From assembly GCF_000183135.1 (NCBI RefSeq), contig NC_014734.1:1178001-1242000 (forward strand): 64,000 nt of DNA, written 5' to 3'. Position 1 is the stretch's first letter. Each line of letters begins with the position of its first letter. The notes below the pieces were generated by a model. The model ran no database searches and had not been told where the DNA came from. It saw nothing but the letters and a program-made list of their open reading frames with translations. This DNA comes from Paludibacter propionicigenes WB4 (GTDB lineage: Bacteria; Bacteroidota; Bacteroidia; Bacteroidales; Paludibacteraceae). Of the stretch, positions 1 through 64,000 are shown one piece after another. The translations under genes and the position numbers were made by a program.

Positions 1-212
1 AGGAAGCCGAATTAGTTCATAGCTATTTCACTGTTTACGACGGTTTCATTACACCTGATCCAGAAGAGATATCGGAAGGTAAATTCTGGACTATTGAAGA
101 TATTGAATCACATATTGGGAAAAGCGTTTTCACTCCGAACTTCGAACAAGAATGGACAACAATCATTAAAGAAAACCTGACAGCTATATCAGGCAAAATA
201 AATAAGGGTTGA
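1..212 (+). CDS. NUDIX hydrolase, C-terminal fragment
   Basis: The gene enters from the left edge; the reading frame begins at base 3 and stops with TGA at 210-212, leaving 69 residues. The visible part contains GKFWTIEDIESHIG followed by TPNFEQEW. This pattern is typical of the end of the NUDIX domain in isopentenyl-diphosphate isomerase-like and YfcD-like hydrolases. The NUDIX box itself (GX5EX7REUXEEXGU) lies outside the window, so the substrate cannot be judged. The gene converges on the biotin carrier gene and both appear to end at the shared hairpin at 202-233. The family call is likely; the exact enzyme is unknown. Confidence 0.6.
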   Translation, partial: EAELVHSYFTVYDGFITPDPEEISEGKFWTIEDIESHIGKSVFTPNFEQEWTTIIKENLTAISGKINKG

Positions 213-233
213 TTATTTCTAATCAACCCTTAT
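202..233. terminator. bidirectional intrinsic terminator
   Basis: A perfect 13-bp stem (202-214 pairing with 221-233) closes a 6-base loop. It starts inside the last codons of the NUDIX gene and lies about 20 bases beyond the stop of the minus-strand biotin carrier gene. It can serve both convergent genes. Confidence 0.8.
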
Positions 234-252
234 TCTATATATTTCGAATTTT

Positions 253-588
253 TTATTCGTTATCAACTGCTTCCAGCTCAATCATCAATGAATCTTTCGG
301 AATCTTAATTCCAACTTCTACATTGATTTTCTTTACTCGCGCAGTGAAAGGCATTTCAATACGATTTTGCATCTTCATTGCCTCCAGAATTAAAAGAGGA
401 GCTCCTTCAGTTACAATATCGCCTTCTTTTACAAATACTTCAAGAATAGTTCCAGGAATGATAGACTGTATATCATACGGACTTGGATTAATCCATGGCT
501 TTCTATTCTGATATTTTTTAGTAAGAAGCGTTTTGTATTTACGCGCAGTTACCGCAAAATCTACATATTCCTTTTTTTCTGTTTCCAT
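253..588 (-). CDS. biotin carboxyl carrier protein (biotin/lipoyl attachment)
   Basis: A 111-residue cytoplasmic protein with one biotinyl/lipoyl domain over about residues 40-107. The biotin site is the EAMKM motif, with Lys72 the residue expected to be biotinylated; hydrophobic strands flank it (GTILEVFVKEGD before, ARVKKINVEVG after). It lies about 100 bases downstream of the carboxyltransferase gene on the same strand. It should carry the carboxyl group for that enzyme, as in methylmalonyl-CoA decarboxylase, transcarboxylase or propionyl-CoA carboxylase complexes. Unlike classical decarboxylase clusters, no small membrane gamma subunit or beta subunit is visible here. The biotin-carrier call is secure; which complex it serves is inferred. 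Confidence 0.9.
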   Translation of the reverse strand: METEKKEYVDFAVTARKYKTLLTKKYQNRKPWINPSPYDIQSIIPGTILEVFVKEGDIVTEGAPLLILEAMKMQNRIEMPFTARVKKINVEVGIKIPKDSLMIELEAVDNE

Positions 589-597
589 AATTTATTT

Positions 598-689
598 AGT
601 TGACAGTTTATAGTTGACAGCTCATGATTAATACTAACTCAGAAAACCTTGTCAACTTTAATTGTGAATTGTGAATTAGAAATTATGAA
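598..689. repeat. intergenic short-repeat stretch between mmdA-like and biotin carrier genes
   Basis: Two direct copies of agttgacag (598-606, 612-620) are followed by an inverted partial copy gtcaact (651-657). A microsatellite-like run follows, built on the units attgtga and attatga (661-689). No reading frame or terminator is evident. Similar low-complexity intergenic runs are common in this phylum. Confidence 0.45.
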
Positions 690-2234
690 TCAGAATGGAG
701 GAACTCCATGTTTTTTAGCTGGACGGTAATCGTCTTTATTTTTAGAAACTTCTAATGCATGCAATAACATATCGCGTGTTTCCAATGGCTCAATAACAGC
801 ATCGATATAACCTTTTGATGCAGCCACATAAGGATTAGCAAATTTCTCGATATATTCCTGAACTTTTTGTTGACGCATAGCATCTTCGTCTTCAGCTTCC
901 ATAATTTCCTTGCGGAAAATAATGTTAGCAGCTCCTTCAGGACCCATTACTGCAATCTCGGCACTTGGCCAAGCCAACATAAAGTCAGCACCAAGGTGGC
1001 GCGAGTTCATAGCAATATAACCACCACCATACGCTTTACGTAAAATAACTGTAATTTTAGGAACAGTAGCTTCTGAATATGCATATAACATTTTAGCTCC
1101 GTGACGAATAACACCTGCATGTTCTTGGTCAACACCCGGCAAGTAACCCGGCATATCTTCCAAGGTAACGATAGGAATATTAAATGCATCGCAATAACGG
1201 ATAAAACGGGCTGCTTTATCAGAAGCATCACAGTCGAGTACACCAGCGAGATAAAGTGGTTGGTTAGCCACAAATCCAATAGTTTCACCATTCAAGCGAC
1301 CGAAACCAATAACGATATTGGCAGCCCAAAGTTCGTGAACTTCAAGGAATTTAGAATCATCTGTAAGTGCATAAATCACTTCACGTACATCGTATGGCTG
1401 TTTTGGATCGGCAGGAATAATATTCTCAATATTCTTATTAAATGTAGGTTCTTTAGGTTCTACACTTTTAGCTTTTTGTTGGTTGCTATGTGGAATCAAT
1501 GAAACAAGTTCTTTGATTTGCTCAATACATTCCATTTCGCTCAAAGCATAAAAATGAGCATTTCCGGTAATTTCGGCATGTACACGTGCACCACCCAAAT
1601 CTTCCTGAGAAATTTTTTCACCTAATACAGTTTCGATAACATTCGGGCCGGTAATAAACATTTTAGAAATATTTTCTACCACAAACACAAAGTCGGTAAG
1701 AGCTGGAGAATAAACAGCACCACCGGCACATGGACCTAAGATTACTGAAATTTGAGGAATAACACCGGAAGCCATAGTATTACGATAAAAAATTTCACCG
1801 TAACCGGCCAAAGCGCCGATACCTTCCTGAATACGAGCACCTCCCGAGTCATTTATTCCGATACATGGCACTTTCATTTTAAGCGCATGATCCATAATTT
1901 TAGTAATTTTACGCGCATGTTTTAGTCCAAGCGAACCACCCATTACGGTAAAGTCTTGTGCATAAATACAAATAGGATTACCGTTCATTGTTCCTGTACC
2001 GGTAATTACGCCATCACCAGCCAGCACTTTGTCATCCATTCCGAAATTGCGCTCTTCGTGTTCAACGAAAAGGTCATATTCGTGAAATGAACCGGCATCC
2101 AACAATGCAAGGATACGATCACGGGCAGTCATCTTGCCCATAGCTACTTGTTTCTCAATGGCTTTGTCACCTCCACCTTTTTCAACAATTGCTTTTTTTT
2201 GTCGTAATGCCAGAATGTTTTTCTTTAAAGTCAT
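690..2234 (-). CDS. mmdA: acyl-CoA carboxyltransferase (methylmalonyl-CoA decarboxylase alpha / propionyl-CoA carboxylase beta type)
   Basis: A 514-residue protein, the usual length for the beta/12S carboxyltransferase family. It has two crotonase-fold halves. The N-terminal half shows NDSGGARIQEG and GPCAGGAVYSPALTDF, which form the acyl-CoA oxyanion and biotin pocket. The C-terminal half shows LEDMPGYLPG and AYGGGYIAM. The reaction moves CO2 between biotin and propionyl-/methylmalonyl-CoA, a step in the succinate-propionate pathway of propionate-forming Bacteroidota. The biotin carrier gene follows in the same direction, supporting a shared complex. No biotin carboxylase is visible, which favours decarboxylase or transcarboxylase use over an ATP-dependent carboxylase. 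Family certain; the precise subtype is inferred. Confidence 0.92.
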   Translation of the reverse strand: MTLKKNILALRQKKAIVEKGGGDKAIEKQVAMGKMTARDRILALLDAGSFHEYDLFVEHEERNFGMDDKVLAGDGVITGTGTMNGNPICIYAQDFTVMGGSLGLKHARKITKIMDHALKMKVPCIGINDSGGARIQEGIGALAGYGEIFYRNTMASGVIPQISVILGPCAGGAVYSPALTDFVFVVENISKMFITGPNVIETVLGEKISQEDLGGARVHAEITGNAHFYALSEMECIEQIKELVSLIPHSNQQKAKSVEPKEPTFNKNIENIIPADPKQPYDVREVIYALTDDSKFLEVHELWAANIVIGFGRLNGETIGFVANQPLYLAGVLDCDASDKAARFIRYCDAFNIPIVTLEDMPGYLPGVDQEHAGVIRHGAKMLYAYSEATVPKITVILRKAYGGGYIAMNSRHLGADFMLAWPSAEIAVMGPEGAANIIFRKEIMEAEDEDAMRQQKVQEYIEKFANPYVAASKGYIDAVIEPLETRDMLLHALEVSKNKDDYRPAKKHGVPPF

Positions 2235-2302
2235 AAAACTTTTATTTAATTAAACATAAAGTTACGGGCTACATCAAAAAATATAACCCTTATATCGGAG
2301 GA

Positions 2303-2310
2303 CAAAAGTA
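2303..2310 (-). promoter_or_regulatory. candidate -7 promoter element (TACTTTTG)
   Basis: The minus strand reads TACTTTTG, matching the Bacteroidota -7 consensus TAnnTTTG, about 70 bases before the carboxyltransferase start. No clear -33 TTTG sits at the expected spacing. Confidence 0.5.
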
Positions 2311-2369
2311 ACACTTTTATCGTTAAAGTGTGCAATCTCCCGAACATACTTACTATTAATAATACAAAA

Positions 2370-2891
2370 CTATTTGCCGTTCAAAGCTTTAAGAATATTT
2401 TTTCTGACAGATTTAAAGCCCGCAGAATAATTCTCAAAATCGATATTTTCCAAAACAACCGATAACTCTTGTTTAAATTCGGGTTCTTTACGGCAAATGC
2501 GAAGTAATATTTTCATGGAAAGTGCCTGAACGGCTATAGGCGATTTAGGAGAAATCATCCAGTCAAAGCATGCATTTATGAATTCTACCGAAAGGCACTC
2601 CGGCAAGGCTATATTATTGATTACAGACAAACAACCACGCAACAAACCACCATGAGAAGTAGCAATGGCTAAAGTAGACAATTCTTCAAAATGCCGTTCA
2701 GAAAACCATTCAGGATGTTTTTCGCTTATCTTCTGGCAAGCCCAGGCAGCACGCCACGCCACAGCAATATCTTCATCATAAATAAGACGATATACGATAT
2801 CAAAATCGGCTGGATTTAGAAAAATCTCTGTAGCTAAGATATCAACAAAACGTTTAGATAGCGGTTGGCGAAGATGTTCACGGTAATCCAT
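2370..2891 (-). CDS. HEAT-repeat-like protein of unknown function
   Basis: 173 residues without signal peptide or membrane segment. It is almost entirely predicted helix, with alternating amphipathic units such as AWRAAWACQKISEKHPEW and AVQALSMKILLRICRKEPEF, the look of an alpha-solenoid (HEAT/ARM-like or adenylosuccinate-lyase-like fold). No catalytic motif is evident. It precedes the DciA-like and glucosaminidase genes in the transcription order of neither operon clearly: spacing to the DciA-like gene is about 90 bases. It is probably a protein-protein interaction module. Codon use and length support a real gene; the function is not recognised. Confidence 0.75.
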   Translation of the reverse strand: MDYREHLRQPLSKRFVDILATEIFLNPADFDIVYRLIYDEDIAVAWRAAWACQKISEKHPEWFSERHFEELSTLAIATSHGGLLRGCLSVINNIALPECLSVEFINACFDWMISPKSPIAVQALSMKILLRICRKEPEFKQELSVVLENIDFENYSAGFKSVRKNILKALNGK

Positions 2892-2983
2892 AATAATTGC
2901 AGCTAAACCCCAAAACCCTAAAAGAGCTTTAATTTGGTATTCAGAAAGTCAACAAACTTATAAAAATAGAAAAAGGAAAGGGC

Positions 2984-3274
2984 TTATTTAAATACAATAT
3001 CTACAATCACTTCCACCCCTACCCTGTCATTCAATGATTTTTTAATTTCTTCTCTCGACATAAACAAATCATGACGAAGCACAGATGAAGTTAGAGTTAC
3101 ATAGAGTATCCTGTTTTTCACCACCAACTCAGAAGTATATTGCATGATATTAGTGCCCAGCACCAATGGCCATGATTCTATCAAACGCTTCTCATTCAGC
3201 GGGCGATCAAGATGATGTTCCCTGAGCACCTGACGAATCACATCGCTCAATAATTCTGTATTTTTTTTTCGCAT
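2984..3274 (-). CDS. DUF721 / DciA-like protein
   Basis: A 96-residue protein carrying the DUF721 pattern. An N-terminal helix (LLSDVIRQVLREHHL) is followed by LIESWPLVLGTNIMQYTSEL, then VVKNRILYVTLTSSVLRHDLFMSREEI, where the Trp and the surface-strand region are characteristic. DciA is the ancestral helicase operator that loads replicative helicase in bacteria lacking DnaC/DnaI. Bacteroidota members are short, as here. In many genomes of this phylum it follows recF, but that neighbour is absent, so linkage to replication rests only on the family. The protein is cytoplasmic, and the next gene upstream is a cell-wall hydrolase. Confidence 0.75.
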   Translation of the reverse strand: MRKKNTELLSDVIRQVLREHHLDRPLNEKRLIESWPLVLGTNIMQYTSELVVKNRILYVTLTSSVLRHDLFMSREEIKKSLNDRVGVEVIVDIVFK

Positions 3275-3336
3275 GATTAATTTCTAATTAGATTCGAAAA
3301 TAGCCAATCAACAAATAACTGAGAATTGAAAACTCT

Positions 3337-4293
3337 TTATCGCAAAACCAGCACCTGTCCTAAACGTACACCATCAGTGAACGACATATTATTCAGTTTA
3401 TAAAGACTAACAACCTTCATTCCATAATCTTGTGAAATGCTGTACATCGATTCTCCGGCAGTGACAGTATGGTTATTGTTTTCTTTTGGGGCTTTATTAC
3501 GTTTCATCTCAATGAAAACCCGCATTCCAGGTTTTAGAACGACAGTAGAATTCACCTCATTAAAACCACGCAAGCGATTCTCAGTCATATTAAATTCATT
3601 AGCAATTGTTGCATAAGTGTCGCCTCCAACAGAAGTTACAAATTTTACCTTGTTTACTTTCACTACCGTATGGATTGTAACCGCATTGATTACACCCATC
3701 GAAGCTCCGCGAGTCTGCACAGTATTATCTGATTTATCATCCGCTCTTCTACTTTCAGCAAATCCAGCAGAAGAACTTCCAACTAAATCGTATTGGTGTA
3801 ATTCATAATTTTCAATAATAGAAATGAGTTTATAGGCATAGGCTGGGTCGGTTGCATAGCCGGCTTTTTTCAAACCCTGGGCCCAACCTTCATAATCCGT
3901 TGGGTTTAGACTAAACAAAAATGCGTAACGACTTCTTTTTTTAAGAAACAAGGAATGATCTTCATAAGACTCGAGCACTTGATTGTATTTGCGGAAACAT
4001 TCATTCTTCGTTTCATCATCATGATAGTATTTATCTCCGGTCCAGTCACTACATTTGATGCCAAAATGGTTGTTCGATTCTTTGGCGAAAGTACTTTGCC
4101 CTGCCCCCGATTCAAGCAAACCCTGAGCAAGGATGATGCTTGCCGGAATTCCATGTTCTCGTTGTTGTCTTTCAGCCAATTGGTGATATTGGTCAATATA
4201 ATCTAAATAAGCCCGGCTTTTAGACTGAGACACAGCGAATAAACTAACAGACAGAAATATAACTAAAATTTGGGGTTTAATACTAAGCTTCAT
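3337..4293 (-). CDS. exported glucosaminidase with two LysM domains
   Basis: A 318-residue secreted peptidoglycan hydrolase. Residues 1-22 form a signal peptide. The mannosyl-glycoprotein endo-beta-N-acetylglucosaminidase (GH73-like) domain covers about 30-165, with the likely catalytic Glu61 in LAQGLLESGAGQS and NNHFGIKC downstream. Two LysM-type repeats follow at about 215-262 (GGDTYATIANEFNM) and 274-318 (TAGESMYSISQDYGM), anchoring the enzyme to peptidoglycan. A low-complexity linker separates the parts. It probably cleaves glycan strands during growth or division. Domain order and length match many Bacteroidota cell-wall hydrolases. The adjacent cytidine deaminase gene is divergent. Confidence 0.9.
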   Translation of the reverse strand: MKLSIKPQILVIFLSVSLFAVSQSKSRAYLDYIDQYHQLAERQQREHGIPASIILAQGLLESGAGQSTFAKESNNHFGIKCSDWTGDKYYHDDETKNECFRKYNQVLESYEDHSLFLKKRSRYAFLFSLNPTDYEGWAQGLKKAGYATDPAYAYKLISIIENYELHQYDLVGSSSAGFAESRRADDKSDNTVQTRGASMGVINAVTIHTVVKVNKVKFVTSVGGDTYATIANEFNMTENRLRGFNEVNSTVVLKPGMRVFIEMKRNKAPKENNNHTVTAGESMYSISQDYGMKVVSLYKLNNMSFTDGVRLGQVLVLR

Positions 4294-4321
4294 TCGTTCA
4301 AATTATTGTTTTTATTTGCTA

Positions 4322-4329
4322 CAAAATTA
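4322..4329 (-). promoter_or_regulatory. candidate -7 element for the glucosaminidase gene
   Basis: The minus strand reads TAATTTTG, fitting TAnnTTTG, about 30 bases before the start codon. A -33 TTTG at the usual 19-21 base spacing is not seen. Confidence 0.4.
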
Positions 4330-4371
4330 AAACTAATTAATCAAAAAGACTCGTTTGATTAGATAATTTTA

Positions 4372-4379
4372 TAATTTTG
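4372..4379 (+). promoter_or_regulatory. candidate -7 element for cdd
   Basis: TAATTTTG on the plus strand, about 87 bases before the cytidine deaminase start. The nearest TTTG (4354-4357) is only 14 bases upstream, so only the -7 box is supported. Confidence 0.35.
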
Positions 4380-4465
4380 TATTTATTCAGTGTCTACCAG
4401 ACCATATACCTCATTGTTCATCTGGAGAATGCTACCTGAATATCTTACCTTCACAAATAAAAAAT

Positions 4466-4948
4466 ATGACAGAAAAAACAATAGAAACCAAAGTATCAAT
4501 CTTAAGTTTCAACGAATTGAACTCAGCACAAAAAACGCTCATAGACAAAGCCAAAGAGCAGGTTGCTAAAGCTTATGCTCCTTATTCCAATTTTCATGTA
4601 GGCGCTGCTGTGGAACTTGAAAATGGGGAAATATTCGCAGGGAGTAATCAGGAAAATTCAGCCTACCCTTCGGGACTATGCGCCGAACGTGTCGCTATGT
4701 TTTATGCCAATGCACAATTTCCCGATGTTGCTGTAAAAACGATAGCCATTGCGGCATTTACCAATGGCAAATTTTTGCCTGAACCTATTACGCCATGTGG
4801 TTCTTGTCGTCAGGTATTGCTTGAATCTGAAATGCGATTTGATAAAAATATTACGGTTCTTCTGTATGGAACCAACAATATTTTCCAACTTGAAAATATC
4901 AGGCAGTTGTTACCATTATGTTTCGAAAAGAGCAGTCTTAATGGATAA
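4466..4948 (+). CDS. cdd: cytidine deaminase
   Basis: 160 residues, homotetrameric-type cytidine deaminase that converts cytidine and deoxycytidine to uridine in pyrimidine salvage. The zinc site is complete: Cys72 and Glu74 in the CAE motif, with Glu74 the proton shuttle, and Cys111 and Cys114 in PCGSCRQV. The substrate-binding segment APYSNFHVGAAVE is at about residues 38-50. It has an N-terminal extension of some 20 residues compared with the shortest family members. It is monocistronic, between divergent and independent neighbours. The ATG is preceded by an A-rich leader rather than a Shine-Dalgarno site, normal for this phylum. Confidence 0.95.
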   Translation: MTEKTIETKVSILSFNELNSAQKTLIDKAKEQVAKAYAPYSNFHVGAAVELENGEIFAGSNQENSAYPSGLCAERVAMFYANAQFPDVAVKTIAIAAFTNGKFLPEPITPCGSCRQVLLESEMRFDKNITVLLYGTNNIFQLENIRQLLPLCFEKSSLNG

Positions 4949-5076
4949 ATTGTATTGAAAACAGTTTATTATTCTACTAAAATCACAGTTTTCTCAAAAA
5001 AAATAACTATATTGCGAACGCAAAAATAAGAGACTAAATTTAGCTCTTAGCTTTTAAGCCGCAAAACGATAGTTCA

Positions 5077-5460
5077 ATGAAGAAAACCATATTAAAAATC
5101 GAATATCAACTCAAAACTGCGTCAATTAATGTATTATGGAACTCAATCAGCACACCGCTGGGATTAGCCGAATGGTTTGCCGATGGAGTTACTGTCAATG
5201 ATAATGAATATACATTTTGTTGGGAGAAAAATGAACAAACAGCTTTTTTAATTCACACAAAACCCAATGTCAGTGTTCGGTTTCAATGGGAAGAAGATGT
5301 AGATACTGATTATTATTTTGAGTTTAAGATAGTAGCATTGCAAGTGACCGGAGAAATGGCACTCATCATTACTGACTTTGCTGAAAAAGGAGAAAAAGAT
5401 GACCTGACTCTTCTTTGGAACAATCAAATAGAAACGCTGAGACGGAAAACCGGTATTTAA
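5077..5460 (+). CDS. START-like (SRPBCC/AHSA1) domain protein
   Basis: 127 residues forming one START-like helix-grip domain. The N-terminal strand (KTILKIEYQLKTASINVLW) leads into the loop ISTPLGLAEWFADGV, the signature of AHSA1/START_2 proteins, and a long C-terminal helix (LTLLWNNQIETLRR) closes the fold. It is cytoplasmic, with no signal peptide. In Bacteroidota this short family often precedes an LptF/G permease gene, as here. That order is conserved but the ligand is unknown. A strong terminator separates the two genes, so they are probably transcribed separately. No catalytic residues are apparent. Confidence 0.82.
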   Translation: MKKTILKIEYQLKTASINVLWNSISTPLGLAEWFADGVTVNDNEYTFCWEKNEQTAFLIHTKPNVSVRFQWEEDVDTDYYFEFKIVALQVTGEMALIITDFAEKGEKDDLTLLWNNQIETLRRKTGI

Positions 5461-5500
5461 ACAACAACTATTTCCTACAAATCATATCGTATTATAATAA

Positions 5501-5540
5501 GAGAAACCATTAGGCTATGAAGCCTGATGGTTTCTCTTTC
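5501..5540 (+). terminator. intrinsic terminator after the START-like gene
   Basis: A 10-bp outer stem (5501-5510 with 5527-5536) continues into an inner 5-bp stem (5512-5516 with 5521-5525) and is followed by ttctttc. It separates the START-like gene from the permease operon. Confidence 0.8.
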
Positions 5541-5593
5541 TTTCACCACACTTTCCCAACACTTAATGTTAAGCTAATTTCGCAAATCAGATA

Positions 5594-5624
5594 CTTGATT
5601 ATTGAACTTTTTGCAGTAATTTTG
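5594..5624 (+). promoter_or_regulatory. promoter for the lptF/G-ribBA operon
   Basis: TAATTTTG at 5617-5624 matches the -7 consensus. CTTG at 5594-5597, one base from the -33 TTTG, is exactly 19 bases upstream. The start codon at 5645 gives a short leader. Confidence 0.55.
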
Positions 5625-5644
5625 TTGTTCCAAAAAAAACAAGC

Positions 5645-7126
5645 ATGTTTCGGATAAAAAAAATTGACTCTTACATATTTAAACGTTTTATTACGCAGTT
5701 CTTGATGACTTTTCTCATCTGCATTTTCATCCTGTTAATGCAGTTTTTATGGAAACATGTTTCTGAATTGATTGGAAAAGGAGTTGGTTGGTCAGTTTTA
5801 GCAGAGTTTTTTATTTATGCAATTTTCTCCGTTGTACCAATGGCTCTGCCCCTTGCAATACTATTGGCATCATTAATGACTTTCGGTAATCTTGGAGAAA
5901 ACTTTGAACTAACCGCCATGAAAGCTGCCGGTATTTCTCTTTTTAGAATTATCCGACCGCTTATTATTTTCATCTCATTTGTTTGTGTTGGTGCATTTTT
6001 CTTCTCTAATTACGTTTTGCCTGTTGCACAAACTAAGTTATATACTTTAGTCATTTCGCTAAAACAAAAGTCTCCTGAGCTTGATATCCCAACCGGTGAA
6101 TTCTACTCCGGAATACCTAATGTACAAATCTATGTAAAGGACAAAAAAGATCATATTCTCAAGAACGTGATGATATACAATTTTTCGGGAGGATTTGAAA
6201 ACGCTGAAGTAACCGTTGCCGACTCAGGAAAAGTTCAGTTCACCGAAGATAAAAAGTATATCATGCTTTCGCTTTTCGATGGCGAAAGTTTTTCAAACTT
6301 GAATAATCAAAAATTGAGTAGTTCTACGACGAGTATTCCTTATCGCAGAGAAATCTTTAAAACAAAAGATCTTTTAATAGATTTCAATTCTGATTTTACC
6401 CGTTACGATGAATCTATCCTTAAAAATGAGCATGTTAGCAAAAATTTCCAGCAGCTTACTCATTCTATAGATTCAGTAAGCAAAGATGTTAACGTATCTG
6501 CTGCACTTCAGGGAAAAACTCTTGTTGATCAACATTTTTTTGGAAGAGATGTTATATTTGGTAGTTCGTTAAACGACAGTCTGAAGAAAGTTCGCAAGAT
6601 TTACAATACAGATTCGCTTTTCCTCTCATTACCTCAGGAAGCCATGGTAAGAGTTTCTAACTCGGCAGTGGAAAAAGCAAAACTCATGAGTGAAACTGTT
6701 GAATACAACAAAACAATGATAGGCTCGCAAGTTACTTATATCACTAAACATGAGATTGAAAGACATCGTAAATTTACATTATCTTTTGCCTGCCTGATTT
6801 TTTTCTTCATCGGAGCCCCGTTAGGCGCTATTATTCGTAAAGGAGGATTGGGTATGCCGGTAGTGATATCTGTAATTATGTTTATCATATATTATATTAT
6901 CGACAACACCGGATACAAAATGGTTAAAGAGGGTTTGTGGCTATCGTATCAAGGTATGTGGTTAAGTTCATTTGTTTTGTTGCCTATCGGGATTTTCCTT
7001 ACATACAAAGCAGTTGTAGATGCAAGCATTTTAGATACAGAACAATATATAAAAGCATGGGCTCTGATTAAATCAAAGTTCAACTCTATAAGAAACAGAA
7101 AAATAAAACTAATTGATTCAAAATGA
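5645..7126 (+). CDS. LptF/LptG family lipopolysaccharide export permease
   Basis: A 493-residue inner-membrane protein of the YjgP/YjgQ family. Three N-terminal membrane helices span about residues 15-115 ([20 protein letters not shown], then [22 protein letters not shown]). A long periplasmic beta-jellyroll region of roughly 260 residues follows, and three helices close the protein at about 380-470. With LptB it forms the ABC transporter that extracts lipopolysaccharide from the inner membrane. It is longer than the roughly 360-residue E. coli proteins because of the enlarged periplasmic region, which is usual in Bacteroidota. Its stop overlaps the ribBA start (ATGA), indicating translational coupling. 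Whether it acts as LptF or LptG cannot be told. Confidence 0.9.
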
Positions 7127-8346
7127 AATCAACATTAAATACAATTGAAGAAGCTCTTATCGACATTCGTGATGGAAAATTTGTGATAGTAGTAGATGAC
7201 GAGGATCGTGAGAACGAAGGTGACTTTGTCTGCGCTGCTGAAAAAATTACGCCGGACATGGTTAACTTCATGATTACTTACGGTCGTGGAGTTGTTTGTG
7301 CACCGCTTACAGAAGATCGCTGCGACGAACTGGAACTTGAAATGCAGGTAGATAAAAATACTTCCATACACTCTACTCCCTTCACTGTTAGTGTGGATAT
7401 GCTCGAAGGTTGTACCACCGGAGTTTCGGCTGCCGATCGTGCTGCTACTTTCAAAGCTTTGGCCGATCCACTTTCAAAACCTGAAACATTTGGCCGTCCC
7501 GGGCACATTTTCCCGCTAAGAGCCAAAAACAAAGGTGTTTTGCGCCGCGCTGGTCACACAGAAGCTGCAGTAGATCTAGCTCGTCTGGCCGGATTACAAC
7601 CGGCAGGCGCCCTCATCGAGATTATGAATGAAGATGGCACCATGGCTAGACTACCGGATTTATTCGAAATTTCAGATAAATTCGATATAAAAATAATTAC
7701 GATTAAAGATTTGATTGCCTATCGCCTTAAAACCGAATCGTTGGTAGAAATGGGCGAAAAAGTAAACATGCCGACCAAATATGGTCAGTTTAAATTGATT
7801 CCTTTCCGTCAGATATCAAACGGAATGGAGCACGTTGCACTCATTAAGGGTGAGTGGGAAAAAGATGAACCTATTTTAGTACGGGTTCATTCATCGTGTA
7901 TCACCGGTGATATTTTTGGCTCTATGCGTTGTGAATGCGGGGATCAGCTCCACAAAGCTATGCAATTAATTGAAAGAGAAGGCAAAGGAGTAGTTGTTTA
8001 TATGAATCAGGAAGGGCGAGGAATAGGACTGATGAACAAAATCAGGGCTTATAAATTGCAGGAAGAAGGAATGGACACTGTGGATGCGAATCTACATTTG
8101 GGCTTCAACGCTGATGAACGTGATTACGGAGTAGGTGCTCAAATCTTACGCGAAATAGGAGTTACCAAAATCCGCCTAATGTCTAACAACCCCGTTAAGC
8201 GCATAGGTTTGGAAGCTTACGGACTTTCAATTGTTGAAAACGTTCCTATCGAAATAGAACCAAACAAATTCAATGAATTCTACATGCAAACTAAAAAGGT
8301 TCGGATGGGACACGATTTGAAATATGTAAAAGGAGACGAAAAATAA
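7123..8346 (+). CDS. ribBA: bifunctional 3,4-dihydroxy-2-butanone 4-phosphate synthase / GTP cyclohydrolase II
   Basis: 407 residues making both committed riboflavin precursors. The N-terminal DHBP synthase domain (about 1-200) has the acidic metal loop [10 protein letters not shown] at 24-33 and the RAGHTEA segment. The C-terminal GTP cyclohydrolase II domain (about 205-400) has the zinc ligands Cys259, Cys270 and Cys272 in [15 protein letters not shown] and the catalytic region QEGRGIGL. Both halves look intact, so the fusion should be bifunctional. The ATG overlaps the permease stop codon. No FMN riboswitch precedes it because it is the second gene of the operon. Confidence 0.96.
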
Positions 8347-8424
8347 CTCATATTATAATGTTTCAATTTTGGGGGTCAATGCCTTAGTGAAACATTAAAG
8401 CTTTCAATATAAATAAGATTAGTT

Positions 8425-9186
8425 ATGAAAACAGCACTTATTACCGGAGCCACATCGGGTTTCGGTCATGCAATTGCGTTGCGCTTGGCGGGATTGGGTT
8501 ATAATCTTATCGTTACCGGACGTAGAGCTGAGCGATTAGAAGAACTTACTAAACAATTACAATCCGATTACTCAGTCAAGGTAATTTCGCTTTGCTTTGA
8601 TGTACGTGACAATTCGGCATGCACTGAAGCAATCAATTCATTGCCACCCGCATTTCAGAAAATCGACGTACTGATTAATAATGCCGGTCTTGCTGCGGGT
8701 GCTTCTCCATTTCAGGAAAGCGATTTGGCAGATTACGAAAAAATGATTGACACTAATGTTAAGGGATTACTCTATATGACTAAGCTTGTTGTTCCGGGAA
8801 TGATTGAACAACAATCCGGGCTTATTATCAACCTGTCTTCGATTGCAGGAATTGAGGTCTATCCTAATGGCAGCGTTTATTGTGCCTCAAAACATGCAGT
8901 AAATGCCATTACTAAGGGGCTTCGACTTGATCTGGTAAAACACGGAATAAAAGTTAGTTCGGTTTCACCCGGAATGGCTGAAACTGAATTCTCTATTATA
9001 CGGTATCATGGCGATGAAGAAAAGGCCAAAGCTGTTTATGCCGGACTGATTCCACTAAGTGCCGAAGATATTGCCGATACGATAGAATTTATTGTTACCA
9101 GACCTGCTCATGTTAGCATCAATGATATTCAAATAAATCCTGCTCAACAGGCAAATACATATATTGCACACAGAAATGCAAATTAA
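8425..9186 (+). CDS. short-chain dehydrogenase/reductase (YdfG-like)
   Basis: 253 residues of the classical SDR family. The NAD(P)-binding glycine motif GATSGFG lies at 8-14, followed by a basic GRRAERLEEL that suggests NADP(H). The NNAG motif follows, then the catalytic pair Tyr152 and Lys156 in YCASK, with the Ser of NLSSIAG upstream. The best resemblance is to YdfG-like 3-hydroxy acid or malonic semialdehyde reductases, but substrate assignment in SDRs is unreliable. It starts about 80 bases after ribBA on the same strand and may be cotranscribed or separate. Length and motifs are complete. Confidence 0.88.
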   Translation: MKTALITGATSGFGHAIALRLAGLGYNLIVTGRRAERLEELTKQLQSDYSVKVISLCFDVRDNSACTEAINSLPPAFQKIDVLINNAGLAAGASPFQESDLADYEKMIDTNVKGLLYMTKLVVPGMIEQQSGLIINLSSIAGIEVYPNGSVYCASKHAVNAITKGLRLDLVKHGIKVSSVSPGMAETEFSIIRYHGDEEKAKAVYAGLIPLSAEDIADTIEFIVTRPAHVSINDIQINPAQQANTYIAHRNAN

Positions 9187-9264
9187 TTGCAGATAAAATG
9201 TTCAGAAAAACGTCTTTATTCCAAGATTTTTGGGGAGTAATAACATTATTTAAAAAAATTACCC

Positions 9265-9272
9265 TATTTTTG
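9265..9272 (+). promoter_or_regulatory. candidate -7 element for the DUF349 gene
   Basis: TATTTTTG matches TAnnTTTG about 80 bases before the ATG at 9351. No -33 element was found at normal spacing. Confidence 0.4.
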
Positions 9273-9350
9273 TCTCTCTGTTATTATTAGTTGAAATTTT
9301 TGAAAGTTTTGTTGTAACCGCAAAACAAACATATTAAATAAATATTGAAA

Positions 9351-11327
9351 ATGAGCCCACTTGATTTAAACAAGGATCCTGAAATCGTACCAAGCGAAAC
9401 TCCTGAAGTTGCCGAAACTAAAGAAACTATTGAAGTAACTGAAAACAAAACAGTTGCTGAAACAGCTGAAGTTATTGAAGTTATTGAAGTACCTGAGGTA
9501 TCTGCTGATGCCGCGGTAACCGAAATTACGGAAGAGCCAGTTGCTGATAAAATTCAGGAAGAAAGTCCTGAGGAAGTAGTTACAGAGCAACCGATTGAAG
9601 AAAAATCTACTAAAATAGACTATAGTACAAGTACTAAAGCAGAGCTAGTTGACGCACTTAAGTTGCTAATCAACAAAGAAGTAGAATTGGTTAAGGACGA
9701 AGTGGAGCTTATCAAGCAATTATTTTACAAAAAGACCAAAGCTGAAATAGAAGAGCTAAAAAAATCATTTATTGAAGATGGTAACGAAGAAAATGAATTT
9801 TTAGCTCCAAAAGATGAGCTCGAAGAATCATTTAAAGCGCTGCTAAACACATTCAAAGCCAAAAAGGCAGCTCTATCAGCCCAGCTTGAAAAAGAAAAAG
9901 AAACGAACTTATTGAAAAAACAACATTTGCTAGGTCAAATGAAAGTTTTAGTAGAAAGTAATGATGACGTTTCTACGCATATTAATGAGTTCAGGGCTTT
10001 ACAGCAAAAATGGAAAACCATAGGTCAGGTTCCTGCAAGTGCCTCTACCGATTTGTGGAAACAGTATAATTTATATCAGGAATCATTCTGGGATCTGATT
10101 AAGATTAATAATGAACTAAGAGAATACGATTTCAAGAAAAATCTTGAATTAAAAACTGCATTATGTGAAGCGGCTGAAAAACTAGCTTCAGAAAATGATG
10201 TTATATCAGCTTTCCAACAATTACAAAAACTTCACGAAGAATGGCATGATTTAGGCCCTGTGGCCCGCGAAATACGAGAACAAATCTGGAGCCGTTTTAA
10301 AGAAGCATCAACTGCTATAAATAAAAAGCATCAATCTTACTTTGATTCAATCCGTAAGCTTGAAGATGAAAACTATGAAGCCAAAAATGCGTTATGCGAA
10401 AAAATTGAAGCTTTTGATTTCAGTAGTCTTAATAATTATAAAGCATGGGATGAAGCAACAAAAACGGTGTTGGCCTGGCAAGAAGAATGGAGAACAATTG
10501 GGTTTGCACCTCGCAAAGTAAATCAAAAAGTATTTGACAGATACCGCAAAGTATGCGATGCTTTCTTTGCAGCAAAAGCTGAATTTTACAAGGAAACTAA
10601 AAATGTATTGACCACCAATGCTGAAAAGAAAAAAGCCTTGTGCGAAAAAGCAGAAGAGCTAAAAGACAGCACTGAATGGAAAGAAACAGGAGATAAACTT
10701 ATTCAGCTCCAAAAAGAGTGGAAAACAGTAGGACCTGTTGCTAAAAAATATTCAGATGAGCTATGGAAACGTTTCATAGGCGCCTGCGATTATTTCTTTG
10801 AACAAAAAAACAAAAATACATCCGGACAACGAACTGTAGAAAATGAGAATCTAGCAAAAAAGAAAGAGCTCATTGACAGAATAAATGCTTTCGAAAAGAC
10901 AGAAAATCCCGGCGAATCAGTAACAGCCCTGCGTGCTATTATGGCCGAATGGAACACCATAGGACATGTGCCGTTCAAAGAAAAAGATAAAATCTACAAA
11001 GAATACAGAGATGCTGTTGACAAACAATTCGAAACTCTGAATGTGGATTCATCTAACCGCCGCATGGACTCATTCCGCAACAACTTGAAAGACATGAGTA
11101 CTAAAGGTGAAAACAAGCTATTCCGCGAACGTGAAAAGCTTATGCGCACCTACGAACATTTAAAATCAGAGATTGCAACTTACGAGAATAATATCGGATT
11201 TTTCTCTTCGAACTCAAAAAAAGGTGGTGGTTTGATTAAAGAAATGGAACGTAAAATTGAGACTCTGAAAGAAGAAAGTAAACTGATAGAGCAAAAAATC
11301 AATCTTATAGACGAAAACATTCAATAA
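9351..11327 (+). CDS. DUF349 repeat protein
   Basis: 658 residues from the ATG at 9351; an upstream TTG at 9345 is in frame but a less likely start. The first 95 residues are acidic and rich in Glu, Val and Thr (repeated EVIEV and ETKE runs), likely disordered. The rest is helical and contains five DUF349 units, each marked by an E/K-W-x-x-I/L-G-x-V/A-P motif at about residues 222, 298, 379, 457 and 533. A coiled-coil tail follows. DUF349 proteins are widespread in Bacteroidota, and no enzymatic function is established to my knowledge. It is cytoplasmic and monocistronic, ending at a terminator. Confidence 0.88.
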   Translation: MSPLDLNKDPEIVPSETPEVAETKETIEVTENKTVAETAEVIEVIEVPEVSADAAVTEITEEPVADKIQEESPEEVVTEQPIEEKSTKIDYSTSTKAELVDALKLLINKEVELVKDEVELIKQLFYKKTKAEIEELKKSFIEDGNEENEFLAPKDELEESFKALLNTFKAKKAALSAQLEKEKETNLLKKQHLLGQMKVLVESNDDVSTHINEFRALQQKWKTIGQVPASASTDLWKQYNLYQESFWDLIKINNELREYDFKKNLELKTALCEAAEKLASENDVISAFQQLQKLHEEWHDLGPVAREIREQIWSRFKEASTAINKKHQSYFDSIRKLEDENYEAKNALCEKIEAFDFSSLNNYKAWDEATKTVLAWQEEWRTIGFAPRKVNQKVFDRYRKVCDAFFAAKAEFYKETKNVLTTNAEKKKALCEKAEELKDSTEWKETGDKLIQLQKEWKTVGPVAKKYSDELWKRFIGACDYFFEQKNKNTSGQRTVENENLAKKKELIDRINAFEKTENPGESVTALRAIMAEWNTIGHVPFKEKDKIYKEYRDAVDKQFETLNVDSSNRRMDSFRNNLKDMSTKGENKLFREREKLMRTYEHLKSEIATYENNIGFFSSNSKKGGGLIKEMERKIETLKEESKLIEQKINLIDENIQ

Positions 11328-11345
11328 TAAAAATATAAATAGCAA

Positions 11346-11385
11346 AGAAACTCCCAAACTGAAAATTCAATTTGGGAGTTTCTCG
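11346..11385. terminator. intrinsic terminator between convergent genes
   Basis: A perfect 12-bp stem (gaaactcccaaa at 11347-11358 with 11371-11382) lies between the DUF349 gene and the convergent outer-membrane protein gene. It can act in both directions. Confidence 0.8.
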
Positions 11386-11401
11386 TTATACATATTCGCT
11401 A

Positions 11402-13723
11402 TCAATGTAACCGCTGGCGTTCTTCCGAGTTTTCTGACTTTGAAGAATATTTATACTTAGATCTTCCTATTTGATATTTTATGCTTATTCCAAAATAAGT
11501 ATCGTCAGCATCAAATACATTTAAATTCTGTCCCGACAGCACGGAATGCTGACGTGATGTCAACTGATTAAACAAGTCGTTCGCTGTAACTGTGCATGTA
11601 AGTGACTCCCGCAAAAAACTTCGTTGTAAGGAAAAATATAAATTCCAATATGGTTCATTATAACTCGTTGTCCAAGATCCTTTTCCATTATACTGATAAC
11701 CGATATCAAACAGAACCTTAGCCGGCAGTTTTATCGAATTCTGAAGTGTTATATTCTTTCCCGGAGTATTATTATTTCGTCTTACATTATTATCATCAAT
11801 ATAGGGATATGAACTGGTATAAAATAATCCGGACAATGTAATGCTCCACCAGGGTAACAACTGTTTGTTGAAAGTTAAAGAGGCAGTATAACGACCCACG
11901 TTATCTCCGTTTATAAAACGAACATCAGTGAGCTGTGGCTGCACTTCATCCTTATATACCATGAAATAAATGGGGTGTATAAGGTAACTATAACCAACCC
12001 TGAATGAAATGAAACTGAAAAATTTGCAGGATAACTGGAATGAATGTATATCCGTCGAAATTAAGTTGGGGTTGCCTTTTCGGTTAGTCAACGAATCTAC
12101 GTAAATGCTTGGGTCAAGTGCCGAAAAAGAAGGACGGGATATACGTTTACTGTATGAAATTCCGGTTGAGAAAGATTCGGAACAAGAATAGTTTATTGAC
12201 GCACTGGGAAATAAGCCAAACTGATTAGCATCTGAAAAAACAACATAATCTTTCTGTATTTTCCTGAAGGTTTTTTCGCCTCTTAAGCCGACTCTGAATT
12301 CAAGTTTATCATCCAACTTCATATTTAGAGAAGCATACGCAGAAAGGTTTTGTTCATCTGTCAGATAATGCTGATACAGATTGGTGCTACCTGTCATATC
12401 GGTGATGTCATTTCCTTTTATCCAGTAATATTTTGTCCCGATATCCAATAACATTGTCTTACTGAACGGTTTTGTATAATCGGCTTTTATCGAGTAAATT
12501 ACCGGCTTTCCTTTATTATAATTTTTATTCCAGAACGGCGGATTATTCTCATTACCTACAATTTGATTGTAAAAATTATTTGTGTTCTCCTTATTTCCAA
12601 TGGTATAGTCTGCTATCAGTTTAATATTCTGCCCCAACGAATCTATTTTACAATTATAACTTATAGTATTATTAGTTTGCCATGATTGTATAAATTTCTC
12701 CACATGCGTATTGAAATTATCGAATGCCGGGTTTGAGAAATACGAAAGTTGATTTCGGTTTATTTTACTAGCATCTGTATAATAGCCATTACTCTGAAAA
12801 ATAAGACTTTGGTTCTTTGCGATATCAATATCTACAGATAAACGATACGAAGTTTCTGAATCAAATGATACAGATTCTGCATGCGTTTCTAAATTATTAT
12901 TGACGGTTATAACACTGTAATTATCTTCAAAGGTTTTATTGTTCATTGTTGAATGATCAACATACAAGTTCGTTGTTATTTTTCCTGCTTTCAAGGCTCC
13001 TTCTATAAATTCGCTTACCGAACCTTTTCTTGACTGCGTAAAGTCACCTCCCAGACGTAACAGATATTGATCTGCTTTATCGAGCGTATTAATCAAAATA
13101 ACTGCATGTCCATCAGCATCATAAGCAGCTGATGGATTATCAATAATTTCGAGAGATTGTATATTTTTGGGATTGAGTATTCTAACCTCATTCATAGAAT
13201 GAACTTCTTTACCATCAATATAATATTTGGGTATCCCCTTGCCTGCTACGATAAGTTCACCTGATGTATCTCTAATCAGTCCGGGTGTCTTTTGAAGCAT
13301 GTCCGAGCCATTTAATGCATTGGACAATATGCTGTTTTCCACATTAATAATGATACGGTCAGCTGTACTTCGAATGGTGGGTTGCTGCGCTATGACAGTA
13401 ATTTCTTTTATGCAGTTAGGTTGTAACACAAGAGTAGGTAATGAAGTGACACCTAATCTTGTTTTCACTGTCTTTTTTAGAGCTGCATAGCCAAAAGAGG
13501 TAATTTTAATTATATATTCGTTGGGTTGTATATCCTTCAGTGTATAAATACCGTCAGTAAATGAGGTGCTTGAAATAGTTGAAGAATCAGATGGCGAGAT
13601 TAAAACAAGATTAAACTGGCTTACCGGTTGATTATCCGGGTCAACGACTTTTCCTGTTAAAACATTTTCAGATCGTGAAACTACGGCAAAAAGGCTAAGA
13701 ATAAAACAAACTAAAATTCTCAT
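11402..13723 (-). CDS. TonB-linked outer-membrane beta-barrel protein (CarboxypepD_reg-like, plug, OMP_b-brl_3 type)
   Basis: 773 residues. A signal peptide (1-18) is followed by a carboxypeptidase-regulatory-like Ig domain (ENVLTGKVVDPDNQPVSQFNLV). A plug-like domain comes next at about 110-215 (LNGSDMLQKTPGLIRDTSG, then LEIIDNPSAAYDADGH). The remainder is beta strands with alternating aromatics, as in OMP_b-brl_3 proteins related to TonB-dependent receptors. It is not a SusC protein, and no SusD partner is present, so the substrate is unknown. The final strand ends without an aromatic terminal residue. Two palindromes upstream (13743-13794) may control it. Confidence 0.85.
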   Translation of the reverse strand: MRILVCFILSLFAVVSRSENVLTGKVVDPDNQPVSQFNLVLISPSDSSTISSTSFTDGIYTLKDIQPNEYIIKITSFGYAALKKTVKTRLGVTSLPTLVLQPNCIKEITVIAQQPTIRSTADRIIINVENSILSNALNGSDMLQKTPGLIRDTSGELIVAGKGIPKYYIDGKEVHSMNEVRILNPKNIQSLEIIDNPSAAYDADGHAVILINTLDKADQYLLRLGGDFTQSRKGSVSEFIEGALKAGKITTNLYVDHSTMNNKTFEDNYSVITVNNNLETHAESVSFDSETSYRLSVDIDIAKNQSLIFQSNGYYTDASKINRNQLSYFSNPAFDNFNTHVEKFIQSWQTNNTISYNCKIDSLGQNIKLIADYTIGNKENTNNFYNQIVGNENNPPFWNKNYNKGKPVIYSIKADYTKPFSKTMLLDIGTKYYWIKGNDITDMTGSTNLYQHYLTDEQNLSAYASLNMKLDDKLEFRVGLRGEKTFRKIQKDYVVFSDANQFGLFPSASINYSCSESFSTGISYSKRISRPSFSALDPSIYVDSLTNRKGNPNLISTDIHSFQLSCKFFSFISFRVGYSYLIHPIYFMVYKDEVQPQLTDVRFINGDNVGRYTASLTFNKQLLPWWSITLSGLFYTSSYPYIDDNNVRRNNNTPGKNITLQNSIKLPAKVLFDIGYQYNGKGSWTTSYNEPYWNLYFSLQRSFLRESLTCTVTANDLFNQLTSRQHSVLSGQNLNVFDADDTYFGISIKYQIGRSKYKYSSKSENSEERQRLH

Positions 13724-13742
13724 GATTTTCTAATAAAAATTC

Positions 13743-13794
13743 GTAACACACTGTTACAACAATCTAGATATCGAAGAAATTCATATATATGAAT
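13743..13794 (-). promoter_or_regulatory. two palindromes upstream of the outer-membrane protein gene
   Basis: gtaacacactgttac (13743-13757) has 6-base arms, and attcatatatatgaat (13779-13794) is a perfect 16-bp palindrome. Both lie within 75 bases of the minus-strand start at 13723. They look like operator sites, but no regulator is identified. Confidence 0.35.
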
Positions 13795-13888
13795 CTCCAG
13801 CCGCCACAATTATTCATTAATAAACTATGCCGACAACATGTTTAGCTCATCGGTAATAAATAATTGAGAAGTCGTTTAAACAAAGAAA

Positions 13889-14137
13889 TTATTGCTTGTG
13901 TCTTTGGTATATCTCTTTTCGGATAGGACAATTACAGATTATGTACTTCCCAAAACTCATCTTGTAATGACAAATAATCTGACTGCATTTTACAATATGC
14001 ACTTTGCCATCAAGGCAACGTTCTACTCTACCATTTCTTCCAAAAAATTCGGTATGAGCTCTTAAACATTCGAAATTCTTACGACAATGAACGGTTTCTT
14101 TTAAAATTTTCTCATCTATTTCCATTTGACTTTTCAT
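13889..14137 (-). CDS. small Cys-rich protein of unknown function
   Basis: 82 residues with six Cys (residues 18, 24, 40, 51, 56, 69, 71 region) arranged as C-x5-C, then CSQIICHY and a terminal CNCPIRKEIY segment. The paired Cys/His spacing suggests a small metal-binding or disulfide-stabilised protein. No signal peptide is seen. I do not recognise a characterised family. It is transcribed away from the outer-membrane protein promoter region toward it, with no close operon partner. The start at 14137 uses ATG; a second ATG (Met5) is nearby. Confidence 0.6.
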   Translation of the reverse strand: MKSQMEIDEKILKETVHCRKNFECLRAHTEFFGRNGRVERCLDGKVHIVKCSQIICHYKMSFGKYIICNCPIRKEIYQRHKQ

Positions 14138-14445
14138 TTATTAGTATTATCTCAATACCGTTAGTATTGGCCGCAATGCCAATGATTAAAGTTTATGTCA
14201 GGTTTGTCAGAATTAGATCTACAGGAATCTAGCGAAAAACAGATCAGGGATGACCGATTATTTCTTATGTAAATTCACTTTTTTTGCACTCCAAAAATAA
14301 TACATATACTTAACATATACAAATTATTCTCAATAATCTTTTCAGCTAAAAGTATAAAGCACTGAAAACTAGCACATATTTTAAAAAAAATAAGGTCTTA
14401 TAGAAGAATTTCTATCAGACCTTATTACTATAAATTTAGTATATT
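14138..14445. other. intergenic region holding only the dnaJ terminator
   Basis: No convincing gene is present. The region is AT-rich, and its only clear structure is the terminator hairpin at 14389-14426. Confidence 0.6.
14381..14426 (-). terminator. intrinsic terminator of grpE-dnaJ
   Basis: aataaggtct (14389-14398) pairs with 14417-14426, continued by an inner 6-bp stem (14400-14405 with 14410-14415). On the minus strand the hairpin is followed by eight U residues, just past the dnaJ stop. Confidence 0.88.
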
Positions 14446-15597
14446 TTATTCAAACATGTTTCTAAAATGCGAGAAGAAATTACGAGAAGCTGAGGCATTC
14501 GGTTTTACGTTATCCGAATTTCCTAGTTTTTCCATAATTGTTTTTTCTTCTTTATTCAGATTTTCGGGAATATAAACCCCAATATTAACAAGTAAATCGC
14601 CAGTACCATAACGGTTCACATTAGGTAAACCTTTACCACGTAACCGAAGTACTTTACCCGGTTGAGTTCCGGGAGCAATGGTTACTTTTACTTTTCCTTC
14701 TACAGTCGGCACCTCCACCGAGCCACCTAAAGTAGCCATAGGAACCGTCAACAACAGGTTATATATTAAATCATTTTCGTCTCGAACCAGCTCTGGATGA
14801 GGTTCTTCCTCGATCAGTACCAATAAGTCACCGTTCACTCCTCCCCTGCGAGCCGCATTTCCTTTTCCACTAACTGAGAGTTGCATACCTTCCATTACAC
14901 CGGCAGGAATATTGATAGTAATTACTTCATCTTCGCGTACGACTCCGTCACCGTTACAATGAGTACACTTATCCTTAATAATTTTTCCATCGCCTCCACA
15001 GGTAGGACATTCGGCTGCAGTTTGCATTTGTCCTAAAATGGTATTCTGTACCCGCATCACGCGTCCCTGTCCATTACAAGTGGTACAAGTAGTGGTCGAT
15101 GATCCGTTGGCACCACCGGTTCCATTGCAATGTGTACAAGCAACCTGTTTTTTTACTTTAATTTTCTTTTCTACTCCGGATGCAATTTCTGCCAGAGTAA
15201 GCTTTACCTTCACTCTTAAATCAGAACCTTTACGCACCCGTTGTCCTCCACCGCGCTGACTTCCGCCAAAGCCGCCAAAACCGCCAAAGTGACCTCCGAA
15301 AATATCGCCAAAGTGAGAGAAAATATCGTCCATGTTCATACTTCCTCCACCGAATCCACCTCCGGCAGCACCACCTACACCTGCATGTCCATACTGGTCA
15401 TAGCGTTGACGTTTCTGGTCATCACTCAGTACTTCATAAGCCTCGGCAGCCTCTTTGAACTTTTCTTCTGATTCCTTATCGCCCGGATTTTTATCGGGGT
15501 GATACTGAATAGCTTTTTTGCGGTATGCCTTTTTTATCTCATCAGCAGAAGCAGATTTAGACACTCCAAGTATTTCGTAATAATCTCTTTTGGACAT
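14446..15597 (-). CDS. dnaJ: chaperone DnaJ
   Basis: 383 residues, a full type I Hsp40. The J domain (1-68) carries the HPD triad at 33-35, which stimulates DnaK ATPase. A Gly/Phe-rich linker covers about 75-115. The zinc-finger domain has four CxxCxGxG repeats ([32 protein letters not shown]). The C-terminal substrate-binding domains follow. It works with DnaK and GrpE in cytoplasmic protein folding. grpE lies 73 bases upstream on the same strand, so both are probably transcribed from the grpE promoter and end at the hairpin at 14389-14426. No dnaK is in the window. Confidence 0.98.
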
Positions 15598-15670
15598 ATT
15601 TTATTGTGATATATAATTTGATGCGATGATGTGATTATCAGTTTATCACAATCAATCTCATTAATAAAAA

Positions 15671-16252
15671 TTACTCTCCTACTACTACTTTTGAAAAACG
15701 AATTACTTTTTCATTCATAGTGTAACCCTTCGAAACACAATCTACAATCTTTCCTTTTAAATCTTCTGTTGGTGCAGGAAAAGTTGTGATTGCTTCATGA
15801 TATTCGGTATCAAAAACCTCGTTTTCAGTAGGAATGGCTTTTACTCCGTTTTGTGCCAAAAAAGCAATAAATTTTGAGTAAATCAAATCTACACCATCTT
15901 TTACAGCCTGTACATCTTCTGATGTTTCCATCGCTTTCAAGCCTCTCTCAAAATCATCGACCAACGGTAACATATCAACCAACACCTTTTCACTGGCTGT
16001 TTTCAACAAATCCATGCGTTCTTTCATGGTTCGTTTTCTATAGTTATCGAATTCGGCCATTAAACGCAGGTTTTTATCATTGAGTTCGGTACATTTCTGC
16101 GCCATCAATTCCAGTTCATCCACTATCTGATCGGCAGCCTGCTCTGTAGTTTCAGAAGCGGGGGTTGTTTCTGTCGTTTGAGTCTCCTGAGTTTCACAGC
16201 TGTTGTTTACTTCTTGTGTTTCTTCAGCTTGTTTCTTATTCTTCATATCCAT
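15671..16252 (-). CDS. grpE: nucleotide exchange factor GrpE
   Basis: 193 residues. The N-terminal 50 residues are acidic and Thr/Glu-rich, likely disordered. A long coiled coil follows (LMAQKCTELNDKNLRLMAEF, then DNYRKRTMKERMDLL). The C-terminal beta domain has the family motif FDTEYHEAI and ends VIRFSKVVVGE. It releases ADP from DnaK. Two near-adjacent ATGs exist (Met1 and Met3); the first is used here. The upstream region has a sigma-54-like element and a long inverted repeat, unlike other genes in the window. Confidence 0.97.
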   Translation of the reverse strand: MDMKNKKQAEETQEVNNSCETQETQTTETTPASETTEQAADQIVDELELMAQKCTELNDKNLRLMAEFDNYRKRTMKERMDLLKTASEKVLVDMLPLVDDFERGLKAMETSEDVQAVKDGVDLIYSKFIAFLAQNGVKAIPTENEVFDTEYHEAITTFPAPTEDLKGKIVDCVSKGYTMNEKVIRFSKVVVGE

Positions 16253-16316
16253 TTTATATGTTTACTGTGCTCTCAACAATTGGTAGTGAGAGTCCGGGTT
16301 CATCTGATTTTTTATT

Positions 16317-16399
16317 GTCAATAATTTTGCCAAAACACCCACTTTCCTTTTTTGGCAGAAATGAGGTGGCAGAATGTCATAAATATGTGTTTTATGACA
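16317..16399 (-). promoter_or_regulatory. sigma-54-like -24/-12 element and upstream inverted repeat before grpE
   Basis: On the minus strand, TGGCAAAATTATTGAC (16332-16317) has GG and the TTG of a -24/-12 promoter at exact spacing, with TTGC changed to TTGA. About 45 bases upstream lies a 9-base inverted repeat, TGTCATAAA-N7-TTTATGACA (16375-16399). Between them are two CTGCCA repeats. This resembles an activator site plus core promoter, or a heat-shock control region. The CIRCE/HrcA operator is absent. Confidence 0.4.
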
Positions 16400-16434
16400 A
16401 TAATCAGGACAAAATGAACAAGCCCACGCTGAAT

Positions 16435-19400
16435 TTATCGAACCAGCATGAATTTAAAGCTTACACCAAAATTGGTTGACGAAACTGGATAAGAAGATGA
16501 AATAAGTGGCGTGCTCGACTGACGATCATAGAATAACTGGATATTGAGTTTAGAGCTGAAAACATAGTCAGCCATAACCTTCAGCGTGTAAACTTTGTTA
16601 CCACTCGAGGCCTGTGTTATATTTTCTTCCACTTTGCGTAACAAGGTTTTAAGATCTTTATATGAAACATCGGCACTTAATTTCAAATCATTTTTAACCT
16701 TGGTTTGTTTGTCTGATTTCAACCGGAGAATAACATCAAAATCCTTGAGCGTATAACCCAGACCAACTACATATTCATTACTTCCGGTTTCAATAAGCTG
16801 TGTACTCGATAAATTCAATACCATGGTGCGTTGCTTACGGAACTCCAGTTTGCCGGTCATATTGTTTCCTTTTGTACTGTTTTTGAAAGCTACATTTAAA
16901 CCTATAAGTGGAACAAATTGTTCGGAAAGAGACACATCTGAAATATTGTAAGGTGAAGACGGTATGGCATTTAAATCACTTTGCACATCGCGAATATAGC
17001 CCAGTGCGGAGTTGTCACCATCCATACCTACCCAGGTAGAATATGAAGTGTAAGAACCTATGCTATACTTACAGGTATACGCATGCGTAAGACTTACTGA
17101 TTTAAAATGATTCTTTATCCATGGAATATTCGTCAGACCATCATAACTTGCTCGCCAGTTAGGCATAATGCTCAGTAATGAAAGAAACGGATTTGTACTC
17201 ACTGAATTTACATTACGCCCGGTGTATGCTGACAAAAATGCGGGAATAAGTACATCGGTAGAATTTAAATCATACGCTCCCAAAGTAGAATTATAGTCAG
17301 TACCTCCCAAATTATTCGCTTTCAAAAAGCCGGATTCAGGGTATCGGGTACCCACAAGTTTGCTGTTTAATCTGTCAGCTATTACTTTGCGATTAGCCAG
17401 AAATTTATCAAAAAGCTCTGATTTATAATTATTCTGAGCTGTGCCCATAGGTTTAAACGATGTGGACAAGGCCATAAGCGTGATGTTATAACTACCCGTA
17501 TAATTCAGCGGCATATCAGTGAACATGTACTGAATTGATGTGTTTTTTGCCTGATAACGTTTAGCATTCAATTCAATCTTGAAACCCGTGACCGGCTCTA
17601 AGTTGATTTTGATATCCAAGTCGGATGTATAAGCAAGGGTAGCCGGTGTCACCACGGTATCATTTGATACCAGCCAGTCTTTATCTTTCATACTCTTGAT
17701 GGTATTGATATCGGCAAATCCGAAAACAAAACCGTATCCGGGCGACATTACACCATCCACATTTTGCTGACCTAAGAAGTTTGGTTGGTATTTAAATCCG
17801 GGTAATACCATACTGTTGGACTCTCTGTAAGTAAATGTAACTTTTCTTACCATCATCAATGCCCTCACTGCAAAATCGAGGCTAGACTGCGCTCCTGACT
17901 GAACATTTGGATCGAGACTTACCAAAGTAAGCAGCACACTATCGGCTTTTAGCGTCGGCGTGATTTCAATGGTAGTAGCATTTTTTATCTTATAATTGAC
18001 CGGTATGGACTTCCCTGTTTTATCCACAGCAGTAAATTTAAACTTCTCACTACCCAATCTGTGATTGATCGTTAACGTCTTATTCCTTTCTAGATTCACA
18101 TTCTGAGTGTATGTTCTGGACTGAAACTTGGGTCTACCTAATGTTGACTGAGCACTGTATCGGCGGTTCACATCTTTCAGATACTTGGATTTATTGTAAA
18201 GATTTTCGAGATTAAAAGCTCCATCCAATTGCCATGCACCCATTGTAGTTGCTACATTACCTAAGTTAGTTGCACCCTCAATTTTTGCAGTCTTATTCCA
18301 TTTATAGTTGGAATTATAACTGGCATTTCCGGTAACCCAATCCATCATAGGAAGTTTGTCAATAGGAAGTTTCCACGATGCATTGAATACCTGCTGATAA
18401 TTATAGGGTTCTCCCAGTTTCTTAATATTTGACCAAACCGTATCTCTCCACGATTCATAGTATTGCTTGCCTATTTCGGGTGTAAGCCTCGGTTCTATAA
18501 TGCTTGCATTCATGGCTGTTTGGAGTTCCAGACTTATAGATTTAGTTAAGTCCCATTTAAGATTAAACTGCCTGTTCCACATAAAATCCCGGCTGGAATT
18601 CAAATCGAGTATGCCTGTTGAGTTTCCGCTTAAGTTCCGCAGTTTGACCTGCGAATACTGGCGGTTCATATCAGAGCTCATACTTAACGAAGTCGGCAAG
18701 TAATTGAAATTGAAATCCTTGATCAATCTCAATACAGGACTATTAAGCGCTTTTACATTTTTGAAAGGCTCAACAGGAGTTGGATTGAAGGAAAAACTAT
18801 AGTCAATCGTCCCTCTCTGATCTTTTATCAAATTACTTTCTACTTCAGGACTATGTTGATTCGTTTCGGTATAAGCATATGATATTGACACATTTGCCGG
18901 ATCATAAAACTTAGGTTTTTCGCTTTTAATGTTTACTTTGGCACCTGTTATATTAAAACTCTTGGATGTGCTGACAGTTTGGGACATTAATTTCAATGAA
19001 TCTTTAAACGTCTTGTTATCTGAATTATTCAAAGCATCCGAAAGCAAAACATCCTCATCAAGCGGATTATATTTAGGAGAAAGCGTTTCGTTGGAATAGG
19101 AGTAATATGCCGGTATTTTAAGTTTAGCCTTTTCTGGCAAAAATCTGCCTAATTCCAAAGCTGTTGAAAAGTTCACCTGATACAAATCATCAAGCCTTCT
19201 GGTGTTTACATTGCTCTCGATACCTCCATAGCCGGCAGTTTCTACTCTTCCTGACAGATTCATAGTCCCTACATCGGATAAACCAACAGCCACATTGGCC
19301 ATACCTGCCCAACCGCCCGATTCATCAAATTCGGACATACGCATCTCATTCACCCATATTTCGCCCGACTTGTTTGAACTACTGCGATTCCTGATACCAA

Positions 19401-22400
19401 TCATTATATTTTCAACATCGGAAATGGAAGGATTCCCAACTACTGTTACCTTATTCAGCGGTTTATCCGGATCGTAAACGATGTAAGGAATAAGGTTGGA
19501 AACATTCGATACATTGTTTTGCTTTGCTTTATTTCGTTTCAGTTTTGTATTAGTCAACACATCGAAGGAGAAATCAAACATGTTTTCAGGATACCAGACT
19601 GTTTCCTGATCAGACACCTTATTGCCCGAATATTCTCCCGGAGGAGTAATACGAAGCGGAATTTCATACTCGTAATAGTTATTTACCATATCCGAACCAA
19701 GGCGAATGAAGCAGGTTAAATCATGGTCTTTCAGGTTATCTGCCTGATCTTTCTTTTCTGCGTGAACAAACATTTGCAAGCGTTTGTACTGACGCATATC
19801 GTATGCTGTATTTTTATATACACCCTTAGCATCTCCCGGCGACAAGTCACTGACACGCAAAACCATGGACTGTTCGTTTTGCTGAATAAGCTGAGGTTGA
19901 CCCGGGTCAGTTTCACGGGTAACTCCCGGAGGTAAAATATATTTTATCGGGGATCTTTTCCCATTTTCTTCGATATTTACAGCCTGTACATCGAGTGTGC
20001 CGGTTGATGTAACTCCATTTATCGGTTTTGTATAACTTCGCCATTCTCCTTTGACCAAATCGAGAGTAGCCATACGCAAATGAGCTTCATCTGCAAAATT
20101 GGTCATGAACATACGAATAAATCTGATAGACTTAAAGTTCCGGATACTTCCTATTTTGTCATCGTATTGACGAATTGGAATTTTAAACTGATACCAGGTT
20201 ACAGGTCCGGTTACATCATTGATTGTAGACGTAATTTTATCGGTAATGTAATTCTTACCTATTACCATTTCATTCTTATCTATTTTGACGTGGTATTGAT
20301 AATACTTCTCGTATTCATTCATTGTATTGTCGCCACTAATATCTTCACCATCAGGAATAGATGTAGCAGAAGTTCCGTATGATTCTGTCACATTATTAGC
20401 ATCAGGCGAGTTTCCTTCAGGTCCGTTAAAATGCTTATAACGATCCAGAATACTGAGATGATCCTTATCATAATCAGACCCACGATAAAAGTGGTAATCA
20501 TCTCCTGCGGGATCTTTTAGAGGAGAAAAAGGATTACTTTGCATTTTGGCCAGAACATCCGATGATACCCGGGCTTTAACCTCATCTACATAATCCTTGT
20601 AAGTAGGAAAAATAAATTCATCTGTTGATGACAATCCATCCAATCCGATATCCTGATTTTTACGAGCTCCGGGAGAATTATCAAACGCATTAACCGTAGA
20701 TTGCGTTTTCGGTACACGCCCCCAAACGGTTGTTTCCGTTTTAGAAACATCGCCATCGGCAGGCATACCGTTTTCAAAAGATTTTTTCCCATCCTTCAGA
20801 ATATCTTCACTGACATCACCTAAATTGAAATATAAATCTCCCGATTTATCGGCCGATAAACCATCCTTCACGTACGGATCCATCATCCAGAATTCAATGT
20901 ATTCAATGTTAGAAGTTTCAAAATCTGTGGCATCCAATCTTCGCATAATACCTCCCCAACGTTTTCGTGGACTAGCCAGTGTTCCATCAGGATTCATACC
21001 GGCTGAAATTGCCGTTGGATTTACATCCAGGTTATAAGGTCCGCGCTCTTTTGGATAGAATGACAGATTCAACACAGTCATTCGGGAAGACTGAGTAGCC
21101 AAGGTTTGTTTATATGGAAAAATTTCCTGCTCCAACACATTACGCGTAAGATTATTGTACTGAAGTGCCTCATCTGATCTGATATAATCCGGATTGGAAC
21201 GCGTATCGCTATTATTGAAAATAGGATCAACATAAAACCAGGAAAACAAAGCTCTGTTTTTTCCGTAATTCACATTGCCACTTAACGCTGCTTCCGGAAA
21301 AAGCGCACTCTTAGGATCGGGATTATAAGGAGTGCTGGCCAGATACCAACCTGTCGGATAGTGTATATCAATGGATGTTTGTGTTGATTCAAAATCATCG
21401 ATATAAGCTAACCCTGCCGAACTGACTACTCTGGAATGTCCCGGTATTAACTGAGCAAACTCAGCATTGACAGCAATTGTCGATGGCTTTGTAGCATTGA
21501 CAAACGGAAATACATTCAACATTTTGGTGAGAAACTGAGACTCTGTTCGCCAGGAAGTATTTAAACCCCAAATGGTATTGGAAATGGGTTCGTTGCCTGT
21601 ATTTACTTTAGTGGTCAAAGGCGATTCGGAGAGGTGCATAATGGTACCCCCAAGACTAAAATCTTTATTGAATTTATACTCTAGATGCGTGCCAAGCAAA
21701 GTCTTGCGTTGCATACTGAAAGCAGATTGGTTCTCGAGTTTTACATCCACATTGGTTCCCGAAGCAATCAAAGATTTATTCAGAATAGTTACTGTTCCCA
21801 TCGTGTAATCGACCACGTAATCAGCACCTTCCTTCAGCACCGTTCCACCGGCAGTTACCACAACCGATCCTCTGGGGACATTCATTGCGTTCAGTTTTAT
21901 TTCTGAACCGGATGAACCTTTATACATCCCCACCAGACGGAATTTATTCCTTTCACTGTATTGCTGAGCAACCACCAAAGTCGAATCATAAAGTTCCGGA
22001 TAAATGTAATTTTTGGCAATATTGTCATTACCAATTTTTCCCTTCAAATACGAGCCAAAAGGCTCAAGTTCAGGAAAAATAATTCGACCGGTGGATGGAA
22101 GTACTGTATATCCTTCCACGTAGTCAAACTTACCGTCCGGTCCCACAGATTTTTTGGAATCCAACCTGTCGAGATTCATTACTTTCAACAAGGTTTTATT
22201 CTTTATATTTCCTTCTGTAATATATTGAAGCTCTGTTCCTATTGAATCATTCCGATAAACTACATCCAGTTTAAAATTATCCGGCTGAAGCTGCAATGCT
22301 CCCAAATCATACACGTTTTTCATCATCAGCTTCCAGGAAGCCAGCTGAGGCGATTGCGTGGTTGATTTTATCAATTTTACAACCAACGCCTGCGGTGCAG

Positions 22401-23889
22401 TAATCGGATCGGTAGAAAACTCACCAACCTGATACACCTGACCTTTGTAAGTATATTCGTATGCCACACCCAACACTTCATCCGGGTTCAATGCCGTTTT
22501 TAATGATATAAATCCCAAATCGGGACTAAAAGTATATTCCGCAGGGTCAAGTCTACGGGCACTCTCAATTTTTTCATAATCCTCACCCCCATTGATTCCC
22601 AACGCGCCATAAGCTGTCGATAAAATAGAGTTTGTCTGTTGTACATCCCTCACTCCACCCAACCCCGTAACTTCGGAGTAAAGTGTGTTAGCCTTATTAA
22701 ACGGAATAATGTTGGGTGTAGGAGCCACCCAGTGACTGTTGTCAATGACCTTGGTCTCTGCCAAATCCATGAAAGCGATTATGTTGCGAGCCTGATCGTA
22801 GTTTCCACGTTTGTTGGTAACCCAAACTTCCATTCGGTTGATGGTTATCCCCGAAGACACATAGGGAAGCTTGCTCATCCAAGGCTCAAAATTATCCCTG
22901 AAATAATGTGCCAGAAAGAAGTGTCGGTTATCATCGTAATTGTCAATCGGAATATCAAATTTGGTTGTTTGCAAACCACCTTTGGAGCTTACGGTTTGTG
23001 TTTGGGACTCTTGCTGCGAGGCAATGGCTGTTACGTTTAACCGACCGAACTGCATTTCGCTTTTAATACCAAACAATGCCGTACTTCCCGTTATTAACGA
23101 ACTATTGAGCGGCATGCTTACATTTCCGGCTTCAATACTTTTTATAATATCATCTTCCTTGCCTTTGTACGCCAGTTTCACCATTTTCTGGTCAAAATCG
23201 TAACTGGATTCGGTGTTGTAATTCAGTCCGAAATTGACTTTATCACCAACAGTTCCGGTGACATTAAGCTGTATCTTTTCATTAAAATCAAAAATGTTTG
23301 ATTTTCTCATTTGTTCCGTCAATGCCGGATTATCAATTTTATTGGTTTTATACCCAAAAATCAGTTCGGCAGATCCCTGAGTTTTTAATTGTACACCTCC
23401 GGGACCAAAAACTTTATCGGCAGGACCTATATCGAACTTCAAATCTGATTTGGAATACTTATCCTCATTGGCAATTCCAGCTTTGTTGTTTTTCTCTTTC
23501 CAGTAGTTTTGCATCTCCTTTTGAGCAGAATACTTTTTATATTCCTGATCGGTCATCAAAAAAGGAGTGGCAATTTCATTGTTTCCGGCAAGTATCCTCA
23601 GAATATAGTTTCCGGATTTTGTATCGTATTCCACAACCGATTTCACGTTATCCGGTCTGGGAGCATCCATCGGATATTTTGCGTTAAGCTCTTCGTAAGT
23701 ATTTTGTGTGATCGGTTTCACCGAAAATTTCGGTTTAATAGGCTGTGCGGTGTCGGCGGGAGACTGAGGTATTTGCGCTAATGAAGAATCTGTTGTAGAA
23801 TGCTGAGTTCCGGCCACTAAGGCATAAGTAGAACTGAGTATAATACAACAGAAAACCAGAATAGAAATTGTTTTATTTGAAAAAATCAT
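16435..23889 (-). CDS. sprA: cell surface protein SprA/Sov, type IX secretion translocon
   Basis: 2,484 residues from the ATG at 23889. An in-frame TTG at 23898 gives three more residues but sits in a promoter-like box. A signal peptide covers about 1-27. The protein carries the SprA N-terminal region twice and then extensive beta strands that form the very large (36-strand) outer-membrane barrel known from the Flavobacterium SprA structure. SprA is the channel through which T9SS cargo with C-terminal CTD signals crosses the outer membrane. Size, order and the adjacent upstream ruvA match the conserved Bacteroidota arrangement. No other gld/por gene and no CTD cargo is in the window, so the rest of the system lies elsewhere. 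Confidence 0.96.
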   Translation of the reverse strand: MIFSNKTISILVFCCIILSSTYALVAGTQHSTTDSSLAQIPQSPADTAQPIKPKFSVKPITQNTYEELNAKYPMDAPRPDNVKSVVEYDTKSGNYILRILAGNNEIATPFLMTDQEYKKYSAQKEMQNYWKEKNNKAGIANEDKYSKSDLKFDIGPADKVFGPGGVQLKTQGSAELIFGYKTNKIDNPALTEQMRKSNIFDFNEKIQLNVTGTVGDKVNFGLNYNTESSYDFDQKMVKLAYKGKEDDIIKSIEAGNVSMPLNSSLITGSTALFGIKSEMQFGRLNVTAIASQQESQTQTVSSKGGLQTTKFDIPIDNYDDNRHFFLAHYFRDNFEPWMSKLPYVSSGITINRMEVWVTNKRGNYDQARNIIAFMDLAETKVIDNSHWVAPTPNIIPFNKANTLYSEVTGLGGVRDVQQTNSILSTAYGALGINGGEDYEKIESARRLDPAEYTFSPDLGFISLKTALNPDEVLGVAYEYTYKGQVYQVGEFSTDPITAPQALVVKLIKSTTQSPQLASWKLMMKNVYDLGALQLQPDNFKLDVVYRNDSIGTELQYITEGNIKNKTLLKVMNLDRLDSKKSVGPDGKFDYVEGYTVLPSTGRIIFPELEPFGSYLKGKIGNDNIAKNYIYPELYDSTLVVAQQYSERNKFRLVGMYKGSSGSEIKLNAMNVPRGSVVVTAGGTVLKEGADYVVDYTMGTVTILNKSLIASGTNVDVKLENQSAFSMQRKTLLGTHLEYKFNKDFSLGGTIMHLSESPLTTKVNTGNEPISNTIWGLNTSWRTESQFLTKMLNVFPFVNATKPSTIAVNAEFAQLIPGHSRVVSSAGLAYIDDFESTQTSIDIHYPTGWYLASTPYNPDPKSALFPEAALSGNVNYGKNRALFSWFYVDPIFNNSDTRSNPDYIRSDEALQYNNLTRNVLEQEIFPYKQTLATQSSRMTVLNLSFYPKERGPYNLDVNPTAISAGMNPDGTLASPRKRWGGIMRRLDATDFETSNIEYIEFWMMDPYVKDGLSADKSGDLYFNLGDVSEDILKDGKKSFENGMPADGDVSKTETTVWGRVPKTQSTVNAFDNSPGARKNQDIGLDGLSSTDEFIFPTYKDYVDEVKARVSSDVLAKMQSNPFSPLKDPAGDDYHFYRGSDYDKDHLSILDRYKHFNGPEGNSPDANNVTESYGTSATSIPDGEDISGDNTMNEYEKYYQYHVKIDKNEMVIGKNYITDKITSTINDVTGPVTWYQFKIPIRQYDDKIGSIRNFKSIRFIRMFMTNFADEAHLRMATLDLVKGEWRSYTKPINGVTSTGTLDVQAVNIEENGKRSPIKYILPPGVTRETDPGQPQLIQQNEQSMVLRVSDLSPGDAKGVYKNTAYDMRQYKRLQMFVHAEKKDQADNLKDHDLTCFIRLGSDMVNNYYEYEIPLRITPPGEYSGNKVSDQETVWYPENMFDFSFDVLTNTKLKRNKAKQNNVSNVSNLIPYIVYDPDKPLNKVTVVGNPSISDVENIMIGIRNRSSSNKSGEIWVNEMRMSEFDESGGWAGMANVAVGLSDVGTMNLSGRVETAGYGGIESNVNTRRLDDLYQVNFSTALELGRFLPEKAKLKIPAYYSYSNETLSPKYNPLDEDVLLSDALNNSDNKTFKDSLKLMSQTVSTSKSFNITGAKVNIKSEKPKFYDPANVSISYAYTETNQHSPEVESNLIKDQRGTIDYSFSFNPTPVEPFKNVKALNSPVLRLIKDFNFNYLPTSLSMSSDMNRQYSQVKLRNLSGNSTGILDLNSSRDFMWNRQFNLKWDLTKSISLELQTAMNASIIEPRLTPEIGKQYYESWRDTVWSNIKKLGEPYNYQQVFNASWKLPIDKLPMMDWVTGNASYNSNYKWNKTAKIEGATNLGNVATTMGAWQLDGAFNLENLYNKSKYLKDVNRRYSAQSTLGRPKFQSRTYTQNVNLERNKTLTINHRLGSEKFKFTAVDKTGKSIPVNYKIKNATTIEITPTLKADSVLLTLVSLDPNVQSGAQSSLDFAVRALMMVRKVTFTYRESNSMVLPGFKYQPNFLGQQNVDGVMSPGYGFVFGFADINTIKSMKDKDWLVSNDTVVTPATLAYTSDLDIKINLEPVTGFKIELNAKRYQAKNTSIQYMFTDMPLNYTGSYNITLMALSTSFKPMGTAQNNYKSELFDKFLANRKVIADRLNSKLVGTRYPESGFLKANNLGGTDYNSTLGAYDLNSTDVLIPAFLSAYTGRNVNSVSTNPFLSLLSIMPNWRASYDGLTNIPWIKNHFKSVSLTHAYTCKYSIGSYTSYSTWVGMDGDNSALGYIRDVQSDLNAIPSSPYNISDVSLSEQFVPLIGLNVAFKNSTKGNNMTGKLEFRKQRTMVLNLSSTQLIETGSNEYVVGLGYTLKDFDVILRLKSDKQTKVKNDLKLSADVSYKDLKTLLRKVEENITQASSGNKVYTLKVMADYVFSSKLNIQLFYDRQSSTPLISSSYPVSSTNFGVSFKFMLVR

Positions 23890-23895
23890 AGATAT

Positions 23896-23903
23896 CAAAA
23901 GTA
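23896..23903 (-). promoter_or_regulatory. promoter-like -7 box abutting the sprA start
   Basis: The minus strand reads TACTTTTG (fits TAnnTTTG) only 6 bases before the ATG at 23889. If used, the mRNA would be nearly leaderless. TTTG copies upstream lie at 17- and 23-base spacing, neither ideal. Confidence 0.25.
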
Positions 23904-23981
23904 TTGCACTGTTAATAATGCAAAATCAAAGTTCGTTAAGGTTCGTTATTCAAATAGATATTCATTTAGCTGAATTGGTTA

Positions 23982-24572
23982 CTACATCATTTTCAACGCC
24001 AGTTTAATGAGTTGTTCCACTTTGAGCGCCGGTTGTTCCTGAACAATTTTATCAACTACTTTTTGCGAAGCAGATGCCGCGAAACCTAACATAACCAAAG
24101 CCGAAACAGCCTCCTCTTTTTTCTCATTCTGTACATTCGGAACTAAGCTGATGATCTCACTTCCACCCGCACTTTTCATTATTTTGTCTTTTAAATCCAC
24201 AATAATTCTCTGCGCCGTCTTCGTTCCGATTCCTTTTATTGCATTTAAAGCAGAAACATTGCCGGAAGCAATCATATCCTGAATCTCCTGAGCCGAATAG
24301 GATGACATAATCATTCGGGCGGTATTGGCACCGATACCCGAAACTGAAATCAGCAATAAAAACAGCTGACGTTCACTTTGTAGGCGAAATCCGTAAAGAA
24401 CATGTGCATCTTCTCTTATTGACTCATAAACATATAGCTTAGCCGAAGTATGCTCTCCCAAAAACGAAAAAGTAGGTAAAGTGATATGAATAAAATAGCC
24501 GATTCCAGCTGTTTCCAGTACAACATAAGCCGGAGTAAGCTCTGATATTTCACCTTTTATATAGTCTATCAT
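23982..24572 (-). CDS. ruvA: Holliday junction branch migration protein RuvA
   Basis: 196 residues in three domains. The N-terminal OB fold covers 1-62 (MIDYIKGEISELTPAYVVLE). Domain II has the tandem helix-hairpin-helix motifs SVSGIGANTARMI and AIKGIGTKTAQRII, which bind the junction backbone. The flexible C-terminal domain III (about 145-196) contacts RuvB. It tetramerises on Holliday junctions and directs RuvB-driven branch migration. sprA follows 92 bases downstream, a common order in this phylum. A good promoter is visible at 24614-24645. Length is normal. Confidence 0.97.
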   Translation of the reverse strand: MIDYIKGEISELTPAYVVLETAGIGYFIHITLPTFSFLGEHTSAKLYVYESIREDAHVLYGFRLQSERQLFLLLISVSGIGANTARMIMSSYSAQEIQDMIASGNVSALNAIKGIGTKTAQRIIVDLKDKIMKSAGGSEIISLVPNVQNEKKEEAVSALVMLGFAASASQKVVDKIVQEQPALKVEQLIKLALKMM

Positions 24573-24613
24573 GTATTATAAATGCGAAGGTAATTATTTA
24601 TTTTCTTAACATG

Positions 24614-24645
24614 CAAATATACTTAATTTATCTGTGTACAACAAA
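24614..24645 (-). promoter_or_regulatory. ruvA promoter, both elements present
   Basis: The minus strand shows TTTG (24645-24642), a 20-base spacer, then TATATTTG (24621-24614). Both boxes match the Bacteroidota consensus at the standard distance. The leader is about 35 bases. Confidence 0.7.
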
Positions 24646-24824
24646 TACTAATTTGAAATCAAAAAAAGGTATTAAATGTCGCAAAATAGATAACGCTAAT
24701 TTTATTGAAATAGTATTATTTAAACACAAAAATACCCTTATTCCGGGCTAATTACAACAAAATTCTTTGATGGATTGTTATCTAGTCAAATAAATGCACT
24801 AATTAAAATTTGAAATTATAAATT

Positions 24825-25499
24825 ATGAAACGATTAAACATCCTTTTATTGCTGCTTATTTCATTTTCCATACTCGGTTTCGGGCAGTACAAATTGCCAA
24901 ATTTACCGTATAAATACGATGCTTTGGAGCCGTATATCGATAGTGTAACGATGCATATTCATCATGATTTGCATCACGCAACTTATGTGAGCAACCTGAA
25001 CAAAGCACTGGAGAAAAATCCCGAGCTGTACAAAAAAAGTCTCGTAGAGCTTATTCAGACTCTGAACACGCTGCCTGCCGACATTCAGACTGCTGTCAGA
25101 AATAACGGTGGCGGGGTTTACAACCACTCCTTCTTTTGGGAAATAATGGCACCTGCCGGAACAGCCACTATGTCCCCTAAACTCGAAAAAATTCTGAGTG
25201 AAAATTTCGGAAGTGTGGATGCGTTCAAAGCCGAATTTGAGAAAGCTGCCGCCGGACGGTTCGGCTCAGGATGGGCCTGGCTTATAAAAGATCCTGCCGG
25301 AAAATTGCGCATAATTTCTACGCCGAATCAGGACAACTCACTTATGCCCAATGCCGAGATTAAAGGAAAACCGGTACTGGCACTCGATGTATGGGAACAC
25401 GCTTACTACCTAAAATATCAAAACAAACGCGCAGCATATGCAAAGGCATTTTGGAGTGTAGTAAACTGGACTAAAGTAGAACAGTTAATCGAGCAATAA
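24825..25499 (+). CDS. exported Fe/Mn superoxide dismutase
   Basis: 224 residues. Unusually, residues 1-21 form a Sec signal peptide (LLLLLISFSILGFGQ), so the mature enzyme should be periplasmic or outside. The metal ligands are all present: His46 in MHIHHDLHH, His101 in YNHSFFW, Asp188 and His192 in LDVWEHAYY. The second-sphere Gln is at 169 in PNQD with Gly at the alternative position (NNGGGVYNH), the arrangement typical of Mn-dependent rather than Fe-dependent enzymes. It removes superoxide. The gene is monocistronic and ends at a strong hairpin. Family certain; metal preference and location are inferred. Confidence 0.95.
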   Translation: MKRLNILLLLLISFSILGFGQYKLPNLPYKYDALEPYIDSVTMHIHHDLHHATYVSNLNKALEKNPELYKKSLVELIQTLNTLPADIQTAVRNNGGGVYNHSFFWEIMAPAGTATMSPKLEKILSENFGSVDAFKAEFEKAAAGRFGSGWAWLIKDPAGKLRIISTPNQDNSLMPNAEIKGKPVLALDVWEHAYYLKYQNKRAAYAKAFWSVVNWTKVEQLIEQ

Positions 25500-25535
25500 A
25501 TAATTCAAAAACTCCTTTCTATCCTTAAGAAACAA

Positions 25536-25572
25536 CTAAAAATCCTGCGTGCTTCGCAGGATTTTTAGTTTG
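25536..25572 (+). terminator. intrinsic terminator after superoxide dismutase
   Basis: A perfect 14-bp stem (25536-25549 with 25555-25568) with a 5-base loop; the 3' arm contains a run of five T. Confidence 0.88.
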
Positions 25573-25634
25573 GAGTAATTGGTTATAAAAAAATATGAAT
25601 ATCCGTTTTGTTGCCTATACATGATGTAAGAAAA

Positions 25635-25815
25635 TATATGCCGGTGCTCTGCACCTCTTTCGTTTTTAGGTCTCATTATTCTTCAAAGATTTAGGTGCTC
25701 TGCACCATTTGGCAAACTTAAAGAGGGACAGCGTCCCGAGATATTTGTAGAAACGTAATTATTATAGAATTTTGAGCTGCAGCGCACCGACATATTCATT
25801 GTTCTAAGAAGATTT
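25635..25815. repeat. composite palindromic intergenic element (ggtgctctgcacc type)
   Basis: This fills the gap between superoxide dismutase and putA. It contains ggtgctctgcacc twice (25642 and 25694 areas), gggacagcgtccc (25725-25737) and, at the right end, a degenerate inverted copy of the left end (gctgcagcgcaccgacatattc against atatgccggtgctctgcacc). No reading frame is present. The layout, inverted ends plus internal short palindromes, resembles REP-like or MITE-like elements seen in Bacteroidota intergenic regions. Confidence 0.55.
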
Positions 25816-25897
25816 TAATGCCTTAGGTAAAAGCACGGATAATCATAAAAAAAATCTAATATTTATACATATTTCATTCTTTTCAATTATCTTGCAG

Positions 25898-28800
25898 ATG
25901 AATTTAAACAATGTAGCTTTTATGGAAAAAATTAGTTCTACCGAGGTCCTTGAGTGGGCAAAAAGTTTTCTTAGCAAATCAGAAAAAGAGATTACAAACG
26001 ATGAATTAAAGGAGCAAAAAAAGTATGCCATTCTCATCCAGAATCCGGGTGACAAAACACTGCTCTCAAAAATGCTTGACGAGTCGTCGCAAATTCACGA
26101 TAACAAAAAGTTGGCGCTACGTATTAAAATTCTAGTCCAACAGTATGGCATTCCAAAATTTCTAAGTTCTACGGACACTTTCCTTTTCAAATTATTCACA
26201 AGTTTTGGTTATCGATTTCACTACATTGCAGTTCCCATTATCAAATATCGCCTTCGTTCGGACACAGCAAAAGTAATTATCAACGAAGAAGCTTCTTTTT
26301 TGAATCAACATCTCTCAACACGCAGACAACAAAAGATCGGACAAAATGTGAATCTGCTGGGTGAAGTGGTTTTGGGCGATGGCGAGGCCGATCATCGTTA
26401 CCACCATTACCTCGAAGCGCTGAAAGATCCGCAAATAAATTATATTTCCATTAAAATATCCGGAATTTATGCTCAGATAAATCCGTTCAACTATGAGCAA
26501 AACAAAATTGAACTTTGTGAACGATTAACCCGTATCTATCAGCAATCCATCGATTATCCGTATATCGACGAAAATGGAGTTTCAAGCTCCAAGTTTGTCA
26601 ATCTGGACATGGAAGAATACAAAGATACCGAGCTCACGCTTGATGTTTTCAAAACCGTTTTAAGTCTTCCTCGGTTTAAAAGCTACTCGGCCGGAATTGT
26701 CGTTCAGGCTTATCTGCCCGATGCCTGGAATTTCCAGACTGAATTGCTCGAATTTGCAAAGAAACGGATAGCCGAAGGCGGTGTTCCATTAAAAATGCGT
26801 TTGGTAAAAGGAGCTAACCTTCAGATGGAATCTATCGTTTCATCACTCAAAGGCTGGGAAAATCCGGTTCTTCGGACTAAAACAAATGTTGATGCAAACT
26901 ATCTTCACATTCTGGACCGGGCAATGGAACCCGAAAACACAAAAGCCTTGCATATCGGCGTTGCTTCTCATAACTTTTTCAGCATTGGCTACGCTTATTT
27001 ATTAAGTACAAAAAATGGCGTTGAAGACGGAGTTACTTTCGAGATGCTGGAAGGTATGGCCAATCACTTGCCACGTGTGATGCGAAATCTGGGCAAACAG
27101 ATTATTCTGTACACGCCGGTGGTAAAAAACGAACATTTCCTCAATGCTGTTTCTTATTTGGTACGCCGGTTGGATGAAAACACCGGTAAAGATAACTTCC
27201 TGAGCTACTCATTCAACCTCAAATATGATAGTGAACAATGGAATTTCCTGCAAAAACAATTTCTGGAAGCTTTTGCCTTGAAAGATAAAGTAGAAGCAAA
27301 ACCATTCCGTACACAAGACAGAAATAAAGAGCCGGAAACAACCGACAAAGATTACAACACCTTCCACAACGAACCGGATACAAACTTTGATTTAAAACCA
27401 AACAGACTCTGGGCAGATACAATCCGCACCGAATGGAAAAAGTCGGCAACCGATAAGCCCTATCAGATTCCGGTTCAGATAGGAGACAAAGAAGTAAGTT
27501 CGGAAAAGAGATTCCGCTATATCGACCGCAGCCAACAAGAAGAAGTGTGTGTTTGCGAAGCAGCGTTGTCGAATATGGAACAAGTAAAAGAAATTCTGAC
27601 CACAGCCGAAACCGATTCGTCGAACTGGAGAAAAACAACTTTAGACGAACGGAATATAATACTGCACAAAGCGGCTGACAATTTAGCCAAGAGTCGTGGA
27701 CATTTAATTGGTTGCATGTCGGCCATTACAGGCAAAACTTTTGGCGAAGGCGATGTAGAAGTTTCGGAAGCCATCGATTTTTGTCGCTTCTACCCTGTTT
27801 CCATGAAAAGTTTTATGGAATTGAAATCAATAGCCATCACACCAAAAGGAATTGTACTGGTTATTCCACCCTGGAATTTTCCATTGGCCATTCCCGTTGG
27901 AGGAGTTGCAGCAGCACTTACCGGTGGCAACAGTGTAATATTAAAACCCGCCACAGTGGCATTGCCCGTGGCCTGGGAATTTGCCAAATGCTTTTGGGAG
28001 GCAGGTGTACCGAAAGATGCACTGCAGGTAGTCTGCACCGATGGTCGCGAACCGTTGAATTATTTGAGTGCGCATCCATCCATCAAACATATTATTCTGA
28101 CCGGTGGTACCGACACCGCTTTCCGCTTACTCGAAAACAATCCGACTTGTCCGTTATCGGCCGAAACGGGTGGAAAGAATGCCATTATTCTTACCTCCAG
28201 TGGCGACCGTGATCATGCTATTCAGAACATAGTTACGTCGGCATTCAGCAATGCCGGTCAAAAATGTTCGGCTTGTTCGTTGTTATTACTTGAAAAAGAA
28301 GTTTACAATGATCCCGACTTCAAAACAAAACTGATAGACGCAGTAACCAGCATGCACACCGGTGGTGTGTGGAACGGTGGCAATGTAGTCGGTCCGATGA
28401 TTACGAATGAAAACGACAAGCTGCTTTATGCCATCGATCATTTGGAAGCAGGCGAATGGTGGTTGGTGAAACCCGAGTTTGCCGATGAGAAACGTTATAT
28501 TCTGAAACCATGTGTAAAATGGGGCGTAAAACCCGATAGCTATACATTCAAAAACGAACTTTTTGCACCGCTGTTGGCTGTGGTTTGTATTGATGATTTA
28601 CAACAAGGAATCAACCTGGTAAACTCGTCGGAATACGGGCTGACTTCGGGCTTGCAAAGTCTGGATGAGGAAGAACAATTATTATGGAAAAACAGCATTG
28701 AAGCAGGAAATCTGTATATAAACCGTGGAATTACCGGTGCCATTGTAAACCGCCAACCATTCGGTGGAATGAAACGATCGGCATTTGGTGGTGGCATTAA

Positions 28801-29434
28801 AGCCGGTGGACGTAATTATGTTTCGTGCTTTGTCAATATCGCGGAAAATGCTCAGGTATCAACCTCAGTAAAAACAACCGCCGAATTCAAGGATTTCTCG
28901 TCGAAACTGAATGCCGATGAAAATGCCCGTTTCCAAGCAGCGGTGGCCAGCTACATTGAAAACATGAAAAACGAGTTTTCGGAGGAAAAAGACATTCATC
29001 AATTGATGGGTGAGAAAAATACTTTCCGCTATTTAGCATTGAGAAGTGTTGCTTTGAGAGTTCAGCCTGCTGACGCAGCAAGCGATATATTTATGATACT
29101 GGCTGCAGCTCAGATTGCGAAAACACCGGTTACGTTGAGCATCGATCCGAAAGATCCGAAATTGGACATGCTGAAATCATTCACGCAAAAAGAATGGATT
29201 TTAGTTGTACAGACGGAAACGGAATTTTTAAACGGCATGAACGATTACGAACGCATTCGCACCTGCTCCGATCAGCTTTCGGCCGAATTTTACCGCAAAG
29301 CAGCCGTATTGGGCAAATATGTTGCTACGGCGAAACCACTTGTTGAAGGACGATTGGAATTGCTTCATTACCTGAAAGAACAAAGCATTGCTTTTGAATA
29401 TCACCGTTACGGTAGTATTACGGAAGAAGTATAA
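25898..29434 (+). CDS. putA: bifunctional proline dehydrogenase / delta-1-pyrroline-5-carboxylate dehydrogenase
   Basis: About 1,178 residues oxidising proline to glutamate in two steps. The FAD-dependent proline dehydrogenase barrel covers about 85-440, with the substrate and FAD motif MRLVKGANLQME near residue 300. The aldehyde dehydrogenase half starts near 560 and shows IPPWNFPLAIP near 656, ETGGKNA, and the catalytic Cys790 in NAGQKCSA. A PFGGMKRSAFGGG segment closes it. It lacks the RHH DNA-binding domain of E. coli PutA. Its C-terminal part beyond about 1,030 is an extra degenerate domain. Starts at 25898 (used) or 25922 are both possible, and no Shine-Dalgarno site decides between them. 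Confidence 0.95.
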   Translation: MNLNNVAFMEKISSTEVLEWAKSFLSKSEKEITNDELKEQKKYAILIQNPGDKTLLSKMLDESSQIHDNKKLALRIKILVQQYGIPKFLSSTDTFLFKLFTSFGYRFHYIAVPIIKYRLRSDTAKVIINEEASFLNQHLSTRRQQKIGQNVNLLGEVVLGDGEADHRYHHYLEALKDPQINYISIKISGIYAQINPFNYEQNKIELCERLTRIYQQSIDYPYIDENGVSSSKFVNLDMEEYKDTELTLDVFKTVLSLPRFKSYSAGIVVQAYLPDAWNFQTELLEFAKKRIAEGGVPLKMRLVKGANLQMESIVSSLKGWENPVLRTKTNVDANYLHILDRAMEPENTKALHIGVASHNFFSIGYAYLLSTKNGVEDGVTFEMLEGMANHLPRVMRNLGKQIILYTPVVKNEHFLNAVSYLVRRLDENTGKDNFLSYSFNLKYDSEQWNFLQKQFLEAFALKDKVEAKPFRTQDRNKEPETTDKDYNTFHNEPDTNFDLKPNRLWADTIRTEWKKSATDKPYQIPVQIGDKEVSSEKRFRYIDRSQQEEVCVCEAALSNMEQVKEILTTAETDSSNWRKTTLDERNIILHKAADNLAKSRGHLIGCMSAITGKTFGEGDVEVSEAIDFCRFYPVSMKSFMELKSIAITPKGIVLVIPPWNFPLAIPVGGVAAALTGGNSVILKPATVALPVAWEFAKCFWEAGVPKDALQVVCTDGREPLNYLSAHPSIKHIILTGGTDTAFRLLENNPTCPLSAETGGKNAIILTSSGDRDHAIQNIVTSAFSNAGQKCSACSLLLLEKEVYNDPDFKTKLIDAVTSMHTGGVWNGGNVVGPMITNENDKLLYAIDHLEAGEWWLVKPEFADEKRYILKPCVKWGVKPDSYTFKNELFAPLLAVVCIDDLQQGINLVNSSEYGLTSGLQSLDEEEQLLWKNSIEAGNLYINRGITGAIVNRQPFGGMKRSAFGGGIKAGGRNYVSCFVNIAENAQVSTSVKTTAEFKDFSSKLNADENARFQAAVASYIENMKNEFSEEKDIHQLMGEKNTFRYLALRSVALRVQPADAASDIFMILAAAQIAKTPVTLSIDPKDPKLDMLKSFTQKEWILVVQTETEFLNGMNDYERIRTCSDQLSAEFYRKAAVLGKYVATAKPLVEGRLELLHYLKEQSIAFEYHRYGSITEEV

Positions 29435-29453
29435 GAGAAATCTATAGAAAAAA

Positions 29454-29502
29454 GAAAAATCACTTTTCCGAAGTATAATACTTTGGAAAAGTGATTTTTT
29501 TA
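29454..29502. terminator. intrinsic terminator between putA and the convergent lactonase gene
   Basis: A 15-bp perfect stem (29455-29469 with 29485-29499) continues into an inner aagt/actt stem. Runs of A before and T after make it usable in both directions. Confidence 0.88.
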
Positions 29503-29510
29503 TTTGGTCA

Positions 29511-30611
29511 TTAATAAAACAACAGACAAACCGGCGAACCGACTTTGATTTGTTTTCTTGTATTGCGAAGTAAACCGGTTTGAATATTACGTTTAAAGAT
29601 CACAATGTTATCTGTGGTTTGATGACCGACAAAAACATATTGTCCATCGGGTGTAATAGCGAAGTTGCGAGGCATTTTACCTCCTGTAGGTATTTGTTGT
29701 TTAAACCGCAGTTTTCCATCCGCAGCTACCGCAAAACAGGTAATATCATCGGCCGATCCACGATTGGTAGCATACAGGTATTTTTCGTCGGGCGAAAGAT
29801 GAATGTCGGCAGCTCCGTTTACAGTGCCAGCTTTACGATCGAGCGTGGTTTCCTGTAACAATTTCAGCTTTCCGTTTTTCATTCCCAACACCGAAACCGT
29901 TCCGTCTATTTCGTGAACCAGATACAGCCTTTTGCCGTCTTTCGTAAAAACCGAATGACGCGGACCGCTTCCCGGTTTTACATTCAAGGTATCGACCGGA
30001 GTCAGAATATCCGTTTTTGCCAACGGATTATAAGCATACACGGTTACTTTATCGGTACCCAAATCATTGACCAGCGTATATTTTTTATCGGGCGAAACAA
30101 TGATTTGATGCACGTGAGGTTCTCCTTGACGCTCTGCATTGACACTTTTCCCTACATGCTGAATTATCTGCAAAGCATCGGTCAGAGACCCATCCGCCTT
30201 ACGACCAAAAACAGAAACACTTCCTCCTGAATAATTCGCAGTAAATACATGATCGGGGGTTGTTGCAATGTAACAAGGATCGGCACCTTTAGTCAGGTAG
30301 GTATTCAAAAAAGTCAGCTTGCCTGTTTTGCTATCAAATTGAAAAGCGTTGGCAGAACTGGCGTCACCATTTTCGCTGACCGAATACACATATTTCTTAT
30401 CGGGTGTAAGTGCCAAAAAGCTTGGATTGCTAATTCCTTTGGCATCCGATTGCTGGGTAAAAGCACAGGTTTTCAGATTGATATTGTAGGAATATATTCC
30501 CTGACTCTTGTCAGGATTGGTATACGTGCCAATCAACAAATGGTAACTCTGACTTTGAACCGATAAAGTTTGGAGCAGCGCAATTATTAGTAGTAAGTCT
30601 ATTCGTTTCAT
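29511..30611 (-). CDS. exported lactonase, 6-phosphogluconolactonase (YbhE) family
   Basis: 366 residues. A signal peptide covers 1-20 (LLLIIALLQTLSVQS). The rest is a seven-bladed beta-propeller of the lactonase family (PF10282), with repeated blades such as LTPDKKYVYSVSENGD, VSPDKKYTLVNDLGTD, LSPDEKYLYATNRGSADD and ITPDGQYVFVGHQT. E. coli Pgl hydrolyses 6-phosphogluconolactone in the cytoplasm. The signal peptide here suggests a periplasmic or secreted sugar lactone instead, so the pentose-phosphate role is doubtful. The gene converges on putA and diverges from osmC. Confidence 0.85.
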   Translation of the reverse strand: MKRIDLLLIIALLQTLSVQSQSYHLLIGTYTNPDKSQGIYSYNINLKTCAFTQQSDAKGISNPSFLALTPDKKYVYSVSENGDASSANAFQFDSKTGKLTFLNTYLTKGADPCYIATTPDHVFTANYSGGSVSVFGRKADGSLTDALQIIQHVGKSVNAERQGEPHVHQIIVSPDKKYTLVNDLGTDKVTVYAYNPLAKTDILTPVDTLNVKPGSGPRHSVFTKDGKRLYLVHEIDGTVSVLGMKNGKLKLLQETTLDRKAGTVNGAADIHLSPDEKYLYATNRGSADDITCFAVAADGKLRFKQQIPTGGKMPRNFAITPDGQYVFVGHQTTDNIVIFKRNIQTGLLRNTRKQIKVGSPVCLLFY

Positions 30612-30637
30612 ATTTAAGAATGTATTTTAATCAGTTT

Positions 30638-30645
30638 CAAAAGTA
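30638..30645 (-). promoter_or_regulatory. candidate -7 element for the lactonase gene
   Basis: The minus strand reads TACTTTTG, fitting TAnnTTTG, 27 bases before the start codon. No clear -33 box was found. Confidence 0.45.
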
Positions 30646-30736
30646 CATATTTTTCAAGAATTATTTGAACGAAAAACAATGTCAGAAGAAATAACGTTAT
30701 TTTCGTAGTCAAACAACACTATAAAGAACAAGAAAA

Positions 30737-31162
30737 ATGTCAGACAAGCATGTAATCAGAACCGAATGGAAAGGTAATATGGCTTTTGAAGCCGATGTAA
30801 ATGGACACAAAGTAATGATGGATGCCACAACGGAAGGTGGTGGACAAAATTCAGGAGCAAGCCCCAAGAAACTGCAATTGGTGGCTCTGAGCGGATGTAC
30901 GGGTATGGATGTGGTGTCTATTTTGCAGAAAATGCGCGTAAACATAGAGAAAGTAAACATCGAAGTGCAGGGAGATGTGGCCGACGAACATCCGAAACAT
31001 TATACAAAAATGCATGTTATTTACGAATTTACGGGTAAAGATCTTCCCCTGGACAAGCTTGAAAAAGCAGTTCGCATGTCGGAAGAAACCTACTGTGGTG
31101 TAGAAGCACTTTATCGGAAAGCCATTGAAGTGACATCGGAAATCAAAATTATTGAATCATAA
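30737..31162 (+). CDS. OsmC family peroxide-detoxifying or redox protein
   Basis: 141 residues with the OsmC/Ohr fold. The two reactive cysteines are Cys54 (ALSGCTGMDVVSIL) and Cys120 (SEETYCGVEAL). Arg/Glu partners of the Ohr active site are less clear, so the YhfA-like OsmC subgroup is more likely than a true organic hydroperoxide resistance enzyme. It is cytoplasmic. The carbonic anhydrase gene begins 6 bases after the stop, so the two probably form an operon. Family certain; substrate unknown. Confidence 0.9.
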   Translation: MSDKHVIRTEWKGNMAFEADVNGHKVMMDATTEGGGQNSGASPKKLQLVALSGCTGMDVVSILQKMRVNIEKVNIEVQGDVADEHPKHYTKMHVIYEFTGKDLPLDKLEKAVRMSEETYCGVEALYRKAIEVTSEIKIIES

Positions 31163-31168
31163 ACATAA

Positions 31169-31795
31169 ATGGAAATACGATACATTTTTGAAAATAACCA
31201 GCGTTGGGTCAACGAAAAACTAAAAACGGACAAAGATTATTTCAAAAAATTATCTTTAGGTCAGAAACCTCACATTTTGTATATCGGCTGTTCCGACAGT
31301 AGGGTAAGCACCGAAGAATTGATGGGTGCGCAGCCCGGCGAAGTTTTTGTTCACCGAAATATTGGTAATATGGTGCCCAATACGGATATGAGCGCCATGT
31401 CTGTTATCAATTATGCTGTTAGTCACCTGAAAGTTCAGCACATTGTGGTTTGCGGACATTACTACTGCAATGGTGTAAAAGCCGCCATGCAGTCGGCAGA
31501 CCTGGGCATATTGAACCCCTGGCTACGGAACATTCGGGATGTGTACAGGCTTCATAAAGCGGAACTCGACACTGTTACAGATGAAGAAGAAAAATACAAA
31601 CGGTTGGTGGAACTTAACGTGCAGGAACAGTGTGTGAATGTGATTAAAACGCCCGATGTGCAGCGCGCCATAAAGGAAAGACAGCTTACCGTACACGGTT
31701 GGGTGTTTGATGTCCATAGCGGTGCACTCATTGACCTGAAAATTGATTTTGAAAAGATATTGGAGAATATTATGGAAATATACAGGATAGTATAA
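31169..31795 (+). CDS. beta-class carbonic anhydrase
   Basis: 208 residues interconverting CO2 and bicarbonate. The zinc ligands Cys41, His97 and Cys100 are in CSDSR and CGHYYC, with the Asp43-Arg45 dyad intact and the HRNIGN loop at about 62-67. It is cytoplasmic and probably dimeric or tetrameric. It could supply bicarbonate to carboxylating enzymes. It is the second gene of a pair with osmC (6-base spacing). The sequence is complete, without insertions. Confidence 0.95.
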   Translation: MEIRYIFENNQRWVNEKLKTDKDYFKKLSLGQKPHILYIGCSDSRVSTEELMGAQPGEVFVHRNIGNMVPNTDMSAMSVINYAVSHLKVQHIVVCGHYYCNGVKAAMQSADLGILNPWLRNIRDVYRLHKAELDTVTDEEEKYKRLVELNVQEQCVNVIKTPDVQRAIKERQLTVHGWVFDVHSGALIDLKIDFEKILENIMEIYRIV

Positions 31796-31840
31796 TATGA
31801 GTTCGATATAAGGCTATCAAATTTCTACAACTCTACTTTT

Positions 31841-32032
31841 TTAAGTCCAAAGGACTTGAATGTAAATAACCACGGGTGCAACCCGTGGATAAAACTAAAC
31901 TTGAATATGAACCCCAAATGGGGTTCAATATAATTTATTTACACATTGAACCCCATTCGGGGTTCTGAATATTTTATACTTATACCACGGGTTACACCCG
32001 CGGTTATTCAAATTGAATCCTTTCAGGATTCT
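31841..32032. repeat. long composite palindromic element, copy 1
   Basis: Six short hairpins in series: aagtccaaaggactt (31843-31857), ccacgggt-gca-acccgtgg (31870-31888), gaaccccaaatggggttc (31909-31926), gaaccccattcggggttc (31948-31965), ccacgggt-tac-acccgcgg (31985-32003) and gaatcctttcaggattc (32015-32031). The outer units are inverted copies of each other (aataacc-acgggt on the left, ggttatt on the right), so the entire stretch is a large imperfect palindrome. The same design recurs at 49600-49790. No gene lies in this 345-base gap. Confidence 0.75.
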
Positions 32033-32090
32033 AGAACTAAGTTCCATTTAATCATAAGAAATTTACTTATTCGAACTCATGTTATAGCAT

Positions 32091-32130
32091 AAAAAAAACG
32101 GGGCGCTCAGTTAAGCTGCCCCGTTTTTTG
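32091..32130. terminator. intrinsic terminator of panE
   Basis: aaaaaacggggc (32093-32104) pairs with gccccgtttttt (32118-32129). Read on the minus strand it follows the panE stop and ends in eight U. It could also stop plus-strand transcripts. Confidence 0.85.
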
Positions 32131-32140
32131 TTCTCCGCTT

Positions 32141-33076
32141 TTACCGGTTCATCCGGCTTTTCAGCTCGGCGTATACTTTCTCATAAATTGGCGTTGCGAT
32201 GCCGTGTTTTTTTCCGAGCTCAACAACACTGCCCGTCAGTCCCTGTACTTCGGTGTTTTTGCCTGCTTTAAAATCGCTGTGCATGGATGCAGTGGTTTCG
32301 AAAGGAAGTTTTTCCAGTTGATGAATAACCTTATCAATCACCGTACGTTCTATTTCGGCACCTTCAGCATTGGATATCAGGAGCAATTCTTCCAACAAAC
32401 CGATAAGCGTCGCTTTGCGAACCTCGTCGGTAAGTAAAGCACCAAAGCTTACATCAAAATAAGAGGTGAGTGAAGCTGTGGCCGAGATGAAAAAGAATTT
32501 TGTCCAGATAACGTGCATAATCTTTTCGTGAAAGTAAGCATCAATTCCCGCCGCTTTCAACATTATCTCGAAACTGGCCAGACGATCGTTGTTTTGTTTG
32601 AATTCATATCCAAAGTGGAACCGGTGCAGCCCGCCAGAACTTTCTACCACACCCGGTTCGTTAAGACGTGCCACAATGTAGCAACAGCCCTGCCATACCT
32701 CGGTACCGGGCAATAAGGTTCTGATTCTAGCCGAATTATCGATACCATTCAGCAGGGGCACGATAACTGTATGAGGCCCTACCATGGGTTTTATCTGAGT
32801 CACTGTCGATTCCAGATCATAACTTTTGGGAGTCAGGATAATATAATCGGCAACGCCTATTTCGGTGACATTGTCTGTAGCCAGAGCGGGATGTACCTGA
32901 AAAGTTCCTTCTTCTGTTATCAGGGTCAGGCCGTTTTCCTGCACTTTTTTGAGGTGCGCTCCACGTGCCACAAAGTAAATTTCAACATTGGGATCATCTG
33001 CATACTTTTTTGCCAGCATTCCGCCGTAATACCCTCCTACTCCTCCGAGTCCTACAATTGCAACTTTTATTTTCAT
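32141..33076 (-). CDS. panE: 2-dehydropantoate 2-reductase
   Basis: 311 residues. The N-terminal Rossmann domain begins VAIVGLGGVGGYYGGMLA, the NADPH-binding GxGxxG pattern. The central NGIDN segment matches the substrate-binding region of ketopantoate reductases. The C-terminal helical ApbA_C domain (about 175-305) includes the conserved Lys/Glu region near FKAGKNTEVQGLTG. It reduces ketopantoate to pantoate in coenzyme A synthesis. Many family members are paralogs acting on other 2-keto acids, and no other pan gene is near. Monocistronic, with its own -7 box and terminator. Confidence 0.88.
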   Translation of the reverse strand: MKIKVAIVGLGGVGGYYGGMLAKKYADDPNVEIYFVARGAHLKKVQENGLTLITEEGTFQVHPALATDNVTEIGVADYIILTPKSYDLESTVTQIKPMVGPHTVIVPLLNGIDNSARIRTLLPGTEVWQGCCYIVARLNEPGVVESSGGLHRFHFGYEFKQNNDRLASFEIMLKAAGIDAYFHEKIMHVIWTKFFFISATASLTSYFDVSFGALLTDEVRKATLIGLLEELLLISNAEGAEIERTVIDKVIHQLEKLPFETTASMHSDFKAGKNTEVQGLTGSVVELGKKHGIATPIYEKVYAELKSRMNR

Positions 33077-33103
33077 ATTTGTTTATCCTTAAAAAACTGC
33101 GTG

Positions 33104-33111
33104 CAAAGTTA
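33104..33111 (-). promoter_or_regulatory. candidate -7 element for panE
   Basis: The minus strand reads TAACTTTG, fitting TAnnTTTG, about 28 bases before the ATG. Confidence 0.45.
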
Positions 33112-33267
33112 GCCAATTCCAGAGAGAATACCGTAAAAACAGCAGCTAAATTTAAGTAGTTACTAATATTTAATGATATATTTTTCCACAATAGAACACA
33201 TAGAAATCATGAGAGAAAAAGACTTAGGTCACAGAAGGCTGTGTGCTGCTTTAAGCTAATACATCTT

Positions 33268-33340
33268 CGTTGTGTGAATTAAAAAAATTAATACAATGAT
33301 TGAATTTATAAAAGAATGTTTTTATCTTTGGGGCTGGAAT
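33268..33340 (+). promoter_or_regulatory. duplicated promoter module, copy A
   Basis: ATTG (33299-33302), a 20-base spacer and TATCTTTG (33323-33330) form a strong promoter. The surrounding 72 bases, from tgtgtgaatt to ggggctgg, closely match 36843-36915. It points toward the unrecognised gene at 33571, leaving a leader of some 230 bases. The rest of this 494-base gap holds no convincing gene, only an AT-rich leader with a tgtatat/atataca inverted repeat near 33450-33480. Confidence 0.6.
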
Positions 33341-33570
33341 TTTCTTTTCCATGATTTAGAACGATAGTTTAGTGGTGATATTATTAACAGCTTGTTGCAA
33401 ACAAAGGGGAGGGTAAATATAGTAGATATAAGTGATATGTGCCCAGTACAACTGTGTATATCCTAATTATGCTCAGTATATACATGTGTTATGTGCAATG
33501 CAAATAAAAAAATGAACATTTGTGGGCTTTATGACAAATTAATCCTTAATACTTAAATTAAAACTAAATT

Positions 33571-34191
33571 ATGAATGAAGCGAAAAGTTTTATCGGAGAA
33601 TATACGATTGGCTTATCTATAGCACCTTATATGAAAAACATATTGAAAGAAAAATTCAAATATGTAACTCCAATATTCCCGTGGATGACAAGAGAAGGAA
33701 GTAATATCTCAAAGTATTTACATAAGAATGACCAATTTAAAATTTTGGAAATATACCCAAGACGACCAAAACTAACAACGAAAAGCAATGATATTGAGTT
33801 CAAAATTAATGCTCAAATTATTGCAGGAGCTTCTAGCGGACTTAAATTAGGAATTCCAATTATTGCATGCTGCCCTTTGGTGAAAAACTTTTGGGAACTT
33901 AGCGACAATCCTGAATTTATTTGGGTAAAGCTTAAATTAGAAAAGGACGAGGATATGTCAATTGGAATTAAGGAGAACGAATCATTTAACCCAAAATCGG
34001 CAAGTATTTATTTTGTCAATAATAGTGAGATTCTAGACTATATTGAAAGTAATTCAAAATTATTTTCAATTGAAAAGGCACTGCTCGCATTTAGAGAAAT
34101 AAATATGGAAAGTTCACATTTGGACTTTTATCCAAGATTAGGATTTGGAGGCATTTATAAACCTATATATTTCTTATTAAAAGAATTATAA
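33571..34191 (+). CDS. unrecognised protein, 206 residues
   Basis: No family is recognised. The sequence shows no signal peptide. The most hydrophobic stretch is GASSGLKLGIPIIACCPLVKNF (read in part at about residues 88-108), too short and polar-flanked to be a certain membrane helix. It is Lys/Ile/Asn-rich and uses many AGA and ATA codons, suggesting lower GC than its neighbours. It could be the accessory partner of the MutS-family gene 70 bases downstream, since both share strand and composition. The region looks recently acquired. The ATG at 33571 follows an A-rich leader. Real-gene status rests on length and codon structure. Confidence 0.6.
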   Translation: MNEAKSFIGEYTIGLSIAPYMKNILKEKFKYVTPIFPWMTREGSNISKYLHKNDQFKILEIYPRRPKLTTKSNDIEFKINAQIIAGASSGLKLGIPIIACCPLVKNFWELSDNPEFIWVKLKLEKDEDMSIGIKENESFNPKSASIYFVNNSEILDYIESNSKLFSIEKALLAFREINMESSHLDFYPRLGFGGIYKPIYFLLKEL

Positions 34192-34260
34192 CATACATGT
34201 TGAAACAATGAACTAGCATATAACACACTCTCTATGTACATTGGCTGACTGACGTGCATT

Positions 34261-35718
34261 TTGTCAGAAACAGAATTCTCAGAATTAATTAATTTACAGA
34301 ATAAGAAAAACAGCTTGGTTGGTAAACTAATGAATGTTTATAGGCTGGGTGCTGAGTGGGACATAAAAAAAATAAAAATGAGATTTGATACGGACAGACA
34401 AACACTATCGGACTTAAATATATTCCCTCAAGAAAGAGGAATAAAATCTGTCTTTGATTATTACAACAAAACTCAAACTAAAGGAGGAAAAGATTTGCTC
34501 CTGAGTATAATGAGAGAGCCTCTGAACGATTTGACAGAAATAAATTCCAGAATTTATTCGATCAAATTTTTACATGACAATGATTTATACTGCGTCCTTG
34601 AACGCAAGGATATAGATGCTATCGAGTACTATCTAAAACTAGATAAATCTGTCTTAAAAAACCATATTATAGATTCGATATATGATTACTACTCGAATCG
34701 TGTAAAACCTACTAATGAATACTATTTAATTTCAAGAGGAATTAACTGCCTCTATAAGCACGTCAGAAATCTGATTGATTTTTTTGAAAACGATGACATA
34801 CCAGAGTTTCCCGGTTTTTTAGCCGAATTTAAAAGTGAAGTAGACAGAATAAAATATCATCCTGATTTCAACTCATTTATTAATAAAGACAGAAAAAAAC
34901 TGAACTTAAGACAAATAAACAGATTCGACCATTTGATTAGAAAAAGTGAGAAAGAAACAATTGTAAAGGTATTGGAATTTACATACATGTTTGATAGTTA
35001 TATTTCCTTAGCCTGCGTTGCAAAAGAACAAAAATTAGGATTTCCAACACTAATCGAAACGTCAAATCCAAAAATAAAAATTGAGGGTTTCTTTCATCCA
35101 TTGATTGAGAACCCTGTGAAAAATGACATTAATTTTAGCAAAGATGAAAATCTTTGTTTTGTTTCGGGTGCTAATATGGCGGGTAAATCTACATTTCTAA
35201 AATCAATTGGATTATGCGTTTATCTTTCTCATATTGGTTTTCCAGTTCCTGCAAGAACAATGCTAACGCCTTTATTTCATGGGCTATATACAACCATCAA
35301 TATCTCTGACAATATAAACAAAGGTTATAGTCATTATTACAGTGAAGTAAAAAGAGTAAAAGATATTACTCTGCTGATTAAGGAGCGAAAAAGGGTTTTT
35401 GTCATATTTGATGAATTATTTAGAGGAACTAACGTGAAAGATGCATTTGACGCAACTTTAATGATTACGCGTGGATTTTCAAGAATTAAGAACTCTATTT
35501 TTTTAATTTCGACACATATAGTTGAAGTTGGAAAAGAACTTGAAAAATCAGACAGTATTTGTTTTAAGTGTTTTGAATCAAAACTACATAGAGAAAAACC
35601 AGTATATAATTACATACTGAAAGATGGCCTTTCTTCCGAAAGACTTGGATTGACAATTATGAAGAACGAAGGAATTCTAGAAATGATTGACGAAATTGCG
35701 GAAAACGAAAATAAGTAA
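34261..35718 (+). CDS. short MutS-family ATPase (MutS-related, no mismatch-recognition domain)
   Basis: 485 residues with only the MutS core (lever/clamp) and ATPase domains. Walker A is GANMAGKST at 303-311, and Walker B is VFVIFDELFRGTN near 379-391, followed by the signature STHI. The N-terminal mismatch-binding domain of MutS and the Smr domain of MutS2 are both absent. Such orphan MutS-related proteins occur in Bacteroidota, with unclear roles in DNA repair or recombination. The start is TTG at 34261, as an in-frame stop precedes it closely. ATGs at 34330 and 34378 are alternatives; the latter would give the shorter form typical of the family. Confidence 0.85.
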   Translation: MSETEFSELINLQNKKNSLVGKLMNVYRLGAEWDIKKIKMRFDTDRQTLSDLNIFPQERGIKSVFDYYNKTQTKGGKDLLLSIMREPLNDLTEINSRIYSIKFLHDNDLYCVLERKDIDAIEYYLKLDKSVLKNHIIDSIYDYYSNRVKPTNEYYLISRGINCLYKHVRNLIDFFENDDIPEFPGFLAEFKSEVDRIKYHPDFNSFINKDRKKLNLRQINRFDHLIRKSEKETIVKVLEFTYMFDSYISLACVAKEQKLGFPTLIETSNPKIKIEGFFHPLIENPVKNDINFSKDENLCFVSGANMAGKSTFLKSIGLCVYLSHIGFPVPARTMLTPLFHGLYTTINISDNINKGYSHYYSEVKRVKDITLLIKERKRVFVIFDELFRGTNVKDAFDATLMITRGFSRIKNSIFLISTHIVEVGKELEKSDSICFKCFESKLHREKPVYNYILKDGLSSERLGLTIMKNEGILEMIDEIAENENK

Positions 35719-35866
35719 AGCTGCTAACACCCGCCCCTACCCGATTGTATCGCTTGGGTAAATAGAAGTGGAGTAAAGACAAACAAGGGGTATCTTGTAA
35801 TAATGAGCAACTAAGCCGTACAATAGAATTGGCGTGGCAATATGAGTTAGGTCACGAACTTATAAT

Positions 35867-35902
35867 CCTTCAGCCCCTCATTTATAAACAAGGGGCTGAA
35901 GG
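35867..35902. terminator. possible terminator hairpin
   Basis: A perfect 12-bp stem (ccttcagcccct at 35867-35878 with 35891-35902) lies 12 bases beyond the DUF2807 stop on the minus strand. No U-run follows, so rho-independent action is uncertain. The 150 bases between it and the MutS-family stop hold no gene. Confidence 0.5.
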
Positions 35903-35914
35903 AAACTACAACGT

Positions 35915-36625
35915 TTATTTATGAATCAACTGTCCGGATCCTTTGATGTTCTTTTCTATTTCCGGATTGCCCGAGTAAACAATAATACCGCTGCCGGTAA
36001 GCGAAACACTAAGTTTTTTTACTGCAAAAACATTGGCCTTTCCGCTACCACTCAGTTTGCAATCGACGGTTTGTGATTTCAGATCGTCCAGATATAATTC
36101 ACCACTTCCGGATACTGAAACGACAGTGCTATTGGCAACACCGTTTAGCTTGATGCGCCCGCTGCCGGAAATGTGAAGCTTGATGTCTTGATAACTCTCG
36201 TGGGTTAGCCCTGAAATGTTGCCACTACCGGAAACGCTTAGTTCTTTGATGGTTTTGAGTTTATTGATTTTCACGTCTCCGCTACCTGATATTTTGACAG
36301 AAAAAAGTGCTCCGGGAACCGTGATTTTAATTTTGGCTACACTGTTGCGTATAGAAGTGTTCGGTTTTGTGCCTATTGTCAACGTGCTGTTGTCTTTCGT
36401 GAATTTGTGCAAATCTATCAGATTCTCGTAATCGGTCAGCACAACCGAGAAAGTAGTACCGTTACTTATTTCTACATTTGCAGAAGAAGCAAGAACAATG
36501 GAATTAAAGTCTGTTACATTTATAACACGAGAAACGATCTTTCCTGAACCATTGAAATTATCTGCATTAACAGAGAAGAAAAACAATGTCAGAAAACCTG
36601 ATAAAATTAACAATTTTGATTTCAT
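35915..36625 (-). CDS. exported DUF2807 (head-GIN/adhesin-like) protein
   Basis: 236 residues from the ATG at 36625, chosen because residues 1-20 then form a clean signal peptide (KSKLLILSGFLTLFFFSVNA). The body is the DUF2807 right-handed beta-helix-like domain: repeats of about 17-20 residues, each with an SGSG turn (KISGSGDVKI, SVSGSGNISG, HISGSGRIKL, SVSGSGELYL). DUF2807 proteins are abundant, envelope-associated and uncharacterised in Bacteroidota. The gene is monocistronic, diverging from the plug-domain gene pair. Confidence 0.88.
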   Translation of the reverse strand: MKSKLLILSGFLTLFFFSVNADNFNGSGKIVSRVINVTDFNSIVLASSANVEISNGTTFSVVLTDYENLIDLHKFTKDNSTLTIGTKPNTSIRNSVAKIKITVPGALFSVKISGSGDVKINKLKTIKELSVSGSGNISGLTHESYQDIKLHISGSGRIKLNGVANSTVVSVSGSGELYLDDLKSQTVDCKLSGSGKANVFAVKKLSVSLTGSGIIVYSGNPEIEKNIKGSGQLIHK

Positions 36626-36842
36626 AATTTGAATGTTTTGAGATTTGAGTGTATAAACTAAAGACGTATCCAAACAAAAAATATTACATCGAAGCCAAGA
36701 AAAGTATTTTATTTAACGATTATATAAATGTAACCATTGGTTGTTTACGTGAAAGTGCGGGTTGGAGGGTGAATTGCAACTCTATTTTCTCATTTGAGAC
36801 TGCACGAAAAATGGACGAAACGACATTAAGCAAATGAATAAT

Positions 36843-36915
36843 CATTGTGTGAATTAAAAAAAATAATTCAATCATTGATATTGTAAAATATAGTTTTTAT
36901 CTTTGGAGCTGAAAT
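36843..36915 (+). promoter_or_regulatory. duplicated promoter module, copy B
   Basis: ATTG (36874-36877), a 20-base spacer and TATCTTTG (36898-36905), about 100 bases before the plug-domain pseudogene. It is nearly identical in layout and sequence to 33268-33340. The remaining parts of this gap (36626-36842, 36916-37004) hold no supported gene. Confidence 0.65.
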
Positions 36916-37004
36916 TGTGTTAGCGTTGAAAAATGTCATAAAAATTCCCCGAAGTTAATCTTTCTGTAATTAGCATATAAGCAAATAAAAAACACAAGCA
37001 AGTT

Positions 37005-37710
37005 ATGAAAACAAACAAAAATTTTTAGTGATTTTCATTCTGTCTTTAGCCTCAGTTTCGTTTGCTCAGAATTCAGGAAAAAAGTATTTTATTACGGGAC
37101 AGGTTCTTGACGTTAATAGCAATCATGTATCGGGTGCAACTGTGTTGGTGGATAACAAAAGTACAGATATTGTTACCGACGAAAAAGAAAACTATAAGGT
37201 GATGGTAAAACCCGATGCCCAAATGCTATCAGTTTTCACGCTATCGGGCGGACTTATCAACGAAGAAATTAAGGGGCGTGTGGTCATTATTTTAAATTTG
37301 AAACGGCAATATCTCAAAAGGTAACGCCTCAAAAAGAGAGCCCGGAAAATGAAGAAGTAAATATAGGCTACGGAACGGCTCAGAAAAAAAACATGGCCAC
37401 TAACGTTGCCACTGTTGATGGAAAAAAGAACAAATATGCATCCTATCAAAATGTGTATGAACTGATTCGGGGAGAGGTTCCGGGCGTTGAAGTAAACGGA
37501 ACTAAAGTTAGAATCAGAGGTTTAGGTACCATTAATGGTTTAAGTGATCCATTGGTGCTGGTTAATAATGTTGAGGTGTCGATCGAGTCTTTCGGGTCTA
37601 TCGATCCTCGAATGGTTAAATCTATAAACATTCTTAAAAGTCCTGATGCGTCGATCTATGGGGCAAAAGCTGCGAATGGAGTAATACTGATAAAGTTGCT
37701 AGAAAAATAA
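37005..37710 (+). pseudogene. frameshifted plug-only TonB-type protein
   Basis: A diverged tandem copy of the gene at 37960. Aligned to it, the coding line is broken twice by single-base losses: one in the aaaaattttt run at about 37017-37026, only five codons in, and one in cattattttaaa at about 37285-37294. Between and after the breaks the protein is well preserved: TGQVLDVNSNHVSGATVLVD, then GYGTAQKKNMATNV, then IRIRGLGTINGLSDPLVLV-type plug sequence to KLLEK. The promoter is intact. Recent inactivation, slippage-based switching or sequence error in homopolymers are all possible. Confidence 0.75.
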
Positions 37711-37872
37711 TAACTTTCTTATATTCAATGCAAATTAGTCTGTTGAACTTTGCCCCGAAAGGGCTACATGAATGCTTAATAGAGATATAGGAAAAGCAAT
37801 TTTATTGGATAGAAAGTGGATAGTCAGAAACTTTCATTCAGCATAATTAAATTAAAGAACCCTCTGCAAACT

Positions 37873-37880
37873 TAGTTTTG
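37873..37880 (+). promoter_or_regulatory. candidate -7 element for the intact plug-only gene
   Basis: TAGTTTTG fits TAnnTTTG, about 80 bases before the ATG at 37960. A small gcccc-gaaa-gggct hairpin (37752-37765) lies further upstream, with no other structure in this 249-base gap. Confidence 0.4.
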
Positions 37881-37959
37881 TAATCTCTGCGATAATAAAT
37901 TTATCCTGAGTAAGTTCTATATAAACAGATTACCCTTAAATTTAAAACAAAAATAAGTC

Positions 37960-38667
37960 ATGAAAACAAACAAAATCTTTTTAGTACTTTTCATTCTTAC
38001 TTTATCGTGTAGTTCGTTTGCTCAGAACTCTGGAAAGAAGTATTATATTACCGGACAGGTACTTGATGCTAATGGCAAGCCAATATTTGGAGCCAAAGTG
38101 TTAGTAGACAATAAAAGTACCGATGTTTCTACCGATGTAAAAGGTAATTACAAGGTAAAAGTAAAACCCGATGCCACCATATTATCAGTTTTCTCCTTGT
38201 CCAGTGGACTACTAATCAATGAAGAAATTAATGGTCGTGTGGTAATAAACTTTAAATTTGAAGATGCAATGTCTCAAAGTGTATCGCCACAAAATGCGAA
38301 TAAGGAAAATGAGGAAGTAAATATCGGTTACGGAACCATTAAAAAGAAAAATATGTCTACTAAGGTTCCTTCATATGATGGACAGAAGAGCAAATACGCA
38401 GCCTATCAAAATGTGTATGATATGATACGTGCCGAACTTCCAAATGTGCAGGTAGTAGGCGATAAAATAAGAGTAAAAGGTGCTTATGACACCAACAGTA
38501 GTCAGATTGACGCAATGATACTTGTGGACGGTGTAGAAATCTCATCGGTAGACGGCATTATTCCTCGGATGGTAAAGTCTATAAGTGTTCTTACTGGTGC
38601 TGATGCTTCTATCTACGGGGTTAGATCCGGACATGGTGTAATACTGATAACGCTGGTAAAGGAATAA
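37960..38667 (+). CDS. plug-only TonB-receptor-like protein (CarboxypepD_reg plus plug, no barrel)
   Basis: 235 residues. A signal peptide (1-21, ending SSFAQ) precedes a carboxypeptidase-regulatory-like domain at about 28-95 (YYITGQVLDANGKPIFGAKV, then NKSTDVSTDVKGNYKVKV). After a short linker with GYGTIKKKN, a SusC-type plug domain follows at about 135-235 (QNVYDMIRAELPNVQVVGDK, then LVDGVEISSVDGIIPRMVKS, then GADASIYGVRSGHGVILI). Normal SusC/TonB receptors continue into a barrel of some 700 residues; here the protein simply stops. It may be a soluble periplasmic partner, regulator or decoy for a TonB receptor. A broken copy lies directly upstream. Confidence 0.85.
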   Translation: MKTNKIFLVLFILTLSCSSFAQNSGKKYYITGQVLDANGKPIFGAKVLVDNKSTDVSTDVKGNYKVKVKPDATILSVFSLSSGLLINEEINGRVVINFKFEDAMSQSVSPQNANKENEEVNIGYGTIKKKNMSTKVPSYDGQKSKYAAYQNVYDMIRAELPNVQVVGDKIRVKGAYDTNSSQIDAMILVDGVEISSVDGIIPRMVKSISVLTGADASIYGVRSGHGVILITLVKE

Positions 38668-38780
38668 CATAGTACTTCTGTTTCGATTGGATGCGGAGTA
38701 TATTTGTCCGGTGATTTACTTCACTGTTAATGACTAATGTGTACGTATATAAAAACCGGATAATAGCAAAAATAAGCAAT

Positions 38781-39584
38781 ATGAAGAAAGTTGTATCGAC
38801 GATATTTATCGTTCTCGGATTGTATTTGGTTATGTACTCCGGTCGTACTTTGTGGAAAGTGTGGCTGGACGAACAAGATATAGCTGCTGAAAAAGTGAGT
38901 ATGGCAGATTTTCTGAAAATCAAACATGAGAAGGAAAAACCAAACACTGCGTTTGATATGAAATACGATTTGAAAAAGTATGTTACGACCTGTCAAACAG
39001 CGAAAGCACGTCATTCAATCTTCTTGACCATTGGCCTGGCATTGTTGGTTGCCGGATTAACGATACTTGTTCACAGCAATAGAACTCAACTAACAATGTG
39101 GCTAACCAAAAAAGAATATCTTCAGTATGGTTTTGCAGCCATAGTACTGCATTCACTTTATTGGTTTATGATTGGGCTATTGTATTTTTCATTGCAAATG
39201 CTCGTAAAGAAAGAAGTATCCGGCTGTGTGGTCGACAGTATGTTTTTATTCTATGTTTCCGGGCTGTCCGGTTTCTATATCGCATATTTTTACCTTACGG
39301 ATAAGTTTCTCAAGCCGGGAAAGTTGTTTAAATGGTTTATAGGCTGTTTACTTTCTATATTTATCGGCTTTTTCCTGGCGTATATGCTGCCCTATTTATC
39401 GTGGCTGATTCGTACTCCACACTCTCTTTCCAATATATCTTTTTATATCGGATTTTTATACATGGCTTTCTTTGTAGTGGCTAATGTTGTTATTGGTACA
39501 ATCTTTAAAGGATTTTTTAATTGGATAAAGATTGCCTTCGGGTTACACAATGTGACCAATGCTGAAGCACCCTCTGTTGCATAA
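38781..39584 (+). CDS. multi-spanning membrane protein of unknown function
   Basis: 267 residues from the ATG at 38781, preferred over an in-frame ATG at 38730 because it puts the first membrane helix at the N-terminus. About six hydrophobic segments are visible: VVSTIFIVLGLYLVMYSG, SIFLTIGLALLVAGLTILV, YGFAAIVLHSLYWFMIGLLY, MFLFYVSGLSGFYIAYFYL, FIGCLLSIFIGFFLAYML and IGFLYMAFFVVANVVIGTIF. A soluble loop of about 50 residues follows helix 1. No transporter or enzyme motif is recognised. It lies 113 bases after the plug-only gene on the same strand, so a functional link is possible but unproven. Confidence 0.72.
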   Translation: MKKVVSTIFIVLGLYLVMYSGRTLWKVWLDEQDIAAEKVSMADFLKIKHEKEKPNTAFDMKYDLKKYVTTCQTAKARHSIFLTIGLALLVAGLTILVHSNRTQLTMWLTKKEYLQYGFAAIVLHSLYWFMIGLLYFSLQMLVKKEVSGCVVDSMFLFYVSGLSGFYIAYFYLTDKFLKPGKLFKWFIGCLLSIFIGFFLAYMLPYLSWLIRTPHSLSNISFYIGFLYMAFFVVANVVIGTIFKGFFNWIKIAFGLHNVTNAEAPSVA

Positions 39585-39677
39585 ATGCCCGAAAGGCTAG
39601 AGACCATCCGAAACACTCAGGAGTAAAATAAGTGTTACAGAAGGATTTTTCTGAGTATTTATTTGCAATCTAGCACT

Positions 39678-39709
39678 TTTGCATGCCAAACGAATAAATT
39701 CTATCTTTG
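39678..39709 (+). promoter_or_regulatory. promoter upstream of the TlpA-like gene
   Basis: TTTG (39678-39681), a 20-base spacer and TATCTTTG (39702-39709), a near-ideal Bacteroidota promoter. The expected start point falls within the hairpin that begins at 39711. Confidence 0.7.
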
Positions 39710-39710
39710 T

Positions 39711-39770
39711 ACGCTGAAGCACTGATGATAATCTTATATCACAGCAGCTTCAGCGTTTTTATTTTTTATT
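39711..39770 (+). terminator. leader hairpin with T-run (terminator or attenuator)
   Basis: acgctgaagc (39711-39720) pairs with gcttcagcgt (39747-39756), followed by a T-rich run. Its position just after the promoter and before the TlpA-like start suggests an attenuator. It might instead terminate the upstream membrane-protein gene. Confidence 0.55.
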
Positions 39771-39785
39771 TTTCTTTTTATATTT

Positions 39786-41015
39786 ATGAATATGCGTAGA
39801 ATTCTGTTCATTTTAGCAGCTGTCTTGACATTCTCAGGCCAAGCACAAAATAAGACCGTTTTAAAGGAAGGTATATGGCACGGACAATTGTCGGTGGCCG
39901 ATAATCATAAAGCGCCTTTTCTCTTCAACGTAAAAAATGCCGGTACACCTTCGGCCAGTGTTGTGCTCATAAATGGTGAGGAGCGTGTGGAACTGACAGG
40001 AATAAAGTATCGGGGCGATTCGGTAATTATCCCCATCGAATCGTACGATGCAGTTATTAAAGCTTCTTTGTCCGGTACAACCTTGCAGGGTCGCTTTTTG
40101 AAAAACTATATCCCGAACGATGCCGGAATTGCTTTTACGGCGGAACACAACAATAAAAACCGTTTTACTCCGGTTGCTAATCCTACTGACATATTGTTAG
40201 ACGGTAAATGGGACGTATTGTTTGTGGGCGAAAAGGGAGATACTACACGCAATGTGGGGATTTTTAAAACAGTGAACCGTATTGTTACAGGATCTATCCT
40301 GACCAATTCGGGCGATATGCGTTTTCTGGAAGGAGCATATACGACTACCGGTGTACAACTTTCGGCTTTTGCTGGGCTTAGTCCATACTTGTTTGAGCTG
40401 AACTTTGTAGGAAAAGATCGTTTCGAAGGTACTTTCTTTTCTGCCCGGTCTAAAACCAAACTGATAGGTGTGCGCAACAGTAAAGCAGGACTGGCCGACC
40501 CTTATTCGCTAACCAAACTTAAACCCAGATCTGAGGTACTTAGTTTTAAGTTACCGAACATAAACGGACAAACAGTATCAGTGAACGACGAACGCTACAA
40601 AAATAAAGTAGTGATTATTTCTATTCTTGGAAGCTGGTGTCCCAATTGCCTTGATGAAATGAAGTATCTGGCTCCCTGGTATAAAGCTAACAAAGCCCGA
40701 GGTGTGGAAATTATCGGTTTGTCGTTCGAACGTAAAGATGATTTTGCTTATGCAAAGGCTGCCATTAGTAGGCTGAAAACCAAGTATGGTGCCGAATACG
40801 AAATTCTGTTTGCCGGAAAAGTGGGAGACGAAGCCACAGCAAAAGTATTACCCGAAATAGAAAAAGTTTCGAGCTACCCAACCACCATTTTTATTGACAA
40901 AAAGGGGAAAGTCCGCAAAATTTACACCGGTTACAATGGTCCGGCCACAGGATTATTCTACGAAGAATTTAAGCAGGAATTCAATGCACTGATGGATCAG
41001 TTGCTTGCCGAATAA
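39786..41015 (+). CDS. exported TlpA/ResA-like thiol-disulfide oxidoreductase
   Basis: 409 residues. A signal peptide covers 1-21 (ending SGQAQ). A novel N-terminal region of about 230 residues, mostly beta, precedes a thioredoxin-fold domain at about 250-405. The domain carries the redox motif WCPNC (ILGSWCPNCLDEM) and the cis-Pro loop YPTTIF. TlpA-like proteins reduce disulfides in periplasmic substrates, including copper-handling proteins and cytochrome c apoproteins. It stands immediately before the copper locus on the same strand but has its own promoter. The large N-terminal domain resembles the DUF4369-like lead domains of Bacteroidota thioredoxins but is longer. Confidence 0.88.
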   Translation: MNMRRILFILAAVLTFSGQAQNKTVLKEGIWHGQLSVADNHKAPFLFNVKNAGTPSASVVLINGEERVELTGIKYRGDSVIIPIESYDAVIKASLSGTTLQGRFLKNYIPNDAGIAFTAEHNNKNRFTPVANPTDILLDGKWDVLFVGEKGDTTRNVGIFKTVNRIVTGSILTNSGDMRFLEGAYTTTGVQLSAFAGLSPYLFELNFVGKDRFEGTFFSARSKTKLIGVRNSKAGLADPYSLTKLKPRSEVLSFKLPNINGQTVSVNDERYKNKVVIISILGSWCPNCLDEMKYLAPWYKANKARGVEIIGLSFERKDDFAYAKAAISRLKTKYGAEYEILFAGKVGDEATAKVLPEIEKVSSYPTTIFIDKKGKVRKIYTGYNGPATGLFYEEFKQEFNALMDQLLAE

Positions 41016-41107
41016 ATTGAAATTTTTCAATAAGCACCGTTCCGGATTTTTTCTAACAATGTCTCTTTTTTTTCAACATAAAAAACATATTATAGCCTAA
41101 AATAGTT

Positions 41108-41149
41108 GTATAAAGTGAAAACAAACTAAAGCTTGCTTTGACTTTATAC
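41108..41149 (+). promoter_or_regulatory. inverted repeat before the copper locus (possible operator)
   Basis: gtataaagt (41108-41116) and actttatac (41141-41149) form a perfect 9-bp inverted repeat with a 24-base spacer that contains aaagcttgcttt. It ends 6 bases before the first small Cys gene of the locus. It may bind a regulator or form a leader hairpin. No T-run follows, so it is unlikely to be a terminator. Confidence 0.4.
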
Positions 41150-41154
41150 GCGGC

Positions 41155-41541
41155 ATGAGGTATCAGATATATTCCGGCATATTCTTATTAATACTGATAT
41201 TCAATATATTCAGGTTTGAAATTCCATACATTGAGTATGCGATTTTCAAGCCTTATATCGCTAAAAACCTTTGTGTAAACAGAGATAAGCCTAAGAGTTG
41301 TTGCGAAGGAAAATGCTTCAGAGAAAAGCAAATCAAACAAATCAGTTCGACGCGCGACTCCGATACTACGAATGAGAAAAACTCCAATAAAATTCCACAA
41401 TCCAAAGAGCTGAAGGAGTTTTTGCAAACACGCAATGCACTCCCTACCCTAGCCGAATTAGACTTCAACTATCCTATTCATAACGAAACGCTTATCGAGA
41501 CCCGATTCGTTTCCAACGTATTTGTGCCTCCTAAATTTTAG
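41155..41541 (+). CDS. small envelope protein with CC-x3-C motif, first gene of the copper locus
   Basis: 128 residues. An N-terminal membrane segment or uncleaved signal (IFLLILIFNIFRF) is followed by IEYAIFKPYIAKNLCVNRDKPK and the cluster SCCEGKC: Cys40, Cys49, Cys50 and Cys54. A charged linker and a conserved-looking C-terminal tail (YPIHNETLIETRF) follow. I recall uncharacterised Bacteroidota proteins with the same NLCVN-x-CxGKC layout beside copper and heavy-metal genes; the Cys cluster suggests metal binding. Function is unproven. Its position after the 41108-41149 inverted repeat implies it leads the operon. Confidence 0.75.
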   Translation: MRYQIYSGIFLLILIFNIFRFEIPYIEYAIFKPYIAKNLCVNRDKPKSCCEGKCFREKQIKQISSTRDSDTTNEKNSNKIPQSKELKEFLQTRNALPTLAELDFNYPIHNETLIETRFVSNVFVPPKF

Positions 41542-41669
41542 ATTTTCAGTTTTCAGTTATGCCTGTATTCCTTTTTTACTGGCTAATCGTGCGTGTACAC
41601 AACCTAAGTTTGTGGGCAAGCTTACTCATCGTATTAATTATACAACAATAAAAATTGAAAAATCTAAAA

Positions 41670-42506
41670 ATGAAAACTAAACTAACAAAAATTCTATATA
41701 TACTGGCCATCTCAGCCATTTTCGTTTCATGTAAAGACGATATAAACACACCTACCGTAAATCCGCTTGATGGACTTACCAAGTTACAGGAAGGTTACGC
41801 TCTTGGAGCCTCTGCCAAAGTTCAGATTTGGGGTAAGAAAAACTTTTTCATGGGTTATAATAAGCTCACGGTAGTTTTACTGGATTCGGTGAACAAGGCT
41901 GATACCATTAAAGATGCTCATATTCACTTTATGCCGGTAATGACTATGGGCAGCGGTATGATGGCTATGCAGCATGCTTGCCCGGTAGAGAACCCTGACG
42001 AAACTCCGGTGAACGGAGTCTTTCCGGGTGCAGTGGCATTTGTTATGCCCACGAGTACCGATGGTAGCTGGAACCTGAGCGTAATGGTACACAATCATAA
42101 GAATAACAAAGAAGGAACCGCAGTTTTTAATATTACGGTTGATAATCCTTCGACACCGCTTATGAGTGTATTTACAGCAACAACTCCCGACGCTTCAAAA
42201 CTGGTACTGTCGTTGGTAGAGCCTACAGCGCCAAAAGTAGGAATGAATGATATAGAGTTTACCATTCACCGCAAAGAAACCATGATGAGCTGGCCGGCCG
42301 ATACGGGTTATACCATTGAAATAACACCCGAAATGCCAAGCATGGGACATGGTTCGCCAAACAACGTAAATCCGGTTCATATCGGAAACGGACACTACAA
42401 AGGGAAAGTGAACTTCACCATGACCGGCGAATGGAAAGTGAACGTACTGGTCAAAAAGGATGGCGTTGCTGTATCGAATAATGCCTTCTTTACAATTACA
42501 TTCTGA
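41670..42506 (+). CDS. Met/His-rich lipoprotein with two FixH/YtkA-like domains
   Basis: 278 residues from the ATG at 41670 (an in-frame TTG at 41655 is less likely). The lipobox ends at Cys21 (AIFVSC), so the protein should be membrane-anchored. Two similar beta-sandwich domains follow. The first carries a dense potential copper site: His84, His86, Met88, Met91, Met93, Met97, Met98, Met100 and His102, in HIHFMPVMTMGSGMMAMQHA. The second has MPSMGHGSP, the FixH/YtkA pattern. Methionine/histidine clusters bind Cu(I) in CopC, CusF and PcoE-type proteins. The next gene is a copper-type TonB receptor, supporting a role as periplasmic copper chaperone or buffer. Confidence 0.85.
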   Translation: MKTKLTKILYILAISAIFVSCKDDINTPTVNPLDGLTKLQEGYALGASAKVQIWGKKNFFMGYNKLTVVLLDSVNKADTIKDAHIHFMPVMTMGSGMMAMQHACPVENPDETPVNGVFPGAVAFVMPTSTDGSWNLSVMVHNHKNNKEGTAVFNITVDNPSTPLMSVFTATTPDASKLVLSLVEPTAPKVGMNDIEFTIHRKETMMSWPADTGYTIEITPEMPSMGHGSPNNVNPVHIGNGHYKGKVNFTMTGEWKVNVLVKKDGVAVSNNAFFTITF

Positions 42507-42582
42507 TAATAAATAGTTTTATTTACATGACAGCTTCTCCTGAGCCTTACATTCAGGGGAAGCTCTGTAACACCATTTTTAT

Positions 42583-44643
42583 ATGATAAAAAAACTATTT
42601 TTACTCCTGTTTCTATGCGGAAGTATGACAGTGCTTGCACAGCCGGGTGTAACCGAAAAAGAGGTGAGCGACACCATAAAACTGAAGGATGTACTTGTAT
42701 CGGTTTCTCTGCCGCTGAACAACAAAGATATCGTTGATTTTTACCGAACCAATCAGTTTTCGACACTTGATAATATCACAGCACGGTTGGATGGTCTGTC
42801 ATTGATTAAGCGGGGAGCTTATGCACTGGAGCCCCAAGTAAACGGGTTCTCGGGTGGGCAGTTGAATCTGACGATAGACGGAATGCGAATGTTTGGAGCC
42901 TGTACCGATAAGATGGATCCGATAACATCATATATAGAACCTACCAACCTGAAAAGTATCAACGTAAAACAAGGTACGGGCAGTTGTCAGACCGGTTGTA
43001 ATATCGGAGGTTCAGTAGATTTTTCCTTATCAGAGCCGACCGAAGGTTTGGGGCAACATTTTTTGTCGGTAGCTTTTGGACATGAAAGCATTTCGCGGGG
43101 AAATAATATCCTTTTTTCGATGGGACTGGGCAAGGATAAATGGAACTGGCTGATTGATGGCGTTTACCGGAAAAATGAGAATTACCGAGATGGAAATAAC
43201 CGTGAAATTCTTTTCTCTCAATTTGAGAAAATAAATCTCCACACGGCCATGAAGTACAAGGTCGATGAGGTGAATTCTCTTAAGTTGGATGTGCTATATG
43301 ATCTGGCTCAACATGTGGGATATCCTGCACTACCGATGGACGTAAGCAAGGCTCGTGCCACGCTTTTCGCACTGGAATACCAACGCAAAACCAATATGCC
43401 ACTTAAAGCCAAACTATATTACAATGAGGTACTTCACATTATGGACGACTCGCAGCGTGACAGTTTGTATTTATTGAAAAACAAGCCTGTAGGCAAGTCC
43501 GATTCGGTATATATGCGTATGGATATGCCCGGAAAAAGTTCTACGCTGGGTGCTTACGTACAACTGGATATTCCGTGGAACGAGAAAAACAACCTGACGG
43601 TAAAAGCGGATAACTACAGCAATAAATCTATAGCCGAAATGACCATGCATATGCGTTATGCCGGATTTTCACCCGAACCTCCGATGTACATGCAAACCTG
43701 GCCGGCTATGCTGCGGAATGTCAGCGGATTATTTCTGGAAAACAGCACCTATCTGTCCGATAGACTAACTCTTTTGTTGAATGGAAGAGTTGATTATACT
43801 ATAGATAATTTGCAATCAGAATACGGTCAACAACAATTCTCTGTGTTCAATTATTCAATATCGGATACGCAAAGCAAGCTGGTCAAAAGCTTGAATTTGT
43901 CTGCTCAGTATCGTATCAGTACAGGGATCTCCATTATGGCATCTACCGGATATGCCGAACGTATGCCAACCATTGGCGAACGGCTTGGCTTTTATTTGTA
44001 CAATGCGTACGATGGATATGATTATATCGGTAATCCGTATATCAAACCGGAAAAATCGAACTTCTTCAGATTGAATTTTCAACTTTCCAAGCCGACTATC
44101 AAGTTGAATTTTAATCAGTCTTTCAGTTTCCTGCACGACTATATTATGGGTATTACCAATACGCAGATAGCAGCCATGAATTTTTATGCTAAAGGTATAA
44201 GGGTTTATTCGAACGTGCCTGATGCTAAATTATATAGTGCCGACTTGCAGGTATTGTATTCTCCCATAGCATCGTGGTCGTTTTTCTTGTTGTCCAAACT
44301 CACGGTTGGTGAAATACAAAACGGCAAACCTATGCCGCTGATTTCTCCACTGAAAAATGTTTTGGCCGTTCAGTACGAGAAAGATAATCTAATGATTCAG
44401 GCTGAATGCGAATCGGCACTAGCCCAAAACAGAATTAATTCAGACTACGGTGAGCATGTAACTCCTGCTTATACTGTATGGAATGTGAAAGGCGGATACA
44501 AATTCAATATTTCGGAAATGCAGCTTGATGCCGGTTTGGGTGTAACAAATCTATTGAATAAGGTTTACTATGAACACCTTGACTGGAGCCGAATCAACAG
44601 ACCCGGACGGAGTCTGGAACTGTATGTAAAGTTTAGTTATTGA
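42583..44643 (+). CDS. TonB-dependent receptor of the OprC/NosA copper type
   Basis: 686 residues. A signal peptide covers 1-20 (ending SMTVLAQ). The plug domain covers about 30-150 and a 22-strand barrel follows, ending in Phe-Ser-Tyr. In the plug, Cys107-Thr-Asp-Lys-Met111 followed by DPITSYIEP matches the CxxxM-D-P copper-binding motif known from OprC and NosA. A second pair, Cys135 and Cys139 (GSCQTGCNIGG), is added. A Met-rich extracellular loop (PEPPMYMQTWPAML) may also bind copper. It should import copper ions or a copper complex with TonB energy. Copper specificity is inferred from the motif and neighbours. Confidence 0.88.
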   Translation: MIKKLFLLLFLCGSMTVLAQPGVTEKEVSDTIKLKDVLVSVSLPLNNKDIVDFYRTNQFSTLDNITARLDGLSLIKRGAYALEPQVNGFSGGQLNLTIDGMRMFGACTDKMDPITSYIEPTNLKSINVKQGTGSCQTGCNIGGSVDFSLSEPTEGLGQHFLSVAFGHESISRGNNILFSMGLGKDKWNWLIDGVYRKNENYRDGNNREILFSQFEKINLHTAMKYKVDEVNSLKLDVLYDLAQHVGYPALPMDVSKARATLFALEYQRKTNMPLKAKLYYNEVLHIMDDSQRDSLYLLKNKPVGKSDSVYMRMDMPGKSSTLGAYVQLDIPWNEKNNLTVKADNYSNKSIAEMTMHMRYAGFSPEPPMYMQTWPAMLRNVSGLFLENSTYLSDRLTLLLNGRVDYTIDNLQSEYGQQQFSVFNYSISDTQSKLVKSLNLSAQYRISTGISIMASTGYAERMPTIGERLGFYLYNAYDGYDYIGNPYIKPEKSNFFRLNFQLSKPTIKLNFNQSFSFLHDYIMGITNTQIAAMNFYAKGIRVYSNVPDAKLYSADLQVLYSPIASWSFFLLSKLTVGEIQNGKPMPLISPLKNVLAVQYEKDNLMIQAECESALAQNRINSDYGEHVTPAYTVWNVKGGYKFNISEMQLDAGLGVTNLLNKVYYEHLDWSRINRPGRSLELYVKFSY

Positions 44644-44787
44644 TAATCTCCGTTGTATGTAATGTTGTTATAAAAAATCCATTTATCTGCTGTTTACAAA
44701 ACTTTAACGGGTATTTTGCTGCAAATAAGAGTTTAAACTTTTACTTTTGCCTTCAACTATTTCAGTGTACAGTTGTTTTAAGGCTAA

Positions 44788-45204
44788 ATGAAAAAAATAT
44801 TCTCCATATTATTTGCAGCATTGATACTCCTTTCGGGGATGCATCTGTCGCTTGCTACGCACTTGTGTGGTGGAGAAATATCGGCTGTAAAGCTTTCTTT
44901 TGATCATGAAAAAGCCGGTTGTGGAATGTGTTCCACTGAAGCTAATTCAGGAGAAAAAAGCATTGCGCCCGAAAGTTGCTGTAAAGATGAAATATCTTTT
45001 CTGGCTGTAGATAACAATTACAGCCCCTCAACTATACAAATTTACCACACTGCAAATCAACTGTTGCAGGTGTTTGATATTCCCCAAACGATTGGAATTG
45101 TATCTATTCATACTAATTCTGCTACCAACGCAAATGTCCAGCAACCCGGCAACTATATTGCCGCTGCTGTAAGCCTCCCCGACATTTGTGTATTCCGCAT
45201 TTAA
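44788..45204 (+). CDS. HYC_CC_PP family protein
   Basis: 138 residues. A signal peptide or N-terminal anchor covers 1-24. The family pattern is present in slightly altered form: THLCGGE in place of HYC (Cys27), then CGMC (Cys45, Cys48), and the CC pair (Cys64-Cys65, ESCCKDE). These proteins are named only for their motifs and are common beside heavy-metal genes in Bacteroidota. The role is unknown, but the Cys content fits metal sensing or binding in the envelope. The next gene starts after a repeat pair. Confidence 0.8.
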   Translation: MKKIFSILFAALILLSGMHLSLATHLCGGEISAVKLSFDHEKAGCGMCSTEANSGEKSIAPESCCKDEISFLAVDNNYSPSTIQIYHTANQLLQVFDIPQTIGIVSIHTNSATNANVQQPGNYIAAAVSLPDICVFRI

Positions 45205-45205
45205 A

Positions 45206-45345
45206 AACCCCTAATCCCCTAAAGGGGACTTTAAAAGTGCGTTTTTGAAGTGTTTCATGATTGAAACACCTCTTCTCATTATATTTTTTCAACAAACAAT
45301 TTATTAAATTCAAGGTCTTAAGCCCCTTTAGGGGTTTGGGGTCCT
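45206..45345. repeat. inverted pair of cccctaaagggg repeats, pair 1
   Basis: Left copy at 45206-45231 and inverted right copy at 45320-45344, sharing about 23 bases in opposite orientation. They enclose some 90 bases and could fold as a large hairpin. They fill the space between the HYC_CC_PP and HMA genes. Confidence 0.8.
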
Positions 45346-45362
45346 CATAAACATACATCAAA

Positions 45363-45686
45363 ATGAAAACTATAAAATTCTTCATAGCCATAATGGCACT
45401 TACTATCTCTACCGTTGCATTTGCAGCAAACAAAACAGAATCTATCAAAGTATCGGGCAATTGCGAAACCTGTAAAGCCCGCATAGAAAAAGCGGCTAAA
45501 GTAACCGGCGTTACCAAAGCCGATTGGAGTGAAAAAACAAAGGTATTAACCCTGGTTTATGATCCGGCTAAAGTGAAAAGCGACGACGTGCAAAAGAAAA
45601 TTGCAGCCGTAGGTCACGACACTCCCAAGTATAAAGCCACAGCTGCTGTGTACAATGCGTTGCCGGGATGTTGCAAATACCGATAA
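45363..45686 (+). CDS. exported heavy-metal-associated (HMA) domain protein
   Basis: 107 residues. A signal peptide covers 1-22 (ending AFAANK). One ferredoxin-like HMA domain covers about 25-90, with the metal site Cys34-x-x-Cys37 in SGNCETCKARIEKAA. A C-terminal Cys pair (Cys103-Cys104, PGCCKYR) is an addition shared by many Bacteroidota members. Typical HMA chaperones are cytoplasmic; here the signal peptide places it in the periplasm, where it may pass Cu(I) to the CusCBA pump that follows. It probably binds copper, but no metal is shown directly by the sequence. Confidence 0.9.
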   Translation: MKTIKFFIAIMALTISTVAFAANKTESIKVSGNCETCKARIEKAAKVTGVTKADWSEKTKVLTLVYDPAKVKSDDVQKKIAAVGHDTPKYKATAAVYNALPGCCKYR

Positions 45687-45689
45687 AAT

Positions 45690-45784
45690 GACCCCCAACC
45701 CCCTAAAGGGGGCTTTGGGGTTACTGTTTTCTACATTCATCTCATTTATTCATCTTTTAATTCCCCTTTAGGGGTTAGGGGTCT
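45690..45784. repeat. inverted pair of cccctaaagggg repeats, pair 2
   Basis: Left copy 45690-45716, inverted right copy 45761-45784. The right copy ends directly against the cusA start codon, so its agggg could act as the ribosome binding site for that gene. Confidence 0.8.
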
Positions 45785-48700
45785 ATGTTCAATAAACTCG
45801 TCAAATATTTTCTCGAGCACAGGCTGATTACCTTTATTTTTCTGATTGCCTTCGTGGTGATGGGAATTGCGTATTCGCCCTTCAATTGGAAAACGGGAGT
45901 TATTCCCCGTGATCCGATTCCGGTAGATGCCATTCCCGATATTGGTGACAACCAGCAAATCGTTTCTACCGAATGGATGGGTCGCTCGCCCAAAGATATT
46001 CAGGATCAGATTAGTTATCCGCTTACTTCCGCCTTGCTGGGCATTCCGGGGGTGAAAACCATTCGGAGTACGTCCATGTTCGGCATGTCGTTTATCTACA
46101 TTATTTTCAAAGATAATGTGGAGTTCTACTGGAGTCGTTCACGTATTTTGGAAAAACTGAATTCGTTGCCTGCCGGAACATTACCGCAAGGTGTTCAACC
46201 GTCCTTAGGTCCGGACGCAACTGCTTTAGGACAAATATTCTGGTATACGCTCGAAGGGCGTGACCCGAAAACAGGGAAACCCAATGGCGGTTGGAATCCG
46301 CAGGAATTGCGCACCATTCAGGATTTCTATGTAAAATACAGTCTGTCGGCTGCCGAAGGTGTTTCGGAAGTGGCTTCGGTGGGCGGTTTTACCAAAGAAT
46401 ATCAGGTGGATGTAAACCCCGAAGCGTTGAAAGCTTTTGGTGTTTCGGTGATGGATGTGATGAATGCCGTAAAGAAAAGTAATCTCGATATTGGTGCCGA
46501 AACCGTGGAACTGAATAATGTGGAATACATTATCCGGGGACTCGGCTACGTGAAGAATCTGGAGGATCTGGATAACTCGGTTGTTTCAGTACGGAACAAT
46601 ATTCCGGTGCGCATTAAAGATGTTGCCCGTACTTCCTTTGGGCCTGCTACCCGCCGTGGTGGACTGGATAAAGCCGGAAGTGAAGCGGTAGGAGCGGTGG
46701 TGGTAGCCCGTTATGGCTCTAATCCGATGGAAGTGATTGGCAATATAAAGGCCAAAATAAAAGAAACAGCAGCCGGATTGCCTCAGAAGACTTTGCCGGA
46801 TGGTAGCATTTCGAAAGTTACCGTGGTGCCGTTTTACGACCGTACGGGTTTGATTAAAGAAACGATCGGAACACTCGAATCGGCTCTTTCGCACGAAATT
46901 CTGATTAGTATCATCGTTATTATTGTGCTGGTGTTGAATCTTCGGGCTTCGGTCATCGTTGCCGGACTGTTGCCGCTGGGTGTGCTGATGACTTTTATTC
47001 TGATGCATTTTTTCCATGTGGATGCTAATATCGTGGCGTTATCCGGTATTGCCATTGCCATTGGCGTAATGGTGGATATTGGAATTGTGGATGTCGAGAA
47101 TATTCTGCGACATTTGGAAATGCCAGAGAACAAAGGCATTCGTGGTAAAGAACTGATGAATGTTATTTACCTTGCCACAACGGAAGTACGTGCTGCGGTG
47201 GTGACTTCCATCGCGACAACTATTGTCAGCTTCTTGCCGGTATTTGCCATGGAAGCTGCCGAAGGAAAACTGTTTCACCCGCTCGCGTTCACCAAAACAT
47301 TCGCTTTGTTGTCGGCCTTTATCCTTGGTATCGTGGTGCTACCTACTTTGGTGCATATTGTTTTTGATATACGGATAGATACAAAGAAAATTCGTCGGTA
47401 TTTCAATGGTGGATTAATCATTGCCGGAATACTGTTCGTCGCAATCTGGCAGGTTTGGCCGGCTTTGGCATTGGTGGCTGTGGGAATCAATAACCTGCAG
47501 GATTACCGTTGGCCGAAAGAAAGGAAAGAGTATCCAAACTATATCAATATTGCCATAACCGTTTTGGTGGCGGTGTATTATTTATCCATGGAATGGTTGC
47601 CGTTGGGTGCTCACAACAGTTTGTTCGTCAACTTCCTGTTTGTGGCGGGAATCGTTGCGGTTATTCTGGGTGCGTTGATGACGATGGTTCATTTTTACGA
47701 ACCGATTCTTCGTTGGGCATTGATACATAAATGGAAATTTTTGATCCTTCCGGCTTTTACGTTATTCTTTGGATTGTTGGTATGGATGGGATTCGATAAA
47801 GTATTCGGACCGGTAGCAACCAGTGCTGAGAAAATAGGCTGGCAAGCACCGGCAAAGGCTTTCCCCGGAATTGGCAAAGAATTTATGCCGTCGCTCAACG
47901 AAGGTTCGTATCTGCTGATGCCAACCAGTATGCCGCATTCGAGCATCGAAAAAAATCTGCAATATATCGAAACACTGGATAAACGACTTGCATCTATTCC
48001 CGAAGTGGAAGTGGCGGTGGGCAAATGGGGACGCGTGAATTCAGCGCTCGATCCGGCTCCTGTGCAGATGTTCGAAAACACCATTAATTATCGCCCCGAA
48101 TATATTCTGAACGAAGAAGGTCACCGCGAACGCTTCAAGGTGGACAAAGAAGGTGCTTTTTTGTTGAAAAACGGAAAGACTTTCAATGCAGAAAAAGAAA
48201 CTTTCCGAGCCATTCCTGCCGATAGTTTGATTGTTTCTGCAAAAGGAGAATATTTCCGCCAATGGCGGCCGCAGATTAAAAAGCCGAACGATATATGGAA
48301 CGAAATTGTAAAAGTGACTGATATTCCCGGCTTGACTTCTGCACCAAAACTACAACCAATTGAAACCCGATTGGTAATGCTTTCTACCGGAATGCGTGCG
48401 CCGATGGGCTTAAAGGTCTACGGACCGGATTTGGAATCGATAGAAAAAGCGGGTATGCAGTTCGAAAAAGTCTTGAAACATGTTCCGTCAGTCAAAGGCT
48501 CGTCGGTGTTTTACGACCGTGCGGTGGGAGCACCTTATCTGGAAATAAAGCTGAACCGCGAAAACATGGCGCGATACGGAATGACCGTGAGTGATGTGCA
48601 GGAAATTTTGCAGGTAGCTATGGGTGGTATGGCGTTGAGTACTTCAGTGGAAGGGCGGGAACGCTTCCCTATGCGGGTAAGATATGCCCGTGAGTTGCGC

Positions 48701-49573
48701 GACAATCCCGAAGATATTAAGCGGATTCTGATTCCGGCTATGAACGGTACGCAAATTCCGTTGAGCGAACTGGCTGATATCAATTACACTCGCGGTGCAC
48801 AAATGATTAAAACCGAAAATACATTTTTGGTGGGTTATGTCATTTTCGACAAGGTGGAAAGCAAAGCCGAAGTGGATGTGGTGAACGAAGCATCCGATAT
48901 TTTGAAGAAAAAGCTGGATTCGGGTGAATTGAAATTGCCTACCGGTGTGACCTATAAATTTGCCGGAAATTACGAGAATGAGATTCGGGCAACGGAACGA
49001 CTGTCCATTGTGATTCCGATTAGTTTATTGCTGATTCTGCTCTTGTTGTACTTCCAGTTCAAAACGGTGACAGCTTCCTTTATCCATTTTTCAGGCGTGT
49101 TTGTGGCCTTTGCAGGAGGATTTATCATGCTGTGGCTCTACGGTCAGGATTGGTTTTTGAACTTCTCCGTTGCCGGAATGAATCTGCGCGATCTGTTTCA
49201 AATGCACCCCATTAATCTGAGTGTGGCGGTCTGGGTAGGATTTATCGCCTTGTTTGGTATTGCCACCAACGATGGTGTGATTATGGGAACGTATATTCAT
49301 CAGGTGTTCGAAGACAAGAAACCTAAAACGGTGCATGATGTACGCGAAGCGGTGATTGAAGCCGGCAAAAAGAGGGTGCGTCCGGCTATGATGACCACGG
49401 CTGTGGCGGTAATTGCATTGCTACCTGTACTTACATCTACCGGAAAAGGTGCAGACATTATGGTGCCAATGGCTATTCCTACGTTTGGAGGAATGATTAT
49501 TCAGGTGATGACCATTTTTGTGGTGCCGTTGTTTCAGGCGATGTGGAGAGAGAAGACAATTCATAATGCATAA
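45785..49573 (+). CDS. cusA: CusA/CzcA-family heavy-metal RND pump
   Basis: 1,262 residues, about 200 longer than usual CusA/CzcA. TM4 carries Asp431 in GVMVDIGIVDVENI (proton relay). Porter segments VMLSTGMRAPMGLKV (Met865), RYGMTVSD (Met933) and QMIKTEN (Met1007) read like the Cu/Ag CusA subgroup rather than Zn/Co/Cd CzcA. A large extra region at about residues 525-660 adds several hydrophobic segments (IIAGILFVAIWQVWPALALV and others). A further insertion follows before the porter. It exports copper or silver from the periplasm through the CusC-like protein. Part of the same operon as the genes at 49840 and 51383. Confidence 0.9.
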   Translation: MFNKLVKYFLEHRLITFIFLIAFVVMGIAYSPFNWKTGVIPRDPIPVDAIPDIGDNQQIVSTEWMGRSPKDIQDQISYPLTSALLGIPGVKTIRSTSMFGMSFIYIIFKDNVEFYWSRSRILEKLNSLPAGTLPQGVQPSLGPDATALGQIFWYTLEGRDPKTGKPNGGWNPQELRTIQDFYVKYSLSAAEGVSEVASVGGFTKEYQVDVNPEALKAFGVSVMDVMNAVKKSNLDIGAETVELNNVEYIIRGLGYVKNLEDLDNSVVSVRNNIPVRIKDVARTSFGPATRRGGLDKAGSEAVGAVVVARYGSNPMEVIGNIKAKIKETAAGLPQKTLPDGSISKVTVVPFYDRTGLIKETIGTLESALSHEILISIIVIIVLVLNLRASVIVAGLLPLGVLMTFILMHFFHVDANIVALSGIAIAIGVMVDIGIVDVENILRHLEMPENKGIRGKELMNVIYLATTEVRAAVVTSIATTIVSFLPVFAMEAAEGKLFHPLAFTKTFALLSAFILGIVVLPTLVHIVFDIRIDTKKIRRYFNGGLIIAGILFVAIWQVWPALALVAVGINNLQDYRWPKERKEYPNYINIAITVLVAVYYLSMEWLPLGAHNSLFVNFLFVAGIVAVILGALMTMVHFYEPILRWALIHKWKFLILPAFTLFFGLLVWMGFDKVFGPVATSAEKIGWQAPAKAFPGIGKEFMPSLNEGSYLLMPTSMPHSSIEKNLQYIETLDKRLASIPEVEVAVGKWGRVNSALDPAPVQMFENTINYRPEYILNEEGHRERFKVDKEGAFLLKNGKTFNAEKETFRAIPADSLIVSAKGEYFRQWRPQIKKPNDIWNEIVKVTDIPGLTSAPKLQPIETRLVMLSTGMRAPMGLKVYGPDLESIEKAGMQFEKVLKHVPSVKGSSVFYDRAVGAPYLEIKLNRENMARYGMTVSDVQEILQVAMGGMALSTSVEGRERFPMRVRYARELRDNPEDIKRILIPAMNGTQIPLSELADINYTRGAQMIKTENTFLVGYVIFDKVESKAEVDVVNEASDILKKKLDSGELKLPTGVTYKFAGNYENEIRATERLSIVIPISLLLILLLLYFQFKTVTASFIHFSGVFVAFAGGFIMLWLYGQDWFLNFSVAGMNLRDLFQMHPINLSVAVWVGFIALFGIATNDGVIMGTYIHQVFEDKKPKTVHDVREAVIEAGKKRVRPAMMTTAVAVIALLPVLTSTGKGADIMVPMAIPTFGGMIIQVMTIFVVPLFQAMWREKTIHNA

Positions 49574-49599
49574 TTCAGGTGTAGTGTGATAAAGATTTT

Positions 49600-49790
49600 A
49601 AACGACAAGCCCGAAGGGCTTGAATGTGAATAACCACGGGTAAAACCCGTGGGAGAAACGAGAGATAAAACCAGCCCTGAAGGGGCTGAATATCACAAGA
49701 TAATGTTGTTCAACCCCTTCAGGGTTGGTTTTATAAGCTTTACCTATCCGTGGGTTTTACCCACGGTTATTCACATTTAGCCACTTCATG
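49600..49790. repeat. long composite palindromic element, copy 2
   Basis: Short hairpins in series: aagcccgaagggctt (49607-49621), ccacgggt-aaa-acccgtgg (49634-49652), cagccctgaaggggctg (49672-49688), caacccc/gggttg (49711-49727) and ccgtgggt-ttt-acccacgg (49748-49766). tgaatgtgaataaccacgg on the left is mirrored by ccacggttattcacattta on the right. The design is that of copy 1 (31841-32032). It occupies the cusA-cusC gap without a gene, although the frame of the outer-membrane factor runs open through it from 49750. Confidence 0.75.
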
Positions 49791-49839
49791 GCAAAGATCC
49801 AATCTATATTTTACATTTATGATTAAAGGATTAATAAAA

Positions 49840-51261
49840 ATGAGAAAACTAATATTATATATCGGCTTATTGGCTTTCAGTATGCAAGGTTATTCGCAGG
49901 ATTCGCTCATGCATTATCTTGAGCTTGCTACAAAAAACAACCCGACGGTTTTGCAGCGATACAACGAATATCAGGCTGCATTGCAAAAGGTACCGCAAGT
50001 GAGCAGCTTGCCCGATCCTCAATTGGAAATGGGTGTTTTTTTAAGTCCGATGGAAGTGCTGAGTGGTAATCAGGTGGCAGATATCAAGCTGATGCAAATG
50101 TTTCCGTGGTTTGGTGTAATCAAGAATGCTAAGGATGAAATGAGCCTTATGGCTAAAGGGAAATACGAAACTTTCAGGGATGCGAAGTTGCAGGTTTACT
50201 ACGATGTACAGCGTGCCTGGTTCGATTTGTATCGGATCCGCCAAAATATCCGTATTTCGGAAAAGAACGTGGAACTTTTGAAAACCATAGAGCGACTCAC
50301 GTTGGTAAAGTTTCGGTCAGGTTCTTCGGCGAGTAGTGCTGCTTCCGGTGGAAATATGTCGGGTAGTGCTGTTCCAATAACCACTTCCGGTTCTTCGGGG
50401 ATGAATACCATGGGTGGCAGTTCAGGAACTTCAACAGCTTCTCGCCCTGCAACTTCATCGGGTTCGGTTTCTATGAGTTCTGCAACCGGAGCTTCCGGCT
50501 TGTCGGAAGTGTACCAGATTCAAATTGAGGCAGCAAGTTTGGAAGATAATATTGCTTCCTTGCAGACAGAAGAACAGTCGGCTGTAGCACGCTTCAACAG
50601 TTTGCTGAATCGTCCGCCGAAAACACCTGTCGCATCTACTGACTTGTTGCCCACGGAACCCCTAGATATAGCCTATTTGTCAGTAAATGATTCGATGTTT
50701 ACCCACAATCCCATGTTGGGTATGCTGGCGTACGAGCAACAATCGCTTGCAGCACGCACCAAAATGCAAAAACAAATGGGTCTGCCCATGGTTGGAGTGG
50801 GTCTGAATTATACGGTTATCAATAAAAACGAGATGTCCACTTCGGCCATGAACGGGCAGGATATGATAATGCCTATGCTCACGGTGACATTGCCCATTTA
50901 TCGAAAGAAATATAAGGCGCAGCAAGCGGAAACCCGGTTTTTGAAAACGGCTTCGGAACAGAATTACCAGGCTACGGCTAATATGTTACAATCGCAATAT
51001 TACGAAGCGTTGCAACAATATAATGATGCCGGACGACGCATTAAATTGTACGATAATCAAGGTCAATTGGCGAAAAAGTCGTTGGATATTTCCATTAAAA
51101 CCTTTTCATCGTCGGCCTCCGGCTTAAGCGATATTCTGCGCATCCGCCAGCAATTACTCGACTATGAACTGAAACAAGTGGAAGCCGTGGTGGAATTTAA
51201 TAGGGCGGAAGCGTTGATAAAACGCTTGATAACGACCCCAAATACGACCCCAAACCCCTAA
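49840..51261 (+). CDS. cusC: TolC/CusC-like outer-membrane efflux protein
   Basis: 473 residues from the ATG at 49840, chosen because it gives a signal peptide (LILYIGLLAFSMQGYSQ); an ATG at 49750 lies in the repeat. The protein has two outer-membrane factor repeats with long helical hairpins. An odd feature is a Ser/Gly/Thr/Met-rich low-complexity insert of about 65 residues near 165-225 (SSASSAASGGNMSGSAV, then TMGGSSGTSTASRP), splitting the first helical hairpin. The last residues (TPNTTPNP) are encoded by a cccctaaagggg repeat that also supplies the stop codon. It should form the outer-membrane channel of the copper pump. Confidence 0.88.
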   Translation: MRKLILYIGLLAFSMQGYSQDSLMHYLELATKNNPTVLQRYNEYQAALQKVPQVSSLPDPQLEMGVFLSPMEVLSGNQVADIKLMQMFPWFGVIKNAKDEMSLMAKGKYETFRDAKLQVYYDVQRAWFDLYRIRQNIRISEKNVELLKTIERLTLVKFRSGSSASSAASGGNMSGSAVPITTSGSSGMNTMGGSSGTSTASRPATSSGSVSMSSATGASGLSEVYQIQIEAASLEDNIASLQTEEQSAVARFNSLLNRPPKTPVASTDLLPTEPLDIAYLSVNDSMFTHNPMLGMLAYEQQSLAARTKMQKQMGLPMVGVGLNYTVINKNEMSTSAMNGQDMIMPMLTVTLPIYRKKYKAQQAETRFLKTASEQNYQATANMLQSQYYEALQQYNDAGRRIKLYDNQGQLAKKSLDISIKTFSSSASGLSDILRIRQQLLDYELKQVEAVVEFNRAEALIKRLITTPNTTPNP

Positions 51262-51364
51262 AGGGGCTTAAAGACCAAGTTTCTTTAATTGAAATAATTC
51301 AAACGTTGAAGTAATAAAATAAAAACAATACTAACTTCTGTTCCCCTTTAGGGGTTAGGGGTCT
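51247..51364. repeat. inverted pair of cccctaaagggg repeats, pair 3
   Basis: Left copy 51247-51269, inverted right copy 51341-51364. The left copy contains the stop codon (TAA at 51259-51261) of the outer-membrane factor gene. Confidence 0.8.
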
Positions 51365-51382
51365 AAAAAATAAAGATAGCAT

Positions 51383-52654
51383 ATGAACAAAATATTTAAA
51401 ACTAACTCCGGTTCCCCTTTAGGGGCTAGGGGTTCTTGGCTTAAGGGTCTTCTCTTAGTTCTTGCCGGACTGTTCCTGGGTTGGTTGTTCTTTCATTCGC
51501 CAAAGGCGGTGACGGACGAGCACAATCATTCGGCAAACGAAACGAAAAAGCAACTGTGGACTTGCTCTATGCACCCACAGATCAGACTGGATCATCCGGG
51601 TAAATGTCCGATATGCGCTATGGATCTCATTCCCGTCGTGGAAAGTAAAGGTGCTAAAGCTGATTCCAATGCAGTTCACTTCAGTAAAGAGGCAGCTGAA
51701 CTGGCCAATGTAGCCACGTCGGTTGTCAGTCGTCAACAGCCAAGCAAAGATGTCCGACTTTATGGCAAAGTACAGGCCGACGAACGTTTGTTGCAAAATC
51801 AGGTGGCGCACATTGGCGGTCGGATTGAAAAACTGTTCGTGAACTTCACGGGCGAACCGGTTCGTAAAGGACAGTTGTTGGCTATGATTTATTCGCCCGA
51901 CCTGATTACGGCTCAACAGGAATTGATTGAAGCAGCTAAAAGCAAACAAACGCAGCCGGAAATATACCATGCAGCCATGGAAAAACTGATGCAATGGATG
52001 CTTACCGAAAAACAAATTGCCCAAATAGAGCGATCGGGAAAGGTAAAGACGAACTTCGAAGTCTATTCCAATACGTCGGGAATTGTAACTGCCCGACGCG
52101 TCAATACGGGCGATCATGTGTCGGAAGGCAGCGTGTTGTACGACATTGCCAACCTTTCGCAGGTTTGGGTGCTGTTTGATGCTTACGAAAGCGATTTGCC
52201 TTTCCTTAAAGTGGGTAATACCATTTCATTTACGTTGCAGGCCTTGCCCGGAACCAACTTTTCGGCAAAAATACAGTTTATTGATCCGGTGATTGATCCG
52301 GTGAACCGCGTGGCCAAAGTGCGGGTGGAAGTGAGTAATGTCGGTGGAAAGCTGAAACCCGAGATGTTTGCCACCGGTGTGGTAAAGGCCAATCTGACCG
52401 AGTTTAAAGATAAACTGGTTATTCCACGTTCGGCAGTATTGTGGACCGGCAAACGCTCCATCGTGTATGTGAAACAGCCCAATACCAAAGATGTCAACTT
52501 CAAAATGCGCGAAATTGAACTTGGCCCAATGCTTGGCAATAGCTATGTGGTACTTGCTGGTTTGACCGTTGGCGAAGAAATAGTAACGGATGGTACCTTC
52601 AGCGTAGATGCTGCGGCGCAATTGGCAGGAAAGCCGAGTATGATGAATAGGTAG
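51383..52654 (+). CDS. cusB: CusB-like periplasmic adaptor with N-terminal heavy-metal-binding domain
   Basis: 423 residues, membrane-fusion protein of the RND pump. One N-terminal membrane anchor is at about 22-38 (LLLVLAGLFLGWLFF). A heavy-metal-binding domain follows at 58-88, with Cys61, Met63, His64, Cys75, Cys78 and Met80 in WTCSMHPQ and GKCPICAMDLIPV. The adaptor then runs through barrel-sandwich, helical hairpin (about 165-215) and membrane-proximal beta domains. Residues about 10-18 (GSPLGARGS) are translated from a cccctttagggg repeat. CusB collects Cu(I)/Ag(I) and gates CusA. Last gene of the operon. Confidence 0.92.
   Translation: MNKIFKTNSGSPLGARGSWLKGLLLVLAGLFLGWLFFHSPKAVTDEHNHSANETKKQLWTCSMHPQIRLDHPGKCPICAMDLIPVVESKGAKADSNAVHFSKEAAELANVATSVVSRQQPSKDVRLYGKVQADERLLQNQVAHIGGRIEKLFVNFTGEPVRKGQLLAMIYSPDLITAQQELIEAAKSKQTQPEIYHAAMEKLMQWMLTEKQIAQIERSGKVKTNFEVYSNTSGIVTARRVNTGDHVSEGSVLYDIANLSQVWVLFDAYESDLPFLKVGNTISFTLQALPGTNFSAKIQFIDPVIDPVNRVAKVRVEVSNVGGKLKPEMFATGVVKANLTEFKDKLVIPRSAVLWTGKRSIVYVKQPNTKDVNFKMREIELGPMLGNSYVVLAGLTVGEEIVTDGTFSVDAAAQLAGKPSMMNR
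51411..51436. repeat. single cccctaaagggg-type repeat inside the cusB coding sequence
   Basis: gttccccttt-aggggctagg-ggttct lies within the 5' end of cusB and is read through as codons 10-18. It is nearly a direct duplicate of the copy at 51341-51364, including the ctaact bases before it. Confidence 0.8.
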
Positions 52655-52660
52655 ATATTC

Positions 52661-52712
52661 TTCAACCACTGTCAGAGTCCTGTGGACTGCTGACAGCGGT
52701 TGAATCTATTTT
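52661..52712. terminator. terminator hairpin of the copper operon
   Basis: ttcaacc-a-ctgtcag (52661-52675) pairs with ctgacag-c-ggttgaa (52690-52704) with one mismatch, continued by agtcc/ggact. It is followed by tctatttttt. It lies just after the cusB stop, before the convergent lipoprotein gene. Confidence 0.75.
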
Positions 52713-52760
52713 TTACTATAACCTTCAACGGTATTACTCCAACTGACTAAAGTAATGCTA

Positions 52761-54425
52761 TTAAAGTTTTATTTTCTCAATTGACCAGCTGGTCTTTTTA
52801 TACTCCGGACTAATATTTTTGATGAGGAATAATGCTGTTCCATTTATGTCGCTAAATATATAACTAGCGGCTGTTGGATAAAAGTTGTATAATCCATTTT
52901 CTAGAAATAACACCGGAGCAGCTTCAAAATCCTTTATTTTATTTAGACTGGTAACATCGAATTGTTCAATTTTTGATGACTTAATCCCAGAATAAATATT
53001 ATCGTTCGATACGGTAAAAATACTATTGCTTTTCGCACAATGATCAACAGAAGTTATTGTACTCAGGTTTGTCTGAATAATTCCGTATGTTCCCGGAGCG
53101 TCGGTATGATATAGCCCGTCATACGCAGGTAATTGGTACACTTTTCTATACCCGGTAAATAGTTTTTTCCCATCCTCCGAAATCCAGAAACTGGATAAAC
53201 TTTCGTGCCAGTAGGAAACAGAATCGCTGACAATCCCTTTGGAAATATTGAATATATGAAGTCCTGATGGACTGAGAGTTGTTCTTGTTCCTACCAAATT
53301 AGGTTTTCCTGGTATCTTTTTTATCATTGTTTTTTCATATATGCCTGAAGCTTTTCCTTTTGTTAAAGCACCGGTATTTAAGTTTAGAGACCTGATTGCT
53401 TCCCATTGGTCTACCGTTGGAGTTATGTAGCACCATGCATTATCACCTAAAACGATGTCGTAGGGTAAGCAATCTATATCATAATTTTTTATAATGGATG
53501 CCGCGTTGATGTCGATATAGCTTACCGAAGCCACAGTATAACCTATTACCGCATTCAGCCCATTTTCAGAGATGCTGACGCAAGCCGGAGTTTTTGTCAG
53601 AGCTATTGTAGAAGATTGATTGGTAGTTGTATTAAATAAAATCAGCGAGTTAGGCGATTGAGTACAGATAGTCATGATACCGGATGCTTTGTAGTATTCT
53701 ACATCGGTAACTGTTCCCGGAATACTCAATAGTTTGGACAGGAGTAGACTGCCTCCTTTAAATGTTACTACTATGGTTTGATCGTTGTTGGCAGAACTGT
53801 TCAGAATATGCAGCGTAGCTATTTTATCTTCTGTTGGTGCGGGAAGAGTCGGATTCCAGCTTACAGTTACAGTTGTTATCTGCCAGTTTGAAAGCGACCC
53901 ACTCGTTGCCGATAGTTTCAGCCATTCAGGAATATTTGTTATTCTCCAATCAAGATAGCCAGCAGAAGTATTTGCTATTGTAAATGTCTTGGGCGATAAA
54001 GATTCAAAACTCAGTGAAGTGGTTGAGCATACCATTGTGGGATTGCCTACATTGGAATAAACAACAGGTATCGACATAATGCCTAAGTTTTCAATATTTA
54101 AAACTATTTGTGCGGGATGTTTTCCAATACTGAGCATGCTATTTTCTCTGTCTATAGTAAAAGATAGTTTAATAACTCCATTTGTTATTCTGCCTTCCAT
54201 AGAGTTGAAGGTCAACCATTTTGGCTGACCCATAATAGTGAAAGACCGATCGGATAATGAGGTAACTTTATACTCTATATTGACATCTTGTTGATGATTA
54301 TTCAAATAAACGGTATCGTTGGCAGAGTAGTAGCTTGTTTTGTTCTTATCCAGAAAATCAGTGTTACACGAAAAGAAAAGAATAAGAATAACCGCGAGAA
54401 AAGAAAGCCTATAAATAGATTTCAT
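52761..54425 (-). CDS. lipoprotein with Ig-like (BACON-like) and propeller-like domains
   Basis: 554 residues. The lipobox ends at Cys20 (ILILFFSC). Two Ig-like, BACON-type beta domains cover about 30-225 (QPKWLTFNSMEGRITNG, then IPEWLKLSATSGSLSNW); the Trp-Leu before a Ser/Gly turn is the BACON hallmark. A WD40/YVTN-like propeller-like region follows at about 230-550 (SISENGLNAVIGYTV, WISEDGKKLFTGY). It is probably surface- or periplasm-exposed and may bind glycans or proteins. It lies 48 bases downstream of the outer-membrane barrel gene and is probably cotranscribed with it. No enzymatic motif is recognised. Confidence 0.78.
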   Translation of the reverse strand: MKSIYRLSFLAVILILFFSCNTDFLDKNKTSYYSANDTVYLNNHQQDVNIEYKVTSLSDRSFTIMGQPKWLTFNSMEGRITNGVIKLSFTIDRENSMLSIGKHPAQIVLNIENLGIMSIPVVYSNVGNPTMVCSTTSLSFESLSPKTFTIANTSAGYLDWRITNIPEWLKLSATSGSLSNWQITTVTVSWNPTLPAPTEDKIATLHILNSSANNDQTIVVTFKGGSLLLSKLLSIPGTVTDVEYYKASGIMTICTQSPNSLILFNTTTNQSSTIALTKTPACVSISENGLNAVIGYTVASVSYIDINAASIIKNYDIDCLPYDIVLGDNAWCYITPTVDQWEAIRSLNLNTGALTKGKASGIYEKTMIKKIPGKPNLVGTRTTLSPSGLHIFNISKGIVSDSVSYWHESLSSFWISEDGKKLFTGYRKVYQLPAYDGLYHTDAPGTYGIIQTNLSTITSVDHCAKSNSIFTVSNDNIYSGIKSSKIEQFDVTSLNKIKDFEAAPVLFLENGLYNFYPTAASYIFSDINGTALFLIKNISPEYKKTSWSIEKIKL

Positions 54426-54473
54426 ACGTTTTGATGTATTAGCTTTTTACGATGGAATATGTTTTTTTGATCT

Positions 54474-55379
54474 TTAAAAGTATATTTTAGCCCCAATTGA
54501 TAAATCAAGTCGGCTTATATTATCGTACTGATCAGCATCTAAATTTGTGGTACTTGTATTCATTCCATCCGTTATATTATATTTTTTCATGGTCGAAAAG
54601 AATCCGGATAGATCAAGGCCAAATGAAATATTTTTACGTACAAAATACTCAATACCAATGCTTGTGTCAACAGCCAAATTATTTCCGGTTATCAGAAGAT
54701 TGTTGCTAAGTAAAGAGAACTCGTTCCGGTACCATGCCATTCCTAAACTCGCCGAAGAGTTCAATTTGAATTTCTTTTGAGTCCCCATCCATGTTTGAGA
54801 GTAGTAGGAAATTCCTGCAAAGTTTACGTATATGTTTTCGCTCAGTTTACCGTAATATATGTTATAGGTATCGTGGACGTCGATAAACCCTTTTTGGGAG
54901 GATGAGTTATTGAAGAATTTGTATTTCAAACCTAAACCCCAGTAAGGTGAGAATAAATAAGTCAAGTCGGCCGAGCCCAGACGTCCTAGTCTCAGTCCAT
55001 TGTAGTAGGAACGAGCTCCATCTATAGTGAACCCATTGCTTAGTAATTGTTCTTCGGCTTGTTTCGAACTAACATACAAATAACCAAGTCCTCCACCAAA
55101 TCCAAAGCGAAAATGGGAATATTCATCTAAATGCGTTTTTTTTGTTGGCGGACTTGTTGTAACTCTGTGTTCAATGGCATAACTCGAAACCTTTGAAAGC
55201 GGAAGCTCCCCCGACATTTTCACATTTTGGGTAAATCGGTCGAAATAAATAGTTGTCTTAGTTGTCTTTTTAATTTTGCAATCGATAGTATCTCCCTGTA
55301 TAGTTATGATTTTGTCTTGTGCTTTACCGGCAAAACCTAAACATAAAAACATGAAAATAAAGAGTAAATTTTTTTTCAT
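54474..55379 (-). CDS. outer-membrane beta-barrel protein of unknown function
   Basis: 301 residues. A signal peptide covers 1-20 (LLFIFMFLCLGFAGKAQ). A short N-terminal region (IITIQGDTIDCKIKKTTKTT) resembles the lead domain seen before small Bacteroidota barrels. The rest is amphipathic strands (FGFGGGLGYLYVSS, WGLGLKYKFF, ISFGLDLSGFFS), ending SIGAKIYF with the C-terminal Phe of barrel proteins. It probably forms an 8-12-strand barrel in the outer membrane. It is transcribed with the downstream lipoprotein gene. The pair could form a surface complex, but this is inference. Confidence 0.8.
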   Translation of the reverse strand: MKKNLLFIFMFLCLGFAGKAQDKIITIQGDTIDCKIKKTTKTTIYFDRFTQNVKMSGELPLSKVSSYAIEHRVTTSPPTKKTHLDEYSHFRFGFGGGLGYLYVSSKQAEEQLLSNGFTIDGARSYYNGLRLGRLGSADLTYLFSPYWGLGLKYKFFNNSSSQKGFIDVHDTYNIYYGKLSENIYVNFAGISYYSQTWMGTQKKFKLNSSASLGMAWYRNEFSLLSNNLLITGNNLAVDTSIGIEYFVRKNISFGLDLSGFFSTMKKYNITDGMNTSTTNLDADQYDNISRLDLSIGAKIYF

Positions 55380-55567
55380 ATAAAATGAATATTAGTGTGA
55401 TAGATTATTTTGATGAGAGTTAAGTCAGTTGAAGCATTTATGACACAATAGATCATATAAAAATTGTTGTTGAATAAAGAGAAAACTTTAAGTTTCCGTT
55501 ATGCAGTTGGCAAGTCTATAGCTTTATTTTTCAGAATTAGCGCATGGTGTTTTTTCGCGAAGATCGT

Positions 55568-55741
55568 TCATGCCAGTCTATCATCTATCGAAAACGAGGG
55601 TTGTGCAGTTAACGCGGTTAGCGAAACGTCAAAAAACAGCTTCCGAGGAGGTTTCGTCGTTGGCGGCAGGTTTCCGATGGATGAAATGAATAAAACTAAC
55701 ATGTAAAAGAGCGTAATAAACAGAAACACAGACAAAAGCAT
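55568..55741 (-). CDS. possible small membrane or secreted peptide
   Basis: 57 residues from the ATG at 55741. It starts with a strongly hydrophobic segment (LLSVFLFITLFYMLVLFIS) and continues with PPTTKPPRKL and a polar tail. The promoter box TATCTTTG (minus strand, 55788-55781) is about 40 bases upstream. It resembles no family I recognise and is short, so it may be chance. If real, it may be cotranscribed with the barrel gene that begins 190 bases downstream. Confidence 0.3.
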   Translation of the reverse strand: MLLSVFLFITLFYMLVLFISSIGNLPPTTKPPRKLFFDVSLTALTAQPSFSIDDRLA

Positions 55742-55780
55742 TGTCTGTGTGAAACGTGCATTTGTTTTGCCGTGCGATTG

Positions 55781-55788
55781 CAAAGATA
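55781..55788 (-). promoter_or_regulatory. promoter -7 box, TATCTTTG
   Basis: The minus strand reads TATCTTTG, a full match to TAnnTTTG. It may drive the small candidate gene and the barrel-lipoprotein pair. A degenerate CTTT lies at the -33 position. Confidence 0.45.
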
Positions 55789-55898
55789 AATAACGAAATT
55801 TATATAATAAAGAATTTTCTAAATTATTTTACATATATAAAGTACTTTTTTTAAGGGTGAATAAATCGTTAGTCTATGGTTGTCTGCCGGTAAAATAA

Positions 55899-55939
55899 AA
55901 ACCGCGCAAACTCAGAAAAACCCAGAGTTTGCGCGGCCA
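55899..55939. terminator. intrinsic terminator (gcgcaaactc stem)
   Basis: A perfect 12-bp stem (ccgcgcaaactc at 55902-55913 with 55925-55936) with an 11-base loop, just past the stop of the minus-strand gene at 55956. On the minus strand it is followed by uuuuauuuua. Its stem is shared with 59389-59426. Confidence 0.85.
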
Positions 55940-55955
55940 TATTATTTTTGTTATT

Positions 55956-56573
55956 CTATTCTTCCTGTTCAAACTTGTTCAATTCGTCAAGGAACTTAGT
56001 TGTATTACTTAATTTTTTTTCGTACAAATTCTTGTATAACCAAATTTGCCCCGGATAACCTAATAATAACGCTAAACTGATTACTATTATAAATCGGATC
56101 GGATATTCGTATATATCAAAGTTACGCAAACCTATTCCTAAGACAGGTGCCGCTGCGATGGCAAAAGCAGGAATTGAATACAACTCAAACTTCTTAGATT
56201 TCTGATACTTCTGTTTAAATGTATGGATAGATTTTTGAAGTTCAACGATTGGAGAATCGTAATAGTCGATAGTGGACAAAAGTTTTATTTTTGAGACTGA
56301 ATTATAAACCCAAATTGTAACTATAATACTCGTTATTATTCCGGGTAATAAAAACTTAAGCTCGTAGGAATATCTGATTGTAGCAGATACTATAAATAAG
56401 AGAAAAATAATACCTGCAGTTATGGAAATGATTTCGTTGATGAGTGGGGTGCTCATCTCTTTTTTAGATCTTTCCAAATTCATTTTTCGTAAAATCTCTT
56501 CGTTGAGCTTTAAGTTCAGAGTGAGCTTTTTGTCGTATTGCGCCCAGGCATTTTTTAGTTCTTCTAGTTCCAT
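55956..56573 (-). CDS. membrane protein paired with an ECF sigma factor
   Basis: 205 residues. The N-terminal cytoplasmic part (MELEELKNAWAQYDKKLTLN) resembles the first segment of Bacteroidota anti-sigma-like proteins. Four hydrophobic segments follow: ISITAGIIFLLFIVSATI, LLPGIITSIIVTIWVY, ELYSIPAFAIAAAPVLGIG and FIIVISLALLLGYPGQIWL. It begins 12 bases after the sigma-factor stop, so they form an operon. Anti-sigma factors usually sit directly downstream of their ECF sigma and span the membrane, but a zinc-binding anti-sigma motif is absent. An anti-sigma role is inferred from context. Confidence 0.7.
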   Translation of the reverse strand: MELEELKNAWAQYDKKLTLNLKLNEEILRKMNLERSKKEMSTPLINEIISITAGIIFLLFIVSATIRYSYELKFLLPGIITSIIVTIWVYNSVSKIKLLSTIDYYDSPIVELQKSIHTFKQKYQKSKKFELYSIPAFAIAAAPVLGIGLRNFDIYEYPIRFIIVISLALLLGYPGQIWLYKNLYEKKLSNTTKFLDELNKFEQEE

Positions 56574-56585
56574 GATTCTGAGTTT

Positions 56586-57077
56586 TTAATTGTTGCTAAA
56601 TTGTTCTTTTAGGAATTTCTTAATTCTGCTAATCTTTGTAGCTACATTAGTTTCTGAAATTCCGAGAATCTCTGCCATATCTTTTTGCTTATTGTCGTCG
56701 AGATAAAGCAGTATAAGCGCTTTGTCCATTTCGTTTAATTTTTCAATAAACTGATAAAGCATGGCAATGTTCTCATCCTGTTCAGGAACATACTCAAAAT
56801 CGGATAGGGATATTATGGCGGCGTCAATGCTTACTTTCTTGTTGCTGTGTTTGCTATCATTCCGATAAAATGTTATCGCCGTATTCAATGCAATTCGGTA
56901 AATCCATGTTGATAATTGGGCGCGTCCGTCAAATTTCGAAAATGAATTCCACAATTGTATTAGAATTTCTTGCTGCAAATCCTTTCTGTTTTCGGCATCT
57001 GAGCAGTAGGAACAGCAAATCTTGTAAATCAGATTTTGATAGTCCTTAACGACTGAAATAAACTTATCCTTTTCCAC
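56586..57077 (-). CDS. ECF-family RNA polymerase sigma factor
   Basis: 163 residues with sigma region 2 (about 10-75; DLQQEILIQLWNSFSKFDGR and TWIYRIALNTAI) and region 4 (about 105-160; LLYLDDNKQKDMAEILGISETNVATKISRIKKFL), the two domains that define ECF sigma factors. Region 2 recognises the -10 and melts DNA; the region 4 helix-turn-helix binds the -35. It presumably responds to an envelope signal through the membrane protein encoded downstream. No promoter recognised by it can be assigned from this window. Confidence 0.93.
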   Translation of the reverse strand: MEKDKFISVVKDYQNLIYKICCSYCSDAENRKDLQQEILIQLWNSFSKFDGRAQLSTWIYRIALNTAITFYRNDSKHSNKKVSIDAAIISLSDFEYVPEQDENIAMLYQFIEKLNEMDKALILLYLDDNKQKDMAEILGISETNVATKISRIKKFLKEQFSNN

Positions 57078-57222
57078 TTTGAGTATTTAATGTTTTCTAT
57101 ATTATTCGCAAAAAAGGATAAAAAATCACAGAATGAGTAACATATTTTTTATAGGAAGGCATTTTTTTCTTGTTTGCATCTGATGGCGTCAGAAAAGAAT
57201 GTTTTAGTTGCGGTCTATTATT

Positions 57223-58494
57223 TCAAATAGTCTTTGTCATCAGATTTTCGTCATCACTTATTTTCTTCATTTCCTTTCTGTCCAATTTGTCTTTTCGCAG
57301 AAAGCCGGAAAATGTAATCGCAATGATTAAGGCTATCCCACCCTGACAGAGCAAGGTGTTGGGAGCTCCGATCCATTGGGATATGGCACCCACAATCAGA
57401 CTACCCAGCGGCAACATGCCGAAGAATGCCAGTGCAAAAAAGCTCATCACCCGCCCCCGCATGTGTGGTGCGGCATGAATTTGTACAATGGTGTTGCCAA
57501 TGGTGGTTTGCGACATCATGCCAAAACCGCATGTAGCGGCAAACAGCATAGCCAGCGGAAAATAACTGATGTGCGAAAATAACATCAGACCGAAGCCCAG
57601 AATAACGGTATTGATCAGCAATACAATTTTAAGGTCGGTTCCGGGTTTTAATGATGCCAGAAAAAATGCGCCTCCCAATGCACCTATTCCTATGAAACTG
57701 TTGATGTACCCAAACGTGGTGGCGTCGCCTTTAAAAATAACCTTGGCAAATACGGGTAAAAGCGTATTGTAAGGCAATACCAACAGGCTCATACAGCTAA
57801 GCATCAGTAATGTCATGCCAATGATAGGCGTGTTCTTGATATACACAAAACCATCTTTCAGCTCGGTGGCAATTTTCTTTTGTGCCGGGTGCTGAGCAGC
57901 GGGTGGTAGTTTCATAAGCAGCAACGACGCTATTACTGCCACAAAACTCAGCGCATTCAGCGAAAAACAAATACCCGCACCCAATTTTTCCAGAATAATA
58001 CCCGACATGGCCGGACCCACTACCCGTGCCAGATTGACCATCGAAGAGTTGAGAGCAAGTGCGTTCGGCAGGTCGTCTTTATCGCGTATAATTTCGTGAA
58101 CAAGTGGTTGCCGCGCCGGCATATCAAAGGCATTGATAACACCCAGGATTACGCTCAGCGTGAGTATGCTCCATACTTCATAATGATTCGTAATCATCAA
58201 TACAGCCAGCAATATAGCCTGAATCATGGCGGCTATCTGGGTTATGAGCATAATTTTGTAGCGGTCGTACCTATCCGAAATAATTCCTCCGTACAACGAG
58301 AGCAGAAATGAAGGAAACTGAGTGGCAAACATGGTAATACCAAGCATGAAAGCCGAATGCGTCATGGTGTAAATGACCCAACTTACCCCGGTGCGCTGCA
58401 TCCAGGTGCCAATGAGTGAAACAGACTGTCCTCCAAAATACAAACGATAGTTGCGGCTACGGAAGGCTCTGAATGTGCTTATTTTTGTTGTCAT
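57223..58494 (-). CDS. MFS transporter (EntS/DHA3-like)
   Basis: 423 residues with about 12 membrane helices and the MFS loop 2-3 motif GGIISDRYDRYKIML. The N-terminus FRAFRSRNYRLYFGGQSVSLIGTWMQRTGVSW is typical of the EntS/DHA3 drug or siderophore exporter group. It lies 18 bases after the small membrane protein gene and belongs to the MarR-controlled operon. Substrate is unknown; an antibiotic, organic acid or metabolite efflux role is likely. The promoter region carries the probable MarR operator. Confidence 0.9.
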   Translation of the reverse strand: MTTKISTFRAFRSRNYRLYFGGQSVSLIGTWMQRTGVSWVIYTMTHSAFMLGITMFATQFPSFLLSLYGGIISDRYDRYKIMLITQIAAMIQAILLAVLMITNHYEVWSILTLSVILGVINAFDMPARQPLVHEIIRDKDDLPNALALNSSMVNLARVVGPAMSGIILEKLGAGICFSLNALSFVAVIASLLLMKLPPAAQHPAQKKIATELKDGFVYIKNTPIIGMTLLMLSCMSLLVLPYNTLLPVFAKVIFKGDATTFGYINSFIGIGALGGAFFLASLKPGTDLKIVLLINTVILGFGLMLFSHISYFPLAMLFAATCGFGMMSQTTIGNTIVQIHAAPHMRGRVMSFFALAFFGMLPLGSLIVGAISQWIGAPNTLLCQGGIALIIAITFSGFLRKDKLDRKEMKKISDDENLMTKTI

Positions 58495-58512
58495 GAAAAC
58501 TAAACTAACTTT

Positions 58513-58821
58513 TTATTCTTTGTGTTTGCTTGCAAATCCTTTGCTTGAAATTAAGCTTACAATGGCAAATCCGGCAAAAAATGTAATTACCGAAAGATTA
58601 TCCTGAAAGGATAATTTTGAAAATCTGAAAAATAAATAAGCTATTACCATGTTGAGTAATGCCCACACTACATTTAGTGCAGGTGATGAAAGTCCCCTGC
58701 CGCTTGGTTTAGCAAACGGTGTAGGAAATTTATCACCGCAAACACCTTTCACCAAATGAGGTAACGAGTTTGATAAAAAAGCTCCGACAAAAAATCCATT
58801 TAAATAATGATACCATTCCAT
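58513..58821 (-). CDS. small membrane protein in the marR-MFS operon
   Basis: 102 residues with three hydrophobic segments: YLNGFFVGAFLSNSLPHLV, ALNVVWALLNMVIAYLFF and LSVITFFAGFAIVSLI. A conserved-looking loop (VCGDKFPTPFAKPSGRGLSSP) separates the first two. Spacing of 12 bases from marR and 18 to the MFS gene indicates one operon. No characterised family is recognised. It may assist the exporter or act on the same compound. Confidence 0.75.
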   Translation of the reverse strand: MEWYHYLNGFFVGAFLSNSLPHLVKGVCGDKFPTPFAKPSGRGLSSPALNVVWALLNMVIAYLFFRFSKLSFQDNLSVITFFAGFAIVSLISSKGFASKHKE

Positions 58822-58833
58822 ACAATCTTTTTT

Positions 58834-59262
58834 TTATTTGTTTTCAATTAGTTTGTGGAGTACGGGCAACGCCTTTTCCAGCAATTCTTTTTCTTCTGCG
58901 GTAAGTGTTTTTTCTATAGCAGTCTGTAACCATTCGTCTTTGTCGTATTTGATTTTCTTTACCATTTCCTGTCCGAAAGGGCTTAACGAGATGTATACTT
59001 TGCGTTTGTCAGTTTCTGAAGGTGTCCGCAGAATGACACCTTGCTTCTCTATTTTATTTAATATCTGCGACATGGATTGAGTCTTAATCCTTGTCAAAGC
59101 AGCCAGTTCAGATGGTAACAGAGAAGTGGAGTGATATAAATGCCTGATTGTGTCAATTTCGGTCATGGAGTAAGCATTTGCCGAGTATAGCTGCTTGCGC
59201 AATCCTTTGTGAAGGCTCGAAATCACCGTCCGAAGCGAAGTTGATAATTCTTTTGTGTTCAT
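58834..59262 (-). CDS. MarR-family transcriptional regulator
   Basis: 142 residues with the winged helix-turn-helix of MarR. The recognition helix region is SELAALTRIKTQSMSQILNKIEKQGVILR at about 52-80 (read in parts), and the wing follows (SETDKRKVYISLSPFG), with long dimerisation helices at both ends. It leads the operon that continues with the small membrane protein and the MFS exporter. MarR proteins usually repress such operons and release DNA on binding a phenolic or other small ligand. The 59277-59295 inverted repeat over the promoter fits autoregulation. Confidence 0.93.
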   Translation of the reverse strand: MNTKELSTSLRTVISSLHKGLRKQLYSANAYSMTEIDTIRHLYHSTSLLPSELAALTRIKTQSMSQILNKIEKQGVILRTPSETDKRKVYISLSPFGQEMVKKIKYDKDEWLQTAIEKTLTAEEKELLEKALPVLHKLIENK

Positions 59263-59276
59263 ATAGGTTTTCTAAC

Positions 59277-59300
59277 TTGTAAGTTTACCTTACAAAAATA
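59277..59300 (-). promoter_or_regulatory. MarR operator overlapping the -7 promoter box
   Basis: TTGTAAG-tttac-CTTACAA (59277-59295) is a 7-base-arm inverted repeat. The minus-strand TATTTTTG box (59300-59293) overlaps its edge, 31 bases before the marR start. Binding there would block transcription. Confidence 0.6.
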
Positions 59301-59388
59301 CTATATAAAAAGAGAAAATCCATTTTTCAACTCGAAAAATTAGGATTACTTAACTCATGAAGTTGCAATGTTTTATAATTAGTTGAAA

Positions 59389-59426
59389 AAGCGCGCAAAC
59401 TCTGGAATTCCAGAGTTTGCGCGCTT
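59389..59426. terminator. perfect 38-bp palindrome, terminator-like
   Basis: The first half aagcgcgcaaactctggaa is followed at once by its exact reverse complement, with no loop bases. It lies 20 bases past the stop of the minus-strand sulfatase-fold gene and is flanked by A and T runs, fitting a terminator usable in both directions. The stem shares gcgcaaactc with 55902-55936. Confidence 0.8.
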
Positions 59427-59445
59427 ATAATATGCGATATGAAAT

Positions 59446-61374
59446 TTATTGCTTCTTATTCAGAATCAGATACTGGAATGTCTGAAGATTGGAAGCCGCG
59501 TATTTATTCATTTCTTCCAGTCGGTTTTTCTCTTCAGGAGCATAGTTGCGGGTGTCATTATTGCGGTATTTATAGAGTTTCTTCGATCCATCATTTTTGG
59601 CAATCAGTAACCAATCCCGATCTATCACACCGTATTTATCATCTGCATTAAAGAAAATGTACGGACGACTTTCGCTAAATAAGTCTATACCGAGGGTGTT
59701 GTTGGCATAGGGTTGTTTAAGCAATCCCATGATAGTAGGGAAAATATCTATTTGTCCCGCCATGCAATCCAGAGTTTTAGGTTCCTTGATAATGTATGGA
59801 GCATAAAACAACAATGGAGCATGGTTATAGTCCAATGCAATATCATAGGTATTATCCATGGGCGCACCATGGTCGGCCACGAAGACGAACACAGTATTTT
59901 TGAACCATTTCTGTTTGGACGCCATCTTTATCATTTGTTGCAACGAATAATCGGCATATTCCGTAACCTGCATTTTTAGTTCGGAACTTCGGGGTTTAAA
60001 ATAATCCGGCACATAATACGGCCCATGGTCGCTGGCTGTCATAAACGCAGCAACAAAGGGTTTGTTCTTCTCGCTCAGTTTGTTTAAAACAGGTATAGAG
60101 TATTCAAACATGTACTTGTCCGGCACACCCAGTGTGGTTTTTACTTCCGAAGCCGGATAGTTGATTTGAGAAATGACTGTCTCGCAGTCATTAGCTTTCA
60201 AAAAGCCCTCCACATTGTCAAATTGCCCGTCGTGTGTAGTAAAATAGGCGGTAGAATAGCCTTTTTCTTTAAGCGTACTGAATAGCCCGTGATATTTTAA
60301 TATTCCACTTTCTTTCATCGGATGCTGACGAAACAGGGCGGGCATGGCAAATAGCGAACTGAAAATACCGTTGAATGTATGAATGCCGGCCGTGTAAGTA
60401 TTGCTAAAGTAGTACCCCTTATGCGAAATACTATCCAGAAACGGCGTAAGATGATTGGTATTTCCTCCACGCTCCATTTTGGCAGCACTCATGCTTTCCA
60501 TAATAATCAGCACCACATTGTAATTGTTAGGCTTAATGTATTTATTTCGTTGCCTAAGCAAAGGAAAATTCTTATCGGGCTTCCCAATGTTCAGATACTT
60601 TTGTACATTGACAAGGGCTTCCGCGTCGTTCATTAATTGCACTGTTTTGTTGCGCTCTTCCTTACTGTCAAGATAACTTCTGATAAGTGTAAAATTTGGA
60701 TTCAGCCCCAGTTGGTTCAGAAACGGATTATTGCAGAAATAAGCCGTGCCAATGCGTATCGGCGATTTCTTTTCCACTCGTCCGCGTATTCCCACAAATA
60801 TAAGACCCAAGCAAAGTAAATATAGTGCTGTTTTAGGAATCAGAGGGAGTGGTGATGTCTCACGCGAATTGGAAATAATTCTCTTGAAAGCTCTGTAAAA
60901 AATAAAAATAAAACAGAGAAAAGGAATCATGATAAGCCAGTACCGGGGTTCCTCTATCACCATTTTAAATACAAACTTCGGGCTTCCCAACCATTCGAAA
61001 CCGGTAATGGTGAAGCGTGAGAAAAATTGTTTGAAATAAGGAATATCAATAGCACAAACCAAAAATGCAATGGAAAACAGTACATATACATAATAGAATA
61101 AAATTTTATATACTACCGGAAATGTTCTGTTGAAAAATGAAAGAACAGTGAGAATAAAAAATGGGAGAATAAGAATATAGCCCGAGATAACAAGATCAAA
61201 ACGTATTCCCATTAAGAATGCCATCAAAATATCTGCTTTATCCACCGAAGTGTCTATTCTTTCTGTCTGAGTCAGAAACAAAATAATACGGAACAAGCTA
61301 AAGATGAGTAATACAATTAAATATAGCTGAAATAATTGACGGATTGCTCTGGGTATGCGTTGTTTGAATTTCAT
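59446..61374 (-). CDS. LTA synthase-like membrane phosphoglycerol transferase (sulfatase fold)
   Basis: 642 residues. Five membrane helices cover about 15-190. The extracytoplasmic alkaline-phosphatase/sulfatase-fold domain follows from about 275, with Glu293 (IIMESMS) and Thr333 (GIHTFNGI) in the positions of LtaS metal-binding Glu and nucleophilic Thr, and Asp501-His502 (DHGAPMD) in the metal site. Such proteins transfer phosphoglycerol or phosphoethanolamine to envelope glycans or lipids. Gram-negative members are OpgB- or EptA-like, so true lipoteichoic acid is not expected. Its substrate here is unknown. It stands alone, with promoter and terminator. Confidence 0.9.
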   Translation of the reverse strand: MKFKQRIPRAIRQLFQLYLIVLLIFSLFRIILFLTQTERIDTSVDKADILMAFLMGIRFDLVISGYILILPFFILTVLSFFNRTFPVVYKILFYYVYVLFSIAFLVCAIDIPYFKQFFSRFTITGFEWLGSPKFVFKMVIEEPRYWLIMIPFLCFIFIFYRAFKRIISNSRETSPLPLIPKTALYLLCLGLIFVGIRGRVEKKSPIRIGTAYFCNNPFLNQLGLNPNFTLIRSYLDSKEERNKTVQLMNDAEALVNVQKYLNIGKPDKNFPLLRQRNKYIKPNNYNVVLIIMESMSAAKMERGGNTNHLTPFLDSISHKGYYFSNTYTAGIHTFNGIFSSLFAMPALFRQHPMKESGILKYHGLFSTLKEKGYSTAYFTTHDGQFDNVEGFLKANDCETVISQINYPASEVKTTLGVPDKYMFEYSIPVLNKLSEKNKPFVAAFMTASDHGPYYVPDYFKPRSSELKMQVTEYADYSLQQMIKMASKQKWFKNTVFVFVADHGAPMDNTYDIALDYNHAPLLFYAPYIIKEPKTLDCMAGQIDIFPTIMGLLKQPYANNTLGIDLFSESRPYIFFNADDKYGVIDRDWLLIAKNDGSKKLYKYRNNDTRNYAPEEKNRLEEMNKYAASNLQTFQYLILNKKQ

Positions 61375-61432
61375 TTTTAAAAGCTTAGTAAAAGCGATGA
61401 CTGTAGTGTTACACTTGAATTTTTATACACTG

Positions 61433-61461
61433 CAAAGGTAAGATTTCCATATTTTTTCAAA
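61433..61461 (-). promoter_or_regulatory. candidate promoter for the sulfatase-fold gene
   Basis: On the minus strand TTTG (61461-61458), a 17-base spacer, then TACCTTTG (61440-61433). The -7 box matches; the spacing is 2 bases short of usual. Confidence 0.45.
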
Positions 61462-61544
61462 TGATTTTTTGTAATAAAAATGTAATATATAACAATTAAT
61501 AATAAGACGAATTTTTACGATCAATTAAATAATATTTAAAAGAA

Positions 61545-61580
61545 AATGTGCTATTCCGGCAAGAACCGAAACAGCACGTT
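61545..61580 (-). terminator. intrinsic terminator of the large membrane protein gene
   Basis: On the minus strand a 12-bp stem with two G-U pairs (61577-61566 with 61559-61548) and a 6-base loop, followed by auuuucuuuu. It lies 60 bases past the stop at 61637. Confidence 0.7.
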
Positions 61581-61636
61581 TATCATTATCATAACCCACT
61601 TCATAACAAGTAAGTAGTTTTACAGAATAAAGCTTT

Positions 61637-63271
61637 TTATTTCCCAATACTCCTATTTTTAAACGACGAAATATCAATTACTTCCTGATTATCGTTATCA
61701 AAGCTTACATATACACTATCGCCGGGGTTACTCACCGGAAAATCATTTGAAATCTGTGTAGAACCAATAAAGATTTTAGGAAAGTTTTTCAATGTAAAAT
61801 AATAATACGTGTTTCCATTTTTCACATCGCCGTTAATACGCGTAATTATAGATTTTATAATGTTCTTCTCAGTTTTACTTTTTGCACTTATTTTATTACC
61901 GCTCTGATTAAAGGCATTTTTATAAGCCATCAACGCTTCACGAAGGCTATTGCCAACACCGACTATCGTATAATCTTCAATGGCCACCATAGCATACATT
62001 TTCACTAAGCCGCCGTTGTCTTTTAGAGTCATTACGTAGGTAGGTATATTATTGATGTTGTACGGAATTGGCGCAGATGCAGAGAATCCTTTTTCCTGTA
62101 CCTTTCCCTTAGCCGAATTTTGGGCGGCATATTCCGTAGCACCGCTTTGTTTATACCAAACTGCTTTCTTGGTACGGGTATTCACCAGTACAAAACCCAC
62201 TGTCGATTCGTCGGAACCTACCGATGTTAGTCCGGTATACCAGTATGCGTTGTTGTCATCGCCGTAAACCAGCGAAACAGGTTCGGTGATCTTCAGTTTG
62301 TTTTCGTTGGAAAAATTCCAGTATCCTTTTACATACTCTCCCCAGTTGTTTAGCTGTGTTTCGATAAACTCTCCCGGCTGAATTCTATCGACCCATTTAG
62401 GCGTGTTGGCAATTGAATAATCATTAATTTCGCCGGTCTGAGCATTTACAATTACTACGCCTTGCGCTTCTTCTCCTGCGAAACCAATGGTCTTTTTGTA
62501 TTTTGTTACGACCCAGTATGGAATTCCGGCATCATCAATTTCGAACGAATAGTCAGTCAACCCCACATTCCAATAACCGTGAAAATAAAGATAGCGTTCC
62601 AGATTATCGAAAAAGTACGCTTCGGACTGATATTTTATGAACACTTTCTTACCGTCGATTTCCTGCACCAGTTTTACATCGCGTTCGTTGCAAGCATTCA
62701 CCATCACATAACCATTGGTTCCTTCCATATTCTTTTGCCATTTGAAAAAACCCGAGTGCAACAGTGGAGCCACCCAGTACAAATCGTTTTTTACTTTTTG
62801 GATATTAAACGTTCCAAGCGTCACCTGGCTACCCAGTGCAGGTTGCGATCCCAGCACCTTATCGCCCAGCAATTGCGCCAGCGACTGATCTACGACCCTT
62901 ATTTTCTCAATAGAAATGGGTAACATATGGTTTGACAGATTAGATTCTGTTTCTACTTTGCCTATTAAATTACGGTAATCGTCGGTACGCAGTAATGCCC
63001 AACTGGTAATAAATGGGACAATGGTGATATAAACAGCCACAATCACCAAAATGATTAGAGGTATTTTACCCGGTTTATCTATTTTCAGCGTAGGAGCATT
63101 GTTTTTTCCGGCAATAATTTTGAAAGGACTGTTCAAAAGCGTCCAAATTCCGGTTAAAATCAGGACTACAATCGGAAAGCCTGTAAATCCGAAATTTATA
63201 GTCGGCATTACTGTGTAGAGCAAAATGCTTGCAACAATCAATACTAAAATGGCATCCCTTAGTTTTTTCAT
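61637..63271 (-). CDS. large membrane-anchored protein of unknown function
   Basis: 544 residues. Three hydrophobic segments occur in the first 95 residues (ILVLIVASILLYTVMPTI, GFPIVVLILTGIWTLL, IPLIILVIVAVYITIVPFI). A roughly 440-residue extracytoplasmic-looking region follows, rich in beta strands and aromatic repeats (GYWNVGLTDYSFEIDD, YWYTGLTSVGSDEST, VLVNTRTKKAVWYKQSG). Two similar beta segments suggest an internal duplication of a PepSY-like or signal-sensing unit. I cannot assign a family. The next gene (DUF1003) is separated by 48 bases on the same strand but transcribed first. Confidence 0.75.
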   Translation of the reverse strand: MKKLRDAILVLIVASILLYTVMPTINFGFTGFPIVVLILTGIWTLLNSPFKIIAGKNNAPTLKIDKPGKIPLIILVIVAVYITIVPFITSWALLRTDDYRNLIGKVETESNLSNHMLPISIEKIRVVDQSLAQLLGDKVLGSQPALGSQVTLGTFNIQKVKNDLYWVAPLLHSGFFKWQKNMEGTNGYVMVNACNERDVKLVQEIDGKKVFIKYQSEAYFFDNLERYLYFHGYWNVGLTDYSFEIDDAGIPYWVVTKYKKTIGFAGEEAQGVVIVNAQTGEINDYSIANTPKWVDRIQPGEFIETQLNNWGEYVKGYWNFSNENKLKITEPVSLVYGDDNNAYWYTGLTSVGSDESTVGFVLVNTRTKKAVWYKQSGATEYAAQNSAKGKVQEKGFSASAPIPYNINNIPTYVMTLKDNGGLVKMYAMVAIEDYTIVGVGNSLREALMAYKNAFNQSGNKISAKSKTEKNIIKSIITRINGDVKNGNTYYYFTLKNFPKIFIGSTQISNDFPVSNPGDSVYVSFDNDNQEVIDISSFKNRSIGK

Positions 63272-63319
63272 TTGGAGTTATTTTTTATTTATATTCGAGT
63301 TATAAAGATACAATATATA

Positions 63320-63754
63320 TTACTGGTCATTGTTTGGCAGATAATCTTTTTTTGTTTCGACTAATATCTGAATTATTTTATCCAGTTTTTCCACTTCAAT
63401 ATTCTTCAACAAGACTGCCAATGCTTCAATTTCCTTTTTTGCATCTACATTTGTCTTGTAATCCTCTTCTGCATGTAATCGATCACGTTCATTTTGTCTG
63501 TTTTGAGACATCATGATAATAGGTGCCGCATAAGCTGCCTGCGTTGAAAATAAAAGATTGAGCAGTATAAACGGATAAACATCCCAATGATACACAAAAC
63601 CAATCATGTTCAGTATCATCCAAGCCACAACTAGTACAGTTTGGATAATTATGAAATTCCATGATCCCATACCTTTTGCTACAGTATCGGCTATCCTATT
63701 ACCAAAACTCAATGACTCTATATGCTTCGTATGCCAGTTTCTTTGGTTTTCCAT
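63320..63754 (-). CDS. DUF1003 family membrane protein
   Basis: 144 residues from the ATG at 63754 (an in-frame upstream start at 63787 gives 11 more residues but overlaps the promoter box). Two membrane helices are visible: FIIIQTVLVVAWMILNMIGF and YPFILLNLLFSTQAAYAAPIIMM. The segment after the second helix, SQNRQNERDRLHAEEDYKTN, is the DUF1003 hallmark, and a coiled-coil tail follows. The family is widespread and uncharacterised. It stands 48 bases upstream of the large membrane protein gene, so the two may be cotranscribed. Confidence 0.88.
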   Translation of the reverse strand: MENQRNWHTKHIESLSFGNRIADTVAKGMGSWNFIIIQTVLVVAWMILNMIGFVYHWDVYPFILLNLLFSTQAAYAAPIIMMSQNRQNERDRLHAEEDYKTNVDAKKEIEALAVLLKNIEVEKLDKIIQILVETKKDYLPNNDQ

Positions 63755-63784
63755 TTTGTTGGATTTTAAATGATTATAAAAAAA

Positions 63785-63792
63785 CAAAGATA
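63785..63792 (-). promoter_or_regulatory. promoter -7 box for the DUF1003 gene
   Basis: The minus strand reads TATCTTTG, a full consensus match, 31 bases before the ATG at 63754. No clear -33 box. Confidence 0.55.
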
Positions 63793-64000
63793 GTAAAGAT
63801 TATTGCAATAAGAATAATACATATTATTGCTGTCCATTATTTTTTTGTTTCTGTTTCAAGTATTTTGTTTCGATATTTGAAAAATACCCAATACCCTTTA
63901 TCTACAAATAATTTAGTTAGAATTGTTCTTTGTTGAGTAGCTTAGTTCTATATTTTAAGGAGCATTTATTAAATGGCAACAATAATATATATTGGAAGTT
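63793..64000. other. AT-rich end of window without a supported gene
   Basis: No gene, hairpin or repeat could be supported in these last 208 bases. Any gene to the right has not started within the window. Confidence 0.5.

Follow-up and report, generated by a model that had tools for sequence, protein, structure and literature searches.

A lone SusC-type plug gene and its broken sister copy in Paludibacter propionicigenes WB4 point to a family of secreted plug proteins without a barrel

Plugs are usually thought of as parts of TonB-dependent receptors. In the receptors of the SusC/RagA type (TIGR04056, NCBIfam) a signal peptide, an NTE, a GYG motif and the plug fold are found together with a barrel in the same protein. 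Arg/Glu contacts between plug and barrel are known from FepA and FhuA, and the plug and barrel of FhuA can function when made apart. The isolated plug of FepA is described as unfolded. Deletion or replacement of the Ton box of BT1763 (residues 81-86) is reported to cause growth defects on levan (PMC7782687). A different envelope protein, BamP of Flavobacterium johnsoniae, is described as periplasmic, with an N-terminal domain and a linker and with several homologues in one genome; its N-terminal domain binds POTRA 4 and 5, and its linker lies inside the BamA barrel (PMC12611786).

The DNA analysed here, referred to as the window, is a stretch of 64,000 bases (1178001-1242000) of the 3,685,504-base single-contig genome of Paludibacter propionicigenes WB4; positions below are those of the window, and the two genes described here, with their parts, lie on the forward (+) strand. 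It contains two neighbouring genes for a plug without a barrel, which we call lone plugs. Gene 2 (37960..38667) is intact and encodes 235 amino acids in a single frame. Its order is signal peptide, SusC-type NTE and TonB-receptor plug, and the open reading frame ends with the plug. The NTE or CarboxypepD_reg domain spans residues 28-103 (38041..38268) and the plug body residues 144-235 (38389..38664), both located by Pfam, the predicted model and structure comparison; in between, a degenerate Ton-box position (NEEVNIGYG) occupies residues 117-125 (38308..38334). In Pfam, gene 2 passes the cut-offs for CarbopepD_reg_2 (PF13715; 33.2 against 32.2 bits) and Plug (27.7 against 23.9 bits), whereas with the SusC/RagA model TIGR04056 it scores 84.9 bits and stays under the required 368.25. 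No barrel-like match was found in the 3 kb 3' of the gene. The initial annotation, which read both genes as a signal peptide, a CarboxypepD_reg domain and a SusC-like plug without a barrel, is borne out. The AlphaFold model (mean pLDDT 80.9, pTM 0.40) is poorly predicted in the linker, with pLDDT below 50 at residues 106-117, 124-127 and 134-141. Its predicted NTE fold compares with the SusC NTE 9hfj (Z 12.4, rmsd 2.1, 78 residues) and its predicted plug fold with the BT1762-63 transporter (6z9a_B; Z 9.6, rmsd 2.2, 89 residues). A Foldseek search with the model gave a single PDB match at E <=0.001, a SusC NTE.

Gene 1 (37005..37710) is a broken lone-plug gene with signal peptide, NTE and plug spread over three frames. 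It reads for seven codons in frame 0, then in frame 2 and then in frame 1, in agreement with the two single-base losses proposed earlier: there is a net loss of one base near 37017-37026, in an A5T5 stretch at codons 5-8 (frame 0 stops at TAG 37026-37028), and of one more near 37285-37294, around a T4 run at the end of the NTE domain. The frame is broken relative to intact gene 2 and to the relatives L043-L046. Both sites had been described as A/T runs, a generous label in a window with 1,340 such runs of at least 4 bases, 505 of at least 5 and 158 of at least 6. The longest run of the gene itself, an A8 at 37384..37391, is in frame. At 37022-37030, the TAG that closes the seven-codon remnant overlaps a GTG start (TAGTG) of a 98-amino-acid NTE-only frame at 37028-37324.

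Apart from its two breaks, gene 1 is well preserved, as the initial annotation had stated for its promoter and remaining sequence. A promoter-like -7 element (TAnnTTTG) is found at 36898..36905 upstream of gene 1 and at 37873..37880 upstream of gene 2; the element lies at a similar distance upstream of gene 2 and of the single-copy relatives L043 and L044, and an exact match is absent from the 13 other upstream regions scanned. Read across the breaks, the pieces contain no additional stop codon. The 3' piece matches Plug at 56.8 bits; for CarbopepD_reg_2, the 5' piece reaches 25.1 bits, which is under the cut-off. Values of pN/pS against relatives, in which changes before and after the breaks are pooled, are 0.23-0.44 and fall inside the 0.13-0.46 spanned by intact pairs; together with the lack of a further stop, this suggests that the breaks are recent. 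The gene is a mosaic, with its 5' half closer to L043, L044 and gene 2 and its 3' half closer to L045 and L046. The identity of the 3' half to the latter two (0.87-0.89 in two 80-column windows) points to constraint until recently.

In order to compare lone plugs with receptors, 45 SusC N-termini were aligned; these come from 57 loci, 12 of which were omitted without a rule, and all were found via similarity to lone plugs. In this N-terminal third they are 21-35% identical to gene 2. The counts that follow refer to sequences related by descent and are not independent trials. The hydrophobic Ton-box triad is found in 0 of 20 lone plugs and in 44 of 45 SusC proteins. The plug loop between the GVxV and IRG strands, which after FepA and FhuA we take to be the substrate-facing apical loop, has 8-9 residues in lone plugs and 15-18 in SusC, and the linker from NTE to Ton box has 15-21 residues as compared with 9-10. 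Positions 212-213 are mostly KG in lone plugs and KD in SusC (G213 in 18/20, D in 45/45). Further residues private to the lone plugs include Y149 (19/20), F98 (20/20) and V205 (20/20). The GYG that follows the Ton box persists: G123 and Y124 are each present in 19 of 20 lone plugs. At plug positions at least 95% identical in SusC, lone plugs retain 243 of 278 structural cells and only 62 of 120 polar ones.

The search for other barrel-less plug proteins proposed earlier was carried out, and 20 intact lone genes beside gene 1 entered the comparison. Within the WB4 genome, 23 matches to the gene 2 protein were found, which, genes 1 and 2 aside, belong to frames of 742-1238 amino acids. At the family level, close orthologs in G033, G093, G144 and G204 are encoded in short frames of 234-235 amino acids. 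Scoring the best 7-9 candidates per genome, as at the family and phylum levels, short relatives occur in at least 6 of the 392 further genomes examined in the order, and a draw across the phylum gave at least two among the matches listed (G980 and G828). Counting the central genome in each case, 6 out of the 11 genomes that surround G397 carry a lone plug, as do 2 out of the 6 surrounding G656. In the genus it is present in 3 of 48 genomes, our own included, and a search of 394 other genomes of the class with a short alignment specific for lone plugs (E <=1e-12, best 15 candidates per genome) gave no new ones. This suggests that the family is rare and patchy. A frame of 304 amino acids in G770:C2 extends past the plug and was not counted as lone. 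A short secreted plug in G238 (L048:979-1659) has the longer, SusC-like loop and falls outside the lone-plug set; judging from this protein, barrel-less plugs may have more than one origin. In the literature searched, no published lone-plug family was recognised.

In a tree of 21 lone rows (20 intact genes and gene 1) and the 45 SusC N-termini, a single branch (100/100) separates the lone plugs from SusC. The alignment and tree leave out the short plug of G238 and the lone plugs found later, namely those of G1407, G1409 and G1411 and the two of G1410. Four close pairs of lone plugs have dS/dN of 0.41/0.04, 0.43/0.05, 0.30/0.08 and 0.39/0.07, that is, dN/dS of about 0.1-0.3. Homologs joined to a barrel, taken by the initial annotation as a sign of truncation, did not appear: 0 of 21 lone genes are joined to a barrel or trailed by its remains. 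In the 1.8-3 kb 3' of these genes, six barrel queries detected no barrel remains on the same strand, the only same-strand barrel being an intact, separate receptor gene 3' of L046. What else matched on the 3' side was either, for 5 genes, the end of the plug in the following tandem copy or, for L066, a SusC on the opposite strand.

Adjacent pairs of lone-plug genes are found in WB4, G656, G593, G580 and G1410. In G543 two lone plugs are separated by one gene; at this locus (L068:7612-10411), CarboxypepD_reg proteins of 343 and 329 amino acids alternate with the two plugs. Copy number at a shared site varies within one genus: G580 and G1410 carry two copies there, and G397, G1409, G1411 and G1407 a single one. 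At all 6 loci compared in that genus, a gene for an S9 peptidase adjoins the plug. In G078 (L047) the lone plug is reduced to a relic of about 136 bases, and L039, one of 5 loci obtained from a search of genome contigs with the lone plug, holds the same relic. A copy in G1411 that seemed broken by one TAG was rejected as such, since this is only a stop near the natural C-terminus. We hypothesize that lone-plug copies duplicate and get lost at fixed sites, and that gene 1 would be one recent loss while gene 2 remains.

The neighbourhood was compared at 20 lone-plug loci, comprising 155 open reading frames within 5 kb, and no fixed partner gene was found among them. Of 53 similar pairs, 41 lie within a group. 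Between groups, no class other than genes for SusC-type receptors was seen repeatedly (L046, L063, L065 and L066; 4 of 20 loci), with about 2.6 of 20 expected by chance at the density of the WB4 genome (48 Plug matches per 3.7 Mb). Such an excess is no more than a hint that lone plugs and receptors are linked. Upstream of the WB4 pair, at 34261-35718, lies a gene for a MutS-like ATPase that matches MutS_V and falls just under the cut-off for MutS_III; it has no counterpart among the lone-plug loci compared.

Several readings of these proteins have to be weighed. Lone plugs share their domain order with the N-terminus of SusC and might hence be regarded as degenerate remains of truncated SusC genes. 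However, the separate clade, purifying selection, private loop and linker lengths and the lack of barrel remains downstream rule this out for the sampled family and leave truncation with next to no probability. We are confident that lone plugs constitute a family of their own: secreted proteins that consist of NTE, linker and plug, lack a barrel, are under purifying selection and occur scattered in Bacteroidota. It had been proposed that a barrel-less plug acts as a free periplasmic regulator or inhibitor of TonB receptors. The barrel-less plug family behind this proposal is real and selected, and a decoy that competes for TonB or blocks receptor barrels would agree with the retained NTE, plug core and GYG motif and with the SusC-type genes near some of the loci; moreover, the NTE possibly helps to choose among TonB proteins, as suggested in the study that reported on the BT1763 Ton box (PMC7782687). 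However, the inhibitor part of the proposal is weakened by the loss of the triad, the halved loop and the polar invariants, of which about half are kept. The loss of the Ton-box core, taken together with the growth defects reported for BT1763 (PMC7782687), argues against the usual engagement of TonB. Since the triad is absent, the loop shorter and the linker longer, the aligned residues make a Ton-box decoy unlikely and docking inside a SusC barrel less likely, while some contact with TonB may persist, the GYG being kept. Overall, we consider an inhibitory decoy improbable; a lone plug may act as a regulator in some other way. The plug might also complete a plug-less barrel made elsewhere, as the FhuA case would allow. 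However, no candidate barrel of this kind was found in the WB4 genome: its 30 barrel matches all lie in frames of at least 624 amino acids and 29 have a Plug in the same frame, the only exception, by pairing by eye, being the 773-amino-acid frame at 11402-13723 of the window. Such a split receptor is very doubtful. The lone plugs are secreted and have no barrel, no Ton-box core and no fixed partner gene; our preferred reading, to which we give an even chance, is a soluble partner-binding protein of the periplasm. A receptor plug would have been reused as a scaffold, with NTE and plug core binding some envelope partner, and it would neither transport nor undergo the usual pulling by TonB. As its partner, we would most expect something that also meets the NTE and plug half of SusC, candidates being the barrel-assembly machinery, a chaperone or the periplasmic face of a receptor; that it belongs to the biogenesis of SusC is a tentative and rather unlikely specification.

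The broken state of gene 1 can be read in different ways as well. On/off switching by slippage in the A/T runs, as suggested by the initial annotation, would suit the small breaks in A/T-rich surroundings and the otherwise intact gene with its promoter-like element. It is not supported, however: the runs at the breaks are 4-5 bases long and the A8 at 37384 stays in frame, no long homopolymer marks either break in a window that offers many runs of at least six bases, and two breaks would need joint correction. In addition, the published WB4 genome shows a single state (PMC3072083). It is equally hard to credit that ribosomes rescue gene 1 by slipping -1 twice, at heptamers of the form X XXY YYZ that lie in phase. 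Such heptamers are present: the first stop is directly preceded by A AAT TTT, and the second break has both T TTA AAT and A AAT TTG; -1 slips there would give back the full length. However, single deletions in ten intact family genes leave such a heptamer at 16% of all positions (23 of 160 early positions, 44 of 169 A/T runs of at least 4), and heptamers at both breaks, which were spotted post hoc, would arise by chance in a few percent of cases; two serial slips would also give little protein. Indels in A/T-rich sequence are a 454-type error, and the two breaks fit this pattern, in which case gene 1 would actually be intact. However, the WB4 genome was polished with 337.6x Illumina data and has a stated error rate under 1 in 100,000 (PMC3072083), and sequencing error is unlikely as the cause, although less remote than switching or rescue. 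Hence an ordinary recent pseudogene is the reading of gene 1 that we hold with good confidence. For the explanation as a whole, comprising a selected barrel-less family, a soluble periplasmic partner-binder and a recent loss of gene 1, the odds appear slightly favourable.

A broken gene 1 alone would be ordinary. The lone-plug clade as such, having shed the core of the Ton box, offers a natural test of whether a free plug can fold and of what a plug binds. Compared with SusC, gene 2 lacks the barrel and the family has the altered Ton box, loop and linker described above, with signal peptide, NTE, GYG motif and plug fold in common. Another barrel-less plug is encoded in the same genome: among the 48 Plug matches, the only frame besides the lone pair whose length leaves no room for a barrel encodes an M56/BlaR1 peptidase of about 543 amino acids (G000:C1:422608-422799, L100). 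It differs from the lone plugs in its Peptidase_M56 domain, with a partial plug at the C-terminus (profile positions 38-107) that has a GYG motif and the SusC-type KDASA motif. The third system to be compared is the barrel-assembly machinery of Flavobacterium johnsoniae, in which chain E of 9n2d, presumably BamP, displays an NTE-like fold at residues 22-103 (Z 8.1, rmsd 2.6, 78 residues against the gene 2 model). Sequence matches to gene 2 up to E 10 do not include 9n2d, and BamP ends with three helices, whereas lone plugs end with the plug. NTE-type folds are common and many unrelated matches appear in the structure comparison, so this likeness carries small weight. Judging from the model, an NTE-like fold may nevertheless be common to receptors and to part of the machine that assembles barrels.
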